Positions 1-64,000 of a stretch of DNA of 64,000 nt are shown here, one piece after another. The stretch comes from Pelomonas sp. Root405 (GTDB taxonomy: Bacteria > Pseudomonadota > Gammaproteobacteria > Burkholderiales > Burkholderiaceae_C). Position 1 is the first letter of the stretch. Each line of letters starts with the position of its first letter. The DNA is taken from positions 1,023,311 through 1,087,310 of the forward strand of contig NZ_LMDU01000001.1 of NCBI RefSeq assembly GCF_001425165.1, read 5' to 3'. A program made the position numbers and the translations under genes. The notes below the pieces were generated by a model that was given only the letters and a program-made list of their open reading frames with translations, did not search any database and was not told the DNA's origin.

Positions 1-1194
1 GGCGCGCTGGGCCTGATCCCGGGCATGCCGCATGTCGTCTTCCTGCTGATCGCCGCCGGCCTGGGCTACCTGGCCTACTGGCTGCGCAGCAAGGAGCAGG
101 CCGCAGAAGCCGCCAAGGCCGTCAAGCCCATCATGCCCAGCAGCGAAGGCGCGGGCGAGGCAAGCTGGGAAGACCTGGTGCCGGTGGACACGCTGGGCCT
201 GGAAGTGGGCTACCGCCTGATCACGCTGGTCGACAAGAGCAAGGAAGGCGACCTGCTGAGCCGCATCAAGGGCGTGCGCCGCAAGTTCGCGCAGGAAGTC
301 GGCTTCCTGCCGCCACCCGTGCACATCCGCGACAACCTGGAGCTGCGCCCCAGCCAGTACCGCATCTCGCTGCGTGGCGCCGTCGTCGGCGAGGCCGAGG
401 CCTTTCCGGGCATGTGGCTGGCCATCAACCCCGGCCACGCGACGCAGAAGCTGCTGGGCACCCAGACCACCGACCCCGCCTTCGGCCTGCCGGCGGTGTG
501 GATCGAGGAGCGGCAAAAGGAGATGGCCCAAATGAGCGGGTTTACGGTGGTTGATTGCTCGACTGTCGTGGCCACCCATCTTTCACACTTGATGCAAGTG
601 CACGCGGCCAAGTTGTTGGGCCGCGTGGAGACGCAGGCACTGGTCGAACACCTCACCAAGCAGGCGCCCCAATTGATCGAAGACGTGATTCCCAAGATGG
701 TCAGCATCGCCACCCTGCAACGCGTTCTCCAGCTGCTGCTGGAAGAGGGCGTGCATGTGCGCGACATGCGCTCCATCGTCGAGTGCCTGGCCGAGCATGC
801 GCCGGGCGTCACCGACCCGCAGGAGCTGGCCCGCCGCATCCGCACCCATATCGCCCCGGCCATCGTGCAGCAGATCTACGGCAGCACCAAGGAGCTGGAC
901 GTCATCGCGCTGGAGCCCGAGCTGGAGCGCCTGGTCACCCAGGCCCTCAACTCGCCGCATGGCGCCGCGCTGGACCCCGGCGTGGCCGACACGCTGGCCC
1001 GCAGTGCCGCCGACAACGCCCAGAAGCAGGAAGACCGCGGTGTGCCCGCCACGCTGTTGGTGCCCGACCTGATCCGCGCGCCCATGGCCCGCCTGCTCAA
1101 GCGCGCCGCGCCCCGGCTCAAGGTGCTCGGCCACAGCGAGATTCCTGAGACCCACACCATCCGCATCGGCTCCATCATTGGAGGTACAGCATGA
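1..1194 (+). CDS. flhA: Flagellar export gate protein FlhA, C-terminal part (cut by window start)
   Basis: FlhA is the large export-gate subunit of the flagellar type III secretion apparatus in the inner membrane. The window starts inside the gene; 397 codons are visible. The first residues (ALGLIPGMPH) and the hydrophobic stretch after them are the last transmembrane helix. The rest is the cytosolic FlhA-C domain that docks export chaperones and substrates, with the family-typical pieces LGLEVGYRLI, LRPSQYRI and VPDLIRAPMARL. It runs to a normal C-terminus. Its stop overlaps the start of flhF (ATGA), so the two are translationally coupled in the flhA-flhF-flhG-fliA operon. The N-terminal membrane domain lies outside the window. 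Confidence 0.97.
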   Translation, partial: GALGLIPGMPHVVFLLIAAGLGYLAYWLRSKEQAAEAAKAVKPIMPSSEGAGEASWEDLVPVDTLGLEVGYRLITLVDKSKEGDLLSRIKGVRRKFAQEVGFLPPPVHIRDNLELRPSQYRISLRGAVVGEAEAFPGMWLAINPGHATQKLLGTQTTDPAFGLPAVWIEERQKEMAQMSGFTVVDCSTVVATHLSHLMQVHAAKLLGRVETQALVEHLTKQAPQLIEDVIPKMVSIATLQRVLQLLLEEGVHVRDMRSIVECLAEHAPGVTDPQELARRIRTHIAPAIVQQIYGSTKELDVIALEPELERLVTQALNSPHGAALDPGVADTLARSAADNAQKQEDRGVPATLLVPDLIRAPMARLLKRAAPRLKVLGHSEIPETHTIRIGSIIGGTA

Positions 1195-2867
1195 ACGTCC
1201 GCAAATTCACCGCGAGGACATCGCGCGAAGCGCTTGCCCTCGTCAAGCAGGCCTTCGGGGCCGACGCCGTCGTGCTGTCCAACAAATCGGTGCCGGAAGG
1301 CGTCGAGGTGCTCGCGATGGCGCCGGAAGGCATGGGCCAGATCGAGCAGATCGCCCACACCGCGCCGCGCACGGTGGCCCGCCCGGCCGCCCAGCCGCAG
1401 GCGGCCGCCCCAGCGCAGCTGCCGCAGCGTGCGCCGTTCTCGGAGCGCGCCCGCCAGGAACCCAGCTTTGGCGCCCCTGAAGTGCAGGGCGACGTCGAGC
1501 AGCTGGCCATGAGCACGCTGAGTTTCCAGGACTATGTGCGCGAGCGCGTGCTGCGCCGCCGCCAGGCCGAGCTGAGCGGTCAGCCGGATCCCGTCAGCGC
1601 GCCTGCGCCGCTGCCGCAACGCCAGCAGCCGCCCGCTGCGTCGCTGGACGCTGCGCGCGCCCAGCGCGAGCAGCGCGCCGCCGAAGCCATGGCCGCGCTG
1701 GCGCCCAAGCGTGCCGCCCAAGCGCCGGCCCAGCCTCAGCCGCAAGGTCGACAGTCCCGCCCCGTGCCGCCGGTGCTGCGCGACGAGATCCGCATCCCGA
1801 CCGCCGCCGCGCAACAGCGCACCGTGCCCCAACTCAGCGACATCGGCGGCATGGTCGCCGAGCCCCTGCCGCTGCCCGGCCAGCCCACGCAGGTGCAACG
1901 CAGCCAGATGGACATGGCCGACGAGCTGCGCCAGATGCGCGGCCTCATCGAGGAGCGCTTCTCCTCGCTGGCCTTCATGGAAAAGCTGCAACGCCAGCCC
2001 GTGCAGGCGCGCCTGACGCAGAAGCTGCTCGAGATCGGCTTCAGCCCGGCACTGGTGCGCAAACTGGCCGAGAGCTGCCCGTCCGACTTCAAGGCCGGCT
2101 CGGCCACCGACCCGGCGGATGAGACTGCCTGGGCCGCCCATGTGCTGTCGCGCAACCTGCAGACCGACGAGGCCGCCCCGGCCATCGAGGACCGCGGCGG
2201 CGTGTTCGCGCTGATCGGCTCCACCGGCGTCGGCAAAACCACGACGACCGCCAAGCTGGCTGCCCACTTCGCCACCAAGTACGGCGCCGGCCAGCTCGGC
2301 CTCATCACGCTGGACGCCTACCGCATCGGCGCCCATGAGCAGCTGCGCGCCTATGGCCGCATCCTCGGCGTGCCGGTGCACACCGCCCACGACCGCGCCT
2401 CGCTGGACGACCTGCTCGACCTGCTGTCCAACAAGAAGCTGGTCCTGATCGACACCGCCGGCATGGCCCAGCGAGACAGCCGCACGCAGGAACTGCTGGA
2501 GATGCTGGCTCACCCCAGCATCAAGAAGCTGCTCGTCATCAACGCCGCCCAGCAGGGCGAGACCATTGAAGACGTCGTCAACGCCTGGAAGGGCGCCGCC
2601 TGCGAAGGCGTCGTGCTCAGCAAGATCGACGAGGCCGTCAAGCTGGCCCCGGCGCTGGACACGCTGATCCGCCACAAGCTCAAGGTGCTGGGCGTGGCCA
2701 ACGGCCAACGCGTGCCCGAAGACTGGCACCGCCTGCCCAGCGTGGCCCTCGTGCAGCGCGCGCTCAAGAGCGCCGCCTCGGGCGCCTGGCGCATGGACAA
2801 CGCCGACGTCAACCTCATCTTTGCCGGCGCGCCGCTGGCCAACGCTGGTCTGAGGGCGGTCCACTGA
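1191..2867 (+). CDS. flhF: Flagellar biosynthesis GTPase FlhF (558 aa)
   Basis: SRP-type GTPase that sets the position, and often the number, of polar flagella. Residues 1-45 form the short B-domain start (MNVRKFTART). A long Ala/Pro/Gln-rich linker follows to about residue 230, then the N and G domains. The P-loop GSTGVGKTTT lies near residues 343-352, followed by LDAYRIGAHEQLR, the DTAG switch motif and SKIDEA, a complete SRP GTPase set. The length is in the family range, with the extra mostly in the linker. The gene overlaps flhA upstream (ATGA) and flhG downstream (TGATG). The presence of FlhF suggests polar flagellation, which is inference. Confidence 0.95.
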   Translation: MNVRKFTARTSREALALVKQAFGADAVVLSNKSVPEGVEVLAMAPEGMGQIEQIAHTAPRTVARPAAQPQAAAPAQLPQRAPFSERARQEPSFGAPEVQGDVEQLAMSTLSFQDYVRERVLRRRQAELSGQPDPVSAPAPLPQRQQPPAASLDAARAQREQRAAEAMAALAPKRAAQAPAQPQPQGRQSRPVPPVLRDEIRIPTAAAQQRTVPQLSDIGGMVAEPLPLPGQPTQVQRSQMDMADELRQMRGLIEERFSSLAFMEKLQRQPVQARLTQKLLEIGFSPALVRKLAESCPSDFKAGSATDPADETAWAAHVLSRNLQTDEAAPAIEDRGGVFALIGSTGVGKTTTTAKLAAHFATKYGAGQLGLITLDAYRIGAHEQLRAYGRILGVPVHTAHDRASLDDLLDLLSNKKLVLIDTAGMAQRDSRTQELLEMLAHPSIKKLLVINAAQQGETIEDVVNAWKGAACEGVVLSKIDEAVKLAPALDTLIRHKLKVLGVANGQRVPEDWHRLPSVALVQRALKSAASGAWRMDNADVNLIFAGAPLANAGLRAVH

Positions 2868-3655
2868 TGTCGTCGATGCTGCAAGACCAGGCACATGGGC
2901 TGCGGCGGCTGTTCGCCGCGTCCAAGACGCGCTTCGTGCCCGTCGTCAGCAACCCGCGCGTCATGGGCGCCGGCGTGCTGCTCGAAGGCCTTTGCGCTGC
3001 CTTTGCGGAACTGAACCTCAAGACCCTGGTGGTCGACGCCGGGGTGCATTCGCCGCAGCCCTCGGAGCTGGCCCAGGTCGACCTGTCCAACTGCATCGAG
3101 CGTCTGTCGCCGAAGGTGTCCTACCTGGCCGCGCGCGGCCTGCCGCTGCGCCACATCAATGCGAACGGCTCGGCCGCGGCCTTCCTGGAGGCGGTGGCCG
3201 CGGCGGCGCCCGACGTCGACGTCATCCTGCTGCATGCGCCGGCCGCCGAGCTTGCACGCATCGTCGCGCAGCGTGAGGTGCGCCCGCTGCTGCTGGCCGA
3301 TACCGACCCGGCCAGCGTCACCGAAGCCTATGCCGGCATGAAATGGCTCACACAACGCGCGGGGTTGATGGTCTACAGTCTGCTGATGGCCTGCCACCCT
3401 CAGTTGCGCGTGGCCACCCGCATTGCGCAACAGCTCCATTCCTGCGCCGATGGCTTCCTCGGCTCGGTATTGCGTGACTGGGCCTGTCTGGACCCGCGGG
3501 CTTCCCAACATGCTCCGCTCACCCCCGAGCTGCGTCATCTGGCTCGCGAGCTCTTGCTTGCGGCCCCCCCGGGCGCGGCTGTCGACGCCGCCTCCGACGC
3601 GATCCCGCTGCGCCCGGCGCGCACGGCGTCCAACCCATTCGTTGCAGCGCATTGA
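2867..3655 (+). CDS. flhG: FlhG/FleN-like flagellar number regulator with degenerate P-loop (262 aa)
   Basis: FlhG (FleN) is normally a MinD-like ATPase that partners FlhF and limits flagellar number. Position, size and fold-level features fit: an N-terminal beta strand and loop, VVDAGVHSPQP, DVILLHAPA and PLLLADTDPASVTEAYAGMK. However, the deviant Walker A motif (KGGxGKT) is replaced by VSNPRVMGAGVLL, with no invariant lysines, so nucleotide hydrolysis is doubtful. This looks like the divergent FleN group of Burkholderiales (recollection of the family, not a search). The start overlaps the flhF stop (TGATG). The C-terminus runs just past a possible TTG start for fliA. Confidence 0.85.
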   Translation: MSSMLQDQAHGLRRLFAASKTRFVPVVSNPRVMGAGVLLEGLCAAFAELNLKTLVVDAGVHSPQPSELAQVDLSNCIERLSPKVSYLAARGLPLRHINANGSAAAFLEAVAAAAPDVDVILLHAPAAELARIVAQREVRPLLLADTDPASVTEAYAGMKWLTQRAGLMVYSLLMACHPQLRVATRIAQQLHSCADGFLGSVLRDWACLDPRASQHAPLTPELRHLARELLLAAPPGAAVDAASDAIPLRPARTASNPFVAAH

Positions 3656-3672
3656 ACTCGCCGGAGTCTGTC

Positions 3673-4386
3673 ATGTACACGCCCAAAGGCCGCCTCGACA
3701 ACAACACGCTGATCAAGCAGTACAGCCCGTTGGTCCGACGCCTGGCGCACCAGATGATTGCCAAGCTGCCGGCCAACGTCGAAGTGGACGACCTGATCCA
3801 GGTCGGCCTCATCGGCCTGACCGACGCGTTGTCGCGCTTTGACGCCGAGCAGGGCGTGCAGTTCGAGACCTTCGCCACCCAGCGCATCCGCGGCGCCATG
3901 CTCGACGAGCTGCGTGGCGGCGACTGGATGAGTCGCGGCACGCGCCGCCAGCAGCGCGAGATCGAATCCGCGGTGCACAAGGTCGAGCAGCGCCTCGGCC
4001 GTGCGCCGCGCGAGGACGAGATCGCCGCCGAGATGGGCCTGCCATTGGCCGAGTACCAGGACCTGCTGTCCAAGGTGCGCGGCACCCAGCTGGTCTATCT
4101 CGAAGACATGTCCGGCGACGACGGTGACAACGACTATCTCGACCGCCATGTGGCCGACGACAACGCCAACCCCGTCGCGCAGTTGCAGGACCACCGCATG
4201 CGCGAGGCGCTGGTGGCGGCCATCAAGAACCTGCCCGAGCGCGAGCAGTTCGTGATGAGCATGTACTACGAGCACGACATGAATCTCAAGGAGATTGCGG
4301 CCGTGCTCAAGGTCACGGAGTCCCGCGTCTGTCAGCTGCACAGTCAGTCCATTGCAAGGTTGCGCGTTAAGCTGCGTGACTGGTAA
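3673..4386 (+). CDS. fliA: RNA polymerase sigma factor for flagellar operon, sigma-28 (237 aa)
   Basis: FliA directs transcription of late flagellar and chemotaxis genes and is held in check by FlgM, which is encoded at 33.2 kb. Sigma-70 family regions 2 (YSPLVRRLAHQM, DDLIQVGLIGL, FETFATQRIRGAMLDELR), 3 and 4 (LPEREQFVMSMYY and an LKEIAAVLKVTESRVCQL helix-turn-helix) are all present. I chose ATG 3673 over an in-frame TTG at 3652 because GGAG stands 6 nt ahead and MYTPKGRLD is the usual FliA start. The gene is last in the flhA-flhF-flhG-fliA string. A hairpin follows the stop. Confidence 0.96.
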   Translation: MYTPKGRLDNNTLIKQYSPLVRRLAHQMIAKLPANVEVDDLIQVGLIGLTDALSRFDAEQGVQFETFATQRIRGAMLDELRGGDWMSRGTRRQQREIESAVHKVEQRLGRAPREDEIAAEMGLPLAEYQDLLSKVRGTQLVYLEDMSGDDGDNDYLDRHVADDNANPVAQLQDHRMREALVAAIKNLPEREQFVMSMYYEHDMNLKEIAAVLKVTESRVCQLHSQSIARLRVKLRDW

Positions 4387-4389
4387 TTT

Positions 4390-4419
4390 GCGGGGCTGAG
4401 CCCCGCTATACAAGCGGGG
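4390..4419 (+). promoter_or_regulatory. Mutually exclusive hairpins in the chemoreceptor leader
   Basis: Between fliA and the chemoreceptor, GCGGGGC (4390-4396) pairs perfectly with GCCCCGC (4400-4406) around a TGA loop. The same CCCCGC (4401-4406) also pairs with GCGGGG (4414-4419). That second partner contains the GGGGA ribosome-binding site (4416-4420) standing 7 nt before the ATG at 4428. Forming the first hairpin would free the site; forming the second would hide it. No T-run follows, so a terminator is less likely. The pairings are read directly from the sequence; regulation is inference. Confidence 0.5.
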
Positions 4420-4427
4420 ACAAACGC

Positions 4428-5774
4428 ATGTTCGGATGGATCAAGGGGGGCGCATCGCCCGCCGTTGCCGTGGCCGAAGAGCCGAGCCGGCGTGAGGACG
4501 GTGCAGCGCTGAACGTCGTCAAGCGCCTGGCCCGCTCCATCTCCACAGTGGGCAAGGACGCCGCCGAAGTGCGGGGCGCCCTCGAAGACACGCAGCGCGT
4601 CGTGCAGGCCCAGGGCCAGGCGATGCAGGCCCTGGCGCAGCAGCTCAACCAGATCGGTCAGGCCCAGGCGGCCATCGCCACCGCCACCGCCCAAAGCGCG
4701 GCCGCCGTGCAGCGCGCGCGCGGTGCCCTCGGTGTCGTTGGCGGCGAGGTCGTCGGCATGGCCACCACGCTGGCCCAGGTCTCCGACGCGGCGGCCGAGA
4801 TCACCAAGATTTCGCTGCAGACCCGGCTGGTGGCCTTCAACGCCGCGGTTGAGGCCAAGCATGCCGGCGATGCGGGCCGCGGCTTCGCCGTCGTTGCCGA
4901 GGCCGTCAAGGCGCTGGCCGGCCAGGTCGAGTCCTCGTCCAAGGCCATCGTCAGCGCGATCTCCAGCCTGCAGGACCGCATCGACCGCTTCAGCGCCGAG
5001 CTGACCGAGAACAAGGACAAGCCCAGCCCCATCCACGCCGCCTTCCATGAAGTCGAGGAGGATGTGCAGCGCATCTCCGTGTCGGCCGCCGAGAGCGGCC
5101 AGCAGATGAGCCTGCTCAACGAGCGCGCGCATGAGCTGGAGCGTGAGGTGATGGAAGCCTCGCACGGCCTCAAGGTGGCTTTCGACGGCAGCGACCGGTT
5201 CCTGCGCATGTCGGAGGAGCTCGTCGAGCAGATCGCCGAAAGTGGCGTCGAAGTCGACGACATGCCTTTCATCCGTGCCGCGCAGCAGGCGGCCGAGGAG
5301 ATCAGCGCGCTGCTCGAAGACGCGCTGCGCAGCGGTCAGATCAGCCAGGCCGATCTCTTCGACGAGAACTACCGCCCCATCGAAGGCACGAACCCCCAGC
5401 AGCACGCGACGCGCTTCTGCCAGCTGACCGACCGCCTCTTCCCCGCCGTGCAGGAAAAGACGCTGGCCTTCAGCGACAAAGTGGTGTTCTGCATTGCGGC
5501 CGACCGCAAGGGCTATATCGCGACGCACAACCGCAAGTATTGCCAGCCGCAGCGCCCGGGTGACACGGTCTGGAACACGGCCAACAGCCGCTACCGCCGC
5601 ATCTTCAATGACCGCACCGGCCTCGCGTCGGCGCGCAACACGCGGCCCTTTCTGCTGCAGACCTATCGCCGCGACATGGGGGGTGGCCGCTTCGTCATCC
5701 TGAAAGAGGCGGCGGCGCCGATTGTTGTGGCCGGCAAGCACTGGGGCGGCCTCCGCCTCGCGTTCAACTTCTAG
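4428..5774 (+). CDS. Soluble methyl-accepting chemotaxis protein with C-terminal Cache/PAS-like domain (448 aa)
   Basis: Chemoreceptor-type signalling protein. There is no membrane segment, so it should be cytosolic. The signalling hairpin is centred on residues 125-170 (SLQTRLVAFNAAVEAKHAGD, then GRGFAVVAEAVKALA), a variant of the conserved tip that contacts CheA/CheW. After a coiled region, residues about 325-448 form a sensor-like domain (KGYIATHN, RIFNDRTGL, PFLLQTYRRDMG, HWGGLRLAF) of the kind usually found in extracytoplasmic Cache domains, but here placed C-terminal to the signalling part. The gene sits directly after fliA with GGGGA as its ribosome-binding site. Ligand unknown. Confidence 0.85.
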   Translation: MFGWIKGGASPAVAVAEEPSRREDGAALNVVKRLARSISTVGKDAAEVRGALEDTQRVVQAQGQAMQALAQQLNQIGQAQAAIATATAQSAAAVQRARGALGVVGGEVVGMATTLAQVSDAAAEITKISLQTRLVAFNAAVEAKHAGDAGRGFAVVAEAVKALAGQVESSSKAIVSAISSLQDRIDRFSAELTENKDKPSPIHAAFHEVEEDVQRISVSAAESGQQMSLLNERAHELEREVMEASHGLKVAFDGSDRFLRMSEELVEQIAESGVEVDDMPFIRAAQQAAEEISALLEDALRSGQISQADLFDENYRPIEGTNPQQHATRFCQLTDRLFPAVQEKTLAFSDKVVFCIAADRKGYIATHNRKYCQPQRPGDTVWNTANSRYRRIFNDRTGLASARNTRPFLLQTYRRDMGGGRFVILKEAAAPIVVAGKHWGGLRLAFNF

Positions 5775-5775
5775 A

Positions 5776-5890
5776 CACGGCCGCTCGGCTGGCGCTTCGG
5801 GCCGCTGGCTGCGTTGCTCGTCCTTGCGGGCGCGAGCCCGCGGCGTCCTCGCGCCTTGCCAGCGACCCGCCTCGCCAGCCGCTCGGCCGC
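5776..5890. repeat. Imperfect inverted repeat in convergent intergenic region
   Basis: The 138-bp gap between the chemoreceptor and the convergent diguanylate cyclase gene begins near CGGCCGCTCGGCTGGCG and ends near CGCCAGCCGCTCGGCCG. These are inverted copies with about two mismatches. Inside is a perfect small hairpin GCGGGC-GCGA-GCCCGC (around 5828-5843). It could act as a bidirectional terminator, but there is no clear T-run on either strand. Confidence 0.4.
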
Positions 5891-5912
5891 GTCTATCGGC
5901 AGTCTTCGGCTC

Positions 5913-7760
5913 TCACTCGGCCACGCACGCCCGGTTCTTGCCGGTGTGCTTGGCTTCGTAGAGGGCCACATCGGCGCGGTCGAGTGCGGCTTCGAGGGTC
6001 TCGCCCGGGCGGTACAGGGTCACGCCAGCCGAGAAGGTGACGAAGACGTCCTTGCCCTCGTGGTTGAACAACGCCGCCGACAGCGAACGCTGCAGGCGCA
6101 GCAGCACGGCCTGGGCTTCGTCCAGCGGCGTGTTGGGCAGCATCAGCACGAACTCCTCGCCGCCGTAGCGCGCCACCATGTCGCCGGGGCGCAGCGAGGC
6201 CTGGGTGCGCTCGGCCAGCGACTTGAGCGCGATGTCGCCGGCATGGTGACCGAGGCTGTCGTTGAGCTTCTTGAAGTTGTCGATGTCCAGCAGCGCCAAG
6301 GCGACGCGGGTTGACTCGCGCTCGGACTTCGCTTGCTCGATGCCAAAGGCCTGGATCAGGCCACGGCGATTGGCGACCTGGGTGAGCTGGTCGGTGTGGA
6401 CCTCGTTGGACAGCCGGCGAAGTTCGCCCTCCAACTCGTCCACGCGCTGGGTCAATGCGGCGGCGCGGTCGTGCTCCAGCGTCAGGCGTTGCTGGGTCTG
6501 CGCCACGAGCCCCTGCACGCTGCGGCTCTCCTCGACCATCTCACGCACGGTGCCAGCCAGGCTTTCCAGCGAGTCGGCCTGTTCGATGGCCTCGGCGTAG
6601 CGGCCGACGCTGGTCTGGAACCGGTCGGTGTGCTGACCCAGCTCGCCCAGCTCGGCCAGCATGCGCTGGATCAGGCCCTTGAGCGAGTCGCGTGCCCGCG
6701 ATCGCTCATCACGCAGCGCGCGCTGGCGCTCGCGCGTGCCGGTCAGCAGCTCGGACACGGTGCGCACGCCGCGACCCGACAGGCCTTGCGACAGCGCGTT
6801 GTTCATCGCTTCGGCCTGCCCGCGGGCCCAGGAGTCGTCCTCGGCCAGGTCGACCAGGCTGGCACTCAATTCGCGGCACAGGCCGCCGAGTTCGTCGAAC
6901 AGATGGCGGCGGTGGTCCAGCAGGTGGCGGGCACGCAGGCACAGCGCGGCCATCTGCGTGGCGCGCTCGGGGTTGGCGCCGCCGCTCTTGAGCTCGGCCT
7001 GCGCGGCCTCCAGCTCGCGCATCAGTGCGTCGGCCGGCGTGGCCTCGGTCTGTGGCGAGCGCAGCGCGTGGCGTACGGTGGCATTGAGTTCGCCGCTGAC
7101 ATCGGCCCAATGCGGGCTGGCGTCAGCCGGCGTCGGCGCGTCGCGCAGGTCGGTGCGGCTCAGCTCTCCGAATCCGGTGCTTTCGCGGAACCCCGACTCG
7201 GCGAAGGTGCTCTCCGAGAAGAACTGGCTGGGCGTGCCGCCTTCCTCGTCGGTCTCCACGCCGCTGCCGTCGCCGTCCTTGTCCCAGCTGGCCACGAGCT
7301 GGCCCAGCCGCTTGACGAGCTTGCCGCTGTCACTGCGGCCCAGCTCCAACACGCGCTGGATGCCGTCTTTCTTGCGCGCCAGCGTCCAGTGCTTGCCACC
7401 CCGCTCCAGGCCGCGCACCAGGCGTTCGATGGCCTGGGCCAGCGTCTCGGCCTGGGCCGCGGGGCCGGCGACGTCAAGCAGCTTGTCGATCTGGCGCTGC
7501 AGCTCGTCGAGCTTCTGGTCGCGCAGTGCGGTCTGCAGATCCTGGCGAGCGGCGCCGGAGGGCAGGGCCAAGGCGATCAGCTTGGACATCAGCTGCTGCA
7601 GGCGTTCCGGCACGGCGCCATTGGGCGCGGCCGCGGGTTCGCCGCCGCCCTCGATGGCGTAGGCCCGCGCATAGTTCTCGGGGGTCGGTTCCAGCCGGGC
7701 CTGCGCGAGGCGTTGCAGCGCGGCCTTGGCCAACTGGGCCGGCGGCAGTTGCGAACGCAT
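5913..7760 (-). CDS. GGDEF diguanylate cyclase with helical N-terminal region (615 aa)
   Basis: Likely makes cyclic di-GMP from two GTP. The C-terminal GGDEF domain (last ~165 residues) starts at LTQVANRRGL and carries the active-site loop ARYGGEEF plus an RPGD inhibitory site exactly five residues before it, so both catalysis and product inhibition look intact. The N-terminal ~430 residues are helical, with no recognised sensor and no membrane segment, and end in a coiled coil. The start overlaps the stop of the receiver-PAS-GGDEF-EAL gene (TGATG), giving an Hpt, composite, cyclase operon. The input signal is not evident. Confidence 0.9.
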   Translation of the reverse strand: MRSQLPPAQLAKAALQRLAQARLEPTPENYARAYAIEGGGEPAAAPNGAVPERLQQLMSKLIALALPSGAARQDLQTALRDQKLDELQRQIDKLLDVAGPAAQAETLAQAIERLVRGLERGGKHWTLARKKDGIQRVLELGRSDSGKLVKRLGQLVASWDKDGDGSGVETDEEGGTPSQFFSESTFAESGFRESTGFGELSRTDLRDAPTPADASPHWADVSGELNATVRHALRSPQTEATPADALMRELEAAQAELKSGGANPERATQMAALCLRARHLLDHRRHLFDELGGLCRELSASLVDLAEDDSWARGQAEAMNNALSQGLSGRGVRTVSELLTGTRERQRALRDERSRARDSLKGLIQRMLAELGELGQHTDRFQTSVGRYAEAIEQADSLESLAGTVREMVEESRSVQGLVAQTQQRLTLEHDRAAALTQRVDELEGELRRLSNEVHTDQLTQVANRRGLIQAFGIEQAKSERESTRVALALLDIDNFKKLNDSLGHHAGDIALKSLAERTQASLRPGDMVARYGGEEFVLMLPNTPLDEAQAVLLRLQRSLSAALFNHEGKDVFVTFSAGVTLYRPGETLEAALDRADVALYEAKHTGKNRACVAE

Positions 7761-9982
7761 CAGCGTTGCCCGCGAGACGCCGCGTCAGTGCTGCCGTCGG
7801 CCTGCGTGATCCAGGGCGCCTTGCGCGGCAGCACGGTCTGCGCGATCCAGCGCTCCAGCTCGTCGGCCGGCAGCGCCTTGCTGAACAGGAAGCCCTGCAT
7901 CAGCGAGCAGCCCAGGCGGTGCAGCACTTCCATCTGGCGCAGCGTCTCGACGCCTTCGGCGATGACACGCAGGCCCAGCGCTCGGGCCAGCGCGATGATG
8001 GCGGTGACGACCGCCGAACTCTGCGGCGTGATGCCGAGATCGCGCACGAAAGTGCGGTCGACCTTCACTTCCGAGATCGGCAGCGTGGTCAGGTAGGCCA
8101 GCGACGAGTAGCCGGTGCCGAAGTCGTCGATGGAAATCTCGACGCCGACTTCGTTGAGGCGGTGCAGAGACGGGATGACGTTCTGCAGGTCCTTCATCAA
8201 ATTGTTCTCGGTGATCTCGAGCTGGATCGACCGGTGCGGCACGCCGTAGGCGCTGACGCACTGGTGGATGTGCTCGACGAGATCGGTGCGTTCGAACAGC
8301 CGGCTGGGCAGGTTGACGGCGATGGAGTCGCTGAAGCCGAACTGCAGCTGCCACAGCTTGGCCTGGCGGGCGGCTTCCTTCAGTGCCCATTCGGACAGCG
8401 GCACGATGAGGCCGGTCTCCTCGGCCAGCGGGATGAAGTCGGCCGGCGGCACCAGCACATTGCCGCGCTGCCAGCGCATCAATGCCTCGGCGCCCACCAT
8501 GCGGGCGGCGCGCACATCGATCTTGGGCTGGTAGTGCAGCACGATCTCGTTGCGCTCCAGCGCCTTGTGCAGCGCGCTTTCCAACTCCAGCTTCTGCTTG
8601 CCGTGCCCGGCCAGCTGCGGCGAATAGATGGCCGAGGCATTGCGGCCCTGGCTCTTGACCGCGTACATCGCCACGTCGGAGTTGCGCAGCAGGTCGGCCA
8701 TGGTCTGGCCATCGCGCGGATAGATGGCGATGCCGACGCTGGCGGTGACGAAGCATTCCTGGCCGCCGACGAAGATCGGCTCGCGCAAGGCGTCCAGCAC
8801 GCGCTGGGCGACGCGCTCGGCGTCGCGCTCGTCGGTCACTTCGGGCAGCAGGGCGACGAACTCGTCTCCACCCAGGCGACCGACGGCTTCGAGGCCGCGG
8901 TGGCTGCGGTTGCCCATGCCGTCGAGCACGCCTTCGAGGATCTGGTCGGAGTGGCGCACGCAGCTGCGCAGGCGGCGCCCGACCTCGACGAGCAGCTCGT
9001 CGCCGGCCGCATGGCCCAGGGTGTCGTTGATGACCTTGAAGCGGTCCAGGTCGATCAGCAGCAGGCCGACCTCGTGGCCGCCGCGGCGTGCGCTCTCGAT
9101 GGCACGCTCCACGCGGTAGATCAGCTGGCGGCGGTTCGGCAGGCCGGTCAGCGCATCGAAGTGCGCAAGCTGGCGGATGCGGTCCTCGGCCTGGCGGCGG
9201 TCTGTCACGTCCTGCAAGATGCCGGTGTAGCCGTTGACGCCGCCCTGCTCGTTGAATTCCGGCTCGGCCTCGATGTGGACGACGCGCTGGCGGCCGTCGG
9301 GCAGCGTCAGCGGCAGGTCGGTGACCAGCACCGACGTGTGGGCGACCACGTCGCGCAGCAGGCGCAGGAAGACATGGCGGTCATCGGCCGGCACCATGCG
9401 CATGACGCCGATGAAATCCAGCCTGTCCTGTGGGCCGCGGCCAAACACGCGCAGGCCTTCCGCGGAAATCGCAAAGCTGGCCTTGGTGTCGCGCCACCAC
9501 TCGAAACTGCCCATGCGGGCCAGGTCCTGGGCGCGGGCCAGCTTGGCCTTGCTGCGCTCCAGTTCGATCCGCGTGCGCGAGCTGCGCAGCAAATAGCGCA
9601 GCCGGCCGTCAAGCAGGCTCCATTGCGGCGACTTGACGAAGAAGTCGGTCGCACCGGCCTGGTAGGCGCGGTTGATGGAGGCCTCGTCGTCCAGGCCGGT
9701 CAGCATCAGTACAGGCAGGGATTCGAAGCCGGGCGTGGCGCGCAGCAGCGAGCAGGTTTCAAAGCCGTCGAGCTCGGGCATCAGCGCATCCAGCACGACG
9801 ACGTCGGGTGTGCGTGCGGACAGCAGGCCAAGGGCCTCGCTGCCGCTGGCGGCCTCGGTGACTTCGAAGCCGCGTTCGCGCAGGGCCGCGGCGGTCAACA
9901 ACAGATTGACCTCGTCATCGTCCACCAGCAGCACACGCGGGCGCGGCGGCAGATCGTCGAGGGCTTGACCGGGTGGCAGCAT
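7760..9982 (-). CDS. Receiver-PAS-GGDEF-EAL response regulator (740 aa)
   Basis: A two-component output protein acting on cyclic di-GMP. Domains in order: receiver (about 15-130, phospho-acceptor D65 in VVVLDALMPELDG), PAS/PAC (about 160-280), GGDEF (about 290-470, RLGGDEF) and EAL (about 480-715, EALMRW, LEITENN, DDFGTGYSSL, EGVET). Catalytic motifs of both output domains are present, so it may make or break c-di-GMP. The GGDEF domain has about 22 extra residues between VRHSD and GRLGGDEF and no RxxD site. ATG 9982 is chosen because the 51 upstream codons read as non-coding and cover the end of the Hpt gene; the true N-terminus is MLPPGQALDD. An Hpt protein lies just upstream. Confidence 0.92.
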   Translation of the reverse strand: MLPPGQALDDLPPRPRVLLVDDDEVNLLLTAAALRERGFEVTEAASGSEALGLLSARTPDVVVLDALMPELDGFETCSLLRATPGFESLPVLMLTGLDDEASINRAYQAGATDFFVKSPQWSLLDGRLRYLLRSSRTRIELERSKAKLARAQDLARMGSFEWWRDTKASFAISAEGLRVFGRGPQDRLDFIGVMRMVPADDRHVFLRLLRDVVAHTSVLVTDLPLTLPDGRQRVVHIEAEPEFNEQGGVNGYTGILQDVTDRRQAEDRIRQLAHFDALTGLPNRRQLIYRVERAIESARRGGHEVGLLLIDLDRFKVINDTLGHAAGDELLVEVGRRLRSCVRHSDQILEGVLDGMGNRSHRGLEAVGRLGGDEFVALLPEVTDERDAERVAQRVLDALREPIFVGGQECFVTASVGIAIYPRDGQTMADLLRNSDVAMYAVKSQGRNASAIYSPQLAGHGKQKLELESALHKALERNEIVLHYQPKIDVRAARMVGAEALMRWQRGNVLVPPADFIPLAEETGLIVPLSEWALKEAARQAKLWQLQFGFSDSIAVNLPSRLFERTDLVEHIHQCVSAYGVPHRSIQLEITENNLMKDLQNVIPSLHRLNEVGVEISIDDFGTGYSSLAYLTTLPISEVKVDRTFVRDLGITPQSSAVVTAIIALARALGLRVIAEGVETLRQMEVLHRLGCSLMQGFLFSKALPADELERWIAQTVLPRKAPWITQADGSTDAASRGQR

Positions 9983-9992
9983 GAGGCTGTTC

Positions 9993-10361
9993 TTAAAGCA
10001 GCGCGGCCAAGGCCGTGCGTACCTGTTGGATGTCTTGGAGCATAGCGTCCAACTGTTCGGACAGACCCTGGACCTGGCCGTCGCGGACCATGGTTTCGAT
10101 CTCTGCACAACGCGCAGACAGTGCCATGGCGCCAAGGCTGGCCGATGACGACTTCAGCGTGTGGCTGACATGCCGCACGACTGCGAGGTCAGGGGTGGCG
10201 CCTTCGCGGGCACGGGCAAGGTCGGGAAGCAAACGGTCCAGTGAGTTGGAGAAGGCGATCACGACGCGCTCCAGCAGCTTGTTTCCACCACTCGGGTCAA
10301 GCTCCCGCAGGCGGCGGATCGCCTCGAGATCGAGCAGGGCTGCGGGATGGGGGGCGGTCAT
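9993..10361 (-). CDS. Hpt phosphotransfer domain protein (122 aa)
   Basis: A stand-alone histidine phosphotransfer domain. The phospho-accepting His is H67 in HVSHTLKSSSASLGA, the standard Hpt signature on a four-helix bundle. It would shuttle phosphate between a hybrid kinase and a receiver; the receiver-GGDEF-EAL gene starting 10 bp downstream is the obvious partner. ATG 10361 is preferred over a TTG two codons earlier. No hybrid kinase is encoded beside it. The membrane kinase at 10.56 kb is divergent and may or may not feed this relay. Confidence 0.88.
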   Translation of the reverse strand: MTAPHPAALLDLEAIRRLRELDPSGGNKLLERVVIAFSNSLDRLLPDLARAREGATPDLAVVRHVSHTLKSSSASLGAMALSARCAEIETMVRDGQVQGLSEQLDAMLQDIQQVRTALAALL

Positions 10362-10544
10362 GGGCAAGCGGCGGGTCTAGGGACTCGGCATGCTGCAAAT
10401 GTAGCTTGGCTGGGTGGGGGGGCAAACGCGAAGGAATGCACAGATATGGCGGGCCGCTAGGTGCTTATTGACATTCGGGCGCCACGGCCGGCGCAAGCGT
10501 TGCGCGAGCGCCGTCTCGACGCTCGATGCGCGAGATGCGCTGCC

Positions 10545-10550
10545 TACAAT
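10545..10550 (+). promoter_or_regulatory. Candidate -10 element of a leaderless histidine kinase mRNA
   Basis: TACAAT stands 7 nt before ATG 10558, with no Shine-Dalgarno sequence in between. If used as a sigma-70 -10 box, transcription would begin at or next to the start codon. No good -35 box is seen at 16-18 bp. A perfect TTGACA at 10468-10473 is too far away to pair with it. Confidence 0.4.
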
Positions 10551-10557
10551 GCCGCGC

Positions 10558-11889
10558 ATGAACAGCCTCAGCGACGACAGCGCGCTCTCGCCGCGCGGCC
10601 CCGAGCGGCGTCTGCCGATGAGGCTGCTGGTGCTGGGGCTGGCGGCGGTCTCGCTGCTGATGCTGGTGCTGGGCGGGCTGGTGGTGCTGGCCCTGATGCG
10701 GGTCTGGGGCGGTGATGTCGGCATCGTGCACGCCGCCCTGGTGCTGACGGCTTTCTTCACCGGAGTCATGGTGCTGGTCGCGGCAGCTCTCGGTTGGCAT
10801 GTCGGCGTGCGCCTGACGCGCCAGCGACTGGCCGAGCCACTGCGCGACGCACGCCAGCAATTGCTGATGCAGGCCCAGCTGCAACGCGACTGGCAATGGG
10901 CCACCGATGCCGAACATCGCCTGGTGCGCTGGCAGGCGCCCCAGGGTGTGCCGTCGTCCAGCTGGGTGGGTGCCGGTGCCAGCACCCAGCAGCTATGGGA
11001 CCGCTTCGAGGCCGCCGAGCCTGCCGCGCAGCTGCGCGAGCGCCTCGACGCCCATCAAGCCTTTGCCGACCTGGAACTGGCGGCCCCCGACGGCGCCACG
11101 CGCTGGCGATTGCGCGGCCTGCCCTGCATCGACGCCCATGGGCGGTTCGCCGGCTACCAGGGCACGGCCCGGCCGGACGAAGTCGCTGCGCTGGCGACGA
11201 CAGTACAGACGCCGCCCGATCTCGCCGCCGAGCACGAGTCCTTCAGCTACACGGTCTCGCATGACCTGCGCGCGCCGTTGCGCGTCGTCGAGGGCTTTGC
11301 GCGCATCCTGAAAGAGGACTACGGCGGTCGCCTGGACCGCGTTGGCAACGACCACCTCGACCGCGTCATGGGTGCTGCGGCGCGCATGAACAGCATGATC
11401 GACGCACTGCTGTCGTTGAGCCAGCTGTCGACGCGGCCGCTGGCCAGCCAGCCGGTCAACCTCTCCCAGCTGGCCGAGTATGTGATGGAGGAGTTGAGGC
11501 GCGCGGCGCCGCAGCGCGAGCTGGTGCTCAACATCGAGCCGGGCCTGAGCGTGCAAGGCGACCCGACGCTGCTGCGCATGGTGCTCGAGAACCTGATCGG
11601 CAATGCCTGGAAGTACAGCGCCAAGGTGCCATGCACGGAGATCAGCTTCGGCTGCGTGCAGCAGGCCGGCCGGCGCGTCTTCGTCGTCAGCGACAACGGG
11701 GCCGGTTTCGACATGCGTTTTGCCGAACGTTTGTTCGGCGTCTTCCAGCGCCTGCACAGCGCCAGCGACTTCCAGGGCACCGGCGTGGGTCTGGCGCTGG
11801 TGCGGCGCATTGTGCGCCGCCATGGCGGCGACATCTGGGCCGAGTCGGCCGTCGGCGAAGGATCGCGCTTTTACTTCACGTTGGGCTGA
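10558..11889 (+). CDS. Membrane sensor histidine kinase (443 aa)
   Basis: Inner-membrane sensor kinase. Two hydrophobic helices (about residues 21-48 and 58-80) leave almost no periplasmic loop. A PAS-like segment follows, then HisKA with phospho-accepting H235 (YTVSHDLRAPLRVVEGFARI), then HATPase_c with N (NLIGNAWKYSA), G1 (DNGAGFDMRF) and G2 (GTGVGLALVRRI) boxes. This layout resembles phytochrome-like or PAS kinases of the Bph type without the chromophore domain. It lies alone on the + strand, divergent from the Hpt operon and convergent with the ANTAR regulator (13 bp between stops). The cognate regulator is not obvious. Confidence 0.9.
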   Translation: MNSLSDDSALSPRGPERRLPMRLLVLGLAAVSLLMLVLGGLVVLALMRVWGGDVGIVHAALVLTAFFTGVMVLVAAALGWHVGVRLTRQRLAEPLRDARQQLLMQAQLQRDWQWATDAEHRLVRWQAPQGVPSSSWVGAGASTQQLWDRFEAAEPAAQLRERLDAHQAFADLELAAPDGATRWRLRGLPCIDAHGRFAGYQGTARPDEVAALATTVQTPPDLAAEHESFSYTVSHDLRAPLRVVEGFARILKEDYGGRLDRVGNDHLDRVMGAAARMNSMIDALLSLSQLSTRPLASQPVNLSQLAEYVMEELRRAAPQRELVLNIEPGLSVQGDPTLLRMVLENLIGNAWKYSAKVPCTEISFGCVQQAGRRVFVVSDNGAGFDMRFAERLFGVFQRLHSASDFQGTGVGLALVRRIVRRHGGDIWAESAVGEGSRFYFTLG

Positions 11890-11902
11890 GCGAGCCGAGG
11901 GC

Positions 11903-12523
11903 CTACTTGGCGCCGGGGCGGGCCAGCAGTTCGACGGCGTCGACGATGCGCCGGGCCTGCTCGGGCAGGCTGTGGCCATCGGCCGATGCCAGGCTCATCA
12001 GGCGGGCCAGCGCTTCGTCGCGCGGCAGCGAGTAGCGGTGCATCAGCACACCGACGGCCAGTGCCGTCATGTCCAGCTGCTGCGGCAGCTCGGAGGGCGC
12101 GGCAAAGGCTTCTGCGAGCGCCGCAGGCGCGGCCGGCGGGCTGGTCATGACCGGCGTCGTCGAGCGCGCAAAGGCGGCCTCCACGGCGGGCACGATCTGC
12201 GAGATGTCCAGCGGCTTGACGAGGTAGGCGACGGCGCCGAGCTCCTTGACCTTGGCCACGGTCGCCTCGTCGGCGAAGGCGGACAGGAACATGAAGGGCG
12301 TCTGCAGGAACTCGCGAAGATAGGCGGCGACGTCGAACCCGGTCAGGCCTTCCATGCGGATGTCGAGCAAGGCCAGTTCGGGCCGGTGTTCGCGCGCCAG
12401 CAGGATGGCGTCGTCGCCGTTGTCGGCGTCGATGACCTCGAAGCCCGCCTGCGTGAGCCCGTAGCTCAGCGTCGCCAACACCAGACGGTCGTCATCGACG
12501 ACCAGGATCTTGCCCTTGCTCAC
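11903..12523 (-). CDS. ANTAR-domain response regulator, NasT/AmiR/PdtaR type (206 aa)
   Basis: Receiver domain (residues 1-120; acidic DDD at 10-12, phospho-acceptor D54 in ALLDIRME, K in LVKPLD). An Ala/Pro linker leads to an ANTAR RNA-binding domain (about 150-200: MTALAVGVLMHRYSLPRDEA and following). ANTAR regulators bind paired hairpins in nascent RNA and prevent termination when phosphorylated. The gene follows, by 20 bp, a HisKA_2 kinase, the kinase class that pairs with ANTAR regulators (as in PdtaS/PdtaR). No ANTAR RNA target was recognised in this window. Confidence 0.92.
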   Translation of the reverse strand: MSKGKILVVDDDRLVLATLSYGLTQAGFEVIDADNGDDAILLAREHRPELALLDIRMEGLTGFDVAAYLREFLQTPFMFLSAFADEATVAKVKELGAVAYLVKPLDISQIVPAVEAAFARSTTPVMTSPPAAPAALAEAFAAPSELPQQLDMTALAVGVLMHRYSLPRDEALARLMSLASADGHSLPEQARRIVDAVELLARPGAK

Positions 12524-12543
12524 CGCGCCCCTTCAACCGTCAA

Positions 12544-14997
12544 TCAAGAACTTGATTTTGTGGCCGGATTGTGAACCACGCTCGGCGGAATCAGCTCCAG
12601 GCGGCAGACGACGTCATCGCCCTGCTGTTCCAGGCTCAGGATGGCGCTGCGCCGCGGCAGCAGGGCGCGCACCAGGCCCAGGCCCGACACACCGCTCTTC
12701 ACGTTCTGCAGCATGAAGCCCTCGGGCAGGCGGCCCGGGTTGACGATCTCGACGGTCACGCCAGCCGGGTCGCAGATGAGCTGGCAGCGCACCTGCGCGC
12801 CGTTGCTGTGGCGCAGCGCATTACCCAGCAGCTCGTTCAGGCTCAACGCGATGGGAATGGCCTCGGCCTCGGGCAGGCACCAGTCGTCCATCAGCGCGCC
12901 GCCCTCCGCTGTGCTGGTAATGACGCGGCCCTGCATGCGCTGCACCGAGCCGACGATGGCGTCGAACACGCGCTTGAGCACCAGCGGGCCCGTGGCACCG
13001 ACCTGCAGGCCGTAGACCTGGGCGATGGCCTGCACCTGGCCGACGGCCTCCTTCAGCACGCCCGCCACCTCGGGCCGGCGCGCGGCGATCTGCTGCAGCA
13101 GGCCGGCCACGCCCTGCAGGTTGTTCTTGATGCGGTGGTGCACCTCACGCACCAGCAGCTCGCGCTGGGAGATGGCCGCCTGCAGCCGCGCCTGTTCGGC
13201 GGCGCGCTGTTCGGTCACGTCGCTGGCGACGAGCAAAAGCAGCTCGGGCGTGTCGTCGCCGCTGACGCCGGCCAGGTGCAGCAGACGCGCATCCCAGATG
13301 CGCGTCGTGGCGCCGGCGGGCACGTGGTACTCGCGCTGCACGACCGCCTGCGATTCGAGCGCCTCGCGCATGTCGGCGACGACCTGCGCGCCCTGCTCGG
13401 CGCCGAACAGCTGGGCCGGCGTGCCACCCAGCAGTGCGGCTTCGGGCCGGCCGGCCAAGGTGGCTGCGGCCTGGTTGAGCTTGACGACGCGCAGGCTCTG
13501 CGCCTCGTGCAGCGTGATGGCCAGCGGCGCGCCCTCGATGATGCGGGCCAGCGAGGCCTGGGCCATGCGGCTCTGCGCCTCGGCCTGGCGGCGGCGGTCG
13601 ATGTCGAGCAGGGCATAGGTCAGCTGGGTGCCACCGTCCTCGCGCGGCGTCTGCACTGCATTGCCGATGACCCAGAACTCGCGTCCGTCGCGGCCGCGCA
13701 GCTTGCACTCGAACACCTCGGCGCCCGGCTCGGCATGGAAGGCATGTTCGTTGTCCTCGGGCGCCAGCACACCCATGGGCTGGCCCTGCACGTCGTCCAG
13801 CTCGCAGCTGAACATGCGGCGCGCCGAGCGGTTCATCCATTCGATACCGTCCGGGCCGACGGTGACGATGCCCACCAGCACCGAGTCCAGCACGGCGCGT
13901 TCGCTCTCGGCGCGCAGCAGCAGTGCGCTTTCGGCCTGGGCCTGTGCCGTCACGTCCAGCGTCACCACCGACGTCGAGCGGCGGCCGCCGGCCAGCAGCC
14001 CGGGCGCGACGCGCGTCAGCAGCCAGCGCCGGCCCAGCTCGGGGTGGCGCACGGCGTAGCGCACCTCGACGGCGTCGCCGCGCTTGAGCGCACGCTGCAG
14101 GCGCTCGAATTCAGGCAGCGAGGTCGGCTCGACGATGTCGCGGCTGATGCCCTGCAGCGAGCCGGGGGCGCCACCGGGCTGCTTGGCACCGGTCTTGAAC
14201 GGCGAGCCCTTGCGATGGGCCTTGAGCCAGCCAGCCTCGGGCTGGAAGGTGGCCAGGCCGACAGCGGCCGTGTCCATCAAGGCGTCGAGCTGCTGGTGGG
14301 CGAGGTCGCGTTCATGCAGCGTGCTGTGGTCCTCCAGCACCGCCAGCAGCAGCGAGCGGCCGGCATTGCGCCACAACCGCAGCCGCGCCTGCAGCCAGCG
14401 CGGCTGGCCGTGGGGGTCGACGAACTCGGCCTCGGTGATCAGCGGCCCGTCCTGCAGGCGCTGTGCAGTCAGCGCCGGCAGCGGCGTGCCATGGTGCCAG
14501 CCGAGCAGGGCCTGCAACAGGTCGGGCAGATCGTTCAGGTGCCGTGGCGAGCCCGGGCACAGGGCGGCGAAGGCGGCGTTTTGGCGCAGCATGCTGCCGT
14601 TGCCGGCGTCCGCGAGCAGCGCCGGCAGCGGCATCAGGGCCAGCCATTCCTGCAGCGGCGGCTCGCCGGGGTCGGCGGCGTTCAGGCGCGCGTGCAGCAG
14701 CCAGTTGGGGCGCTCGCGCAACAGGTGCAGCGTGACACGCTGGCCGTCCGCGAGCTTGAGCGGCGGCGCGGGCGGCGGTGCTCTGCCGGCGTCGATGGCC
14801 TGGGCGGCCTCGCGCAGCCAGCCCTCCAGCCGCGCGCCCGCCGCATGCCGCAAGAGCCGCCAGCCTTCGGCGGCGTCAGCGCCAAGCCAGTCGCGTGCCG
14901 CGGGGTTGGCGCGCAGGGCCGACAGGTCCGACCGCAGCGTCAGAACCGGGTCGGCGACGAGGTCGAGCAGGGCGGCGGAGGCGGGCGGGCCGAACAT
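12544..14997 (-). CDS. Multi-PAS sensor histidine kinase, HisKA_2 class (817 aa)
   Basis: Cytosolic sensor kinase without membrane segments. Several PAS/PAC modules fill residues ~1-600 (for example VLDSVLVGIVTVGPDGIEWM and the PAC-like FWVIGNAVQ), ending in a coiled coil. The HisKA_2 motif LVREVHHRIKNNLQGVAGLL near residue 620 is followed by an HATPase domain with LNELLGNALRHS and SGLGLVRALL. The kinase class matches the downstream ANTAR regulator, so the two very likely form a system. An HDOD protein gene lies 19 bp upstream, giving the order HDOD, kinase, ANTAR. The ligand is unknown. Confidence 0.9.
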   Translation of the reverse strand: MFGPPASAALLDLVADPVLTLRSDLSALRANPAARDWLGADAAEGWRLLRHAAGARLEGWLREAAQAIDAGRAPPPAPPLKLADGQRVTLHLLRERPNWLLHARLNAADPGEPPLQEWLALMPLPALLADAGNGSMLRQNAAFAALCPGSPRHLNDLPDLLQALLGWHHGTPLPALTAQRLQDGPLITEAEFVDPHGQPRWLQARLRLWRNAGRSLLLAVLEDHSTLHERDLAHQQLDALMDTAAVGLATFQPEAGWLKAHRKGSPFKTGAKQPGGAPGSLQGISRDIVEPTSLPEFERLQRALKRGDAVEVRYAVRHPELGRRWLLTRVAPGLLAGGRRSTSVVTLDVTAQAQAESALLLRAESERAVLDSVLVGIVTVGPDGIEWMNRSARRMFSCELDDVQGQPMGVLAPEDNEHAFHAEPGAEVFECKLRGRDGREFWVIGNAVQTPREDGGTQLTYALLDIDRRRQAEAQSRMAQASLARIIEGAPLAITLHEAQSLRVVKLNQAAATLAGRPEAALLGGTPAQLFGAEQGAQVVADMREALESQAVVQREYHVPAGATTRIWDARLLHLAGVSGDDTPELLLLVASDVTEQRAAEQARLQAAISQRELLVREVHHRIKNNLQGVAGLLQQIAARRPEVAGVLKEAVGQVQAIAQVYGLQVGATGPLVLKRVFDAIVGSVQRMQGRVITSTAEGGALMDDWCLPEAEAIPIALSLNELLGNALRHSNGAQVRCQLICDPAGVTVEIVNPGRLPEGFMLQNVKSGVSGLGLVRALLPRRSAILSLEQQGDDVVCRLELIPPSVVHNPATKSSS

Positions 14998-15016
14998 GTT
15001 CAGCCGGGACGCAGGC

Positions 15017-16201
15017 TCATTCGAGCTGCGAGGCCTTGTGCAAGGCCCTCAGCACGCAGGCATTGATCTCGCCCGCGCCCAGCATCAGCGCCTCGGCGCA
15101 GTCGCGGTAGTCGAACACCGACCCCGACTCCAGCGCGCGCACCAACTGCAGATAGGGCTGGTAGGGGCCCTCGTCCTCGACCAGCGCCTGGCGCACGCGG
15201 TCGGGCACCGGAATGCTTTGCAGCAGCTTCTCGAAGGGCTGCTTAAGCATGTGGTCAAGCAGCGAGAACAGGCCGCAGATGAACATCTCATCGCGCTGCT
15301 CGCGCTCGCTCATGTTCTGCGCGAACTCTTCCATCAGCAGGCCGCGCCGCAGCGCGCCGAACATGATGGGTCGCATGCTGTGGTCCTTGCTGGCCGTCGT
15401 CAGGAGCAGGGCCAGCCAGCGCTTCATGCGCGCATAGCCCAGCAGCATGATGGCGTGGCGGAAGCTCGACACCTCGACCGGCAGGCCGAAGGCGGCGGAA
15501 TTCAGGTAACGCAGCAACTTGAAGGCCAGGCTGGGGTCGCGCTTGAGTGTCTGCTCCAGGCGCTCGACGTCTTCACCCTGGTCCACGCGCGACATCAGCT
15601 CGACGATGACCTGCAGGTCGGCGGCCACCTCGGGCTTGGCGGCATTGGGCACGGCCTCGAAGGGGCCGTCCATCGGCCAGCCGATGACGGCGCTGGCGCC
15701 GGCGTTGAAGCTGGCATCGATGGCCTCGGCACCGTGCACGCCGGCGTGCACCGGCAGCATGCCGGCCGGGGCCGCCTGGCCGGGTTCGACCACCACCTGC
15801 TTGAACACGGTGGCAATCTCGGTGGGCAGGGTCGCCTGGGGCAGGCCCTTGAGCAGGCCGCTGTGGCCGGCGGCCTTCAAGGCGGCCAGCGAGGCGCCGT
15901 GCTCGGGGTCGGCCGCGATGAAGGCGGGCACCTCGATCTGCGTCGGCTCAGCCGGCGGCTGGGTCAGCAGGGCGGCCAGCAGGGCCTCGCCCTGGGGGCT
16001 GATGACGGCGCCACCCTTCGGCCAGGTGGCGGCCAGCGCGCCGAGCAGCTCGGCATGGTCGACCTTGGCGTCAGGCCGCAGCGGTACCAGCGTCAGCCGC
16101 GTGCCGGCAATGGCGCGCTGCCGGTCGATGACGGGCGCATAGCCCAGGGCGATGCCGGGCAGGATGGCGTGATCGAGGGCGGCTGGGATGTTGTCGGACA
16201 T
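15017..16201 (-). CDS. HDOD-domain signalling protein with degenerate EAL-like N-terminus (394 aa)
   Basis: The C-terminal half (about 190-385) is an HDOD domain, a metal-free HD-like fold used in signalling (LMSRVDQGEDVERLEQTLK, LLRYLNSAAFG, FRHAIMLLGYARMKRWLALL). The N-terminal ~170 residues resemble the EAL-type half of YuxH-like proteins (GYAPVIDRQRAIAGTRLTL) but lack an EAL motif, so phosphodiesterase activity is unlikely. The start MSDNIPAALD at 16201 is preferred; 88 upstream codons have no family similarity. It is first in the operon with the HisKA_2 kinase and ANTAR regulator, so it probably feeds the same pathway (inference). Confidence 0.82.
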   Translation of the reverse strand: MSDNIPAALDHAILPGIALGYAPVIDRQRAIAGTRLTLVPLRPDAKVDHAELLGALAATWPKGGAVISPQGEALLAALLTQPPAEPTQIEVPAFIAADPEHGASLAALKAAGHSGLLKGLPQATLPTEIATVFKQVVVEPGQAAPAGMLPVHAGVHGAEAIDASFNAGASAVIGWPMDGPFEAVPNAAKPEVAADLQVIVELMSRVDQGEDVERLEQTLKRDPSLAFKLLRYLNSAAFGLPVEVSSFRHAIMLLGYARMKRWLALLLTTASKDHSMRPIMFGALRRGLLMEEFAQNMSEREQRDEMFICGLFSLLDHMLKQPFEKLLQSIPVPDRVRQALVEDEGPYQPYLQLVRALESGSVFDYRDCAEALMLGAGEINACVLRALHKASQLE

Positions 16202-16298
16202 GGCGCGGCGCTGGGTGCGATGAATGCGGCAGTCTGCCATGAGCGCTGCCGGGCCATGGCGGCGATTCGTGACGAATTCGACCCCCTGGGCCCAAGGC

Positions 16299-17177
16299 TC
16301 AAGGCTGCGTGGGCCTGTCCAGGCCGTGCGCGCCGCTGCCGCCGAGTGGTGGGCCGCTGCGCTCGGCCAGCTCGCGCCAGCTGACTTGCTGGCGCCAGGC
16401 GTGGTCGATGCGGCCTTCCTGGACGCTGCTGTGCTCGGCAAAATAGCGCGATGGCGAACCGCCATAACAACGGCGCCAGACCTTGGCCAGGTGCGACGAA
16501 TCGCTGAAACCGGCGATCTGGGCCACCTCGGTCAGCGAACGGCCGCTGCCGTACAAGGCCGCTGCCCGCTGGATCTTCACCGCCAGGCTGAACTGCCGGA
16601 CGCTGATGCCCAGGGCTTCGACAAAGCGGCGCGAAGCAAGCGTTGCGGACATGCCCACCTGCCGGCCCAGCGCGGCCAGGCTCTGGCCCGGGTCGATCCG
16701 CAGCGAGGCCATCATTTGCAATGCGCGCGCGTCGGGCGGCAGGTAGCGCGCCACGCCGTCGGCCAGGCTGCTGATCTGAAGCTGCATGGCCGCGTGGAGT
16801 TGCCGCCCCGTCAGTGCGCGCATGGCAAAGGCCTGGGCGCACGACAGCAGCCCGGCGAACCGGTGCTCATCGAGAACCAGCACCGGCTCGGCCAGCGCCC
16901 CGCGGCTGAAGGTGCTGTAGCGCGTGTGCGAAGGCTCCAGGTCGACCAATGCCGCCGGGCGCGCGCCGGAATCCATGCGCCGCGCCACGAAGGGCCGCAC
17001 GGCGAGCAGGCGACCGCGCCACTGCTTCGCGCCGACCGACACGGTCAGCGGTTCTTGCGTGAGCGCGCAGGCAATCGTCACCGAGTGCCGGCAGACGTGG
17101 GAGTGGATGGCCGGCGCGGTGTAGATGAAGCAGTCGCCCAGCAAGCCCAGGCGTGTCTGCGATTGAGGGTCAGGCAT
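16299..17177 (-). CDS. AraC-family transcriptional regulator (292 aa)
   Basis: The C-terminal two helix-turn-helix motifs are clear (SLAALGRQVGMSATLASRRF, then SLTEVAQIAGFSDSSHLAKV and WRRCYGGSPSRYF, the AraC signature). The N-terminal half is a poorly conserved effector domain. The start MPDPQSQTRLG at 17177 is chosen because the 17 codons ahead look non-coding. It lies 34 bp downstream of, and in the same direction as, the foldase-like and polyester hydrolase genes. It may regulate them or be cotranscribed with them, but nothing in the sequence proves that. Confidence 0.85.
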   Translation of the reverse strand: MPDPQSQTRLGLLGDCFIYTAPAIHSHVCRHSVTIACALTQEPLTVSVGAKQWRGRLLAVRPFVARRMDSGARPAALVDLEPSHTRYSTFSRGALAEPVLVLDEHRFAGLLSCAQAFAMRALTGRQLHAAMQLQISSLADGVARYLPPDARALQMMASLRIDPGQSLAALGRQVGMSATLASRRFVEALGISVRQFSLAVKIQRAAALYGSGRSLTEVAQIAGFSDSSHLAKVWRRCYGGSPSRYFAEHSSVQEGRIDHAWRQQVSWRELAERSGPPLGGSGAHGLDRPTQP

Positions 17178-17211
17178 GGGGCGCCGATGCTCGGGCAGTG
17201 CGCGGCATGTG

Positions 17212-17919
17212 TCAACGCCGCACGGCACCGCGCTCGACGTCGAAGCGTGCCTGTGCGCGCATGGCCTTCTGCTCCATGCTGAGCGATGCGGTCGTCTCGT
17301 CGCGCATCAGCTCCAGCAGCCGACGCGCGACGGCATCGTCCTCGGCATAGAGCTGTCGGCCCGCTTCGGCCCCGAAGTGGCTGGTCCGCAGCGCCTGCAA
17401 GGTGGTCAGCTGGGCCAGCCCTTCCTCGGGCACCAGCGGCGCCTCGTCGGGCGGGAATGCTGCCCGTTGCGCGGCCTGGTAGTCGTCCATGCGGGCGAGC
17501 AGCTCGCGGGCGCGCGCCGCAGCGGGCGCGGGCAGCCCGGCCAGCTCGGCGTCGAGGCGCGCGGTGCGGTCGGCCCCCTCGTGCAGGGCGAGCAGCTCCT
17601 CGATGCGCAGGCGCAGCAGCTGGTCTTGCACCAGCCGGCCGTGGGCGTCGACTCGGAACGCGCCCTGGCTCGCGCCGGGTGTTGCGGCGGCCAGGCCCGC
17701 TGCCGGAGCAGGGGGCTCGCTGGTCAGCAGCAACGGGGCCGACCCCGTCGCTTGCTGCGCTGCCACCGCGCTGGCGGCCGGCGGAGCGGCGGCTGTTGCG
17801 GGAGCGGCAGCTGACTGTGGTTCGTCGGCGTCCCGGGCTTGCCAGCCCAGCACGCCCAGAACAGCAGCGGCGACCGCAACGGCGAGGATCAGCGGCCGTC
17901 GAACATGCTTTTCAAGCAT
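17212..17919 (-). CDS. Short lipase-foldase (Lif) like membrane protein (235 aa)
   Basis: Lipase-specific foldases are inner-membrane-anchored periplasmic chaperones that fold secreted lipases. Here residues ~8-26 form a membrane anchor, 30-80 an Ala/Pro-rich linker, then a helical domain. FRVDAHGRLVQDQLLRLRIE aligns by eye with the Lif start (F-x-VD-x-x-G-x-L...R...FDYFL), and ALRTSHFG, YAEDDAVARRLLEL, LSMEQKAMRAQ match the middle of Lif. The conserved RxxFDY(F/L)SAxGE motif is degenerate. The protein is about 100 residues shorter than usual Lif, lacking the C-terminal lobe. It starts 25 bp after the polyester hydrolase stop, so that enzyme is the probable client (inference). Confidence 0.65.
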   Translation of the reverse strand: MLEKHVRRPLILAVAVAAAVLGVLGWQARDADEPQSAAAPATAAAPPAASAVAAQQATGSAPLLLTSEPPAPAAGLAAATPGASQGAFRVDAHGRLVQDQLLRLRIEELLALHEGADRTARLDAELAGLPAPAAARARELLARMDDYQAAQRAAFPPDEAPLVPEEGLAQLTTLQALRTSHFGAEAGRQLYAEDDAVARRLLELMRDETTASLSMEQKAMRAQARFDVERGAVRR

Positions 17920-17944
17920 CGAGCATCACCCGCTGCCGGGGCCG

Positions 17945-18802
17945 TCAGTACGGGCAGTTGTCGTTGTAGCGGTCGAAGACCGCCGACGTGGCGTAGGCGT
18001 CATGCGCGGCGCCGCACAGGAAGGGCGAATAGCGCGTGTCGGCATCGACGAAGCGCTTCATCCAGGCCACGCCGTAGCGCCCGATGGGCGTGTTGGTGCT
18101 GTTGGGCGCGAAGTGGCTGGCGCCGTTCAGTTCCGCATAGGCCTTGAAGGTCGTGGCCGGCAGGCTGGCGTAGAACGGCCGGGCGTGGCTGGCGACCCGC
18201 GCGACGCTGTCGCCATCGGCGCCGACGATCAGCGTCGGCACACGCACGCCGTCAAAACGGGTCGAGGTGTTCCACGGGGTCAGCGGCAGTGCGGCCTTCA
18301 GCGTCGGGTTGTTCTGCGCTGCGATCAGGGCGCCGCCGCCGCCCATGGAATGCCCGGCCACCGCCAGCTTGCTGCTGTCGACCCGGCTGCGCACGGTGCT
18401 GCTGGCGCTGTTGAGCACGTGGTTGAGCGCCGCCATCAGCTGCGTGGCGCGGCTGGCCGGCTGGTCATACGTGCTGTTGGTGTTGATGGTGATCACCACC
18501 AGGCCGTGCGTGGCCAGGCGCCGGCCCAGCCAGGCGATGGACGACTCGGTCGCCGTGAAGCCCGGGCTCATCGCCACCACGCCGTATTGGCCGCTGGTGG
18601 TCGGGTAGTAGATGGTGCCGCCACCGAACCCGCGCGGTGAGAACACGCGGCTGCTCGATACCGCGAAGGGGCCTGCGGTGACGTTGAGGCTGGACGACGT
18701 CGGGGTCGGGCCGACCTGCGCCGAGGCCGCGGTGGCCAGGGCGCTGACGGCGGGAACGATGACGGCACGCAGAACGCGTCCCAGCAGGGCTTGCGGTTTC
18801 AT
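17945..18802 (-). CDS. Secreted polyester hydrolase, PETase/cutinase-like (285 aa)
   Basis: Alpha/beta hydrolase of the PETase / bacterial cutinase family (dienelactone-hydrolase fold), probably exported by Sec (signal peptide ~1-28, ending ASA|Q). Catalytic triad: S152 in GHSMGGGG, D198 in VGADGDS, H230 in GASHFAPN. The substrate-site W177 (TPWNTST) is present. Compared with Ideonella sakaiensis PETase, the subsite residues are H151 (W159 there), F231 (S238 there) and F82 (Y87 there). The PETase-specific extra disulfide is absent (A195/A232 region), while the C-terminal pair C263/C283 is kept. This is the actinobacterial-cutinase-like combination. Start ATG 18802 follows AGGAGA. The foldase-like gene follows. 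Confidence 0.9.
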   Translation of the reverse strand: MKPQALLGRVLRAVIVPAVSALATAASAQVGPTPTSSSLNVTAGPFAVSSSRVFSPRGFGGGTIYYPTTSGQYGVVAMSPGFTATESSIAWLGRRLATHGLVVITINTNSTYDQPASRATQLMAALNHVLNSASSTVRSRVDSSKLAVAGHSMGGGGALIAAQNNPTLKAALPLTPWNTSTRFDGVRVPTLIVGADGDSVARVASHARPFYASLPATTFKAYAELNGASHFAPNSTNTPIGRYGVAWMKRFVDADTRYSPFLCGAAHDAYATSAVFDRYNDNCPY

Positions 18803-18939
18803 GAAGTCTCCTAGGGTGGTGTGGCGGCCAAGGCGAGGCAAGGCAAGGCGCAAAGCCCGGCACGCGCCGGCAGTCTAGGAATCGACCACCGCATCGCCTT
18901 GTACGGAACGCACCCGCGTCCCCCTAGAAGTGCCTGAGA

Positions 18940-18975
18940 AAAACCCGCACGGCCGCCCCGCACCGGGGGCCGCGC
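18940..18975 (-). terminator. Possible terminator after flgL
   Basis: On the minus strand, just past the flgL stop, GGCCCCC and GGGGCGGCC can form a hairpin with one bulge. It is followed after about seven bases by TTTTT (18940-18944 on the plus strand). The gap to the T-run is longer than ideal, so the call is tentative. It would end the flgI-flgL transcript. Confidence 0.35.
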
Positions 18976-18981
18976 GCTGGC

Positions 18982-20193
18982 TCAACCCTGGATGTACTGG
19001 AACAGCGACATGCGCTGCACCAGCGCATACGTCTTCAGCGCGGTGTCGTAGCCGGTTTGCTGGTTCTGGAACTCGGAGATGCCCTTGACCATGTCCAGGT
19101 CCTCGGCGGCGCTCTTTTCCTCGGCGTTGTATTGCTTGAGCGCGGCCAGGCGCGTCTCGGTGCCATCGAGGTTGTTCAGCCGCTCACCGATCTGGCTGCG
19201 CACGTTCTGCAGGCTGCCCATGGCGGCATCGATGTCGCGCATCCGGCCGGTGTTGCTCTGTGCGATCTGGGCGTTGTTGCGCAGCGGCGTCTTCAGCTCG
19301 GTGATGGCGCGGTCCAGCACGTCGAAGAGCTTGAGCGAATTGGTGGCGGGTGCGACCGAGAAGTTGTCGCCGTCGGCCGGCGTGCCCGTCACGGCCAGGC
19401 TGATGCCGTCGAAGACGATGTTCTGGCCCGACTTATAAGGGCCGCCCGCCACGCCCGCGCCGGTGTCGGTGTTGGTGACGCTGTAGGTCTGGGCCGGCGC
19501 GGTGCCGGCGATGTCGATGCGGTAGTTCTGGCCGGTGACCAGCGTCGGGTTGGTGACGCGGCCGGAGTCGATCCAGGCCGAGGCCGGCTGGCCGGTGATG
19601 GCGTTGGCGTTGGCGTCGGTGACGAAGCTGCCGTTGCCGCTGCGCGCCTGCTCCCAGGCGGCGCGGCCGTCGATGCTGAGCTGGAAGCTGTCGATGTTGC
19701 CCGTCTGAATGCTGCCCGCCACGCCGACGTACGTGACGCCGCCGGCCTGGTCCAGGAAGGGCGGATTGGCCGAGCCCTGGCCGGAGAACAGGTAACCGCC
19801 ACCGCCGTCCGGGCGGTTGGCGATGGACAGCAGCTGGTCACGGATGCCCTGCAGCTTGTTGGCCAGGCCCTGGCGCTCGGCGTCGGAATAGCTGGCGTTG
19901 CCGGCCGAGACCATGGCCTCGCGCGCCTGCTGCATCAGCTCGTTGGCATCGCCCAGGGCCGACTCGGCCAGCGTCATGCTGTTGCGGCTGGCCTCCAGCG
20001 CGCGCTGGTTGGCGTCGACGCGGCCCATGGTGGCCAGCGCCCGCTCGGCGCGCGCGGCGCCCGTGGGGTCGTCGCTGGCCATGGCGATGCGCTTGCCCGA
20101 GGTCAGCTGCAGCTGCTGGTGCTGCAGCGTCTGCTGGCGGCGCTGCAGGTTGGCGATGGACGCGTCGAAGAGGTTGGCGGTGGCGAGTCTCAT
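18982..20193 (-). CDS. flgL: Flagellar hook-filament junction protein FlgL (403 aa)
   Basis: Second hook-filament junction protein (HAP3). The flagellin-like N-terminal helix (MRLATANLFDASIANLQRRQ, then LQLTSGKRIAMASDDPTGAA) and the C-terminal helix (GISEFQNQQTGYDTALKTYA, then LVQRMSLFQYI) form the conserved D0/D1 coiled coil. The middle domain is variable. It lies 16 bp after flgK and is the last flagellar gene of the cluster; beyond it comes the divergently unrelated polyester hydrolase locus. Confidence 0.96.
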   Translation of the reverse strand: MRLATANLFDASIANLQRRQQTLQHQQLQLTSGKRIAMASDDPTGAARAERALATMGRVDANQRALEASRNSMTLAESALGDANELMQQAREAMVSAGNASYSDAERQGLANKLQGIRDQLLSIANRPDGGGGYLFSGQGSANPPFLDQAGGVTYVGVAGSIQTGNIDSFQLSIDGRAAWEQARSGNGSFVTDANANAITGQPASAWIDSGRVTNPTLVTGQNYRIDIAGTAPAQTYSVTNTDTGAGVAGGPYKSGQNIVFDGISLAVTGTPADGDNFSVAPATNSLKLFDVLDRAITELKTPLRNNAQIAQSNTGRMRDIDAAMGSLQNVRSQIGERLNNLDGTETRLAALKQYNAEEKSAAEDLDMVKGISEFQNQQTGYDTALKTYALVQRMSLFQYIQG

Positions 20194-20209
20194 GGTTTAC
20201 CTCGGGCGT

Positions 20210-22192
20210 TCATCGGGCGGCAATGCGCATCAGTTCATCAAACAGCGTCTGCGCTGTCTGCAGCACCTTGGCGGCGGCCTGATAGCCCTGCTGGAACTGC
20301 ATCAGCCGCGCGGCTTCCTCGTCGAGGTTGACACCGGCCTGGCCAGCGCGAATGGTCTCGGCGTCGCTGGCGACACTGACCGACACGCCGGACAGGTAGT
20401 TGGCGCTCTGCACGCGGGCGCCGATGTCGCTCATCGCCGCTGCGTAGGCATCGTTGATCGTCGAGCCGGCCGTGATGCCGCCGCCGGCCAGCAGCTGGCG
20501 GCCGACGAAGCCCTCGGTCTGGATGTTGAGGAAGGCCTTGGCATTGCCGTTGTTGGTGCTGACGTAGACCGTCGGGTCCAGCGAGATCCGGTCGCCCAGG
20601 CGCGGCACGCCGTTGGTGCGCAACTCGAAGCCGAGGTCGATGCCGGCCGCCGGTTCGTTGCCGATGGCCTGGCCCGGGCTCCAGCTGCCATTGAGCACGG
20701 TGCCGTCGGCCAGCGTGAGCGTGTACAGCACATTGGCCGGGTTGGCCGGGTCGGGGCCGCCGAAGTCGAGGGTCAACGGCGCCTTGGTCGCGTCGAAGCT
20801 GCCGTTGACGGCATAGATGCTCTCGACGCTGACCGTGCCGGTGTTGTTGACCGCGGCCGACGCCGTCAGCGGCGCCGCAGCGGCGATGCCGGACGGGTTG
20901 TCGAGCACGCGGCGCATCTCGATGGCCGCGGCGCCGACGGGCTCGATCAGGAAGCTCTCGCCCGGGTTAGGCGGCCCCGGCGTGAAGGCGATCTGGAAGC
21001 CGTCGATGGTGTCGCCATCGGCGACGGTGCGCACCAGGCCGTCGGACAGGCGTGTCAGCTCGTAGGCGCCGGGCGCGCTGGAAGTCAGCTTGTAGCTGCT
21101 GGCCTGCAACTGGCTGGCGTTGACGATGGTGGCCTGCACGCCATTGACGAAGCCGCCGCCGGGGTTGCGCAGGTTGCTGGCTGCCGGCATGACCTTCGGC
21201 GTCGCGACATTGAAGATGTTGCCGCCCTTGCCCGGCGGGTTGGACAGGTCCAGGCCGAGGCCGTTCTGCTCGTTGACGCGCGTGCCGATGGCGGCGGCGA
21301 GCTGGCCGAGCAGGTTCTTGGCGTCCTGCAGGTCCTTGTTCTGGAAGGCGAGCAGGGCGGTCATCGAGCCGCCGGTCAGCACGCTCTCGTCCAGCGGCCG
21401 GCTCAGGCCGCCTTCGTTCAGGGCCAGCACGGCGCGCTGCGGGTCGTAGGCATCGCCGGAGATCTGCAGCGATGAGGCCTGGCTGCCCAGCACCAGGCGC
21501 TGGCCGCCGCCGATGAATACGCCGACGGTGCCGTCGTCGGCCGCCAGCGTCGTCACGGCCACATGCTCGCCCAGCTGGGAGATGAGCAGGTCGCGCCGGT
21601 CGAGCAGGTCGTTCGGCGTGTGGCCGGCGCCGCGCGTCTTGGAGATCTGGTCGTTGATGCCGGCGATCTGCTGGGCCAGTTGGTTGACGATGCCGACGGT
21701 GGCCTTGAGGTCGCTGACAACGCCGGCCTGGATGTCGGCGAGCTGGGCGCCGGCGTTGGCAAAGCGCACGGCCATCTCGTTGGCGCGGCCCAGCGCCACC
21801 TGGCGGGCGGCGGGGTCGTTGGGCCGGCTGGTCACGTCGACCATGGCGTTGAGGAACTGGCTGGCCGCATAGCCCAGGCCGTCGGTGCCGGGCTGGAAGA
21901 CCTTCTCCATGCGTGAGAGCTGCTCGGCGCGCGTCGCGTCGGCCGAAGCGGTGGCCTTGGAGCTGGCGGCTTCCTTGGTGAGGAACTCGTTGTGCGAGCG
22001 CACGACGGTCTTGACGTCCACGCCTTTGCCGAAAAAGCCCGCGCCGGTGAACTGGCCGGCCGACGGCGTCAGCACGACGGACTGGCGCGAATAGCCTGGC
22101 GAGTTGGCGTTGGCGATGTTCTGGCCGATGGTCTGCAATGCCGCCTGATTGGCGAACATCGCGCGGGCGCCGAGGGTGAGCAAGCCGGCCAT
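20210..22192 (-). CDS. flgK: Flagellar hook-associated protein FlgK (660 aa)
   Basis: First hook-filament junction protein (HAP1). The N-terminus LLTLGARAMFANQAALQTIG and NIANANSPGYSRQ is the shared rod/hook/HAP motif. The C-terminus ends with SGVSVSVASDAE, NLDEEAARLMQFQQGYQAAA and a heptad-rich tail. The long variable middle (about 200-560) explains the large size and is normal for betaproteobacterial FlgK. It starts 10 bp after flgJ and is followed 16 bp later by flgL. It is exported by the flagellar type III system, so no signal peptide is expected or seen. Confidence 0.96.
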   Translation of the reverse strand: MAGLLTLGARAMFANQAALQTIGQNIANANSPGYSRQSVVLTPSAGQFTGAGFFGKGVDVKTVVRSHNEFLTKEAASSKATASADATRAEQLSRMEKVFQPGTDGLGYAASQFLNAMVDVTSRPNDPAARQVALGRANEMAVRFANAGAQLADIQAGVVSDLKATVGIVNQLAQQIAGINDQISKTRGAGHTPNDLLDRRDLLISQLGEHVAVTTLAADDGTVGVFIGGGQRLVLGSQASSLQISGDAYDPQRAVLALNEGGLSRPLDESVLTGGSMTALLAFQNKDLQDAKNLLGQLAAAIGTRVNEQNGLGLDLSNPPGKGGNIFNVATPKVMPAASNLRNPGGGFVNGVQATIVNASQLQASSYKLTSSAPGAYELTRLSDGLVRTVADGDTIDGFQIAFTPGPPNPGESFLIEPVGAAAIEMRRVLDNPSGIAAAAPLTASAAVNNTGTVSVESIYAVNGSFDATKAPLTLDFGGPDPANPANVLYTLTLADGTVLNGSWSPGQAIGNEPAAGIDLGFELRTNGVPRLGDRISLDPTVYVSTNNGNAKAFLNIQTEGFVGRQLLAGGGITAGSTINDAYAAAMSDIGARVQSANYLSGVSVSVASDAETIRAGQAGVNLDEEAARLMQFQQGYQAAAKVLQTAQTLFDELMRIAAR

Positions 22193-22202
22193 CGTGTCGT
22201 CC

Positions 22203-23075
22203 TTATGCCATCAACGTGCTTTGCACGCGTTGGGTGGTTTGGATGGTTCTCGCAATCTTTTCGGCATAAGCCGGGTCGGTCGCGTAGCCGGCCTGCTGCA
22301 GGCCGCGCGCGAAGCCGGCGGCGTTGCCGTTCTGGGCTTGGGCGACGACCTTGGCATAGCGGTCGTTGCTGCCCAGCAGCTTGGCGTAGTCCTTGAAGGC
22401 CTCGTCGTAGCTGCCGTAGGCGCGGAACTTGGCCGTGACCTTGACCGCCTGGCCGTTGATGACCTCGGTGGTGCGCACGTCGACGGTTTTGCCCTTCCAG
22501 CCTGGCGTCGCCTTGATGCCGAAGATGTTGTGGCTCTTGGTGCCGTCGGCGCCCGTGATCTCGCGCTTGCCCCAGCCGCTCTCGTGCGCCGCCTGGGCCA
22601 CCATGAAGCTGGCCGGGATGCCGGTGGAAGCCGACGCCGACTTGGCCGCGGCGTCGTGCTGCTGGATGAAGCTCTGCACGTGGTTGGGAATGCCCTTGGT
22701 GGCCAGCGCCGGCAGGGCCTGGGCCAGCGTCGTCCGGCTGGCTTGCCGAACCTTCTCGGGCGACAGGTCCTGGATGCCCATCTGGCGGGCCAGCTGCTTC
22801 TGGATGGCCTCCGACAGGCCGCCCGGCAGGCCGCTCATCTTGCCGGCGAACTGCGTGTCCAGCATCTCGCTGCCGAGCTGCGTCGCGTTGTTGTCGAGCA
22901 TGCCGCTGGCCAGCGTCGAGGCGCGCATGCTCTTCATGACTTCCTGCATGAACAGCGATTCGAACTGCTTGGCGGTCTCGCGGATCTGGGCCTTGGGATC
23001 GCGCGAGGCGGCGGCCTTGAGCGCGTCGAGGCTGCCAAGGCCCTGGCCGGCAATGGACTGGAAGGACGAGGACAT
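22203..23075 (-). CDS. flgJ: Flagellar rod assembly protein / muramidase FlgJ (290 aa)
   Basis: Bifunctional FlgJ. The N-terminal ~100 residues are the rod-capping domain (ETAKQFESLFMQEVMKSMR). The C-terminal half is a glucosaminidase-type peptidoglycan hydrolase (FMVAQAAHESGWGKREI with the catalytic Glu, NIFGIKA, FRAYGSYDEAFKDY) that opens the cell wall for the rod. Its start overlaps the flgI stop (TGATG). The fused form fits beta/gammaproteobacteria. Confidence 0.96.
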   Translation of the reverse strand: MSSSFQSIAGQGLGSLDALKAAASRDPKAQIRETAKQFESLFMQEVMKSMRASTLASGMLDNNATQLGSEMLDTQFAGKMSGLPGGLSEAIQKQLARQMGIQDLSPEKVRQASRTTLAQALPALATKGIPNHVQSFIQQHDAAAKSASASTGIPASFMVAQAAHESGWGKREITGADGTKSHNIFGIKATPGWKGKTVDVRTTEVINGQAVKVTAKFRAYGSYDEAFKDYAKLLGSNDRYAKVVAQAQNGNAAGFARGLQQAGYATDPAYAEKIARTIQTTQRVQSTLMA

Positions 23076-24181
23076 CAGATCACCTCAAGCTCGGCATTCA
23101 GGGCGCCCGCGCTCTTCATGGCCTGCAGGATCGCGAGCAGATCCTGGGGCGTGGCGCCGAGCGAGTTCAGCGCCTTGACGACATCGGCCAGGCGCGCGCC
23201 GGCGGCCAGCTGGATCAGGCTGCCGGGCTCCTGGCGGATGGAGATGTCGGCCTTCTCGGCCACCGTCGTCTGCCCACCGGACAAGGCATTGGGCTGGCTG
23301 ATGATGGGCGTGGAGCTGATGGTCACCGACAGGCTGCCATGGGCCACGGCGCAGGCGGACAGCGTGACGGCCTGGTTCATGACGATGGAGCCGGTGCGGG
23401 CATTGATGACGATGCGGGCCGCGGCGGGTGCCAGGTCGATGGCCAGGTTCTCGACGTCGGCCAGGAAGGCGACGCGGTCGTCCGGCGTGGCGGGCGCCTT
23501 CACGCGCACGACGCGGCCGTCCAGCGCCTGGGCGATGCCGGCGCCCTTCGCCTTGTTGATGGCCTGGGCAACCGCGCGGGCGGTGGCGAAGTCGCTGCTG
23601 TTGAGGTCGAACTGGATGCTGTCGCCCTGGGCCAGCGGCGTCGGCACCGAGCGCTCGACGAGGGCGCCTGCCGGGATGCGGCCCGCGCTGAGGTGGTTGA
23701 TCTGCACCTTGGACCCGCCGGCCGAGGCGCCAGCGCCGCCCACCACCAGGTTGCCCTGGGCGATGGCGTAGACCTGGCCGTCGGCGCCGCGCAGCGGCGT
23801 GGCGATCAGCGTGCCGCCGCGCAGGCTCTTGGCGTTACCGATGGACGAGACATTGATGTCGAGCTGCTGGCCGGGCTGCGCAAACGCCGGCAGCGAGGCC
23901 GTCACCATGACGGCGGCGATGTTGCGCGGCTGCATGGTCACGCCCTGGGGCAGCAGCACGCCGAACTGCTGCAGCATGGCGGTCAGGCTCTGGCCGGTAA
24001 AGGGCGCCTGCGTCGTCTGGTCGCCAGTGCCGTCCAGACCGACGATGAGGCCATAGCCCGTCAACGGGTTGGAGCGCACGCCGGCGATGGACGCGACTTC
24101 CTTGATGCGCGCGGCTTGCACCGGGGAAACCGGGGCCAGCACGACGGCCAGGGCGAGGAGGAGGGCTTGCAGGTACTTCAC
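23075..24181 (-). CDS. flgI: Flagellar P-ring protein FlgI (368 aa)
   Basis: Periplasmic P-ring subunit. A GTG start at 24181 gives a clean signal peptide (VKYLQALLLALAVVLAPVSP, cleaved after VQA) and the usual FlgI length; a longer reading frame upstream adds 37 codons of unlikely sequence. Mature start ARIKEVASIAGVRSNPLTGY and GLIVGLDGTGDQT are classic. With flgJ, flgK and flgL it forms a transcript separated from flgH by three foreign genes, so it needs its own promoter; none was convincing in the 217 bp upstream. Confidence 0.95.
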   Translation of the reverse strand: MKYLQALLLALAVVLAPVSPVQAARIKEVASIAGVRSNPLTGYGLIVGLDGTGDQTTQAPFTGQSLTAMLQQFGVLLPQGVTMQPRNIAAVMVTASLPAFAQPGQQLDINVSSIGNAKSLRGGTLIATPLRGADGQVYAIAQGNLVVGGAGASAGGSKVQINHLSAGRIPAGALVERSVPTPLAQGDSIQFDLNSSDFATARAVAQAINKAKGAGIAQALDGRVVRVKAPATPDDRVAFLADVENLAIDLAPAAARIVINARTGSIVMNQAVTLSACAVAHGSLSVTISSTPIISQPNALSGGQTTVAEKADISIRQEPGSLIQLAAGARLADVVKALNSLGATPQDLLAILQAMKSAGALNAELEVI

Positions 24182-24398
24182 TCGGCAGATTCTGCGGATG
24201 CTTGAGCCCGCCGAGCCATGGAAAAGGCCGCAGACAGCCCCGCTTTTCAGAACCCTGGCCAGCCGGTGCCGGGAGGGCAGGGCATTTTTCACGCTGTAAG
24301 GGTGGGCGCCGCTGCACGACCACTGGCCACCTGTGAAGCGCTGAGGGCCCCAGTCAGCACAGCAACCCTGTCACTACCCAACTCTTTGGAGATTTGAA

Positions 24399-24797
24399 AT
24401 GAAACGTCTTTCACTGCTGACCCTCGTGCTGGCCACCACGCTGACCGCCCTGTCCCTGCCTGCCCAGTCCCAGGGCCTGACCCGCGAACAGGTCAAGATG
24501 GACCGCGACAGCTTCCTGGCGCTGATGCGATGGGACGAACTGACCGGCATGTGGGTACTGAAGTCCGGCATGGAGCCGCCGAAGGGCGTCATGTCGCGCG
24601 CCGAAGTCCTTGAGATGCGCGACCAGTTCCTGCGCATGAATGTCTATGACGACACCGTCGGCAGCTGGGTGCCCCTGAAGGCGCCGCGCAATATGAGCAT
24701 GCTGACACGTGAGCAGGTCAACATGGAGACGCTGCGCTTCTTGATGATGTATCGCTACGACGAATCGCGTAACGAGTGGATCAGCCGCATGCGCTGA
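24399..24797 (+). CDS. Small secreted protein with three ~29-residue repeats (132 aa)
   Basis: Not recognised as a named family. The first 25 residues are a signal peptide (MKRLSLLTLVLATTLTALSL, cleavage near AQSQG). The mature protein is three tandem repeats beginning LTREQVKMDRDSFLALMRWD, MSRAEVLEMRDQFLRMNVYD and LTREQVNMETLRFLMMYRYD, each followed by a short loop ending W(V/I). The ribosome-binding site GGAG precedes the ATG. It stands between flgI (divergent) and an amidohydrolase, inside the split flagellar cluster. Function unknown; the opening LTREQV vaguely recalls DUF4148-type secreted proteins. Confidence 0.75.
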   Translation: MKRLSLLTLVLATTLTALSLPAQSQGLTREQVKMDRDSFLALMRWDELTGMWVLKSGMEPPKGVMSRAEVLEMRDQFLRMNVYDDTVGSWVPLKAPRNMSMLTREQVNMETLRFLMMYRYDESRNEWISRMR

Positions 24798-24866
24798 GAC
24801 GCCGCGTTCGCACCCCGTCGGGCAGCCCCTGCCGGGGCCCGATATGCAACGCCGCGTAAGGCGTCT
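24797..24866 (+). other. Nested hairpin after the secreted repeat protein
   Basis: AGACGCC (24797-24803) pairs with GGCGTCT (24860-24866). Inside, GGCAG (24821-24825) pairs with CTGCC (24829-24833). No T-run follows, so it is not a typical intrinsic terminator. Confidence 0.3.
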
Positions 24867-24925
24867 GTTGGGTCGCCGAGACGACCCATGCACAGGCTGG
24901 CCGCCGAGGTCTACCATCGACGGCC

Positions 24926-26194
24926 ATGAGCCCCCAGCCCTCACTGAGCGACCGAATCGCCGCGCTGACGGCGGCGCTGGAATCCCAGGTCATCGCCTGG
25001 CGGCGCGACCTGCACCAGCATCCCGAACTGGGCAACCGCGAGTTCCGCACCGCGTCCCTCATTGCCGAGCATCTGCGCTCGCTCGGCTTTGACGATGTGA
25101 AGACCGGCGTGGCCCACACCGGCGTCGTCGGCCTGCTGCGAGGCGGCAGGCCGGGCGGCGTGGTGGCGCTGCGGGCCGACATGGACGGCCTGCCGGTCAC
25201 GGAAGAGGTGGAGCTGCCCTTTGCCTCAAAGGCGCGTGCGGTCTGGAACGGCGAGGAGGTGGGCGTCATGCATGCCTGCGGGCATGACTGCCATGTCGCC
25301 ATCCTGATGGGCGTGGCCAGCATCCTGGCCAGCCTGCGCGCCGACATCCCCGGCACCATCAAGTTCATCTTCCAGCCCGCCGAGGAAATGCCGCCCGAGG
25401 GCGAGGAGGGCGGCGCGGCGCTGATGATCAAGGAAGGTGTGCTGGAGAACCCGACGCCCAGTGCCATCTTCGGCCTGCACGTCACCTCGCGCCAGCACTC
25501 CGGTGTCATCGGCTACCGGCCGGGGCCGACGATGGCGAGTTCCGACAAGCTCAAGATCACCGTGCTGGGCAAGCAGACGCATGGCGCGGCGCCCTGGCTG
25601 GGCATCGACCCCATCGTCACGTCGGCGCAGATCGTGCTGGGCCTGCAGACCATCGTCAGCCGCACGCTGGACCTGAACCGCGAGCCGGCCGTCGTCACCA
25701 TCGGCGCCATCAAGGGCGGTGTGCGCGAGAACATCATCCCGGACTCGGTGGAGATGCGCGGCACCATCCGCAGCTTCGACGAAGGCATGCGCGACGCCAT
25801 CCACGAGCGCATCACGACGCTGGCGGAAGGCATCTCGGCGGCGTCGCGCGCGACCTGCAAGGTTTGCATCACGAAGAACTATCCCGTCACGCGCAATGAC
25901 CCGGTGCTGACCGAGCAGATGGTGCCCACACTGACGCGCGTCGCGAGCACCGGCCCGCGACCCATGGGCATCGAGGTGGTGCCCAAGGCGACGGGCGCGG
26001 AGGACTTCTCGTTTTTCCAGCGCCTCATCCCGGGCCTGTTCTTCTTCGTCGGGGTGACGCCGCCGGACATCGAGCCGACCAAGGCTTATTCCAACCATTC
26101 GCCGCGCTTCGTCGTCGACGAGCGCGGGCTGGAAGTGGGCGTGCGGGCTCTGGCCAACTTGGCTGTCGACTATCTCTCGGCCGTCAAGGCTTGA
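24926..26194 (+). CDS. M20-family metal-dependent amidohydrolase (422 aa)
   Basis: Peptidase M20D / hippurate hydrolase type, removing acyl groups from N-acyl amino acids or related amides. Metal ligands and active-site pieces are visible: RRDLHQHPELGNREF, ALRADMDGLPV, MHACGHDCHVA, FQPAEE, IFGLHV, the dimerisation-domain KQTHGAAPW and the C-terminal ATGAEDFSFF with a final NHSPRF. No signal peptide, so cytosolic. TACCAT lies 8 nt before the ATG with no ribosome-binding site, suggesting a leaderless transcript. The 3' end overlaps the convergent binding-protein gene by 11 bp. The substrate cannot be read from the sequence. Confidence 0.93.
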   Translation: MSPQPSLSDRIAALTAALESQVIAWRRDLHQHPELGNREFRTASLIAEHLRSLGFDDVKTGVAHTGVVGLLRGGRPGGVVALRADMDGLPVTEEVELPFASKARAVWNGEEVGVMHACGHDCHVAILMGVASILASLRADIPGTIKFIFQPAEEMPPEGEEGGAALMIKEGVLENPTPSAIFGLHVTSRQHSGVIGYRPGPTMASSDKLKITVLGKQTHGAAPWLGIDPIVTSAQIVLGLQTIVSRTLDLNREPAVVTIGAIKGGVRENIIPDSVEMRGTIRSFDEGMRDAIHERITTLAEGISAASRATCKVCITKNYPVTRNDPVLTEQMVPTLTRVASTGPRPMGIEVVPKATGAEDFSFFQRLIPGLFFFVGVTPPDIEPTKAYSNHSPRFVVDERGLEVGVRALANLAVDYLSAVKA

Positions 26195-26918
26195 CGGCGC
26201 TGGCCGCCCAGGGCGAGCTGCGCAGCCTGGCGGACTCACCGCTGGCCTCCATCTGTTGCAAGACCCGCGTCAGCTGCGGCAGCAGCGCGCGGTGGCGGCC
26301 ATTGAGCAGCGCGTAAAGCGGCATGGCGTGCAGGGCGGCCGGCAGACGGGTGAGGCCCTGGAGGTGGTGCGCGTCGATGTCGGGCTCGCCTGTCGTCGAT
26401 GCGAACAGGGCCAGGTCGATGGCGCCCATGCGCAGCAGCCGCAGCAGGTCCAGCCGGGTTGTGGCCTCGACGCGGCGTGGCGCGCCGGCCAGCAGCTTTT
26501 CGAGCGCGACGACGCCGCGCGGGAAGCCGACACGCCAGGCCACGGCCTCGGCGAGCCCGATCGGCGCCGCCTCGCCTCGCCGCACATAGCCGATGACCTC
26601 CATCGTGGCCAGCGGCACGGGCACGAGCAACAGGGAGGGGTGTTCCTCGGCTACCGCGCGGATGCGCATCACCTCACCGTCCAGCAGACCTTGCTCGGTC
26701 ATGACCAGCGAGCGGCGCAGCGGCAGAGGCTCGAAATGCACCTCGTGGCCCAGCGACGCCAGTGCCTGCTTGAGAAGCGCGCGGGCGGCAGGTGACAGGC
26801 CGCTGTGGTCGTTCGCATCGGTGGCGAAGCGCAGCGGCGTCGGCGCGGCCACACCGCGCGGGGCGGCCAGGAGCGCAAGCATCGCCGCAGCGGCCTGACG
26901 ACGCCGACAACCCGCCAT
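26184..26918 (-). CDS. Periplasmic substrate-binding-like protein (244 aa)
   Basis: Looks like a small extracellular solute-binding protein of family 3 type without a transporter beside it. An Arg-rich start and hydrophobic stretch (residues ~8-25, AAAAMLALLAAPRGVAA) act as a signal peptide. Then LRFATDANDHSGLSPAARAL, LRRSLVMTEQGLLDGEVMR and IGYVRRGEA resemble lobe I. The second lobe is short. Such orphan proteins are common in Burkholderiales and may serve as sensors. Convergent with and overlapping the amidohydrolase by 11 bp. Confidence 0.6.
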   Translation of the reverse strand: MAGCRRRQAAAAMLALLAAPRGVAAPTPLRFATDANDHSGLSPAARALLKQALASLGHEVHFEPLPLRRSLVMTEQGLLDGEVMRIRAVAEEHPSLLLVPVPLATMEVIGYVRRGEAAPIGLAEAVAWRVGFPRGVVALEKLLAGAPRRVEATTRLDLLRLLRMGAIDLALFASTTGEPDIDAHHLQGLTRLPAALHAMPLYALLNGRHRALLPQLTRVLQQMEASGESARLRSSPWAASAVKP

Positions 26919-27009
26919 GGCTGCCCCCCGCTACTCGGCGCCTATGGGCGCTCTCGACTCCCCGCTCTGATATTAGGAGGTCTCTTCCGGCAGCGGCGCG
27001 ATAACTCGC

Positions 27010-27678
27010 TCAGCTCGGCGCAATATTCAGGAAGAAGCGCGACAGCCAGCCCACGGCGTGGGCGTCAGCGGCGGCGCCGCGGCCGCGTTGCTCGATGCGG
27101 ACATTGGCGACCGACGTGGACGAGACCGCATTGCCCTGGCCGATGGAGCGCGGGTCGACCTGGCCGGAAAAGCGCAGCACGTCGACGTTGCGGTTCACGC
27201 CGATCTGCTTCTCGCCGCTGATCATCAGGTGGCCGTTGGGCAGCACGCCGGTGACGACGGCCGTGATGGCGCCGGTGAACTCGTTGGTGTTCTGATTGCT
27301 GCCCTTGCCCTTGTTGTCGTTGGCCGAGGTGGCCTCGGCGGTGGCGCGGGCGAAGGCCTTGGGCGAGATGCCGGGCACGGCGCTGATGCCGGCGGACAGG
27401 CCGCCGCTCTTGCTCAGCTCGCTGCTGCTGGTCTGCGAGGCCGACACGCGTTCGGTGATCTGGATGGTCAGCGTGTCGCCGACCAGGCGGGCGCGGTGGT
27501 CCTCGAACAGCGGGCGGTAGCTGGCGCCCTGGTAGATGGCGCCGTTGCTGGCGGCGACGGGCTGCACCTGGGGCAGGTTGACGACAGGCGTGTGCGCCAG
27601 CTGGACCTGGGGCTCGGGGTAGGGCGTGGCGCAGCCGGCGAGCAGGGCTGGAAAAAGGATGGCGGCAAGGTACTTCAT
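27010..27678 (-). CDS. flgH: Flagellar L-ring lipoprotein FlgH (222 aa)
   Basis: Outer-membrane L-ring subunit. MKYLAAILFPALLAGC carries a lipobox (LAGC), so the mature protein is lipidated at C16. Conserved pieces: YRPLFEDHRARLVGDTLTI, TNEFTGAITAVVTGVLPNGH and SGEKQIGVNRNVDVLRFSGQ. ATG 27678 with upstream GGAGAAC is chosen; the longer frame has 26 extra codons. It ends the flgB-H half of the split cluster, and flgI follows only after 2.8 kb. Confidence 0.95.
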   Translation of the reverse strand: MKYLAAILFPALLAGCATPYPEPQVQLAHTPVVNLPQVQPVAASNGAIYQGASYRPLFEDHRARLVGDTLTIQITERVSASQTSSSELSKSGGLSAGISAVPGISPKAFARATAEATSANDNKGKGSNQNTNEFTGAITAVVTGVLPNGHLMISGEKQIGVNRNVDVLRFSGQVDPRSIGQGNAVSSTSVANVRIEQRGRGAAADAHAVGWLSRFFLNIAPS

Positions 27679-27699
27679 GACGGGTTCTCCGTGGATCAG

Positions 27700-27799
27700 G
27701 CCGCGCAGCCGGCCGCTTCTCGAGCGGCAGCCATGGAACCGGCTTTGCCGGGCCATCGGCTGCGCCCCCTGGGGGGAGCGCGCGAGCGCAACGGGGGGG
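27700..27799 (-). repeat. Intergenic hairpin repeat, possible third family member
   Basis: The 121-bp gap between flgG and flgH (minus strand) begins at the flgG stop with a C-run, then CTCCCCCCAGGGGGCG, then a nested hairpin (GCAGCC...GGCTGC outside, CCGGC-AAA-GCCGG inside). The layout (C-rich start at a stop codon, C5/G5 palindrome, hairpin) matches the better-conserved pair at 48.0 and 52.1 kb, though the sequence is only partly similar. Confidence 0.4.
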
Positions 27800-28582
27800 T
27801 CAAATCTGGGCCAGTTTTTGCAGCATCTGGTCCGACGTCTGCACCGCTTTGGAATTGAGCTCGTAGGCGCGCTGGGTCTGGATCATCTGCACCAGCTCCT
27901 CGACGACGTTGACGTTGGACGTCTCGACAAAGCCCTGCTGCAAGGCGCCGATGCCGTTGTTGTTGGGCGAGCCGGTGTTGGGCGTGCCGCTGGAGGCGGT
28001 CTCGGCGAACAGGTTCTGTCCCTTGGGGTCCAGGCCGGCCGGGTTCACGAAGGTGGCGAGCTGCACCTGGCCCACGGTCTGCGGCGCGGTCTGGCCCGGC
28101 AGCGTGACGCTGACGGTGCCGTCGTTGCCGATGGTCAGGCTCTGGGCGTTGTTCGGGATCGTGATGCCGGGCAGCACGGTGTAGCCATTGCTGGTGACCA
28201 TCTGGCCGTCGGCGTTGAGCTGGAAGCTGCCGTCCCGCGTGTACGAGGTCGTGCCGTCGGGCATCTGCACCTGGAAGAAGCCGTCGCCCTTGATGGCCAG
28301 GTCGAGGTTGTTGCTGGTCTGCTGCAGGTTGCCCTGGGTGTAGATGCGCGCGGTGGCGACGGGTCGGACGCCCAGGCCGACCTGCAGCCCAGTCGGCAGC
28401 GTGGTCTGCTCGGTCGTGTTGGCGCCGCTCTGGCGCATGTTCTGGTAGATCAGGTCCTCGAACACCGCGTGCGAACGCTTGTAGCCGTTGGTGGCGACGT
28501 TGGCGAGGTTGTGGGAGATGTTGTCCAGCTGAACCTGCTGGGCTTCCATGCCGGTCTTGGCAATCCAGAGCGAGCGCATCAT
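27800..28582 (-). CDS. flgG: Flagellar distal rod protein FlgG (260 aa)
   Basis: Distal rod subunit. The N-terminus [20 protein letters not shown] with [17 protein letters not shown] is the rod-protein signature, and the C-terminus [20 protein letters not shown] with [17 protein letters not shown] is diagnostic for FlgG. The length of 260 is exactly typical. It lies between flgF (14 bp upstream) and flgH. Confidence 0.97.
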
Positions 28583-28596
28583 GGTTAAGTACCTCT

Positions 28597-29322
28597 TTAC
28601 TGGCTGCCGAGCAGCTTGGCGGATTGCTGTCCCTGGGTCTGGGCGATCTGCAGCAGCTTCATCTGCTGCTCGAATTGGCGACCGGCGGCGATCATGGCGA
28701 CCATGGTCTCGACCGGGCTGACGTTGGAGCCTTCCAGCGCACCGTCCTGCACCCGCGCGGCCGGGTTGGCGGGCAGGTCGCCCTCCTGGGCACGGAACAG
28801 GCCGTCGTCGCCGCGGGTCATCGGCACCTCTGGCGTGACCAGCTTGAGCCGGCCCACCGTGGTGGGGCGCTGGTTGGGCTGCTTGGCGCTGATGGTGCCG
28901 TCGCTGCCGATCTCGACCGAGCTGTTGGGCGGCACATTGATGGGACCGCCGTCGCCCAGCACCGGCATGCCGTTGCGCATGACCAGCAGGCCTTCGGCAT
29001 TGACGTCCAGCGAGCCGGCGCGGGTGTAGGCCTCGGTGCCGTCGTTGGCCTGCACGGCCAGCCAGGCATTGCCCTGCATGGCGACGTCGAGGCTGCGACC
29101 CGTGGGCGTCAGCGGCCCTTGCGCGTCGTTGTAGCCAATGGTGGTTTCCAGCGCGAAGGCGCGCGTGGACGCGCCGTCGCCCTGCACCGGCACGGCGCGG
29201 AAAGCCTGCAGCTCCGCCCGAAAACCATTCGTGGTGACGTTGGCGAGGTTGTGCGAGAGCACGTCCTGCCGCTGCATGGCGGCTTTGGCGCCGGCCATCG
29301 AGAGGTAGATCATGCGGTCCAT
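28597..29322 (-). CDS. flgF: Flagellar proximal rod protein FlgF (241 aa)
   Basis: Proximal rod subunit. [20 protein letters not shown] plus [20 protein letters not shown] is the FlgF start. The middle [20 protein letters not shown] and the C-terminal [20 protein letters not shown] fit. Normal length. Located between flgE and flgG in standard order. Confidence 0.96.
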
Positions 29323-29347
29323 CGCGCGTCCTCAGCCGTTGTCGTGA

Positions 29348-30694
29348 TCAGCGCAGGTTCACGATCGTCTGCAGGACCTGGTCCTGCGTCTTGATCGTCT
29401 GCGCATTGGCCTGGTAGGCACGCTGGGCCGTCACCATGTTGACAAGCTCGGCGGTCAGGTCGACGTTGCTTTCCTCCAGCGCGCCGGATTGCATCGCGCC
29501 CATGTTGCCGTCACCCGGCACGCCGACGACGGCGTCGCCCGAAGCGACGGTGCGGATCCAGACGTTGCCGCCCATGGTCTGCAGTCCTTGCGGGTTGCGG
29601 AAATTGGCAAGCTCGATCTGGCCGGCCGGCTTGCTCTGGCCGTTGGAATAGCGGGCCTGGACGATGCCGTCGTTCGCCACCTGGATGCCGGTCAGCTGGC
29701 CGGGCGCGTAGCCGTCCTGGGTCAGGTTGGTCACCGCGAAGCTGCTGCCGTTCTCGGTGGCGCCGGCCAGGTTGAGCTGGATGCCGGGAATGGACAGGGT
29801 CGGGTTGCCGCGTGAGCTGACGCCGGCGGGCACCGTCATCGTGATGTCGCCGGGTGGCGTCGTGGCGCTGCCGGTGATGCCGGAAGGCGCGCCGCCGGTG
29901 GGCGGGAAGGTGATGGTGGTGAAAGGCGCCGTCGGGTTGCCGAAGGCGTCCAGCGCGATGGCGCCGCCTGCGGCGTCGGTATCGAACGGCGTGCCATTGG
30001 CCGTCGCATAGACGTTCCAGACGTCGTTGGGCGGCACGGCGCCACTGGGGTCGGCCGCGCGCTGGAAGTAGAAGGTCACCGCGACGTCCTGGCCCTTGGC
30101 GTCGTAGACGGTCATCGACGTGGCGTTGTTGTAGGTGGCGCTGTCTTTCAGGTCCATGCCCACGCCGGTGCCGCCGCCGGGGGCGGTGCTCTTCAGGCGC
30201 GAGTCGAGGTTGAACTCCATCGTCACATTGGCGGTCGTCGCCGGCGGGATGCCACCGGTGGGCAGCTGCAGCGGCTGGGCGGTGCCCGGCTGGATGACGC
30301 CAGCGCCGTTGGCCGGGTAGCCCATCAGCTTGAGCTGGTCGTTGTTGACGATGAAGCCGTCTTTGCTGACCTTGAACTGGCCGTTGCGGCTGTAGCGCGT
30401 CGGGTTGACACCGTCGCTGACCTGGAAGAAGCCGCCGCCGTTGATGGCGAGGTCCATCGGGTTCTCCGTCACCGTGATGTTGCCCTGCGTGAACTGCTGG
30501 GCGACGGACTGCAGGCTGGTGCCGATGCCGATCTGGTTCTGTCCTGCACCGTTGAGCGCGGCCGCATAGACGTCGGAGAACTCGGCCCGCGAGCCCTTGG
30601 CGCCGTAGGTGCCGGAGTTGGCGATGTTGTTGCCGATGACGTCCAGGTTCTTGGAGGCGGCATTGAGACCGGAAAGGCCTTGCTGGAAGCTCAT
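29348..30694 (-). CDS. flgE: Flagellar hook protein FlgE (448 aa)
   Basis: Hook subunit, exported by the flagellar apparatus. The N-terminal MSFQQGLSGLNAASKNLDVI, then GNNIANSGTYGAKGSRAEFS, and the C-terminal LEESNVDLTAELVNMVTAQR with AYQANAQTIKTQDQVLQTIV are the conserved D0 segments. The central ~300 residues are the variable hook surface domains, rich in Thr, Gly and Pro. It starts 30 bp after flgD. Confidence 0.97.
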   Translation of the reverse strand: MSFQQGLSGLNAASKNLDVIGNNIANSGTYGAKGSRAEFSDVYAAALNGAGQNQIGIGTSLQSVAQQFTQGNITVTENPMDLAINGGGFFQVSDGVNPTRYSRNGQFKVSKDGFIVNNDQLKLMGYPANGAGVIQPGTAQPLQLPTGGIPPATTANVTMEFNLDSRLKSTAPGGGTGVGMDLKDSATYNNATSMTVYDAKGQDVAVTFYFQRAADPSGAVPPNDVWNVYATANGTPFDTDAAGGAIALDAFGNPTAPFTTITFPPTGGAPSGITGSATTPPGDITMTVPAGVSSRGNPTLSIPGIQLNLAGATENGSSFAVTNLTQDGYAPGQLTGIQVANDGIVQARYSNGQSKPAGQIELANFRNPQGLQTMGGNVWIRTVASGDAVVGVPGDGNMGAMQSGALEESNVDLTAELVNMVTAQRAYQANAQTIKTQDQVLQTIVNLR

Positions 30695-30724
30695 GGGGAG
30701 TCCTTGCTGTCGTGCGGGGAAAAG

Positions 30725-31366
30725 TTAGTTGACTGCCGAGACGGCCGTGTAGTCCACGGGGCCGAGGCGCGCGAGGTTCAGCTTGAGGTTGCCGCCCTCG
30801 CTGTAGACGGCGTCGACCTTGTCGTAGGCATAGGTCGTTGCCGCGACGGCGGCGGTGCCGTTGGTGGCGGTGATGCGGTACTTGACCTCGGCGCCCTCGG
30901 CGGCAGCCGAGCCGGCGTTCCAGGCGAAGGTCTGGCGGCCCGAGCCTTGCGCGCCGAGCTGCTTGGTGTCGATGACATTGCCAGCCGGGCCGAGGATCTC
31001 CAGCTTCACGTTCTGCGCCGCACCGGCGAGTTCATAGCTGCCCTCGGCGATGCCGGCGTCGACCTGGATCTTGTCGCTGGGCACGCTGACCTCTCGGCCG
31101 ACGAGGGAGATGGACTGCAGCGCCTGCATCTGGCCGAGCTGGCCGCCCAGGCTCTTGATGCTGGTGTCCAGCGTCGACAGGCTCGTGACCTGCTGGATCT
31201 GCGCCATCTGGCTCGTCACCTGGGCGTTGTCCATCGGGTTGAGCGGGTCCTGGTTGTTCATCTGCGCGACGAGCAGCTTCAGGAAGCGGTCCTGGGTCTC
31301 GGCGGCGTTCTTGGCGGAGACGGTGGGCGCGCCCGTCGTGCTGCCGTTGAGTGCGGTGATGTCCAT
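30725..31366 (-). CDS. flgD: Flagellar hook capping protein FlgD (213 aa)
   Basis: Scaffold cap for hook assembly. The conserved N-terminal block DRFLKLLVAQMNNQDPLNPM with ITSQMAQIQQ-like continuation (VTSQMAQIQQVTSLSTLDTS) is the FlgD signature. The C-terminal half is a FlgD Ig-like/Tudor domain (ELAGAAQNVKLEI, FAWNAGSAAAEG). Start overlaps flgC stop by one base. Confidence 0.96.
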   Translation of the reverse strand: MDITALNGSTTGAPTVSAKNAAETQDRFLKLLVAQMNNQDPLNPMDNAQVTSQMAQIQQVTSLSTLDTSIKSLGGQLGQMQALQSISLVGREVSVPSDKIQVDAGIAEGSYELAGAAQNVKLEILGPAGNVIDTKQLGAQGSGRQTFAWNAGSAAAEGAEVKYRITATNGTAAVAATTYAYDKVDAVYSEGGNLKLNLARLGPVDYTAVSAVN

Positions 31367-31782
31367 CAGCTTTGCCCAAGTTGCAAGGTCTTGAGCAGCA
31401 GGCTCTTGGCCGTGCTCATCACCTCGATGTTGTTTTGGTAGGAGCGCGAGGCCGAGATCATGTTGACCATCTCTTCCACCGTGTTCACGTTGGAATAGGT
31501 CACGTATCCGTCGACGTCCGCCTGCGGATGCTTGGGATCGTGGATGCGGCGTCCGGGCGTCTGGTCCTCGCTGATGTTGGTCACGCGAACGCCGGCGTTG
31601 CCGCTGTCGTTGCCCGCGCCCATCAGCGCCGTCTGGAAGACGACCTGGCGTGCCTTGTAGGCCTGACCGTCCGGCCCGGCCACGGTGTCGGCGTTGGCCA
31701 GGTTGCTGGCCACCACGTTGAGGCGCTGGCTCTGCGCGCTGACCGCGCTGCCGGCGACGTTGAAGATCTGGAACATCGACAT
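31366..31782 (-). CDS. flgC: Flagellar proximal rod protein FlgC (138 aa)
   Basis: Rod subunit. MSMFQIFNVAGSAVSAQSQR with LNVVASNLANADTVAGPDGQ and YKARQVVF is typical. The C-terminal DPKHPQADVDGYVTYSNVNT and VEEMVNMISASRSYQNNIEV matches FlgC. It follows flgB by 13 bp and is coupled to flgD. Confidence 0.97.
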   Translation of the reverse strand: MSMFQIFNVAGSAVSAQSQRLNVVASNLANADTVAGPDGQAYKARQVVFQTALMGAGNDSGNAGVRVTNISEDQTPGRRIHDPKHPQADVDGYVTYSNVNTVEEMVNMISASRSYQNNIEVMSTAKSLLLKTLQLGQS

Positions 31783-31795
31783 GGTCTAGTTCTCC

Positions 31796-32209
31796 TCAGC
31801 CCTGGTTGTGCGACTTCATCGCGTCGAGCGTCGTGCGCACCGAACCGCTGATGAAGCGCAGCGTGGCCTCGTACTTCACCGAGTTGTCGGCAAAGCTGGC
31901 GCGTTCACGGTCCATGTCGACGCCGTTGCTGTCCAGGCTGGTCTGGGACTGCAGCGCGTACTGCTTGCCGCTCTCGCCGCGGGCGCCGGCCAGCGGGGCC
32001 ATGTGGCCGCGCTGCGTCGTCTGCAGCGCGCCAGGCGTGCCGACCTGACCGGTGGCCTCGCGCAGCGCGCGGGCAAAGTCGATGTCGCGGGCCTGGTAGC
32101 CCGGTGTGTCGGCATTGGCGATGTTGCTGGCGAGCAGGCGCTGGCGCTCCGCCCGCAGCGTCAGGGCCTGGGTCTGGAAGTTCAGCGTGTCGGTCAGTCG
32201 GTTCAGCAT
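31796..32209 (-). CDS. flgB: Flagellar rod protein FlgB (137 aa)
   Basis: First gene of the flgB-H operon. The product is a proximal rod subunit: RLLASNIANADTPGYQARDI near the N-terminus, VDMDRERASFADNSVKYEAT near the C-terminus. ATG 32209 gives the family length; the open frame continues far upstream through flgA on the other strand but is not coding there. A weak purine-rich GAAAGAG stands upstream. The 144-bp divergent gap to flgA should hold promoters for both. Confidence 0.96.
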   Translation of the reverse strand: MLNRLTDTLNFQTQALTLRAERQRLLASNIANADTPGYQARDIDFARALREATGQVGTPGALQTTQRGHMAPLAGARGESGKQYALQSQTSLDSNGVDMDRERASFADNSVKYEATLRFISGSVRTTLDAMKSHNQG

Positions 32210-32353
32210 CTGGGGCCTCTTTCGAGGTTGGTGGCCGGGATGGCTCTTGCGCAAATTGTCTGGAGCGGGCCGGAAAACATGAGCGGGATTAGCGGGTGCA
32301 AAGCCGCTCATTTCCGATCTAGCAAAGCCGGCCCCATCTCTAGAGTGGCGGCC

Positions 32354-33049
32354 ATGCTTCGCGCCACCCTGCTCCTTGTCTGCCTGCTCGCTGCCCTGCC
32401 TGGGTGGGCGCAGACCGTGCTCGATCCAGCCGTGCTGGAACGCGTGCGCGTGCTGGCCGAAACGGCCGCCCGCGTGGCTGCACCGCCCAATACCCGCGTC
32501 GCTGTCGAGATCGGCGCGCTGGACGCCCGCCTGCGCCTGGCGCCCTGCCGCCAGGTCCAGCCCTATCTGCCGCCGGGCATGGCCGTCTGGGGCAAAAGCC
32601 GCATCGGCCTGCGCTGCACCGACGGCGTGGCGCGCTGGAATGTGACGCTGCCCGTGCGTGTGGCCGTGCTCGGCCGCGCCGTGGTGGCCGCCAGCCCGCT
32701 GCCGGCTGGCGTGAATTTGTCTCAAGAACATCTGGCGCTGGCCGATATCGACATTGCCGCCGAACCCGGCGCCGTCTTTACCGACCCGGACGTGCTGATC
32801 GGGCGCACGCTGGCCCGGCCGCTGGGCGCCGCCGACGCCGTGCGTGCGCCGGCGCTGAAGTCCCGCCAGTGGTTTGCCGCTGGCGAGACGGTGCAGGTTC
32901 GCGTCGCCGGCGAAGGGTTTGCCGTCGCCTCGGAAGCCAGGGCCATGAGCGCCGGCATCGAAGGGCAGGACGTCAAGGTGCGCTTCGAGAGCGGCCGCGT
33001 CGCCAGCGGACGGGCTGTCGGCGAGCGCCGGGTGGAGCTGCTGTTGTGA
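32354..33049 (+). CDS. flgA: Flagellar P-ring assembly chaperone FlgA (231 aa)
   Basis: Periplasmic chaperone for FlgI. The signal peptide is residues 1-19 (MLRATLLLVCLLAALPGWAQ). The SAF domain carries LAPCRQVQPYLPPG, GKSRIGLRC, PLPAGVNLSQEHLALADIDI and the C-terminal QDVKVRFESGRVASGRAVGE. Divergent from flgB and followed by flgM-flgN, the standard betaproteobacterial arrangement. Confidence 0.95.
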   Translation: MLRATLLLVCLLAALPGWAQTVLDPAVLERVRVLAETAARVAAPPNTRVAVEIGALDARLRLAPCRQVQPYLPPGMAVWGKSRIGLRCTDGVARWNVTLPVRVAVLGRAVVAASPLPAGVNLSQEHLALADIDIAAEPGAVFTDPDVLIGRTLARPLGAADAVRAPALKSRQWFAAGETVQVRVAGEGFAVASEARAMSAGIEGQDVKVRFESGRVASGRAVGERRVELLL

Positions 33050-33101
33050 GCAAAGCACCACGAATCTCGGCAACTGGCCGGAAAAACCCGCCAGTTCCCG
33101 C

Positions 33102-33128
33102 TCAAGTTCCTAGGCCAGGGGCCGATAC
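33102..33128 (+). promoter_or_regulatory. Sigma-28 (FliA) promoter of flgMN
   Basis: TCAAGTTC (33102-33109), 11 bp, then GCCGATAC (33121-33128). The sigma-28 consensus is TAAAGTTT-N11-GCCGATAA, so spacing is exact and the -10 is nearly perfect. It lies 60 bp before flgM, whose product inhibits FliA, giving the known negative feedback loop. Confidence 0.85.
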
Positions 33129-33187
33129 AAGGGGAAACTCCCCTGCAATGCCCCATGCGGGGTCTGCCCCGCACCCTGGAGAAGCTC

Positions 33188-33523
33188 ATGAAAATCGGTA
33201 ACAGCCCTGACGGCAGCGCCAGCCCCACGAAGGCCGAGCAGCGCCCCGCCGCGCGCAAGCCCGAGGCCGCCGGGTCGAACGACATCGTCCGGCAGACCCC
33301 GACCGCCGCCGCCCCGGCGCCCAGCGCCCAGGTGGCCATTTCCAGCACCGCCAAGCTGGCCGCCAGCGGCGCCGGCGACGACGGCAGCTTCGACGCCGCC
33401 AAGGTCGACCGCATCTCCAAGGCCATCAGTGAGGGCAAGTTCACGATCAACGCGAACGCCATCGCGGACAAGCTGGTCGCGAATGCGCAAGAATTGCTCA
33501 GCGCGCGCGCCAACAAGCACTAA
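33188..33523 (+). CDS. flgM: Anti-sigma-28 factor FlgM (111 aa)
   Basis: FlgM binds FliA until the hook is complete and it is exported. The N-terminal half is disordered and Ala/Pro-rich. The C-terminal FDAAKVDRISKAISEGKFTI with ADKLVANAQELL is the sigma-binding helix pair. ATG 33188 follows GGAGAAGCTC. Preceded by the sigma-28 promoter and followed 4 bp later by flgN. Confidence 0.95.
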   Translation: MKIGNSPDGSASPTKAEQRPAARKPEAAGSNDIVRQTPTAAAPAPSAQVAISSTAKLAASGAGDDGSFDAAKVDRISKAISEGKFTINANAIADKLVANAQELLSARANKH

Positions 33524-33527
33524 TCCA

Positions 33528-33920
33528 ATGACCGCCATTGCCTCGCCCACACCGCTCAGCCCCGAACTCGAACAGCCTTTGCTGGCTGTCGAAGCTGCGC
33601 TGAACCAACTCGGCGACGCCCTGGCCCGCCGCGACGCTGGCGCGATCGAGCAGCACGCGGCCGAGCTGCACCAGCACCTGGCCCGCGCCGTTCAGACCTT
33701 CAGTGAAGCCGCCCGCACCGGCAGCGTGCCGGCCGCGCTGCGCAACCGCCTCGTGCGCGCCGGTGGCTTGCTGGCCGCCCAGCGCGAAACGCTGGCCCGC
33801 GGCAATGCCTCGCTGGACCGCGCGCTGGATGTGCTGATCCCGAGCGAACCGACGGGCCTTTATGGCGCCGGCGGCAAGGCCGAGCGCCGCAGCACGGGCG
33901 GCGGCAGCTTCCAGGCCTGA
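33528..33920 (+). CDS. flgN: Flagellar export chaperone FlgN (130 aa)
   Basis: FlgN escorts FlgK and FlgL to the export gate. The protein is almost entirely helical (LEQPLLAVEAALNQLGDALA, then RRDAGAIEQHAAELHQHL), typical of the family despite low sequence conservation. ATG 33528 is 4 bp after the flgM stop; the longer open frame upstream overlaps flgM in another frame and is ignored. A clear intrinsic terminator follows. Confidence 0.85.
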   Translation: MTAIASPTPLSPELEQPLLAVEAALNQLGDALARRDAGAIEQHAAELHQHLARAVQTFSEAARTGSVPAALRNRLVRAGGLLAAQRETLARGNASLDRALDVLIPSEPTGLYGAGGKAERRSTGGGSFQA

Positions 33921-33941
33921 GCGCCTACCGCCCCCGACAAG

Positions 33942-33964
33942 GCCACCTCGCGAGGTGGCTTTTT
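33942..33964 (+). terminator. Intrinsic terminator of flgA-flgM-flgN
   Basis: GCCACCTCG-CGAGGTGGC forms a perfect 9-bp stem directly followed by TTTTT. It ends the + strand flagellar transcript before the convergent SDR gene. Confidence 0.9.
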
Positions 33965-33971
33965 CACGCCC

Positions 33972-34745
33972 TCAATTTCGGCCGGCCATCACACCGCCGT
34001 CCACATCCCAGACCACACCCGTGATCCAGCTCGCCTGCCCCGACAGCAGGAAGCCGATGGCGCCCGCCACATCCTGCGGCTGGCCGACGCGGCCGAGCGG
34101 GTGGAAGGCGTCGAAGCTGCGCAGCGTCGGCTCGACCTGGTCCTTGGCGATGAAGCTTTCGTAGATCGGCGTCGCCACGACCGCCGGCGCCACCGCGTTG
34201 ACGCGGATGTCGTGCGGCGCCAGCTCCATCGCCAGATGCTGGGTCAGTGCATGCAGGCCGGCCTTGGCCATTGAGTAGGCCGACGACGGCGTGGCCGCGA
34301 TGGCCTGCTTGGCCCACATCGAGCCGATGAAGACCATGGCGCCCGGGCGCTTCGTCTCGACCCACTGGCGTGCGATGGCCTGCGTCAGGAAGAAGCTGGC
34401 GCGGTTGAGGGCGTGATAGGCGTCGTAGTCGGCCGCCTCATGGGCAAGGAAGGGCTTGGGCACGAACACGCCGGCGGCGTTGACGAACAGGTCGACGTCG
34501 CGATGCGCGCCCTGCAGCGCCTCGGTGACGGCCGCCAGGCCGGCGGGCGTCGTGATGTCCGCGGCAATCGTCGCCACCCGGTCCGCGGCGTTCAGCCGCT
34601 CGGCGACAGCCTGTAGCTTGGTGGCGCTGCGGCCCACCAGCACCACGCGGGCGCCCTGACCGAGCAGGTCGGACGCGACCTGGGCGCCGATGCCGCTGCC
34701 GCCGCCGATGACGAGGAGCTTGCGACCTGTGAACTGTTGAGTCAT
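33972..34745 (-). CDS. Short-chain dehydrogenase/reductase (257 aa)
   Basis: Classical SDR using NAD(P)H. Cofactor motif GGGSGIGA (a TGxxxGxG variant) near residues 14-21. NAAG-type motif VNAAGVF. Catalytic S in IGSMWA and Y/K in [10 protein letters not shown], all in place. The conserved C-terminal [11 protein letters not shown] is normal. Ribosome-binding site AGGAG is 5 nt ahead. A perfect palindrome sits 15 bp upstream of the ATG and is the same as the one ahead of the tetR gene upstream, so this gene is almost certainly the target of that repressor. Substrate unknown. Confidence 0.93.
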
Positions 34746-34760
34746 GGAATCTCCTTTAGC

Positions 34761-34780
34761 TACCTACCAATTGGTAGGTA
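34761..34780. promoter_or_regulatory. TetR operator upstream of the SDR gene
   Basis: TACCTACCAATTGGTAGGTA is a perfect 20-bp palindrome ending 15 bp before the SDR start codon. The 18-bp core recurs identically ahead of the tetR gene. Confidence 0.85.
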
Positions 34781-34858
34781 TACGGGGCGGAAAAAGCCCG
34801 TGACGGCACCCCCGCCGCCAACGGGTGCCAGGCTGGATCGGGAAAGGGGCCGGGGCGC

Positions 34859-35443
34859 CTAGCGCCAGCAGAGGTCGAGCATGGCGCGGCCGACGGTGGA
34901 TGGGCCCTGGTCGTTGGCCAGGCCGCGGCCGACGACCATCGCGCCTTCCAGCGCGCAGAGGTAGGCGCGCGCCAGCGCTTCGGGCTGTGCCGCCGGGTCG
35001 AGCGCGCCCTCGCGCTGGCCGAGTTCGAAGCCCTCCTGCAGCCAGCGCAGGTTGATGCCGAAGAAGCGCGCCACCTCGTCGCGCACGCTCTCCGGCAGGT
35101 CGTGCGCCTCGGCGCCCAGCATGCCGCAGACGCACAGGCGCCGCTCACGCGCGAAGGTGCGGTCGAACAGCTCGGCATAGGCCACCAGCCGATCGCGCGC
35201 GCGGGCATGGTGGCCTTCGATGCGCAACAGCTCCTCGCGGAAGCGGTGGGTGTAGCGCTGCACCACCATCGTCGCCAGGTCGGCCTTGGCCGGGAAGTGG
35301 TGATGGATGCTCGGCTTCTTGATGCCGATCAGCTGCGCCACATCGTCGTAGGAGAAGCCGTTGTAGCCTTGCTGCTGCAGCAGGCCTTCGGCGGCGTCGA
35401 CGACACGTTCGGCGGCAGGGCTCAGTTCGGAGAAGTGCTTCAT
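34859..35443 (-). CDS. TetR-family transcriptional repressor (194 aa)
   Basis: N-terminal TetR helix-turn-helix (GFSYDDVAQLIGIKKPSIHH and HFPAKADLATMVV); C-terminal ligand-binding domain with a Cys-containing loop (RRLCVCGMLGAEAHDLP). This resembles the subgroup that senses electrophiles or aldehydes such as NemR, but that is inference from the loop and the HHFPAK motif. ATG 35443 is chosen over an upstream in-frame start. The operator copy lies 44 bp upstream, implying autorepression, and a second copy controls the SDR gene downstream. Confidence 0.9.
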   Translation of the reverse strand: MKHFSELSPAAERVVDAAEGLLQQQGYNGFSYDDVAQLIGIKKPSIHHHFPAKADLATMVVQRYTHRFREELLRIEGHHARARDRLVAYAELFDRTFARERRLCVCGMLGAEAHDLPESVRDEVARFFGINLRWLQEGFELGQREGALDPAAQPEALARAYLCALEGAMVVGRGLANDQGPSTVGRAMLDLCWR

Positions 35444-35487
35444 GGCGGGCCGGCGATCAGCCGGCACAGAGTCGATGGCGGCAATTT

Positions 35488-35505
35488 ACCTACCAATTGG
35501 TAGGT
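35488..35505. promoter_or_regulatory. TetR operator upstream of the tetR gene
   Basis: ACCTACCAATTGGTAGGT, a perfect 18-bp palindrome identical to the core of the site at 34761-34780. It lies in the short gap between the tetR gene and the DUF1841 gene. Confidence 0.85.
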
Positions 35506-35531
35506 TCGTCAAGCGACTTTGCGAAGCGAGT

Positions 35532-35963
35532 TCAGGTGGTGGCCTTGCGCCGCACCGAGTCCAGGTAGGCATGGCCGTCCGGCGGCAGGCCACTGCGCTG
35601 CGAGGCCCAGATCATTTCGCCTAAAGCGTCCATGGCCGCGTGGTGCGCCTCGTGGCGTGAGTTGCGCTTGGCGCTCAGCAGGTCGACCGCCTGGCGGATG
35701 CCCGACGGCTGGTCGATGGCGTGCTGTTCGGTGATGGTCAGGTGCATGGACAGGTGCAGGAAGGGGTTGGTGCGCCCTTCCTCCACCGTGTAGACCTTCT
35801 CCAGCGCGGCGGCCTCGTCGGCGAGTTCCTCGTGGTACTCCGGGTGCTCGGCGATCCAGTCGGCCGCGATGGCCTCCATCGGAATCAGCGGCAAGCCATC
35901 GCGCCATTTGCGGTAGGTGGCGCAGAAGAAGCGCCGGACTTCGAGCTGGGACGGGGCGAACAT
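35532..35963 (-). CDS. DUF1841 family protein (143 aa)
   Basis: Matches the DUF1841 pattern: FAPSQLEVRRFFCATYRKWR at the N-terminus, NPFLHLSMHLTITEQHAIDQ in the middle, and a helical C-terminus (HHAAMDALGEMIWASQRSGL). Small cytosolic protein, conserved in beta- and gammaproteobacteria, without known function. It starts 17 bp after the kefC-like stop, so it may be the last gene of that transcript. Confidence 0.88.
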   Translation of the reverse strand: MFAPSQLEVRRFFCATYRKWRDGLPLIPMEAIAADWIAEHPEYHEELADEAAALEKVYTVEEGRTNPFLHLSMHLTITEQHAIDQPSGIRQAVDLLSAKRNSRHEAHHAAMDALGEMIWASQRSGLPPDGHAYLDSVRRKATT

Positions 35964-35980
35964 GGTCTCAATTGTCGCTT

Positions 35981-37828
35981 CTAGGTCGGGCCGGCGTCCT
36001 GCCTGTCCCAGCCGCCGCGCTGGGCTTTGCGGTGCGCATCCTCGGCCTCGCGTTCGGCGGCCATCAGTTCCTCGAACTGCTGGCGACCCAATCGGGCGGC
36101 GGCGATCAAAGCGCCTTCGTCGCCCTGCAAGGGCACCATGCGGTCGAGCACCTCGATGTTGTGGCGCCTGAAACGCATGGCCTGCCGGCGCGCGGCATGC
36201 GGTTCCATGCCGGTCAGCTCCAGCACGCTGCGGGCGCTCATCAGCGCGGCGTCGAAGGTCTCGCGTTCGATGTGGCGAACGCCGGCTTCATGCAACTGGT
36301 AGTAGTGCTGCACATTGCGTGCGCGGGCCACGACGGTGAGTTGCGGAAAATGCTCGCGCGCCATCTCGGCGAGCTTGATGCTCTGGGCAATGTCGTCGAT
36401 GGCGATGACGAGGATGCGCGCCGTCGCCGCACCGGCGGTCTTGAGCATGTCCAGCCGTGTCGCATCGCCGTAATAGACCGTCCAGCCAAAGCGGCGCAGG
36501 CTTTCGATGGCCTCGGAGTCATGGTCCAGCACGGTGGCCTCGATGCCATTGGCGCGCAGCATGCGGGCCACGACCTGGCCGTAGCGGCCGCTGCCGGCAA
36601 TGATGATGGGCGAGGGCGGTGGCGGCGGCGCCTCGGCGCGCTTGTTGAGCCCGCGGCGCGCGAGTTTCTGCGACATCAGCCGGTCGCCGCCGGTCAGCAG
36701 CAGCGGGGTCAGCGCCAGCGACAAGGCGACGGCCGCGACCAGCGCCGAGTTCTGCGCCGCGTCGATCATGCCGTTGCCCTGCGCGAGCTGGAAGACGACA
36801 AAGCCGAATTCGCCGCCCGGCGCCAGCAGGATGATGAAGGCCGGCCGCTCGACCAGCGGGATCTTCATCAGCTTGGACATGACGGCCAGCACGACGATCT
36901 TCAGGCTCAGCAGGGCCAGCAGCAGCGCGGCGACGAAGCCGGGCTGAGCGGCCACGGCCTTGAGGTCCAGCCCCATGCCGACCGCGATGAAGAACAAGCC
37001 AAGCAGCAGGCCCTTGAACGGCTCCAGGTCGGTCTCCAGCTCGCGCCGGTATTCGCTCTCGGCCAGCAGCACGCCGGCCAGGAAGGCGCCCAGCGCCATC
37101 GACAAGCCTGCCACCTGCATCAGCGACGCCGTGCCCAGCACCAGCAGCAGCGCGGCGGCCGTGAAGATCTCGGGCGTCTTGCTGTGCGCAATCCAGCGCA
37201 GCGCCGGGCGCAGCAGCAGCCGGCCGCCGAAGATGATGACGACGATGGCGCCGATGGCCTTGGCCGCGGCCAGCCAGGTCTGCCCATCGCCATCGTCCGG
37301 CGCGCCGCTGATCGCCAGCACGGGCACCAGGGCCAGCACGGGAATGGCAGCGATGTCCTGCAGCAGGGCGACGGACAGGATGCTCTCGCCCGCGGTCGTG
37401 CGCCCGAGATTGCGCTCTGCCAGCACCGCCAGCGCCACCGCGGTCGACGACATCGCCAGGCCCAGGCTGACGACGACGGTCAGCCGCCACGGGTAGCCCA
37501 GCGCGATGCCGACCGCCGCCAGCGCCGCCGCGCAACCCAGCAGCTGCACGCTGCCCCAGCCGAAGATCGGCCGGCGCATGGCCCACAGTCGCTTGGGCTC
37601 CAGCTCCAGGCCGACGAGGAAAAGCATCAGCACGACGCCCAACTCGGCCACCTCCGCAATGGCTGCCGATTCGGGCACCAGCCCCAACACAGGTCCGACG
37701 ACAAGGCCGGCGACGAGATAACCCAGGATGGACCCCAGCCGAAGCCAGCGCGCCAGCGGGACGGCGACGACGGCGGCGCCGAGAAAGACGAGCGGCAGCT
37801 GTAGCCACGCGCCGTGGCCGGCGCTCAT
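35981..37828 (-). CDS. kefC: KefC-type cation:proton antiporter, CPA2 family (615 aa)
   Basis: Glutathione-gated potassium efflux type. About 12 membrane helices fill residues ~1-390 (LGSILGYLVAGLVVGPVLGL, ELGVVLMLFLVGLELEP, ALLQDIAAIPVLALVP), then a TrkA-N/RCK domain (~405-525; IIIAGSGRYGQVVARMLRAN with the GxGxxG-like fold start) and a charged tail. Start ATG 37828 gives the usual N-terminus MSAGHGAWLQ. The KefF-like oxidoreductase gene lies 73 bp upstream on the same strand, the usual ancillary partner. Protects against electrophiles by cytoplasmic acidification in characterised members. Confidence 0.9.
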   Translation of the reverse strand: MSAGHGAWLQLPLVFLGAAVVAVPLARWLRLGSILGYLVAGLVVGPVLGLVPESAAIAEVAELGVVLMLFLVGLELEPKRLWAMRRPIFGWGSVQLLGCAAALAAVGIALGYPWRLTVVVSLGLAMSSTAVALAVLAERNLGRTTAGESILSVALLQDIAAIPVLALVPVLAISGAPDDGDGQTWLAAAKAIGAIVVIIFGGRLLLRPALRWIAHSKTPEIFTAAALLLVLGTASLMQVAGLSMALGAFLAGVLLAESEYRRELETDLEPFKGLLLGLFFIAVGMGLDLKAVAAQPGFVAALLLALLSLKIVVLAVMSKLMKIPLVERPAFIILLAPGGEFGFVVFQLAQGNGMIDAAQNSALVAAVALSLALTPLLLTGGDRLMSQKLARRGLNKRAEAPPPPPSPIIIAGSGRYGQVVARMLRANGIEATVLDHDSEAIESLRRFGWTVYYGDATRLDMLKTAGAATARILVIAIDDIAQSIKLAEMAREHFPQLTVVARARNVQHYYQLHEAGVRHIERETFDAALMSARSVLELTGMEPHAARRQAMRFRRHNIEVLDRMVPLQGDEGALIAAARLGRQQFEELMAAEREAEDAHRKAQRGGWDRQDAGPT

Positions 37829-37901
37829 TGGTGCACCCTTCGCGCTGCGCACTGTCCCGCCAGGCGGGAGCGAGCTTGCTTGGGACGGCCCTGCGCGGCG
37901 C

Positions 37902-38552
37902 TCATACCGCACCTCCCAGCGCCGAGAAGAGCGGCGGTCGTTCGTCGAGCTCGACGTCGTCCTCGTCTCCGACGGGGGCGGATGCGACGTGCTCGCACCA
38001 TTCGGGGTAATGCGCCAGCCGCTTCACGAACAGCTCGGCATGGGCGGTGATCTGCGCATCGGTTGCGCGGTGAGCGGCGTGCAGGATCTGCGGCGGCAGG
38101 TAGTTCATGCCGCAGGTGCGCGCCGACTGCAGATACGGCAGCAGGAACTCGTCGATGGCATGGTGGTTGTGGCCGCCCGGCGCATAGGCCTCCGCGCCGC
38201 CGCCGGTGGATGCCACCAGCCAGAAGTCCTTGCCATGCAGGGCCGTGCCGCCCGGCCCGTAAGCCCAGCCCAGGCGCGGCACTTCGTCCAGCCAGAGCTT
38301 TTGCAGCGCCGGCATGCTGTACCAGTAGATGGGGTGCAGCATGACGACCAGCTTCGCCGTCTCCAGCGCCCGCTGCTCAGCGTCGATGTCGATGTGGAAG
38401 TCCGGGTAGAGGCGGTAGAGGTCGCGCAGCTCGACCCGCTCCGCTGCAGGCGAGGCGCGCAGCGCGTCGAGCACGGTGCGGGTCGCATGGGAGCGGGCCA
38501 GGTCGGGATGGGCGGCGAGGACGAGGATGTCGCGGGGGCTACTGTCAGGCAT
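37902..38552 (-). CDS. KefF/KefG-like NAD(P)H quinone oxidoreductase (216 aa)
   Basis: Flavodoxin-fold oxidoreductase. DILVLAAHPDLARSHATR starts the FMN-binding fold; HPIYWYSMPALQKLWLDEV, GWAYGPGG and ALHGKDFWLVASTGG are the family hallmarks, and the helical end YLQSARTCGMNYLPPQILH fits. KefF and KefG bind and activate KefC/KefB. It is just upstream of the kefC-like gene and cotranscribed. The acidic C-terminal tail (DEDDVELDE) is extra. Confidence 0.88.
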   Translation of the reverse strand: MPDSSPRDILVLAAHPDLARSHATRTVLDALRASPAAERVELRDLYRLYPDFHIDIDAEQRALETAKLVVMLHPIYWYSMPALQKLWLDEVPRLGWAYGPGGTALHGKDFWLVASTGGGAEAYAPGGHNHHAIDEFLLPYLQSARTCGMNYLPPQILHAAHRATDAQITAHAELFVKRLAHYPEWCEHVASAPVGDEDDVELDERPPLFSALGGAV

Positions 38553-38603
38553 GGTCGGCTAGGGTAACTTCAGCGCACGACAGCTTCATCGTGATCAGCC
38601 CCA

Positions 38604-39059
38604 ATGCGCATCTTCGAGACCCTTGCCGATCTTCAAGCCCTGATCGGCCAACCGCTGGGCCACAGCGACTGGATCACCGTCGACCAGGCCCGCGTCAACG
38701 CCTTCGCCGAGGCGACGGAGGACCGGCAGTGGATCCACGTCGACCCCGAGCGCGCCAAGGCGGGGCCGTTCGGCGGGCCCATTGCGCATGGCTTCCTGAC
38801 CTTGTCGCTGATTCCGTACTTCTTCGAAACCGGCTTTGCGGTGCGCGAGACGCGCATGGTCGTCAACTACGGCCTCAACAAGGTGCGCTTCACGAAGCCG
38901 GTGCCGGTTGGCAGCCTGCTGCGCGCGGGCTTCAAGCTGCTGGCGATGGATGACGTGGCCGGCGGCGCGGTGCAGCTGACGGTGGAAGTGGCCGTCGAGG
39001 CCGAAGGCGCGGCCAAGCCGGTCTGCGTGGCGGAGAGCCTGGCGCGGCATTACCGGTGA
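38604..39059 (+). CDS. MaoC-family dehydratase (151 aa)
   Basis: Single hot-dog-fold enzyme of the (R)-specific enoyl-CoA hydratase type. The hydratase motif is visible: FAEATEDRQWIHVDPERAKA, then GPFGGPIAHGFLTLSLIPYF, with the catalytic Asp/His pattern (D...H and G-P-I-A-H-G). It likely hydrates an acyl-CoA; the substrate is unknown. Monocistronic between divergent kefF and the DUF808 gene. Confidence 0.92.
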   Translation: MRIFETLADLQALIGQPLGHSDWITVDQARVNAFAEATEDRQWIHVDPERAKAGPFGGPIAHGFLTLSLIPYFFETGFAVRETRMVVNYGLNKVRFTKPVPVGSLLRAGFKLLAMDDVAGGAVQLTVEVAVEAEGAAKPVCVAESLARHYR

Positions 39060-39104
39060 AATAGCGGGATAGCATCGCGGCCGTTCCAACGACCGCACTG
39101 CACC

Positions 39105-40010
39105 ATGGCCTCCAGCCTGCTCGTACTGCTCGACGACATCGCCACCATCCTCGACGACGTGGCGGTCATGACCAAGGTCGCCGCCAAGAAGACCGCCGGC
39201 GTGCTGGGCGACGACCTGGCGCTCAATGCCCAGCAGGTCACCGGCGTCAAGGCGGACCGCGAACTGCCGGTGGTCTGGGCGGTGGCCGTGGGCTCACTGC
39301 TGAACAAGGCCATCCTCGTGCCGGCAGCGCTGGCGATTGCGACCTTCGCGCCCTGGGCGATCACGCCGCTGCTGATGATCGGCGGCGCCTTCCTGTGCTT
39401 CGAGGGCTTCGAGAAGCTGGCGCACAAGTTCATGCACAGCAATGCCGAGGACAAGGCCCACCACCAGGAGCTGGTGCAGGCCGTGGCGAATCCTCAGGTG
39501 GACATGGTCCAGTTCGAGAAGGACAAGATCAAGGGCGCCGTGCGCACCGACTTCATCCTGTCGGCCGAAATCATCGTCATCTCGCTGGGCACGGTGGCCG
39601 ACAAGCCGTTCATGTCGCAGCTCGCCGTGCTGGTGGCCATCTCGTTGGCGATGACGGTGGGCGTTTACGGTCTGGTGGCCGGCATCGTCAAGCTGGACGA
39701 CGCGGGGCTGTGGCTGTCGCAGCGCGCCAGCGCCGCCTCGCGCGCCCTTGGCCGCGGCCTGCTGGCGATGGCGCCGTGGCTGATGAAGACGCTGTCGGTG
39801 GTCGGCACCGCGGCGATGTTCCTGGTGGGCGGCGGCATCCTGGTGCATGGCATCCCGGCGCTGCATCACGTGGTGGAACAGTGGGTCGCAGGTCAGTCCT
39901 GGGGCGTGGCCGCGCTGATCGAGAACGCCGCCAACGGCCTGGCCGGTATCGTCGCCGGCGCGCTGGTGCTCGCCGCCTGGACCGGCGTGCAGAAACTGCG
40001 CGGGAAGTAA
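39105..40010 (+). CDS. DUF808 (YedI-like) inner membrane protein (301 aa)
   Basis: Conserved membrane protein. [20 protein letters not shown] then [20 protein letters not shown] is the DUF808 start. Several helices follow ([40 protein letters not shown], a helix near residue 175 and two more near 230 and 275). Function unknown. TAGCAT about 35 nt upstream could be a -10 element. Convergent with scpA (7 bp between stops). Confidence 0.9.
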
Positions 40011-40017
40011 GCCGCGC

Positions 40018-40857
40018 TCAGTTGGCGCTGTAAGCCAGCCGCACGTAGATCGGCGCGAAGGCCTCGGCCTGCGTGATCTCCAGCAGGCGCTCCTTGGCCA
40101 GCTCCAGCATGGCAATGAAGGTGACGACGAGAACGGCCTGGCCCTTCTCGACGTCGAAAAGCTTTTCGAACTCGACGAAGCGCTGGCCCTGCAGGCGGCG
40201 CAGCACGATGCTCATGTGCTCGCGCACCGACAGCTGCTCGCGGCTGATCTTGTGGTGCTGGTTGAGCTTGGCGCGCTTGAGGATGTCCAGCCAGGCGTCG
40301 CGCAGGTCGGCGGTGGACACGTCGGGAAAGTTCGGCGCCAGCGACTGTTCGATGTGCACCTGCGCACGCAGGAAGTCGCGACCCAGCTGCGGCAGGCGGT
40401 CCAGCCGCGCGGCGGCCAGCTTCATCTGCTCGTACTCCAGCAGGCGCCGCACGAGTTCGGCGCGCGGGTCTTCGGCCTCCTTGCCGTCCTCGCTCTTCTT
40501 GGGCGGCAGCAGCATGCGTGACTTGATCTCGATCAGCATCGCGGCCATCAAAAGGTACTCGCTGGCCAGCTCCAGGTTGTGGCGGCGGATCTGCTCGACA
40601 TAGCTCAGGTACTGGCGGGTCACATCGGCCAGCGGAATGTCGAGGATGTTGAAGTTCTGCTTGCGGATCAGATACAGCAGCAGGTCCAGCGGGCCCTGGA
40701 AGGCTTCGAGGAAGACCTCCAGCGCATCCGGCGGGATGTAGAGGTCCAGCGGCATCTGGAACAGCGGCTCGCCGTACAGGCGCGCCACCGCCACCGCGTC
40801 GACCACCTCGGGCATGTCCGAGCCAGCCGATGCAGCCTGGCTGGATGCCTCAGCCAT
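40018..40857 (-). CDS. scpA: Segregation and condensation protein A (279 aa)
   Basis: Kleisin subunit of the SMC-ScpAB condensin. FQGPLDLLLYLIRKQNFNIL and DIPLADVTRQYLSYVEQI form the N-terminal domain that binds the SMC neck. EYLLMAAMLIEIKSRMLLPP is characteristic. The C-terminal winged helix ends FIAMLELAKERLLEITQAEA. ATG 40857 is preferred to a TTG three codons earlier. It starts 12 bp after the DUF3460 gene. No scpB is seen in the window. Confidence 0.93.
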   Translation of the reverse strand: MAEASSQAASAGSDMPEVVDAVAVARLYGEPLFQMPLDLYIPPDALEVFLEAFQGPLDLLLYLIRKQNFNILDIPLADVTRQYLSYVEQIRRHNLELASEYLLMAAMLIEIKSRMLLPPKKSEDGKEAEDPRAELVRRLLEYEQMKLAAARLDRLPQLGRDFLRAQVHIEQSLAPNFPDVSTADLRDAWLDILKRAKLNQHHKISREQLSVREHMSIVLRRLQGQRFVEFEKLFDVEKGQAVLVVTFIAMLELAKERLLEITQAEAFAPIYVRLAYSAN

Positions 40858-40869
40858 GACCGTCAAGGC

Positions 40870-41073
40870 TTACTTGCCGGAGGTCTGGTAGACGTAGGGC
40901 TGCTGCGGCACCTTGGCGTCGTTGAAGCCGGCCTGGGCGGCGCGGTCCTGGGGCTTGTCCCAGAGCAGGGCGCGGCCGGCGCGCTGTTCGGCTTCCAGCG
41001 TGGGGCGCTGGGCCTTGAGCTGGTCGATGAACTGAGTGATCTCGGACTTGTAGGGCTTCCAGAACAGGGGCAT
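40870..41073 (-). CDS. DUF3460 family protein (67 aa)
   Basis: Small protein typical of betaproteobacteria, nearly always beside scpA. FWKPYKSEITQFIDQLKAQR, then RPTLEAEQRAGRALLWDKPQ with a Tyr-rich end (QQPYVYQTSGK). Function unknown. It lies between the sulP gene (14 bp upstream) and scpA. Confidence 0.88.
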   Translation of the reverse strand: MPLFWKPYKSEITQFIDQLKAQRPTLEAEQRAGRALLWDKPQDRAAQAGFNDAKVPQQPYVYQTSGK

Positions 41074-41087
41074 GGCGGTCTCTTGGG

Positions 41088-42740
41088 CTAAGGCGGGGAT
41101 TTTAGATCGGCGATGCCGGGCACGATCGCCGCATCGCCCAGCTCGCCGGCCAGGCCGCTGCGGTGCAGCAGATCAAGCGGTTGGGCGTTGACATGGGCCA
41201 GCACCAGCGCGGTACCGCGCTTGAGCAGTGCGCGGTGCAATTCGCGCAGCGCTTCGGCGCCTGAGCTGTCGATGATGACGAGACGGTGCATCTCCAACAC
41301 CAGGGCCCGTGTGCCGGCGGGCAGTTGTTCGGGCAGCGGCTCCAGCTTGCCGACGGCACCGAAGAACAAGGCGCCGTAGAGCTCGTAGGCCACCACGCCC
41401 TCGGGCAAGGGCTGGTCCAGCACCGGTTTGAGCGTGAACAGTTGGCCCATGCGCCAGACGAAGAAGACGCAGGCGCTGATCAGCCCCACCTCCACCGCGA
41501 CGGTCAGGTCGGCCATCACGGTCAGCACGAAGGTGCCGAGCAGCAGCGCTCGGTAGGTGGCATGGAAGCGCCGCAGCCGTGCGAACTCATGCCATTCGCC
41601 CATGTTCCAGGCCACCACGAGCAGGATGCCGGCCAGCGCGGCCAGCGGCACATGCACCGCCAGCGGCGCGGCGGCCAGCAGGATGAGCAGCAGCGTCAGC
41701 GCGTGGACGATGCCGGCCACCGGGCTGCTGCCGCCGGCGCGGATGTTGGTGACGGTGCGGGCGATGGTGCCCGTGGCCGGCAGGCCGCCGAACAGCGGTG
41801 CGGCGAGGTTGGCCAGCCCTTGCGCCATCAGCTCCTGGTTGGGGTCGTGGCGGGGCAGGTCGGGCGTGAGCTTGTCGGCCACGCGGGCGCAGAGCAGCGA
41901 CTCGATGGCGCCCAGCAGCGCCAGCGTCACCGTCGGGATGACCAGTTGCTGGGCGGCGGCCCAGCTCAGCTCGGGCCAGGCCAGCGCTGGCAGGGTGCGC
42001 GGGATGGCGCCGAAGCGGCTGCCTATCGTTTCCAGTGGCAGATTGAGCAGCGCCGTCACTACCGTGGCGCCGCCCAGTGCGACCACCGTGCCGGGCAGCA
42101 GGGCCAGCCAGCGGCGCGTGCCGGTGAGTGGGCGCTCGCGGTCGATGTTCTTGGGCCAGAGCAGCACGACCGCCATGCACGCCAGCGCCAGCGCCGGGGC
42201 CCCGGGGTTGAGCGTGGCGGCGTGGGCGTACAGCGCGCCGATCTGCCCGAAGAAGTCGGCCGGCATGGCCGCAATGCGCAGGCCCAGGAAATCCTTCAGC
42301 TGTGCCAGCGCGATCAGCACGGCGATGCCGTTGGTGAAGCCGGTGACGATGGCCACCGGGACATAGCGCACCAGCCCGCCGAGACGCAGCGCGCCCATCG
42401 CGAACAGCAGCACGCCCGCGCCCATGGTGGAGAGCAGCAGGCCCGCCAGGCCGTGGCGCTGCAGGATGCCGTAGACCACCACGATGAAGGCGCCGGCCGG
42501 GCCGCCGATCTGCACGTTGGAGCCGCCCAAGAGCGAGATGAGCAGCCCGGCGACGATGGCCGTGGCCAGGCCCTGCTCGGGCCGCAGCCCGGAGGCGATG
42601 GCGAAGGCCAGGGCCAGCGGCAGCGCGACGATGCCGACGGTCAGGCCGGCGCCGATGTCGGCGATCAGCCGTTCGCGCGGATGGCCCCCCAGCAGCGCGA
42701 GGCTGCGGGGACGGAAGGGGTGCAGTCGGGGCAGGGGCAT
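41088..42740 (-). CDS. SulP-family anion transporter with STAS domain (550 aa)
   Basis: Inner-membrane anion transporter (sulfate, bicarbonate or similar). The transport core (residues ~15-410) begins RLIADIGAGLTVGIVALPLA, with GLLISLLGGSNVQIGGPAGA and ANLAAPLFGGLPATGTIART. The C-terminal STAS domain (~430-545) contains RALVLEMHRLVIIDSSGAEA. Substrate cannot be told; carbonic anhydrase is not adjacent. A strong hairpin lies in its 5' leader. Confidence 0.92.
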   Translation of the reverse strand: MPLPRLHPFRPRSLALLGGHPRERLIADIGAGLTVGIVALPLALAFAIASGLRPEQGLATAIVAGLLISLLGGSNVQIGGPAGAFIVVVYGILQRHGLAGLLLSTMGAGVLLFAMGALRLGGLVRYVPVAIVTGFTNGIAVLIALAQLKDFLGLRIAAMPADFFGQIGALYAHAATLNPGAPALALACMAVVLLWPKNIDRERPLTGTRRWLALLPGTVVALGGATVVTALLNLPLETIGSRFGAIPRTLPALAWPELSWAAAQQLVIPTVTLALLGAIESLLCARVADKLTPDLPRHDPNQELMAQGLANLAAPLFGGLPATGTIARTVTNIRAGGSSPVAGIVHALTLLLILLAAAPLAVHVPLAALAGILLVVAWNMGEWHEFARLRRFHATYRALLLGTFVLTVMADLTVAVEVGLISACVFFVWRMGQLFTLKPVLDQPLPEGVVAYELYGALFFGAVGKLEPLPEQLPAGTRALVLEMHRLVIIDSSGAEALRELHRALLKRGTALVLAHVNAQPLDLLHRSGLAGELGDAAIVPGIADLKSPP

Positions 42741-42745
42741 GGGGT

Positions 42746-42786
42746 CTCCGAAGTGGGGGCGGACGCGGTGGGCGTCGCCTTCGGAG
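42746..42786 (-). other. Hairpin in the sulP leader
   Basis: On the minus strand CTCCGAAG (42786-42779) and CTTCGGAG (42753-42746) form a perfect 8-bp outer stem. Inner GCGACGC and GCGTCCGC extend it with one bulge. It ends 5 bp before the sulP ATG, so it could affect translation; there is no T-run. Confidence 0.45.
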
Positions 42787-42863
42787 GGCCGCAGTGATGG
42801 CGCTGCGCGATGAAGCGCCGGCGCCGCGACAAACCCAGGGGTCCTCGCGGCGCGTGCATGGGT

Positions 42864-44918
42864 TCAGCGCACCCGCATGCCGGGTTGGGCACCGGCGTGG
42901 GGCTCAAGGACAAAGATGCCGGGCGTGGTTTTCTCATCGGCGTGGCTCGCAGCAAGGACCATGCCCTCGCTGATGCCGAACTTCATCTTGCGCGGCGCCA
43001 GGTTGGCGACCAGCACGGTCAGCTTGCCTTCCAGGTCTTCGGGCTTGTAGGCGCTCTTGATGCCGCTGAAGACATTGCGCATGCGGCCTTCGCCGGCGTC
43101 CAGCGTCAGGCGCAGCAGCTTGTCCGAACCCTCGACATGCTCGGCCTTGACGATCAGCGCGATGCGCAGGTCGACCTTGGCGAAGTCGTCGATCTTGATT
43201 TCGGCGGCGATGTCTTCGCCGCCGGGGATGACGGCGGGTGCCGGCGGTGCTTCGAACAACAGCTCGACCTTGGCGAGGTCGACTCGCTGCATCAGATGCT
43301 GATAGGCGCCGATCTGGTGCCCGCCCAGCGCCCGGGCGCTGTCGCTCCACTTCAGAGGCTCGACCTTCAGGAAGGCCTCGACCTGCGCCGCCAGCGCGGG
43401 CAGCACCGGCTTGAGGTAGATCGTCAGCAGCCGGAAGGCCTCGATGCAGACGCTGCAGACGTCGTGCAGGGCCGCGTCCATGCCCTCCTGCTTGGCCAGC
43501 TCCCAGGGTTTGTGCTGGTCGACGAACTCGTTGACCTTGTCGGCCAGGGCCATGATCTCGCGCAGGGCCTTGCCGAACTCCCGGGCCTCGTACAGCTCGG
43601 CGATGGCGCCGCTGTGGCCGCGCAGTGCGTCCAGCAGCATGCGGCCTTCCACACCCAGGTCGCCACTCAGATGGCCGCCGAAGCGCTTGCTCAGAAAACC
43701 CGCCGCGCGCGACGCAATGTTGATGTACTTGCCGACCAGGTCGCTGTTGACGCGGGCCGCGAAGTCCTCGGGATTGAAGTCGATGTCCTCGACCTTGGCA
43801 TTGAGCTTGGCGGCGATGTAGTAGCGCAGCCATTCTGCGTTCAGGCCGAGGCCGAGGTACTTCAGCGGGTCCAGGCCGGTGCCGCGGCTCTTGCTCATCT
43901 TCTCGCCGCCGTTGACGGTCATGAAGCCGTGCACGAAGACGTGGTTGGGCGTCTTGCGGCCGCTGAAATGCAGCATCGCCGGCCAGAACAGCGTGTGGAA
44001 GTAGGTGATGTCCTTGCCGATGAAGTGCACCTGCTCGACCGACTCGTCCGCCATGAAGGCGTCGAAGTCCTTGCCAAGCTTGCCGAAGTAGTTCTTCAGC
44101 GAGGCCAGGTAGCCGATGGGCGCGTCCAGCCAGACGTAGAAATACTTGCCCGGCGCGTCGGGAATCTCGATGCCGAAATAAGGTGCGTCGCGGCTGATGT
44201 CCCAGTCGCTGAGGCGGTTCTTGCCTTCCTCGTCGGGCTCGAACCACTCGCGGATCTTGTTCAGCACCTCGGGCTGCAGACGGCCGGGTTCCTGCGTCCA
44301 CTGCGTCAGGAAGTCGACGCAGCGCGGGTCGCTCAACTTGAAGAAGTAATGCTCGCTGCTCTTGAGTACCGGCGTCGCGCCCGACAGTACCGAATAGGGG
44401 TTCTTCAGCTCGGTGGGCGCGTAGACCGCGCCGCAGACCTCGCAGGAGTCGCCGTACTGGTCCTTCGCACCGCATTTGGGGCACTCGCCCTTGATGAAGC
44501 GGTCCGGCAGGAACATGGACTTGGCCGGGTCGAAGAACTGCTCGATGGTCTTGGTGGTGATCAGCTCGTTGTGCCGCAGCGCGAGATAGACGGCCTTGGA
44601 CAGTTCATGGTTCTCGGGCCCGTCGGTGGAGTGCCAGTTGTCGAAGCTGATGTGGAAGCCGTCGAGGTACTGCTGGCGGCCGGCCGCGATACCGGCGACG
44701 AAGTCCTGGGGTGTCTTGCCGGCCTTTTCGGCCGCGATCATGATCGGCGCGCCGTGGGCGTCATCCGCGCAGACGAAGTGCACCTGCGAACCTGCCATGC
44801 GCTGAAAGCGAACCCAGATGTCGGCCTGGGTGTACTCCATGATGTGGCCGATGTGGAAACCGGCGTTCGCATAGGGCAGGGCGGTGGTGACGAAGAGCTG
44901 GCGGGGCTGACGGGACAT
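42864..44918 (-). CDS. metG: Methionyl-tRNA synthetase (684 aa)
   Basis: Charges tRNA-Met with methionine. Class I motif HIGH at residues 22-25 ([11 protein letters not shown]). Zinc-ribbon insert [23 protein letters not shown] near residue 340 ([17 protein letters not shown]). An anticodon-binding helical domain, then a C-terminal EMAPII-like tRNA-binding dimerisation domain ([39 protein letters not shown]). Full-length four-cysteine MetG1-type enzyme. A small basic protein gene lies upstream and sulP downstream. Confidence 0.98.
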
Positions 44919-44959
44919 GGGACGCTTGGTCGACAGGAGCGGGCGGGGAACCCGGAATT

Positions 44960-45139
44960 TTAGGTTTGCGGCGCGGCGGGGTCGGTGGGGGCGGGTGCAG
45001 CCTCGCCATCGGCCTGGGGTTCGTCGGGGCTGCCGTCGTCGGGCTTGCCACTGGCCTTGCGCTGACGCTTCTCTTCAGCCTTGCGTTTCTTGGCCAGCTC
45101 GCGCTGGCGTTTTTCATAGCTGTAGTTCGGTGCGGCCAA
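44960..45139 (-). CDS. Small highly charged protein (59 aa)
   Basis: Begins (L/M)[20 protein letters not shown] and continues with more Lys/Arg/Glu, then an acidic Pro-rich tail. A TTG start at 45139 is chosen because GGAG stands 8 nt before it and [11 protein letters not shown] is the conserved beginning of a small betaproteobacterial family. Probably a helical, nucleic-acid- or ribosome-associated protein (inference from charge only). 41 bp upstream of metG on the same strand. Confidence 0.65.
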
Positions 45140-45743
45140 GTGCGATCTCCTGCAAACGCCCGCACGTGCGGGCCAGGCCAATGTAACCCGCAGCCCTCGC
45201 TCCGAAGCGCCCCTACTTGGCAGCGAAAGCTACACAGGGCCTCAAGGACCGCCTCTAAGTCACTGATCCGTAACACTTCTGTAAGCTATCCACCGAGTCT
45301 GTGGAAAACTTTGTGGAGAACTCCCCTCCATCGAAGCCAAGCCCTTGTGTGATGCGGCTCCCCTTAGGTTGCTGAATTTTTGAGCACCCACAACTGTCCT
45401 ATATGAATCAACCACTTAGCGTGAGACCCTTCGCCAGTGAAAGCGTTGTCGGACCAAGGGTCCAAAACGCTTGACGCTTGCCAGATTTGGGGATAAGTCA
45501 AGCCGCCTCGTGCGGATGTCACGGGTCTGGATGACAGGCAGCGGGCGTTTGTCCCCGCCAACTGTGGACAAGTCTGTGGGCCGCATGACGACAGCGCCGC
45601 TAAGTGCTTGATCGGCCAACGTCGCCGCTGCGCTGCCCGTTTTTGAGGCGCTGCCCGAGCGCCCGTTGCGGGCAGGCCCCGAGAAGGCGCTGCGAGGCCG
45701 GCGGCTAAACTCGCGCCCTTTTGAAGAGGCGGCAGCGGCGCAG
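45140..45743. other. Gene-free 604-bp stretch with DnaA-box-like sites
   Basis: No credible gene. AT-richer than the surroundings. Near-consensus DnaA boxes (TGTGNATAA, one mismatch each) occur at 45300-45308 (TGTGGAAAA), 45312-45320 (TGTGGAGAA), 45488-45496 (TGGGGATAA) and 45563-45571 (TGTGGACAA), plus a weaker inverted one at 45286-45294 (CTATCCACC). A strong hairpin sits at 45441-45472. TAAACT (45714-45719) may be a -10 for minC. No dnaA, dnaN or parAB gene is nearby. Confidence 0.5.
45441..45472. other. Two-tier perfect hairpin upstream of minC
   Basis: AAGCGTT (45441-45447) pairs with AACGCTT (45466-45472). After a small internal loop, GGACC (45451-45455) pairs with GGTCC (45459-45463) around AAG. 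No T-run follows. Could be a protein-binding palindrome or a structured RNA. Confidence 0.5.
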
Positions 45744-46580
45744 ATGGTGGACATGACGAGGGAAGGTGGCGGGCGCAGGAGCGCCGCGCGTACCGGCACT
45801 TTCGAATTGAAGTCGCGCCGCTTCAGCCTGCTGGGCTTGGTGCTGCACAGTGCCGACATCGCCGAAATTGCCGCCGACTGGGCCGCGCGCGCCGGTGCCG
45901 GCGGCTTCGAGCATGAGCCCGTCGTCATCGACCTGAGCGGGCTGCCCCGCGCCGCCGCCCCCGCGACCGCGCCGCCGGTGGAAGGCCAGGCGCCGCTGGC
46001 ACTGGACGGCCCGGCGCCGGTCGACCTGCGATCTATCGTCGAGCTGCTGCGCGCCAGCCAGCTGCAGCCAGTGGCAGTCGCCGGCGCCACCGCCGAAGAA
46101 CTGGCCCTGGCCCTTGAGCTGGGCCTGGCCGATGCGGCCGACGAGCCCGCCGCCGAGCGCGCTGTGCCGGCGCCTGCCGACACCGTGCGCGAAGTGGTGC
46201 GCGAAGTCATCGTCGAGAAGATCGTCGAAAGGCCGGCCGCGTCCGCGCCGACCTTGATCGTTGATAAGCCGCTGCGCTCCGGCCAACGCATTTATGCCAA
46301 GGGCGGCGACCTCGTCGTGCTGGCTCTGGTCAACCATGGCGCCGAAGTCATTGCCGACGGTAGCGTGCACGTCTACGCGCCGCTGCGCGGCAAGGCGATT
46401 GCCGGTGCGCGCGGTGATACCTCGGCGCGCATCTACGCCCAAAGCCTGGAGGCGGAGCTGCTGTCGATTGCCGGCATCTACCGCACGACCGAAAACCCGC
46501 TGCCGGCCGACGTGGCGGGCAAGCCGGCCCAGGTCCTGCTGGATGGCGAGAAGCTTCTGATGCTGCCGCTCGCTCTCTGA
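45744..46580 (+). CDS. minC: Septum-site determining protein MinC (278 aa)
   Basis: Inhibits FtsZ polymerisation away from midcell. N-terminal domain ([26 protein letters not shown]). A low-complexity linker with repeated VREVV. C-terminal beta-helix that binds MinD ([20 protein letters not shown], then [40 protein letters not shown]). ATG 45744 follows GAAGAGG by about 16 nt; ATG 45753 is an alternative. First gene of minCDE. Confidence 0.95.
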
Positions 46581-46619
46581 ACACCGATTGAACCGAACGA
46601 ACACACAGGAAAGCTCCAG

Positions 46620-47435
46620 ATGACCAAGATCGTCGTCGTCACCTCCGGCAAGGGCGGGGTCGGCAAGACCACCACCAGCGCGAGCTTCGCCACCGGCCTC
46701 GCGATGCGTGGCCTCAAGACCTGCGTCATCGACTTCGACGTCGGCCTGCGCAACCTTGACCTGATCATGGGCGTCGAACGCCGCGTCGTCTACGACCTGA
46801 TCAACGTCGTCAACGACGAGATCAAGCTGACCCAGGCCCTGATCAAGGACAAGCAGCTCGACAAGCTCTACATCCTGGCCGCCTCGCAGACGCGCGACAA
46901 GGACGCGCTGAAGCAGGAAGGCGTGGAGCGCGTGCTGAACGAGCTGAAGGCGATGGAGTTCGACTACATCGTCTGCGACTCCCCCGCCGGCATCGAGACC
47001 GGCGCGCTGATGGCCATGCACTACGCCGACGAGGCGCTGGTGGTGACCAATCCCGAGGTCTCCTCGGTGCGTGACAGCGACCGCATCCTGGGCATGCTGA
47101 GCAGCAAGACCAAGCGCGCCATCGAAGGCGGCGATCCGGTCAAGGAGCACCTGCTCATCACGCGCTACAACCCGAACCGGGTCGAGGGCGGCCAGATGCT
47201 GAGCCTGGACGACATCCACGAGATCCTGCGCACGCCGCTGATCGGTGTCATCCCCGAGAGCGAGAGCGTGCTGCAGGCCTCCAACCAGGGCACGCCGGCC
47301 ATCCACCTGCAGGACACCGACGTGGCCGAGGCCTACAAGGACGTCGTTGCGCGCTTTCTGGGCGAAGACAAGCCGATGCGCTTCACCGAGGCCGTGAAGC
47401 CCAGCTGGTTCAAGCGCGTCTTCGGCGGCAAGTGA
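46620..47435 (+). CDS. minD: Septum-site determining ATPase MinD (271 aa)
   Basis: Membrane-associated ATPase that positions MinC and oscillates under MinE. Deviant Walker [13 protein letters not shown] (residues ~10-21), [35 protein letters not shown], and the C-terminal amphipathic membrane helix ([10 protein letters not shown]). AGGAAAG precedes the ATG by about 8 nt. Complete and typical. Confidence 0.98.
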
Positions 47436-47448
47436 GGGAGGCCGCACC

Positions 47449-47712
47449 ATGGGATTCCTGAACTTTTTCCTCGGCGAGAAGAAGAGCTCGGCCAGCGTGG
47501 CCAAGGAGCGCCTGCAGCTCATCCTCGCGCACGAGCGCAATGGCCGCAGCAGCAGCCCTGACTACCTGCCGCAGCTGCAGCGCGAGTTGGTGGCCGTCAT
47601 CAGCAAGTACGTGTCGATCAACCCCGACGACATCAAGGTGCACATGGAGCGCCAGGGCGACTTCGAGGTGCTCGAAGTCAAGATCGAGTTGCCGGAGACC
47701 GGCGGCCGCTAA
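47449..47712 (+). CDS. minE: Cell division topological specificity factor MinE (87 aa)
   Basis: Stimulates MinD ATPase and confines MinCD to the poles. [20 protein letters not shown] is the membrane-binding start; [20 protein letters not shown] is the anti-MinCD helix; [20 protein letters not shown] is the dimerisation part. Last of minCDE, 13 bp after minD. Convergent with the VF530 gene 5 bp away. Confidence 0.97.
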
Positions 47713-47717
47713 CGCCT

Positions 47718-47957
47718 CTACCGCGCGGCACGGGCCTGCTCGCGCCGCATGAACAGGTAGAGGCCCTCCACCTTCGCCCGCGCCCAGGGCGTCTTGCGCA
47801 AAAACTTCAGGCTGGATGCCACGCTCGGGTCGATGCGAAAGCACTTGATCTCGATGCGCTGGCCCAGTTCTTCCCAGCCGAAATGCTCGACCAGTGCAAT
47901 CACGATGGCCTCCAGCGTGAGGCCGTGCAGCGGATCTTTGGAAGGGTTCGTTGGCAT
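47718..47957 (-). CDS. VF530 / DUF2132 family small protein (79 aa)
   Basis: Matches the VF530-type small protein: [20 protein letters not shown] then [20 protein letters not shown] with [19 protein letters not shown]. Family members are thought to bind DNA; no mechanism is established. ATG 47957 gives the family start. Upstream lies a dispersed hairpin repeat. Confidence 0.85.
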
Positions 47958-47992
47958 AGGCTGTACTGCGCGAAGTAGGTGGTTTCTGTATT

Positions 47993-48131
47993 CGGGCCGA
48001 GCGCCGGGCCGCTCCCAAGCCGGCCCGCTGAGGCGATGCTTGCCGGTCGATCCGGCAAGCATCGCCGTCCCCCAGGGGGACCGACCAGGCTCGCCCGCGT
48101 GCAGCGGTGCGAGACTGGGCGAGGGGCTCGT
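47993..48131 (-). repeat. Dispersed intergenic hairpin repeat, copy A
   Basis: Starts right at the acyltransferase stop (minus strand, AGCCCCTCGCCCA), then CCCCCTGGGGG, then a perfect 15-bp stem GGCGATGCTTGCCGG / CCGGCAAGCATCGCC (48032-48066), then a 34-bp segment (47993-48026) found with a single mismatch, inverted, at 52190-52223. It separates two same-strand genes, as does copy B. Confidence 0.75.
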
Positions 48132-48722
48132 CTATTCGTGGGTGAACTGGTCAGAGTTCTTGCCCCTGTACTGCGCGTAGTAGCGCTTGATCTCCGCCAT
48201 GTCGGCGTCGACGTCGCCGGTCGGCCGGAAGATCGGACCGAGGCCGGCGAGCTTGCGCGGGTAGTCCATGTAGGCCATGACGATGGGCAGCTCCGCCGTG
48301 ACGGCGATCCAGTAGAAGCCGGTCTTCCAGTAAATGGTCTTGCTGCGCGTGCCCTCGGGCGGCACGATGAGTTGCACCGGGCCGTCGGCGGCCCGCAGTG
48401 CCGCTGCAGAAGCGTCAACGAGGTTGTTGGACTTGCTGCGATCCACCGGGATGCCGCCCAGCCAGCGCATCAGCCCGCCGAAGGGGAAGCGGAAGATCGA
48501 CGCCTTGCCCATCCAGTAGGGTGTCAGCCGCAGCGCGAACGCGGTGAACAGCGTGTACGGCAGGTCCCAGTTGCTGGTGTGCGGCGCGGCGATGAACACG
48601 CTCTTGCGCGCCTCGGGCAGCAGCTCGCCCTGTACGGTCCAGCCCGCCAGCTTCAGCCAGGTGACCGAGAGGCCCCGCAGCACGGTGCTGACGACCGGCG
48701 TCGTGAAGATGGTGCGGTGCAT
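48132..48722 (-). CDS. Lysophospholipid acyltransferase family protein (196 aa)
   Basis: PlsC-like acyltransferase. Catalytic block APHTSNWDLP (H48, D53) and VPPEGTRSK (near residue 118) are intact. MGKASIFRFPFGGLMRWLGG fits the substrate-binding block. It resembles the short glycerol acyltransferase group without extra domains. On the minus strand GATAAT lies 7 nt before the ATG with no ribosome-binding site, so the message may be leaderless. Substrate unknown. Confidence 0.9.
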   Translation of the reverse strand: MHRTIFTTPVVSTVLRGLSVTWLKLAGWTVQGELLPEARKSVFIAAPHTSNWDLPYTLFTAFALRLTPYWMGKASIFRFPFGGLMRWLGGIPVDRSKSNNLVDASAAALRAADGPVQLIVPPEGTRSKTIYWKTGFYWIAVTAELPIVMAYMDYPRKLAGLGPIFRPTGDVDADMAEIKRYYAQYRGKNSDQFTHE

Positions 48723-48846
48723 GCGCGCAATTATCCGGGGCCCATGCCGCTCATGCCCCGTATCGTGCAGCCTGTCGCAGCGATGTTTGTCACGGCTCAA
48801 GGCTGCGGCGATGCTGCGACGGTTTCAACCCACTGACGAAGAGAGC

Positions 48847-50517
48847 ATGCGCAACCCAAACCTTCCCGTTGCCGTCCTGTTGGCGCTTTTGATCGGTGCG
48901 GCTCAGGCAGGCCAGCCCGCCACGCCGGCCGCGATGGCGGCCTATGCCGACAAGCTGCTCGATGAGAGCAAGATCAATCGCGACGGCCCAGGCCTCACCG
49001 TGCTGGTCGCGCGCGGCGACCAGCTGCTCTACAAGGGGGCGCGCGGCATGGCGAGTATCGAACTCGGCGTGCCCATGCAGCCGGACCAGCTGCTGCGCAT
49101 CGGTTCGGTCACCAAGCAGTTCGCCGCGGCCACGCTGCTCAAGCAGATCGACGAGGGCAAGGGCAAGCTCGACGACCCGCTGTCGAAATACCTGCCCGAC
49201 TATCCCAACGGCAGCAACATCACCCTGCTGCAGCTGCTCAACCACACCTCCGGCGTGAAGAGCTATACCGGCATCTCCGGCTATATGCGCAACCAGATCC
49301 GCCGCGACCTCAGCACGGCTGAGCTGATCAGCGAGTTCAGGGACCAGCCGGTCGACTTTGCGCCGGGAGAGAAGTGGGCCTACAACAACTCCGGCTACGT
49401 GCTGCTCGGCGCCGTCATCGAGGCCATCTCCGGCAAGACCTGGCACCAGGCGCTGGACGATGCGCTGCTCAAGCCCGCCCAGGTTGGCAACATCCACTAC
49501 CAGGCGGGGGACAAGCTCTTCAAGGGCATGGCCCAGGGCTACACGCTGAACGGTCAGCGGGAGGTCGCGCCCGCCGGCATCCTCAGCATGACCCAACCGC
49601 ATGCCGCGGGCGCGCTGATCGGCAATACCGAGGGCCTGTGGCGCTGGAACCAGGCGCTGCACGGCGGCAAGCTGATCAGCAAGGCGAGCTACGAACGCAT
49701 GGTGACGCCCGAAGGTGTGGCCAAGCCGCGCCACTACGGCTTTGGCATTGGCACCGGCACGCTGCGCGGCCAGACCATGCTGGGCCACGGCGGCGGCATC
49801 CATGGCTTCGTGTCGCAGCTGAGCTATCTGCCGCAGAGCCAGACGACGGTCGTCATCCTGCGCAACAGCGACGGTTCCGGCCAGCCGCTGGACACGATCG
49901 CGCGCAAGCTGGCCGCCTTCGCCATCGGCGAGCCTTTTGCCGAGCCCAAGGCGGTGGCGGTGCCCGCCGAGCAGCTCAAGGCGGCCGAAGGCGTCTATGC
50001 GCTGGACGACAAGCAGACCCGGACGCTGCGCGTGAAGGACGGCGCGCTGACCAACCGGCGCAGCGGCGGCGGCATTGCTGCGCTGATCCCGCTGGGCAAC
50101 GACCGCTACGCCTTCCCCGACTCGCTGACGCAACTGCACCTGGAACGCGGCGCCGACGGCAAGGCCGTGGCCGTGCGCTTGCTTAACAACGGCGAGACCG
50201 AGGGCGCGGAGCGTTGGGCGCGCAGCGGCGATCTGCCCGCGGACCAGGGCTTCATCACACTGAGCCCCGAGCAGCGGCAGGCCTTGCTGGGCGACTACAG
50301 CGCGCCGCAGTTCGCCATCAAGGTCTTCATCGACGACAAGGGCGTGCTGCGAGGCCAGGCGCCGGGCCAGCCGTCCTTCGCACTGCAGGCGCGCACGCCG
50401 CGACAGCTCTATGTGCCCGAGGTCGATGCCGTGCTCGACTTCAGTGCCGAAGACGCCAAGGCTGGGTCGGTGACGCTCATCCAGGGCGGCAACAAGCTCG
50501 TCATGCCCCGCAAATGA
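48847..50517 (+). CDS. Secreted serine hydrolase, class C beta-lactamase family (556 aa)
   Basis: Signal peptide ~1-22 (VAVLLALLIGAAQAG). Beta-lactamase-like domain (residues ~35-360) with the nucleophile in S87-V-T-K90 and the YxN motif at Y179 (WAYNNSGYVLLG). HGGGIHGF supplies the third motif. The C-terminal ~190 residues are an extra beta-rich domain as in many D-aminopeptidase/esterase-type relatives. Periplasmic or secreted; the substrate may be a peptide, ester or lactam and cannot be told. The 3' end overlaps the convergent ferredoxin gene by 17 bp. Confidence 0.9.
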   Translation: MRNPNLPVAVLLALLIGAAQAGQPATPAAMAAYADKLLDESKINRDGPGLTVLVARGDQLLYKGARGMASIELGVPMQPDQLLRIGSVTKQFAAATLLKQIDEGKGKLDDPLSKYLPDYPNGSNITLLQLLNHTSGVKSYTGISGYMRNQIRRDLSTAELISEFRDQPVDFAPGEKWAYNNSGYVLLGAVIEAISGKTWHQALDDALLKPAQVGNIHYQAGDKLFKGMAQGYTLNGQREVAPAGILSMTQPHAAGALIGNTEGLWRWNQALHGGKLISKASYERMVTPEGVAKPRHYGFGIGTGTLRGQTMLGHGGGIHGFVSQLSYLPQSQTTVVILRNSDGSGQPLDTIARKLAAFAIGEPFAEPKAVAVPAEQLKAAEGVYALDDKQTRTLRVKDGALTNRRSGGGIAALIPLGNDRYAFPDSLTQLHLERGADGKAVAVRLLNNGETEGAERWARSGDLPADQGFITLSPEQRQALLGDYSAPQFAIKVFIDDKGVLRGQAPGQPSFALQARTPRQLYVPEVDAVLDFSAEDAKAGSVTLIQGGNKLVMPRK

Positions 50518-50779
50518 TCGTCACGTCGCTGCGCGCCTCGGCGACGCAGGGCAGGATGAAACCGTCGGCCTTCTCCTCGGCCGACAGGCCCGGCCAGGGG
50601 ATGCGGTGCTCGATGCGCCCCTGGACCAGCCGCGAAATGCAGCTGCGGCAGGTGCCCGTGCGGCAGGACCAGGGCAGCTTGATGCTGGCGGCCAGGCCGG
50701 CCAACAGCAGCGTCTGGTCAGCCGCAGCAGTGAAGGTCTCGCCGCCGGGCTGCAGCGTCACCAGGAATGTCTCGGACAT
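50501..50779 (-). CDS. 2Fe-2S ferredoxin, plant type (92 aa)
   Basis: Small electron carrier. The cluster-binding pattern SCRTGTCRSC with a distant ILPCVAEARSDV Cys gives the four ligands. Start ATG 50779 (MSETFLVTLQPGG). A stand-alone ferredoxin whose partner reductase is not in the window. Divergent from the FMN riboswitch / lumazine synthase locus. Confidence 0.9.
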   Translation of the reverse strand: MSETFLVTLQPGGETFTAAADQTLLLAGLAASIKLPWSCRTGTCRSCISRLVQGRIEHRIPWPGLSAEEKADGFILPCVAEARSDVTIICGA

Positions 50780-50804
50780 GACCGGCATCATGCCGCCCCG
50801 CCGT

Positions 50805-50810
50805 TAGCAT
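50805..50810 (+). promoter_or_regulatory. Candidate -10 element of the FMN riboswitch transcript
   Basis: TAGCAT, about 28 bp before the riboswitch aptamer; transcription would begin near 50817. No convincing -35 box was found. Confidence 0.35.
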
Positions 50811-50835
50811 GCGCGCGCTGACCCGCAAGGTCAGC

Positions 50836-50983
50836 AGCGTTCTCAGGGCGGGGCGGAATTCCCCACCGGCGGTATGTGCGCAAGCACGAGCCCGCGAGCG
50901 CCTTTACCGCCTCGGCGGCGAAGGGTCAGCAGACCTGGTGCGATGCCAGGGCCGACGGTCACAGTCCGGATGAAAGAGATCGC
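50836..50983 (+). ncRNA. FMN riboswitch (RFN element)
   Basis: Conserved aptamer pieces occur in order: TTCTCAGGGCGGGGCG, then CCCCACCGGCGGTA, AGCCCGCGAGCG, GGTCAGCAGACCTGG, GCCGACGGTCACAGTCCG and GATGAAAGAGA. FMN binding normally shuts off riboflavin synthesis or transport genes. The expression platform before the lumazine synthase ATG (51071) has a possible stem between GCAAGC (about 51003) and GCTTGC (about 51031). Confidence 0.93.
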
Positions 50984-51070
50984 GTGGCAGCGTCGCGCCT
51001 GTGCAAGCAGGGGCGGCGCTGTGGCGTGCGCTTGCCCTGATTCTGGAAAACCGTCTGTCTAGAGGACACC

Positions 51071-51562
51071 ATGAATCAGACCCTCAACCCCACCTTCAAG
51101 CTGACCCGCCTGCCGCGCGTGGCCATCGTGGCTGCCAGCTGGCACAAGGACATCGTCGGTGTCGCCGTGTCGGCCATCCGCCATGAATTCGACCGATGTC
51201 GAATCCCTGCGGAGCAGGTCAGCGTCATCGACGTGCCCGGCGCCTTCGAGATCCCGCTGCATGCCAAGCGGCTGGCGCTCAGCGGCCGCTTCGACGCCGT
51301 CATCGCCTGCGGCCTTGTCGTCGACGGCGGCATCTACCGGCACGATTTCGTCGCCCAGGCGGTCATCAGCGCGCTGATGCAGGTGCAGCTCGAAACCGAT
51401 GTGCCGGTGTTCTCCGCCGTGTTGACGCCGCATCATTTCCACGAGCATGGCGAGCACAAGCGCTTCTTCGCCGAGCATTTCTCCACCAAGGGCGTGGAGG
51501 TGGCACGCGCCTGCCTCGCGACAATGGCGAGCCTCGACCAGTTGAACGCGCTGGCCGCCTGA
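51071..51562 (+). CDS. ribH: 6,7-dimethyl-8-ribityllumazine synthase, type-II-like (163 aa)
   Basis: Penultimate step of riboflavin synthesis. VAIVAASWHKDIVGVAV, DVPGAFEIPLHAKRLA, GLVVDGGIYRHDFVAQAVIS and VLTPHHFHEHGEHKRFF follow the RibH2 (decameric) type known from Brucella and Mesorhizobium, not the usual icosahedral RibH1; in particular GGIYRHDF and TPHHFHE. Ribosome-binding site AGAGGA. Controlled by the FMN riboswitch just upstream and closed by a terminator. Probably a second, FMN-responsive copy beside a normal ribH elsewhere (inference). Confidence 0.92.
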   Translation: MNQTLNPTFKLTRLPRVAIVAASWHKDIVGVAVSAIRHEFDRCRIPAEQVSVIDVPGAFEIPLHAKRLALSGRFDAVIACGLVVDGGIYRHDFVAQAVISALMQVQLETDVPVFSAVLTPHHFHEHGEHKRFFAEHFSTKGVEVARACLATMASLDQLNALAA

Positions 51563-51573
51563 CCTCGCTCCGA

Positions 51574-51608
51574 GCGCGGTGCCCGCCTGCGGCGCCGCGC
51601 CTTTTTTC
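51574..51608 (+). terminator. Intrinsic terminator after lumazine synthase
   Basis: GCGCGGTGCC and GGCGCCGCGC form a 10-bp stem with one G-T wobble around CGCCTGC, directly followed by a run of T (CTTTTTTC). It separates ribH from the next gene, whose ATG is at 51612. Confidence 0.85.
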
Positions 51609-51611
51609 TTG

Positions 51612-52103
51612 ATGCTTGCTTCCCGTTATCTCGCCGGCTACCCGCCCGAACTGATCGCCCAGGCTGAGCAGTTGCGCCTGGACGGCCGGCTGTCCGACCA
51701 CCTCGCCCGCCGCCTGCCCGAGCGCCACGAGGTGCGCAGTGACACGGCCCTGTTCGATTACGTCCAGGCGCTGAAGAGCCGCCACATGCGCAATGCCGGC
51801 CCGCTGCAATACGTCGGCTTCGACGCCAAGCTGCGCGTGCTGCAACAGGCCCTGGGGACACACACCCGCCGCACACAGGTGCAGGGCACCAAGCTCAAGA
51901 CGCGCCGCGAGATTCGCGTCGCCACGCTGTTCAAGGAGGCGCCGGCCGCGCTGTTGAACATGATCGTCGTGCACGAGCTGGCGCATTTGCGCGAGCTGGA
52001 GCACAACAAGGCCTTCTATCAGCTGTGCCAGCACATGGAGCCGGATTACTTCCAGCTGGAGTTCGACCTGCGGCTCTACCTGATGAACCAGGAGGGACAG
52101 TGA
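51612..52103 (+). CDS. YgjP-type metal-dependent hydrolase (163 aa)
   Basis: Zinc-metallopeptidase-like protein (DUF45/WLM type). The HExxH motif is VVHELAHLRELEHNKAFYQL, with the third ligand downstream (H in LEHNKAFY). Preceded by VQGTKLKTRREIRVATLF-like strand. Cytosolic, no signal peptide. Function in vivo unknown. ATG 51612 immediately follows the T-run of the ribH terminator, so it needs readthrough or its own promoter. A dispersed repeat begins at its stop codon. Confidence 0.85.
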   Translation: MLASRYLAGYPPELIAQAEQLRLDGRLSDHLARRLPERHEVRSDTALFDYVQALKSRHMRNAGPLQYVGFDAKLRVLQQALGTHTRRTQVQGTKLKTRREIRVATLFKEAPAALLNMIVVHELAHLRELEHNKAFYQLCQHMEPDYFQLEFDLRLYLMNQEGQ

Positions 52104-52223
52104 AGCCCCTCGTCCAAGGCGTACCTTGGCCGGCCCCCCGAGGGGGCGGCGATGCTCGCGGCGTTGAGCTGCGAGCACATCGCCATGTCGGGCCGGCTTG
52201 GGAGCGACCCGGCGCTCGGCCCG
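52104..52223 (+). repeat. Dispersed intergenic hairpin repeat, copy B
   Basis: Begins at the stop of the YgjP-like gene with AGCCCCTCGTCCA, then CCCCCCGAGGGGG, a hairpin GGCGATGCTCGC ... GCGAGCACATCGCC, then the 34-bp segment at 52190-52223 shared with copy A (inverted, one mismatch). The right end also supplies the dusC ribosome-binding region. Confidence 0.75.
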
Positions 52224-52236
52224 CAGGAGCGCCGAG

Positions 52237-53175
52237 ATGATTCTTCTCGCGCCGATGGAAGGCCTGCTCGACCACATCCTGCGCGACGTGCTGACCCGCG
52301 TCGGCGGCGTGGACCGCTGCGTGTCCGAGTTCATCCGCGTGACCGACCAACTGCTGCCGAGCCGCGTGTTCACGCGCATCGTGCCCGAGCTGCGGAATGG
52401 CGGCCGCACGGCGGCCGGCGTGCCGGTGCATCCGCAGCTGCTCGGCTCCGACGTGACCTGCCTGGCCGAGAACGCCGCGCGCCTGGCCGAGCTGAAGCCC
52501 GAAGGCATCGACCTCAACTTCGGCTGCCCGGCCAAGTGCGTCAACCGCCACCGCGGTGGCGCCGTGCTGCTGGACGAGCCCGAGCTGATCCACGAGATCG
52601 TGTCTGCCGTGCGCCGTGCGGTGCCGATGGACGTGATGGTGTCGGCCAAGATGCGCCTGGGCTACATGGACGACAGCCGCACGCTGGATGTCGCCCGCGC
52701 CATCCACGCGGCAGGCGCGCAGGAGATCGTCGTCCATGCCCGCACCAAGGCCGATGGCTACAAGCCGCCGGCCTACTGGGAGCGCATCGCCGCCGTGCGC
52801 GAGGCCGTGCCGCTGACCATCATTGCCAACGGCGAGATCTGGACCGTCGAGCACGCGCAGCTGGCCCGCGAGCGCAGCGGCTGCGAGCACCTGATGCTGG
52901 GCCGCGGCATGGTGGCCGACCCCGGGCTGGCGCTGCGCGTGGCGGGCCAGCGGGCCGAGCCGGTGCCGTGGCGCGAGCTGCTGCCGCTGATGCAGGTCTT
53001 CTTCGACCAGGTCCGCGGCCATGTTGCCGCCAAGCACCAGGGCGGGCGGCTCAAGCAATGGCTGCACTATCTGAAGCGCGCCTATCCGGAGGCCGAGGCG
53101 GCCTACGCTGAATTGCGCACGGTCAACGATGCCGAAGAGCTGGCGCGCCGGCTGTTCGGACCTCAGCAGGCCTGA
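52237..53175 (+). CDS. dusC: tRNA-dihydrouridine synthase C (312 aa)
   Basis: Flavoenzyme that reduces uridine (U16 in DusC) in tRNA. LLAPMEGLLDHILRDVLTRV at the start, GIDLNFGCPAKCVNRHRGGA with the catalytic Cys, VSAKMRLGY, VHARTKADGYKPPAYWERI and IANGEIWT mark a Dus enzyme of the DusC subgroup. ATG 52237 is preceded by AGGAG. The 3' end overlaps the convergent MFS gene by 13 bp. Confidence 0.95.
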   Translation: MILLAPMEGLLDHILRDVLTRVGGVDRCVSEFIRVTDQLLPSRVFTRIVPELRNGGRTAAGVPVHPQLLGSDVTCLAENAARLAELKPEGIDLNFGCPAKCVNRHRGGAVLLDEPELIHEIVSAVRRAVPMDVMVSAKMRLGYMDDSRTLDVARAIHAAGAQEIVVHARTKADGYKPPAYWERIAAVREAVPLTIIANGEIWTVEHAQLARERSGCEHLMLGRGMVADPGLALRVAGQRAEPVPWRELLPLMQVFFDQVRGHVAAKHQGGRLKQWLHYLKRAYPEAEAAYAELRTVNDAEELARRLFGPQQA

Positions 53176-54401
53176 GCCTGTGCCGCCGCAGCGCGCGTGG
53201 CGCGCACGGCATCCTTGCGCACGCTGATCCAGGCGACTGCCAGCCCGCCCAGCGTCAACGCCGCGGCGGCCCACGGCACGTGAGACAGCCCCGTGCCGTC
53301 GGCGATGACCACGCCGCCCAGCCAGGCGCCCAGCGCATTGCCCAGGTTGAACGCGGCGATGTTGAGGCTGGACGCCATGCTCTGGCCGGCGCCGCTGGCC
53401 TTGTCCAGCACGCGAAGCTGCAGCGGCGCGACGGTGGCGAAGCCGGCGGCGCCCAGCAGGCCGATGAACAGCACGGCCAGCGCCTGGTTCTGCAGCGTGA
53501 AGCCCATCAGTGCCAGCACGCCGGCCAGCACGGCCAGCGAGCCCAGCAGCGTAGGCACCAGCGCACGGTCGGCCAGTCGGCCGCCGATGACGTTGCCGAT
53601 GACCATGCCGACGCCGAACACCAGCAGCACCGCCGACACGCCGGCGTCACTGAAGCCGCTGAGGCGGGTCAGCAGCGGCTGCACGAAGGTGAAGACCGTG
53701 AACACGCCGGCAAATCCCAGCACGGTGGCGCCCAGGCCCAGCAGCACGTGCCCGCGCTTCAGCACCTTGAACTCCTCGCGCATGGACACGGCGCTGCCGG
53801 CACCCGCCTCGCGGGCCGACACGAACAGCGCGACGACGGTCATCGCCAGCAAGCCGATGGCGCTGACGGCCCAGAACGTCGAGCGCCAGCCGTAGTGCAG
53901 GCCCAGCCATGCGCCGGCCGGCACGCCCAGCAGCGTGGCGACCGTCAAGCCCGTGAACATCGTCGAGATGGCCGAGGCCTTGCGGTCGGCCGGCACGACG
54001 CTCGTGGCCACGACGGCGCCCACGCCGAAGAAAGTGCCGTGCGCCAGCGACGTGACGACGCGCGCCACCATCAGGACCAAGTAGTCGGGCGCCAGCGCGC
54101 AGGCGATGTTGCCCAGCGTGAAGATGGCCATCAGTGCCAGCAGCGCGGTCTTGCGCGGCACGCGGCTCAACGCGGCCGTCAGCAGCGGCGCGCCGACGAA
54201 CACGCCCAGCGCATAGCCCGAGATCAGCAGCCCGGCCATCGCGACGCTGACCTGCAGGTCGCCGGCCAGCTGCAGCAGCAGGCCCATGATGACGAATTCG
54301 GTCGTGCCGATGCCGAAGGCTCCGACGGTCAGCGCGTACAGCGCCCAGGGGCGCTTGGTGGGTGTGGCTGCGGCGGGCGCAGCGGAGGAGGGGGAATGCA
54401 T
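53163..54401 (-). CDS. MFS transporter, AraJ/PbuE-like exporter (412 aa)
   Basis: Twelve-helix drug:H+ antiporter-type permease. LYALTVGAFGIGTTEFVIMG is the family start; YALGVFVGAPLLTAALSRVP with KTALLALMAIFTLGN is motif A; GHGTFFG-like AHGTFFGVGAVVATSVVPAD is typical. ATG 54401 gives the canonical N-terminus; an in-frame ATG at 54539 would add a decayed duplicate of the first 46 residues. Divergent from a LysR gene, its likely regulator. Confidence 0.9.
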   Translation of the reverse strand: MHSPSSAAPAAATPTKRPWALYALTVGAFGIGTTEFVIMGLLLQLAGDLQVSVAMAGLLISGYALGVFVGAPLLTAALSRVPRKTALLALMAIFTLGNIACALAPDYLVLMVARVVTSLAHGTFFGVGAVVATSVVPADRKASAISTMFTGLTVATLLGVPAGAWLGLHYGWRSTFWAVSAIGLLAMTVVALFVSAREAGAGSAVSMREEFKVLKRGHVLLGLGATVLGFAGVFTVFTFVQPLLTRLSGFSDAGVSAVLLVFGVGMVIGNVIGGRLADRALVPTLLGSLAVLAGVLALMGFTLQNQALAVLFIGLLGAAGFATVAPLQLRVLDKASGAGQSMASSLNIAAFNLGNALGAWLGGVVIADGTGLSHVPWAAAALTLGGLAVAWISVRKDAVRATRAAAAQAQAC

Positions 54402-54441
54402 GGTCGGTCTGTCGAATGCGGCGATGGACGAGGAGATGACC
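54301..54441 (-). repeat. Tandem duplication, gene-proximal copy (141 bp)
   Basis: Contains the first ~33 codons of the MFS gene and its upstream region. It repeats at 54442-54579 with about eight substitutions and a 3-bp deletion. Read in frame, it encodes the intact first-helix start. Confidence 0.9.
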
Positions 54442-54579
54442 GTTGTGCCGATGCCGAAGGCGCCGGCGGTCATCGCGTACGCCCACGGGCGCTTGGTGGG
54501 TGTGGCTGCGGCGGGCGCAGCGGAGGAGGGGGAATGCATGGCCGGTCTGCCGAATACGGCGATGGACGAGGAGATGACC
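54442..54579 (-). repeat. Tandem duplication, gene-distal copy (138 bp)
   Basis: Diverged copy of 54301-54441. In frame it reads MHSPSSAAPAAATPTKRPWA then YAMTAGAFGIGTT, where the gene-proximal copy has LYALTVGAFGIGTTEF. It has lost one residue of the first helix. The frame stays open through both copies. Confidence 0.9.
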
Positions 54580-54631
54580 GGCAGGTTAAGGATTTGCATT
54601 CGATGTAAAAACCACCAGGTCGCTGAATCAG

Positions 54632-54650
54632 TTTCAACGTTTCATTGAAA
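54632..54650. promoter_or_regulatory. Inverted repeat, possible LysR operator
   Basis: TTTCAA (54632-54637) and TTGAAA (54645-54650) are perfect inverted arms separated by 7 bp, 10 bp before the LysR ATG and within the divergent MFS/LysR region, where LysR-type regulators usually bind. Confidence 0.5.
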
Positions 54651-54660
54651 GGTGCCTGGC

Positions 54661-55617
54661 ATGAGCAGCCGCGTCGACGATCTGAATCTCTTCCTGCGCG
54701 TGTTCGACGCAGGCTCCATCAGCGCGGCGGCGCGCAGCCTGGACCTGTCGGTGGCGGTGGCCAGCCAGCGGCTGCGGTCGCTGGAAATTTCGCTGGGCGT
54801 GCGCCTGTTTCATCGCACCACGCGCAGCCTCACCTCCACCGACGAAGGCCTGGCGCTGGCTGCTCAGGGCCGCCCGCTGGTGGATGACCTGCAGGCGCTG
54901 ATGGCGGGGCTGCGTCAGGCGGGCACGGGCGTCAGCGGCACGCTGCGCATGACGACCTCGGCCACGTTCGCGCGGCAGTACGTATCACCGCTGCTGCCGG
55001 AATTCATGCGGCAGCATCCGCAGCTGCGGCTCAGCCTGGATGTTTCCGACCAGGTGCACGACCTCGTGACGGCCGGCTTTGACCTGGCGCTGCGCATCGG
55101 CGCGCTGGAAGACTCCAGCCTTGTGGCGCGGCAACTGGCCGTGAACCGGCGCGTGCTGTGCGCGTCGCCCGACTACCTGCGCCGCCGTGGCCCTCCCGCG
55201 CGACCGGAAGAGCTGGCGCAGCATGACTGCCTCATCCTGGTCGGTAGCCAGGGCCGCGCGGATGTCTGGCGCATGAAGGACAAGCGCGGTCGCGAAGTGG
55301 CCGTGCGTGTGGACGGGGCGTTGGAAAGCAGCCAGGGCGAGGTGCTGCGGGACGCCGCGGTGGCCGGCATGGGCATCGCCATGCACTCGACCTGGCATGT
55401 GGCGGACGACCTGCGCGCCGGGCGCCTGGCGGTGGTGCTGCCGGACTGCAAGCTGCCCGAGACCGGCATTCACGCGGTGATGCCGCAGCGCCGGCTGGTG
55501 CCGGCCCGCGTGACCGCCTTCGTCGACTTCATGGCCGAGAAGATCGGCGGTGTGTCGCCGTGGGAGCGCGACGAGAAGCCGCCGCGCTCCAGGAAGATCA
55601 GCCCGGCTGCTTCGTGA
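54661..55617 (+). CDS. LysR-family transcriptional regulator (318 aa)
   Basis: N-terminal winged helix (LNLFLRVFDAGSISAAARSL, VASQRLRSLEISLGVRLFHR, TRSLTSTDEG), then the two-lobed effector domain starting GTLRMTTSATFARQYVSPLL and ending MPQRRLVPARVTAFVDF. ATG 54661 (MSSRVDD) is chosen over a GTG three codons earlier. Divergent from the MFS gene, so the exporter is its likely target. Its end overlaps the convergent peroxiredoxin gene by 20 bp. Confidence 0.93.
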   Translation: MSSRVDDLNLFLRVFDAGSISAAARSLDLSVAVASQRLRSLEISLGVRLFHRTTRSLTSTDEGLALAAQGRPLVDDLQALMAGLRQAGTGVSGTLRMTTSATFARQYVSPLLPEFMRQHPQLRLSLDVSDQVHDLVTAGFDLALRIGALEDSSLVARQLAVNRRVLCASPDYLRRRGPPARPEELAQHDCLILVGSQGRADVWRMKDKRGREVAVRVDGALESSQGEVLRDAAVAGMGIAMHSTWHVADDLRAGRLAVVLPDCKLPETGIHAVMPQRRLVPARVTAFVDFMAEKIGGVSPWERDEKPPRSRKISPAAS

Positions 55618-56257
55618 TGCGCAGATAGGGCTTCGGCGCCTTCCAGCCGCCGGGGAACAACGTCTTCGCGTCCTCATCGCTCACCGACCCGGCAATGATG
55701 ACGTCCTCGCCCTGCTTCCAGTTCACCGGCGTGGCCACCTTGTGCTTGGCGGTCAGCTGCATGCTATCCAGCACGCGCAGGATCTCGTCGAAATTGCGGC
55801 CCGTCGTCATCGGGTAGGTCAGCATCAGCTTGATGCGCTTGTCCGGGCCGATGACGAAGACCGAACGCACGGTGGCGTTGGTGGCGGCCGTGCGGCCCTC
55901 GGACGTGCCCTCGATGTCGGCCGGCAGCATGTTGTAGAGCTTGGCGACGTTCAGGTCGTGGTCGCCGATCATGGGGTACTTGGGCAGGTGGCCCTGGGTC
56001 TCCTCGATGTCCAGCGCCCACTTGTGGTGGTTGTCCACGGGGTCCACCGACAGGCCGATCAGCTTGGCGTTGCGCTTGGTGAACTCGGGCTCGATCTTGG
56101 CCATGTAGCCCAGCTCGGTCGTGCACACCGGCGTGAAGTCCTTGGGATGCGAGAACAGCACGGCCCAGCTGTCGCCGATCCAGTCGTGGAACTTGATCTC
56201 GCCTTGCGTGGTCTGGGCGGTGAAGTCGGGGGCGATGTCGTTGATGCGCAGGGACAT
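55598..56257 (-). CDS. 1-Cys peroxiredoxin, Prx6 type (219 aa)
   Basis: Reduces hydroperoxides. Peroxidatic Cys45 in HPKDFTPVCTTELGY; no resolving Cys in the usual place. LIGLSVDPVDNHHKWALDIE and the C-terminal PVNWKQGEDVIIAGSVSDED are Prx6/1-Cys hallmarks. Normal length. Convergent and overlapping with the LysR gene by 20 bp; upstream is the hemerythrin-like gene on the same strand. Confidence 0.96.
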   Translation of the reverse strand: MSLRINDIAPDFTAQTTQGEIKFHDWIGDSWAVLFSHPKDFTPVCTTELGYMAKIEPEFTKRNAKLIGLSVDPVDNHHKWALDIEETQGHLPKYPMIGDHDLNVAKLYNMLPADIEGTSEGRTAATNATVRSVFVIGPDKRIKLMLTYPMTTGRNFDEILRVLDSMQLTAKHKVATPVNWKQGEDVIIAGSVSDEDAKTLFPGGWKAPKPYLRITKQPG

Positions 56258-56355
56258 GGTGGCTCTCCTTGATTGGCTTGGGGGCGGGGGGTGAATGATA
56301 GGAACGAAGCAAAGGCTTGTTCCGCATGAGCTTCATCGAAACAGGTCTATGGGTT

Positions 56356-57048
56356 TCAGCTGGCGAGGCTGGGCACTTCGGCAAGCACCGCCGCCCACAC
56401 GTCGACCGGCGCCGCACGGCGGGCGACAGGCCCGTAGCGCGCCCACTGCTCGGGCGTGCAGACGGTCTTGAGCGAATGCACGAACACCCGCGTCGCGCCG
56501 ACGGGCGAGTTCTTGGTGCTGCCGAAGGCGGCCAGCGAAGCGACGCCGTGGGCCACCAGATGGTCGAAGCCGCCGTGCGCGATGCCGGCCGACACGCACC
56601 ACTGGGCGAAGAGGGCGGCCTTGCCTTCCCTGGGCAGGCGGTTCACCAGCGGCATCATGATGTCCTCCTCGTGCAGCAGGTGCGCCTCGGCGCAGCTCCG
56701 GTAGGCGGCGAAAGCATCCCGCAGCGCGCCGACGCCCATCGGGAGGGCGCGCGTCACGGCGGCCTGCAGTTCGTGCTCTTCGACATGCTCGGCGCGGAAC
56801 AGGGCCGCGTTCGCGGCGCCGTCGAAATGCAGATCGAGCATGGCCGTGATGCCACCGCCCGCGCCGTCCACGCCATCTTCCATGGCCGCATGCACGGCGA
56901 TGGCGTCGACATAGGCGCCCCAAGCCGGCGCGAAGCCGGCCAGGTCGCCGCGCTCGGCCAGCGGCGCCAGCACCTTGGCCAGGTCGTTGCGCAGCACCTC
57001 GTGGTAGTTGCGCATGATGGCGGGCACGGAGACTTCGGGTTCGGTCAT
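56356..57048 (-). CDS. Hemerythrin-domain protein (230 aa)
   Basis: Helical protein with the hemerythrin HHE pattern: EHVEEHELQAAVTRAL, AHLLHEEDIMMPLVNRL and HGGFDHLVAH supply His/Glu ligands for a di-iron site. Such proteins bind O2, NO or peroxide or protect iron-sulfur centres. AGGAG precedes ATG 57048 by 5 nt. The winged-helix STAND regulator gene is divergent 105 bp away and may control it. Not a secreted protein. Confidence 0.75.
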   Translation of the reverse strand: MTEPEVSVPAIMRNYHEVLRNDLAKVLAPLAERGDLAGFAPAWGAYVDAIAVHAAMEDGVDGAGGGITAMLDLHFDGAANAALFRAEHVEEHELQAAVTRALPMGVGALRDAFAAYRSCAEAHLLHEEDIMMPLVNRLPREGKAALFAQWCVSAGIAHGGFDHLVAHGVASLAAFGSTKNSPVGATRVFVHSLKTVCTPEQWARYGPVARRAAPVDVWAAVLAEVPSLAS

Positions 57049-57114
57049 GGTCGGCTCCTGGTGGTGTGTTGCTGTGGAACGAATGCTCGCGGCAGGTGCC
57101 GTTCGGTGGTTGTT

Positions 57115-57122
57115 CAACGTTG
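57115..57122. promoter_or_regulatory. Small palindrome in hemerythrin / STAND regulator gap
   Basis: CAACGTTG is the perfect centre of a longer imperfect palindrome (about 57108-57128, GGTT ... AACC) between the two divergent genes; possible operator. Confidence 0.3.
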
Positions 57123-57137
57123 TTAAACCGGCGGCTT

Positions 57138-57143
57138 TACAGT
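57138..57143 (+). promoter_or_regulatory. Candidate -10 element of the STAND regulator gene
   Basis: TACAGT, 10 nt before ATG 57154, with no ribosome-binding site between. Possible leaderless or nearly leaderless start. Confidence 0.35.
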
Positions 57144-57153
57144 GCCCGGCGCG

Positions 57154-59628
57154 ATGAATGGAGCCGCCTTGCCCGCCACTGAATCCGCTCTCCCGGCCAA
57201 GCCGCTGCGCTTTGGCGCTAACGGCCGCTTCGAGCTGCGCCCGGCCGAGTACCGGCTGCTGGTGGACGGCGAACCGTCGGCCCTGGGTGCCCGTGCGCTG
57301 GACCTGTTGTTCACGCTGGCCGGCCGGCCCGCCGAGCTGTTCACCAAGGCGGAGCTGATCGAGCGCGTCTGGCCGGGGCTGGTGGTGGAAGAGGGCAACC
57401 TGCGCGTGCAGGTCAACGCGCTGCGCCGCCTGCTCGGAGAGGACGCCATCGCCACCGTGCCCGGGCGCGGCTACCGCTTCACGGCCGCGCTCCTCGACGA
57501 CGCGCTGGCCGCTGCAGCGCCGCCGCCCGCGCCCGGCACGACCACGCTGTTCGGCCGCGACGCCGACCTGGGCCGGCTGCGCGATGCGCTCGCCGCACCG
57601 GGCTGCGTGAGCCTCGTCGGCAGCCCCGGCGTCGGCAAGAGCAGCCTGGGGCGCGAGGCGCTGGCGCGCTGGCCGGGGCGCAGCGCCTGGGTTGACCTGG
57701 CGCCGCTGACATTGCCCGAACAGCTGCCTGACGGCATCGCCCGCGCCTTTGGCGGCCAGCTGAGCCGGGGCGAGGCGCTGCCGCAGCTGCTCAACCGCAT
57801 CCCGGCCGACGACGACCTGCTGCTGGTGCTGGACAACGCCGAGCACCTGGCCGCAGCCTGCGCCGAATGGGCCGTTCAACTGGCTGCGCTGCCCCGCTTG
57901 CGCCTGCTCGTCACCAGCCAGCTGCCGCTGGGCGTGGACGGGGAACGCCTGCTGCGCCTGGAGCCGTTGCAAGTGGCCGAGGGCGTCGACGGCCCAGACG
58001 CGCGCGAAGGCGCGCTGGCGCTGCTGGTGGCCCGCATCCGCGCGGTGGATGCGCGCTTCGACGTGTCGGCCCGGTCACTCCCGCTGCTGGCCGCGCTGTG
58101 CCGCCAGCTCGACGGCCTGCCGCTGGCGCTGGAGCTGGCCGCCGCGCGCGTGCCGCTGATGGGCCTGCAGGCCGTGCACGACGCACTGGCCGAGCGTTTC
58201 GCACTGCTGTCCCGCGGCCGGCGCGATTCGTCGGCCCGGCACCGCACGCTGCTGGACGCGCTGGACTGGAGCCACGGCCTGCTGGAGCCGGCCGAACAGC
58301 GCCTCTATCGCGCGCTCGGCGTGTTCGCCGGCGGCTTCACGCTGGACCTGGCCGTCACGCTCAGCAGCGACGAGCACACCAGCCGCTGGGATGTCGTCGA
58401 CGGCCTGGCGACCCTGGTGGAGCGCTCCCTCGTCAGCGTTGCCAGCGAAGACCCGCCGCGCTACCGCCTGCTGGAAACAATGCGCGCCCATGCGCTGGCG
58501 CGGCTCGGCGATGCCGACCGCCATTCCGCCCGCCGCCGGCATGCCGCGGCCGTGCTCGCGTTGATCGCACCCAGCGACGACACGGCGCTGTGGCTGGCCG
58601 ACATGCAGAACGTCCGCGAGGCCTTCCTGTGGGCGCGCGAGCACGACCTCGCCACCGCCGCCCAGATCGGCGCCCGCGCCGCCCGGGTGATGGTGTTCAC
58701 CGTCTGGCGCCACGAGGTGACGGAATGGATGCTGTCGCTGCTTCCGGCGATGGAGGCGCGTGCTGAAGCGGTGCCAGCGCAGGTGCAGGCGCTGTGGTGG
58801 TCCCTGCTCGGCTACCTGCTGCTCGTCCGCAACGACCCACGCGCCGTGCCGGTCGCACGCAAGGCCGTCGACCTCTGGCGGCCGCTCAGCAATCCCGCCG
58901 AACTGCTCATCGCCGCGGCCCACTGGGTGCGCGCCTTCACCGAGGACGCGCCCGAACTGGAAGAGGCCTGCACGCTGCTGCGCGAGCTCGCCGCGGGCGA
59001 CGACTCGGCCGCGACGCGGCTGCGCCTGAACGGCGCGCTGGCCGTGGCGGCCCGCCTGCGCGGCGACACGGCCGAACTGCTTGCCTGCATGGAGCGCGAA
59101 CAGCTGGCCGCCCGCGAACTCGGCGAGTCACAGCGCGTGCAGGTGGCCGAGAACAACATCTGCCTGACGCTGGTGCGCCTGGGCCGCTTCGAGGAGGGCG
59201 CCACGCGCACCCGCGCCCTGCTGGAGGTGCTGGACGCCGACGGCAGCGGCAGCAACGGCAGCCTGCCCTGGGTGCTGAACGCCCTCGTCGAAGCCCTTGT
59301 CGGCCTCGGGCGGCTCGACGAGGCGCAGGCCCTGCTGCCGCGGTCGCTCGCCGCGCAGTGGCGCTTCGGCACGACGGTGGCCTGGCTCGGCATCCTGCCG
59401 CTGCTGGTGGCCCAGGGCCGCATCGAAGCCGCCTGCCGCCTCGCCGGCCATGTGCGCGGGCGGTGGACGGCCAACGACACCGCGCTGGACGTGCTGGAGC
59501 TGCGCGCGTTGGACGGCGCGCTGGACGCCGGCCGGGCTTTGCTGGGCAACGACATCACCGCAGCGTTGGAGGCCGAGGGCCGGGCGCTGGGGGATGAGGC
59601 GGTGGAGGGGTTGGTGTTGCGGCGGTAG
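57154..59628 (+). CDS. Winged-helix STAND ATPase transcriptional regulator (824 aa)
   Basis: Residues ~20-110 form an OmpR/CadC-type winged helix (LGARALDLLFTLAGRPAELF, KAELIERVWPGLVVEEGNLR, VPGRGYRF). An NB-ARC-like ATPase follows: Walker A GSPGVGKSS (~155), Walker B LLLVLDNAEHL, and QLDGLPLALELAAARV, the plant-R/APAF-type GLPLAL signature. The rest (from about 400) is helical, probably TPR-like repeats for sensing. No membrane segment. Full-length. Divergent from the hemerythrin gene. The signal is unknown. Confidence 0.9.
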   Translation: MNGAALPATESALPAKPLRFGANGRFELRPAEYRLLVDGEPSALGARALDLLFTLAGRPAELFTKAELIERVWPGLVVEEGNLRVQVNALRRLLGEDAIATVPGRGYRFTAALLDDALAAAAPPPAPGTTTLFGRDADLGRLRDALAAPGCVSLVGSPGVGKSSLGREALARWPGRSAWVDLAPLTLPEQLPDGIARAFGGQLSRGEALPQLLNRIPADDDLLLVLDNAEHLAAACAEWAVQLAALPRLRLLVTSQLPLGVDGERLLRLEPLQVAEGVDGPDAREGALALLVARIRAVDARFDVSARSLPLLAALCRQLDGLPLALELAAARVPLMGLQAVHDALAERFALLSRGRRDSSARHRTLLDALDWSHGLLEPAEQRLYRALGVFAGGFTLDLAVTLSSDEHTSRWDVVDGLATLVERSLVSVASEDPPRYRLLETMRAHALARLGDADRHSARRRHAAAVLALIAPSDDTALWLADMQNVREAFLWAREHDLATAAQIGARAARVMVFTVWRHEVTEWMLSLLPAMEARAEAVPAQVQALWWSLLGYLLLVRNDPRAVPVARKAVDLWRPLSNPAELLIAAAHWVRAFTEDAPELEEACTLLRELAAGDDSAATRLRLNGALAVAARLRGDTAELLACMEREQLAARELGESQRVQVAENNICLTLVRLGRFEEGATRTRALLEVLDADGSGSNGSLPWVLNALVEALVGLGRLDEAQALLPRSLAAQWRFGTTVAWLGILPLLVAQGRIEAACRLAGHVRGRWTANDTALDVLELRALDGALDAGRALLGNDITAALEAEGRALGDEAVEGLVLRR

Positions 59629-60019
59629 GGGGCGTGTCGGCCAGCGGACCACTTTGTAGCGATCAGCGGCTCGTCGCTGCATGCCGCGCTTACGGTAGTA
59701 GGCCCTTTCCGGTCATCGGGGCGCCGGTTGTGGCACTGTCTCAGCGACCGGTCTGCGGGGTTGCGCTATGTCGGCTGGGACTCACCGGAGGAAGTGACGC
59801 CGACCTCATCGAATGCTTGCCACTGGTGACCGCGAACTCACGCAATCGACCCGAAGCCGCCGATCAACTAGGGCCCGTAACTCGCGTTGAAGCAGTCGCT
59901 CAACGTTAAGCTCAGCTGCGCTTCTGAGTGTGGTGATGCAGCCGGCACTGAGGCAGTACGGCGAGTACCTGAGGTTGGGCTTGCAGCGCCTGCCCTAGCG
60001 CATCAACTTTAGAGAGGAG
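59629..60019. other. Non-coding 391-bp stretch at the edge of a low-GC region
   Basis: No supported gene. One 91-codon open frame (59634-59909, +) has no recognisable features and Cys/Ser-rich random-looking sequence. The base composition drops here and stays lower through about 61.2 kb, consistent with inserted DNA. No intact insertion sequence, terminal repeats or tRNA attachment site was found. Confidence 0.5.
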
Positions 60020-60973
60020 TTATGCATCGGTGAGCTTTGCCAGGTGCGGAAGCGTTGCTCGAATGGTTGCCACAAGCTGATGCCCAGCCTCCTCGGGCGA
60101 AGCGGAATCCCACACGATCGTCAGGTGATGGTTCGTGTCAAAGTGGGTTCTCGTTGCCTGGAACTTATCGCGCTCGCATGTGTAGATCACCGGCTTGCCC
60201 AGTCCTTCCGCATACCCGGCTTCCCAATAGGCTCCGAGGTTGTCGTGCGACAAATCCGCGACCACGAAGTCGGAGGCCCGAATCTCCACGCGCATGCGGT
60301 CATCTATAAGGCCTGCCACAGGTCGATCATCAAGCTTGAATAGATCGAACCCAGCACGCTGTGCCGCAGGTTTGAGCACTCGATCAAGCAGCGAGTTCAG
60401 GGTCGGGTCTCCGAACTTCATTGCCATGAAGGCCTTACGGTACGTTGCGTTGCCGGATCGCAGCGATTCGTAGTAGTCCCAACCGGAGAAGGTGAGCGCT
60501 ACGTGAGCGACGGACTCTCCAGACAGGTAGGTTTCATGCGGGCCGGTGACAAGACCTGCATTCTTCAGATGCTCTATGAGCATCGAGAAGCCTGCATGGG
60601 ATTTGGCACCGACGACAGCGCCTTGCAGGTCGTAGTTGAGCTCGACGGATTCGCCGGGCCCCGGAGAGTGGCGGGCCAGCCATTGAACGAGTAAGTCTGC
60701 CTGTTCTCTTGGACGCGGAAGTGGATTCTGAAGAATGGCCTCGGCGGTGTACGAGTTCAGCAGCAGTTGCTGCTCTGCCTCATGAGCCTTGCGGACGACA
60801 TGGCTTAGCTTCGGCGCGCTATCCCTTGCAAGGAGCAAGTTCGAAAGAGTTGCTGCCAAGGTGCCAGTGATGCCGAACTTCCCACAGTGCGGGCAGTCGA
60901 CAAGGGTGCAATCCCGACCGGAGGCATCTGGTCCGACGACAGCTGCCGCGTTTCCACACAGGGCGCAATTCAT
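60020..60973 (-). CDS. Zinc-ribbon protein with nucleoside deoxyribosyltransferase-like domain (317 aa)
   Basis: N-terminal zinc ribbon: CALC (C3, C6) and CPHC (about C27, C30). A helical middle with a winged-helix-like part (GFSMLIEHLKNAGLV, HVALTFSGWDYYESL). The C-terminal domain (from ~178) starts FMAMKFGDPTLNSLLDRVLK and has ASDFVVADLSHDNLGAYWEA with GYAEGLGKPVIY, the pattern of nucleoside deoxyribosyltransferase / TIR-like folds with a conserved Glu. Such effectors cleave nucleotides or NAD in prokaryotic immune systems (family knowledge); activity here is inference. Lower GC than flanks. Divergent from the kinase-fold gene. Confidence 0.7.
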   Translation of the reverse strand: MNCALCGNAAAVVGPDASGRDCTLVDCPHCGKFGITGTLAATLSNLLLARDSAPKLSHVVRKAHEAEQQLLLNSYTAEAILQNPLPRPREQADLLVQWLARHSPGPGESVELNYDLQGAVVGAKSHAGFSMLIEHLKNAGLVTGPHETYLSGESVAHVALTFSGWDYYESLRSGNATYRKAFMAMKFGDPTLNSLLDRVLKPAAQRAGFDLFKLDDRPVAGLIDDRMRVEIRASDFVVADLSHDNLGAYWEAGYAEGLGKPVIYTCERDKFQATRTHFDTNHHLTIVWDSASPEEAGHQLVATIRATLPHLAKLTDA

Positions 60974-61008
60974 TGGGTGGATTCCGATGCCTGACGAGTT
61001 GTTGGAAG

Positions 61009-61039
61009 ATCGTTAACGATGGCTGCTCAACATTTGAGC
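61009..61039. promoter_or_regulatory. Two adjacent palindromes between divergent genes
   Basis: ATCGTTAACGAT (61009-61020, perfect) and GCTCAA-CAT-TTGAGC (61025-61039, perfect arms) lie 36-66 bp from the ATG of the zinc-ribbon gene. They may bind a regulator of this gene or of the divergent pair. Confidence 0.45.
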
Positions 61040-61184
61040 ATGTGATCATGGCCAACGATCGGCATGCTGACGACCTGATAGCCGACTCTCACGGCCGGCC
61101 GCTCCTGGCCGGGACCACGCATCGAGCACCTGCCTGCTAGGCTGCACGCGTTCGCTTTAACTCCAAACTCCCGCCGCAGTTTGA

Positions 61185-62273
61185 ATGACACACCATGAGC
61201 GTTTAGCGAGGTTTGCGCACCTCTCGACCGCGCTGGCCCTCCAAAGCGACCCGCAACTGGCTCAGCTGGTGGATGAGGCTGAGCAACTGGCGTCAGGCAT
61301 CGGCGGAACCACGCTGACGTTCGCGCTCGACGGACACCAGGTGTTTGCCAAGCGCGTGCGGTTGACCGATTTCGAGCTGCATCCGGCGCACCGGATGTCG
61401 ACGGCAAATCTCTTCGGACTTCCTACGTACTGCCAGCGCAACGTCGGGTCGGCGGGCTTCGGCGCGTGGCGGGAACTGGCCGCCAACGTCATGACGACGG
61501 GCTGGGTGCTGACGCAGCAGCTGGAGTGCTTTCCGCTCATGTATCACTGGCGTGTGCTGGAAGGCCCGTCTTCACCAAGCGCCGCACCGCGCCCGGTCGA
61601 ATGGACCGACGTAGAGCGCATGACCAGCTATTGGGGCGGCGCTGACGCCATGCGAGCCCGCCTTGTGGCACTCGCCGATGCCAAGTACAGCCTCATGATC
61701 TTTCTGGAGCACGTTCCCTGGACGCTCAATGCGTGGTTGGAGCGCCAGTTCGGCGCGCAGCCAGCGGCGGTGACGTCGGCCTTGGAGATGGTCGAACGCG
61801 GCCTGACCGTCGACATTCCCTCGATGAATTCGTTGGGCTTGCTCCATGGCGACGCCCACTTCGAGAACATCTTGACCGATGGGCAGCGGCTGTACTTTGC
61901 TGACCTCGGCCTAGCCACATCCGCGCGCTTCGCACTTTCGACGGATGAAGAGGACTATCTGCACCAGAACGCGAGCCTGGATCGCGGGTACGCACTGGCC
62001 AAATGGGTCAATGGCCTGGTCAAGGCCTTCGCGCCGGCGGTAGACGACGTGCTTGGTCGTTTCGAATTGGTCCGTGCCGTCGCACAGGGTCAGTCCGTAC
62101 GCCAGCTGGTGCCCGGCATGCCCACCTACGCGGCTGAGATCGTTCACCGCCACGCGCCGGTTGCCACTCGCGTCAATGACTTCTACGTCAAGCTGCACAG
62201 CGAAGACAGACGCGCACCCTATCCGGGCGATGCAATCGCAGCCTTGCTTTCGGAGACGGCAGCGGCGATGTAG
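61185..62273 (+). CDS. Kinase-fold phosphotransferase-like protein (362 aa)
   Basis: Protein-kinase-like / aminoglycoside-phosphotransferase fold. N-lobe with FALDGHQVFAKRVRLTDFEL, where K probably contacts ATP. Catalytic loop LLHGDAHFENIL (~residues 219-230, Brenner HGDxHxxN) and metal-binding FADLGLA (~240). It could phosphorylate a small molecule or protein; no sensor or membrane part. The GC is closer to the flanks than in its divergent neighbour. The substrate cannot be read. It is beside the zinc-ribbon / DRT-like gene, but a shared role is only a hypothesis. Confidence 0.7.
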   Translation: MTHHERLARFAHLSTALALQSDPQLAQLVDEAEQLASGIGGTTLTFALDGHQVFAKRVRLTDFELHPAHRMSTANLFGLPTYCQRNVGSAGFGAWRELAANVMTTGWVLTQQLECFPLMYHWRVLEGPSSPSAAPRPVEWTDVERMTSYWGGADAMRARLVALADAKYSLMIFLEHVPWTLNAWLERQFGAQPAAVTSALEMVERGLTVDIPSMNSLGLLHGDAHFENILTDGQRLYFADLGLATSARFALSTDEEDYLHQNASLDRGYALAKWVNGLVKAFAPAVDDVLGRFELVRAVAQGQSVRQLVPGMPTYAAEIVHRHAPVATRVNDFYVKLHSEDRRAPYPGDAIAALLSETAAAM

Positions 62274-62306
62274 CAGATGACGCGAGCCAACTTGCAGGCG
62301 GACTGA

Positions 62307-63302
62307 CTACCGCCCCACCCCAAAACTGCTCCGATACGCCCGCGGCGCCAGCCCCAGCCGGGCCTGGAAGTGATGCCGCAGCGCCTGCACGCTGCCAAAG
62401 CCGGCCTCGGCCGCGATGCTCTCGACGGGCAGGGTGCTGGCTTCCAGCAGCCGCTGCGCCTCGGCGACGCGCTCGGCGATGAGCCAGTCGCCGGGGGACT
62501 GGCCGGTCGCCTCGGTGAAGCGGCGCAGCAGCGTGCGCGGGCTCATGGCGCTGGCCGCGGCCATGCGTTCCAGCGTCCACGGCGCGCGCAGGTCGGCGCG
62601 TACCTGGTCCATCAGGCCGGACAGCCGGTTCGTGCGGTCACGCGGCACCGGCCGTTCGATGAACTGCGCCTGTCCCCCGCCGCGGTGTGCGGGCATCACC
62701 AGCCGGCGGGCGACGCTGTTGGCGGCGTCCACGCCGAAGTCGCTGCGCACGAGGTGCAGCATCAGGTCGATGCCGGCGGCGCTGCCGGCCGACGTGAAGA
62801 CGCGGTCCTCTTCGACATAGAGCACGCTCGCGTCCACGTCGATGGCCGGGTGGCGCTCGCGCAGCGTGTCGGCATAGCGCCAGTGCGTGGCCGCGCGGCG
62901 GCCGTCCAGCAGGCCGGTGGCGGCCAGCACGAAGGCGCCCGAGCAGATCGACGCCAGCCGCGCGCCGCGCTGCCAGGCCTTGCGCAGCCGCTTGGCCAGC
63001 ACGTCAGGCACCGGCACGTCGGCGCCCTTCCAGCCGGCCATGACGATGAGGTCGGCCTGGTCCAGCAGCTCGACGCCGCCGTCGCTGCTGACCGTCAGCC
63101 CGCCATGAGCGCGCAGCGGCCCCGGTTCGGTAGCAGCGCTGGCAAAGCGGTACCAGCCCGGCCCCATCTCCGGCCGCGCCAGGCCGAAGACCTCGGCGGC
63201 GATGGCGAACTCGAAGGTGCACAGGCCGTCGTAGACCGGCGCCACCACCAGCGGTCCAGCCCGCGGACCGGTGTTTGGCGTGATCTTGGCGGTCTTGGTC
63301 AT
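62307..63302 (-). CDS. GlxA/FtrA-type AraC-family regulator with DJ-1-like domain (331 aa)
   Basis: N-terminal DJ-1/PfpI-like domain (VVAPVYDGLCTFEFAIAAEV, with the nucleophile-elbow ASICSGAFVLAATGLLDGRR and ATHWRYAD) of the GlxA group, then a C-terminal AraC helix-turn-helix pair (LERMAAASAMSPRTLLRRF, IAAEAGFGSVQALRHHF). ATG 63302 fits the family. Divergent from the rhodanese gene, 36 bp away, so it may regulate that gene. Confidence 0.92.
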   Translation of the reverse strand: MTKTAKITPNTGPRAGPLVVAPVYDGLCTFEFAIAAEVFGLARPEMGPGWYRFASAATEPGPLRAHGGLTVSSDGGVELLDQADLIVMAGWKGADVPVPDVLAKRLRKAWQRGARLASICSGAFVLAATGLLDGRRAATHWRYADTLRERHPAIDVDASVLYVEEDRVFTSAGSAAGIDLMLHLVRSDFGVDAANSVARRLVMPAHRGGGQAQFIERPVPRDRTNRLSGLMDQVRADLRAPWTLERMAAASAMSPRTLLRRFTEATGQSPGDWLIAERVAEAQRLLEASTLPVESIAAEAGFGSVQALRHHFQARLGLAPRAYRSSFGVGR

Positions 63303-63332
63303 TGGCGCCAATTGTGGCCCGTGCGGTACAGC
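63302..63332 (+). promoter_or_regulatory. Rhodanese promoter and overlapping palindrome
   Basis: TTGGCGCCAA (63302-63311) is a perfect palindrome touching the GlxA-type start codon. TACAGC (63327-63332) ends 6 nt before rhodanese ATG 63339. TTGGCG to TACAGC spacing is 19 bp. Regulator binding here could control both genes (inference). Confidence 0.4.
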
Positions 63333-63338
63333 GCGACC

Positions 63339-63758
63339 ATGACTCGTCTTGCAACGGAACCCACCATGCCCTCTCACGTGACCGCCATCCCTGCCGCCCC
63401 GCCCGCTGAAGCCGAGGCCCATTTCGCTGCCGAGTTCAGCTTCGAAACCGACTGCTGGGACGTGCACGACGCGCTGTCCGGCACGCCCGACTTCGTGCTG
63501 CTGGACGTGCGCTCCGCAGAACTGTTCGCGCGCGGCCATGTGCCCGGCGCGGTGCACTTCCCGCATGGCAAGCTGGTCGAGAGCAAGCTCGCCGCCTGGC
63601 CGATGGACACGCTGTTCGTGACCTACTGCGCCGGCCCGCATTGCAACGGCGCCGCGCGCGGCGCGCTGCGCCTGGCGCGGCTGGGCCGGCCAGTGAAGAT
63701 CATGGCCGGCGGCATCACCGGCTGGGTGGACGAGGGCTTCGCGCTGGCGACGGGCTGA
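63339..63758 (+). CDS. Rhodanese-like sulfurtransferase (139 aa)
   Basis: Single rhodanese domain. FVLLDVRSAELFARGHVPGA then VHFPHGKL is the N-terminal signature. The active-site loop is YCAGPHCNGAARGALRLARL, with the catalytic Cys in the first position. GGITGWVDEGF ends the domain. ATG 63339 (preceded by TACAGC at 6 nt, leaderless-like) is used; ATG 63366 with GGAA ahead is a real alternative giving 130 residues. Cytosolic. It may detoxify thiols or cyanide; no partner is evident. Confidence 0.88.
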   Translation: MTRLATEPTMPSHVTAIPAAPPAEAEAHFAAEFSFETDCWDVHDALSGTPDFVLLDVRSAELFARGHVPGAVHFPHGKLVESKLAAWPMDTLFVTYCAGPHCNGAARGALRLARLGRPVKIMAGGITGWVDEGFALATG

Positions 63759-63772
63759 GCTGCAGGCGCGGC

Positions 63773-63778
63773 TAGCAT
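63773..63778 (+). promoter_or_regulatory. Candidate -10 element of the peptidase gene
   Basis: TAGCAT stands 6 nt before ATG 63785, without a ribosome-binding site; leaderless-type start. Confidence 0.35.
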
Positions 63779-63784
63779 GTCGCG

Positions 63785-64000
63785 ATGAAGATCCTCCTGA
63801 CCCTGTTGGTCGCGGCCTGCGCCACAAGCGCCGCCGCGGCCCAGCCGCCCGCCCTCACGCTCGAACGCATCACCGCCGACCCGCCGCTCGCCGGCCGCCT
63901 GCCGCGCCAGGCCGAGATCTCGCCCGGCGGGCAGTGGGTCAGCTTCCTGCGCCCGTCCGCCGCCGACAGCGAGGTGCTGGAGCTGTGGGCACAGCCCAGC
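63785..64000 (+). CDS. S9 family dipeptidyl-peptidase IV-like protein, start only (cut by window end)
   Basis: 72 codons visible. Signal peptide ~1-19 (MKILLTLLVAACATSAAAAQ), then LTLERITADPPLAGRLPRQA, EISPGGQWVSFLRP and VLELWAQPS, the N-terminal beta-propeller start of bacterial DPP IV. The catalytic domain is outside the window, so activity cannot be judged. Confidence 0.75.
   Translation, partial: MKILLTLLVAACATSAAAAQPPALTLERITADPPLAGRLPRQAEISPGGQWVSFLRPSAADSEVLELWAQPS

Follow-up and report, generated by a model that had tools for sequence, protein, structure and literature searches.

We find that a gene for a putative secreted polyester hydrolase of the PETase family in the window (the whole stretch of 64,000 nucleotides analysed here) lies directly beside a gene for a short relative of the lipase chaperones of the Lif family, and it is this Lif-like gene, absent from the preliminary description of the locus, that makes the locus unusual. 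With a probability of roughly 0.7, the Lif-like protein is dedicated to the PETase, as its foldase or escort in the periplasm ahead of type II secretion. This reading draws on the family membership and residues of the hydrolase, on the chaperone homology, predicted fold and truncation of its partner, on the adjacency of the two genes and their mirrored trees, on purifying selection and on the presence of the GspD secretin. No report of a PETase/Lif-like pairing was found in searches of the open-access literature; a paper that brings together a polyester and a lipase chaperone (PMC13101487) deals, in its available text, with a Burkholderia system in which a classical lipase with its chaperone acts on mcl-PHA.

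The hydrolase and its Lif-like neighbour

The hydrolase gene occupies positions 17945-18802 on the minus strand, opens with ATG and encodes 285 amino acids with a signal-like stretch at the N-terminus. Residues 25-284 match the Pfam PETase family PF12740 with 360.4 bits (E 7e-108; curated cut-off 28), and in alignment with Ideonella sakaiensis PETase (IsPETase), whose reference sequence equals the PDB entry over all 263 residues, 128/256 aligned positions are identical, which bears out the homology to this enzyme claimed in the preliminary description. The Ser-Asp-His triad had been correctly named as S152, D198 and H230 (codons 18347-18349, 18209-18211 and 18113-18115, respectively, all on the minus strand), with the nucleophile in a GxSMGG motif (GHSMGG), and its placement derives from alignment to solved homologues. 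W177 is likewise intact and, together with M153, is as expected from IsPETase, and H151, F231 and F82 stand, as had been read, at the positions of IsPETase W159, S238 and Y87. In addition, H206 and F210 take the place of S214 and I218, the loop following the catalytic His is shorter than in IsPETase, the C-terminal cysteines C263/C283 are retained, and A195/A232 occupy the positions of the additional disulfide C203/C239. The absence of this disulfide had thus been recognised, but its description as exclusive to PETase does not hold, since PMC5785972, in its available text, assigns it to type II enzymes as a whole; both cysteines are also present in several relatives. Arg202 (18197-18199) aligns with IsPETase Pro210, a position taken by Pro, Ser, Gly, Thr or Asn in the relatives aligned.

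An AlphaFold2 model of the hydrolase, made from an input alignment of 20 sequences, has a mean pLDDT of 88.4, with residues 1-25 mostly below 50, and matches PETase and cutinase structures over ~260 columns, the best being 8eu0 (Foldseek; E 7.5e-42, TM 0.85/0.93). The closest matches in the PDB are ancestral PETases and Thermobifida cutinases. Comparison with characterised enzymes and with the PETase fold, both suggested earlier as checks, therefore came out in favour of the proposed family, and the cutinase-like active site and the family assignment are supported by profile, PDB matches and alignment alike. Type I enzymes are described in the available text of PMC5785972 as having His and Phe/Tyr at positions 159/238 and neither the additional disulfide nor the extended loop; the window enzyme has His/Phe at these positions without the additional disulfide or extended loop, and it departs from the IsPETase-like type IIb at H151, F231 and A195/A232 and in its short loop. 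As its active-site residues fit the type I features, the hydrolase on its own is, judged from its sequence, an ordinary type I member of the PETase family, with close relatives in several Burkholderiales records and a putative activity on polyesters. The active-site residues were dropped as the main finding because ordinary type I enzymes have them as well.

The Lif-like gene (17212-17919, minus strand) is separated from the hydrolase stop by 25 nt (17920-17944) on the same strand and encodes a 235-amino-acid, membrane-anchored periplasmic protein, the probable dedicated chaperone of the hydrolase. It matches PF03280 with 20.9 bits (E 3.7e-4), under the curated cut-off of 25.7, and NF002334 with 39.6 bits (E 3.3e-10), under the equivalog cut-off of 285. 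In an alignment of this protein with its relatives (A1), 13/13 members match both models at E <=0.01; they match no Pfam family besides PF03280, and a single member has an extra weak NCBIfam match, to an unrelated Dps model. When compared with the PDB, the A1 profile returned three chains at E <=10, all of them lipase chaperones. Ten other partners likewise all match PF03280, eight of them over the cut-off, and every one of these matches ends by position 100 of 192.

Lif-like residues 9-29 (17833-17895, minus strand) form a predicted N-terminal transmembrane helix, seen as a low-confidence model helix with a hydropathy maximum of 2.22, and residues 86-233 (17221-17664, minus strand), mostly with pLDDT >90, form a folded part that is predicted to correspond to mini-domain 1 of Lif together with the initial helices of its extended helical domain. 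The model aligns with Acinetobacter Lif (9g8u_B; Z 12.0, rmsd 5.5, 152 residues aligned), Burkholderia glumae Lif (2es4_E; Z 11.4, rmsd 5.0, 140 aligned) and the isolated mini-domain 1 of P. aeruginosa (Z 5.5, rmsd 2.0, 66 aligned), well clear of the best unrelated chain at Z 4.2, and these values are to be read with the caveat that Z below about 13 in helical proteins can reflect a common arrangement. Using Foldseek the match to Lif is modest (E 3.6e-4, TM ~0.45/0.39) and the only one below E 0.001, and the likeness of the modelled fold to Lif is partial.

Compared with Lif, the protein ends ~100 residues early and so has neither the C-terminal half nor mini-domain 2 within it. This half is not encoded by the window in a separate ORF nearby, and among 32 PETase loci an ORF containing it was found at one only (L040). 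A model of the C-terminal half recovers seven full-length Lifs, which are its own building set, so that this recovery is by construction and no independent control. At L040, a PETase gene has a short, divergent Lif-like gene on one side and, on the other, a longer Lif-like ORF that includes the C-terminal half (4000-4851, 5912-6946). According to the available text of PMC7046727, Lif consists of mini-domain 1 (helices 1-3), the extended domain (helices 4-8) and mini-domain 2 (helices 9-11), with helices 1, 4, 5, 7, 9 and 11 contacting the lipase; since the model of the window protein shows six folded helices beyond the linker, it would, mapped by helix order, keep three of these six contact helices. 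The RXXFDY motif, in the same source strongly conserved and inactivating when mutated, is also missing, and where RXXFDY(F/C)L(S/T)A would stand the window protein reads RLRIEELLAL, with FDY at this place in 0/31 aligned partners. Because the C-terminal half and this motif are both missing we name the partner Lif-like rather than Lif, though it may still act in the manner of one. The partner gene is under purifying selection, with dN/dS of 0.09-0.31 in five pairs, for which the hydrolase values are 0.08-0.57.

Linkage of PETase and Lif-like genes across genomes

Relatives of the hydrolase were collected by short peptide patterns as 40 genome-contig loci, and a Lif-like ORF adjoins the hydrolase at all 13 proteobacterial loci and at 0/27 actinobacterial loci, some of which are short. 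A draw of 399 genomes from the family held 23 PETase genes in 12 genomes (E 1e-20): a Lif-like ORF is the immediate neighbour of 20 of them, two more come second in a tandem in which the first gene adjoins such an ORF, and a single gene (L054) has none. Likewise, among 369 genomes drawn from the class both PETase genes outside the family have an adjacent Lif-like ORF over the Pfam cut-off, and an order draw of 399 genomes returned no PETase besides that of the window at E 1e-20, a cut-off at which distant family members are missed. The locus set and the genome draws overlap, with L093 identical to L003 and with G218, G241 and G762 being records of L005, L006 and L014. Among 250 genomes of the family, a Lif-like match is present in 7/7 of those with a PETase compared with 8/243 others (Fisher 5.8e-10). 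This count is in part circular, in that the partners of G000, G218 and G241 are in the profile built from PETase neighbours; the four other PETase genomes are absent from that profile. Two genomes were counted here as having Lif only, namely G028, whose match (L070) reads unlike Lif and was kept as a conservative choice, and G220, though it has a PETase fragment at a contig end (L065). Partner scores with the A1 profile vary widely, with a minimum of 28.7 bits at L046 in the locus search, and the partner at L046 was not reported by the whole-genome search for Lif-like proteins.

Five PETase-family paralogues are free of a partner within about 6 kb (L054, L085, L089, L090 and L091), and three of these lack M161 and/or W185, which is the case for 0/31 paired enzymes. 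A weak Lif match near L089 proved, on the larger stretch L112, to be a PAAR protein, and L089 was therefore counted as unpaired. The two genes of a pair are co-directional in 21/31 cases and divergent in 10/31. Within the six genomes of the window's genus in the family draw, only the window's genome has a PETase, and in the genus of Piscinibacter aquaticus (eight genomes) that genome alone has one; at its locus (L036:4871-5830) hydrolase and regulator each lie in two frames, either from a sequencing error or because the gene is broken. Five PETase-family genes each are present in G738 and G642. At L005 and L008 (2.8-5.8 kb) one Lif-like gene is flanked by two PETase genes, an arrangement in which a single partner may have two clients; at these two loci the enzyme encoded upstream has Ser at position 238.

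The hydrolase tree and the partner tree correlate at 0.77 over 31 pairs, a value reached in 0/5000 shuffles. When partners were re-paired within the five multi-pair genomes, only two of 1152 arrangements reached the observed correlation, these being the true pairing and an exchange between the near-identical L099 and L100, which scores marginally higher, and with the duplicate pair dropped the correlation was 0.766 over 30 pairs, still with 2/1152 re-pairings. Shared ancestry accounts for part of the tree correlation and linked inheritance alone can mirror trees; therefore we take the result as a sign of stable, paralogue-specific pairing and not of contact.

The linkage extends to IsPETase, as a protein in G053, presumably I. 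sakaiensis, is identical to the mature enzyme over 263 residues and a divergent Lif-like gene of 251 residues starts 216 bp upstream of it. The product of this gene scores 60.1 bits with PF03280 (cut-off 25.7) and E 3.9e-27 with NF002334. Enzymes of G212 and G738 that are 96-98% identical to IsPETase have a Lif-like neighbour too. In G738, two of the PETase-family genes are 96-97% identical to IsPETase.

Following the Lif-like gene in the window is a gene for an AraC-type regulator (16299-17228, minus strand; PF12833 E 8e-16), whose annotated GTG start gives a 17-nt overlap with the Lif-like gene and may be too early. A relative of this regulator follows the unit at 8/13 proteobacterial loci, at six of them immediately next to the Lif-like gene and at L005 and L008 after the second PETase, and the window's flanking flagellar and signalling genes are found at 0/13, from which we conclude that the cassette moves as a unit. 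Between flgL and the hydrolase gene there is a terminator-like stem with a T run (18947-18963, minus strand), a weak candidate given that two such stems were found and 1.1 expected. In the window's genome there are a single PETase gene, a single Lif-like gene, the only PF03280 match there, and a GspD secretin above cut-off. With the classical-type lipase L066 as the only query, no close relative was found in this genome (best match 27% identical, E 2.4e-4), and on these two counts, the single PF03280 match and the distance of the best match to this one query, the idea that the Lif-like gene serves a classical lipase elsewhere is unsupported.

Proposed role of the Lif-like protein

We propose that the hydrolase would be made with a signal sequence and exported by Sec, to be received by a Lif-like chaperone that would be anchored in the inner membrane and face the periplasm. 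This chaperone would bind the incoming hydrolase through mini-domain 1 and the initial helices of the extended domain and would help it to fold, or hold and escort it, before the type II secretion system carried it across the outer membrane to hydrolyse polyester outside the cell; the AraC-type regulator would complete the cassette. Because the C-terminal half of classical Lifs is missing, the Lif-like protein probably grips its client on one side only and is an aid more than an obligate steric foldase. Secretion in Actinobacteria does not cross an outer membrane of this type, which fits the lack of a Lif-like gene at all 27 of their loci.

Within this reading, a substantial but minor share of the odds goes to escort alone, whereby the folded hydrolase would be delivered to the type II system or shielded from proteases with its folding unaffected. 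The genome of the window has the secretin that such a route would use, and the available text of PMC4713064 proposes membrane-associated chaperones of type II secretion as a class that includes Lifs and CpaB and reports that deletion of CpaB leaves the client made but not secreted. However, the predicted fold is that of a foldase, and on present data escort is inseparable from folding assistance.

Lif homology, and with it a mini-domain 1 that in P. aeruginosa is the part essential for folding (PMC7046727, available text), would also suit an obligate steric foldase, with the hydrolase staying in an inactive near-native state until converted by the Lif-like protein, as for family I lipases. We regard this as improbable, since the C-terminal half and RXXFDY motif of Lif are absent, no such gene was found beside the 27 actinobacterial homologues, and active IsPETase has been obtained from E. 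coli, the available text of PMC11587651 making no mention of a Lif-type partner. The latter makes an obligate role unlikely at least for IsPETase itself, and its low soluble yield, a reported obstacle in the available text of PMC13072736, leaves room for a helper.

Lower again stand the chances of a periplasmic inhibitor, by which the Lif-like protein would silence the hydrolase until secretion, as a one-sided binder could do by occluding the active site. Lif family members of known function activate their clients, which argues against such a role. The tight binding of lipase by a classical Lif (29 nM; PMC7046727, available text) would be in keeping with it. Finally, that the neighbour is a degenerating Lif gene, there by chance or hitch-hiking, as the truncation relative to classical Lif might suggest, is strongly disfavoured by its presence at 13/13 proteobacterial loci in both orientations and several contexts, by purifying selection and by the paralogue-specific pairing.

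Returning to the periplasmic foldase or escort as the preferred reading, we think it rather probable that Gram-negative PETases, IsPETase included, are clients of short Lif-derived chaperones, and that a native PETase needs its partner for full yield, activity or export. If so, production of the widely studied and engineered IsPETase has lacked the partner that naturally serves its folding or secretion, the lipase-foldase family would extend to a further family of clients, and half of the foldase scaffold would prove able to suffice. If partner genes are common at Gram-negative PETases, co-expression would be a simple production test, and no report of a PETase co-expressed with a Lif-like partner was found in the open-access literature. 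Furthermore, the Lif-like partner would be a genomic marker for further polyester hydrolases in Gram-negative bacteria.

Comparison with known systems

Lif-like genes also have neighbours of other kinds. At L063 (1171-2109, 458-1492) and L064 (1435-2373, 2124-3185) a short Lif-like ORF adjoins a PHB depolymerase-type esterase (PF10503, E about 1e-28) in genomes without a PETase match, and clients of the Lif scaffold may include further polyester hydrolases. Full-length Lifs adjoin a protein with the motif GFSQGS at L075 (1054-2127, 2192-3127) and L076; the L075 protein matches no Pfam family at E 0.01, and the two possibly represent a candidate hydrolase family with foldase partners. At L061 (1165-2757, 2160-3056), a full-length Lif-like protein follows the gene of a PPIC-type prolyl isomerase and not that of a hydrolase.

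Like the type I PETase-like enzymes TfCut2 and the cutinases (PMC5785972, available text), the window enzyme combines the triad and His/Phe at 159/238 with a short loop and no additional disulfide; unlike them, it has a Gram-negative host and a chaperone-like neighbour gene. IsPETase belongs to the same family, and the gene identical to it also has a Lif-like neighbour, but it differs from the window enzyme in W159, S238, the C203-C239 disulfide and the extended loop of type IIb, and its partner lies divergently upstream whereas that of the window lies downstream.

With Lif/LipB/LipH (PF03280; 2es4, 9g8u, 6gsf) the window partner shares a predicted membrane anchor, variable linker, mini-domain 1 and first extended-domain helices, as well as a gene adjoining that of a secreted hydrolase. 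It differs from Lif in the loss of the last ~100 residues, mini-domain 2 and RXXFDY, and in having a PETase and not a family I lipase as its neighbour. Likewise, the type II secretion chaperones LipB and CpaB (PMC4713064, available text) have a single N-terminal membrane helix, a periplasmic body and a gene beside that of the secreted substrate, a likeness for which we infer type II secretion of the window hydrolase; unlike the window partner, CpaB has another domain (SRPBCC).
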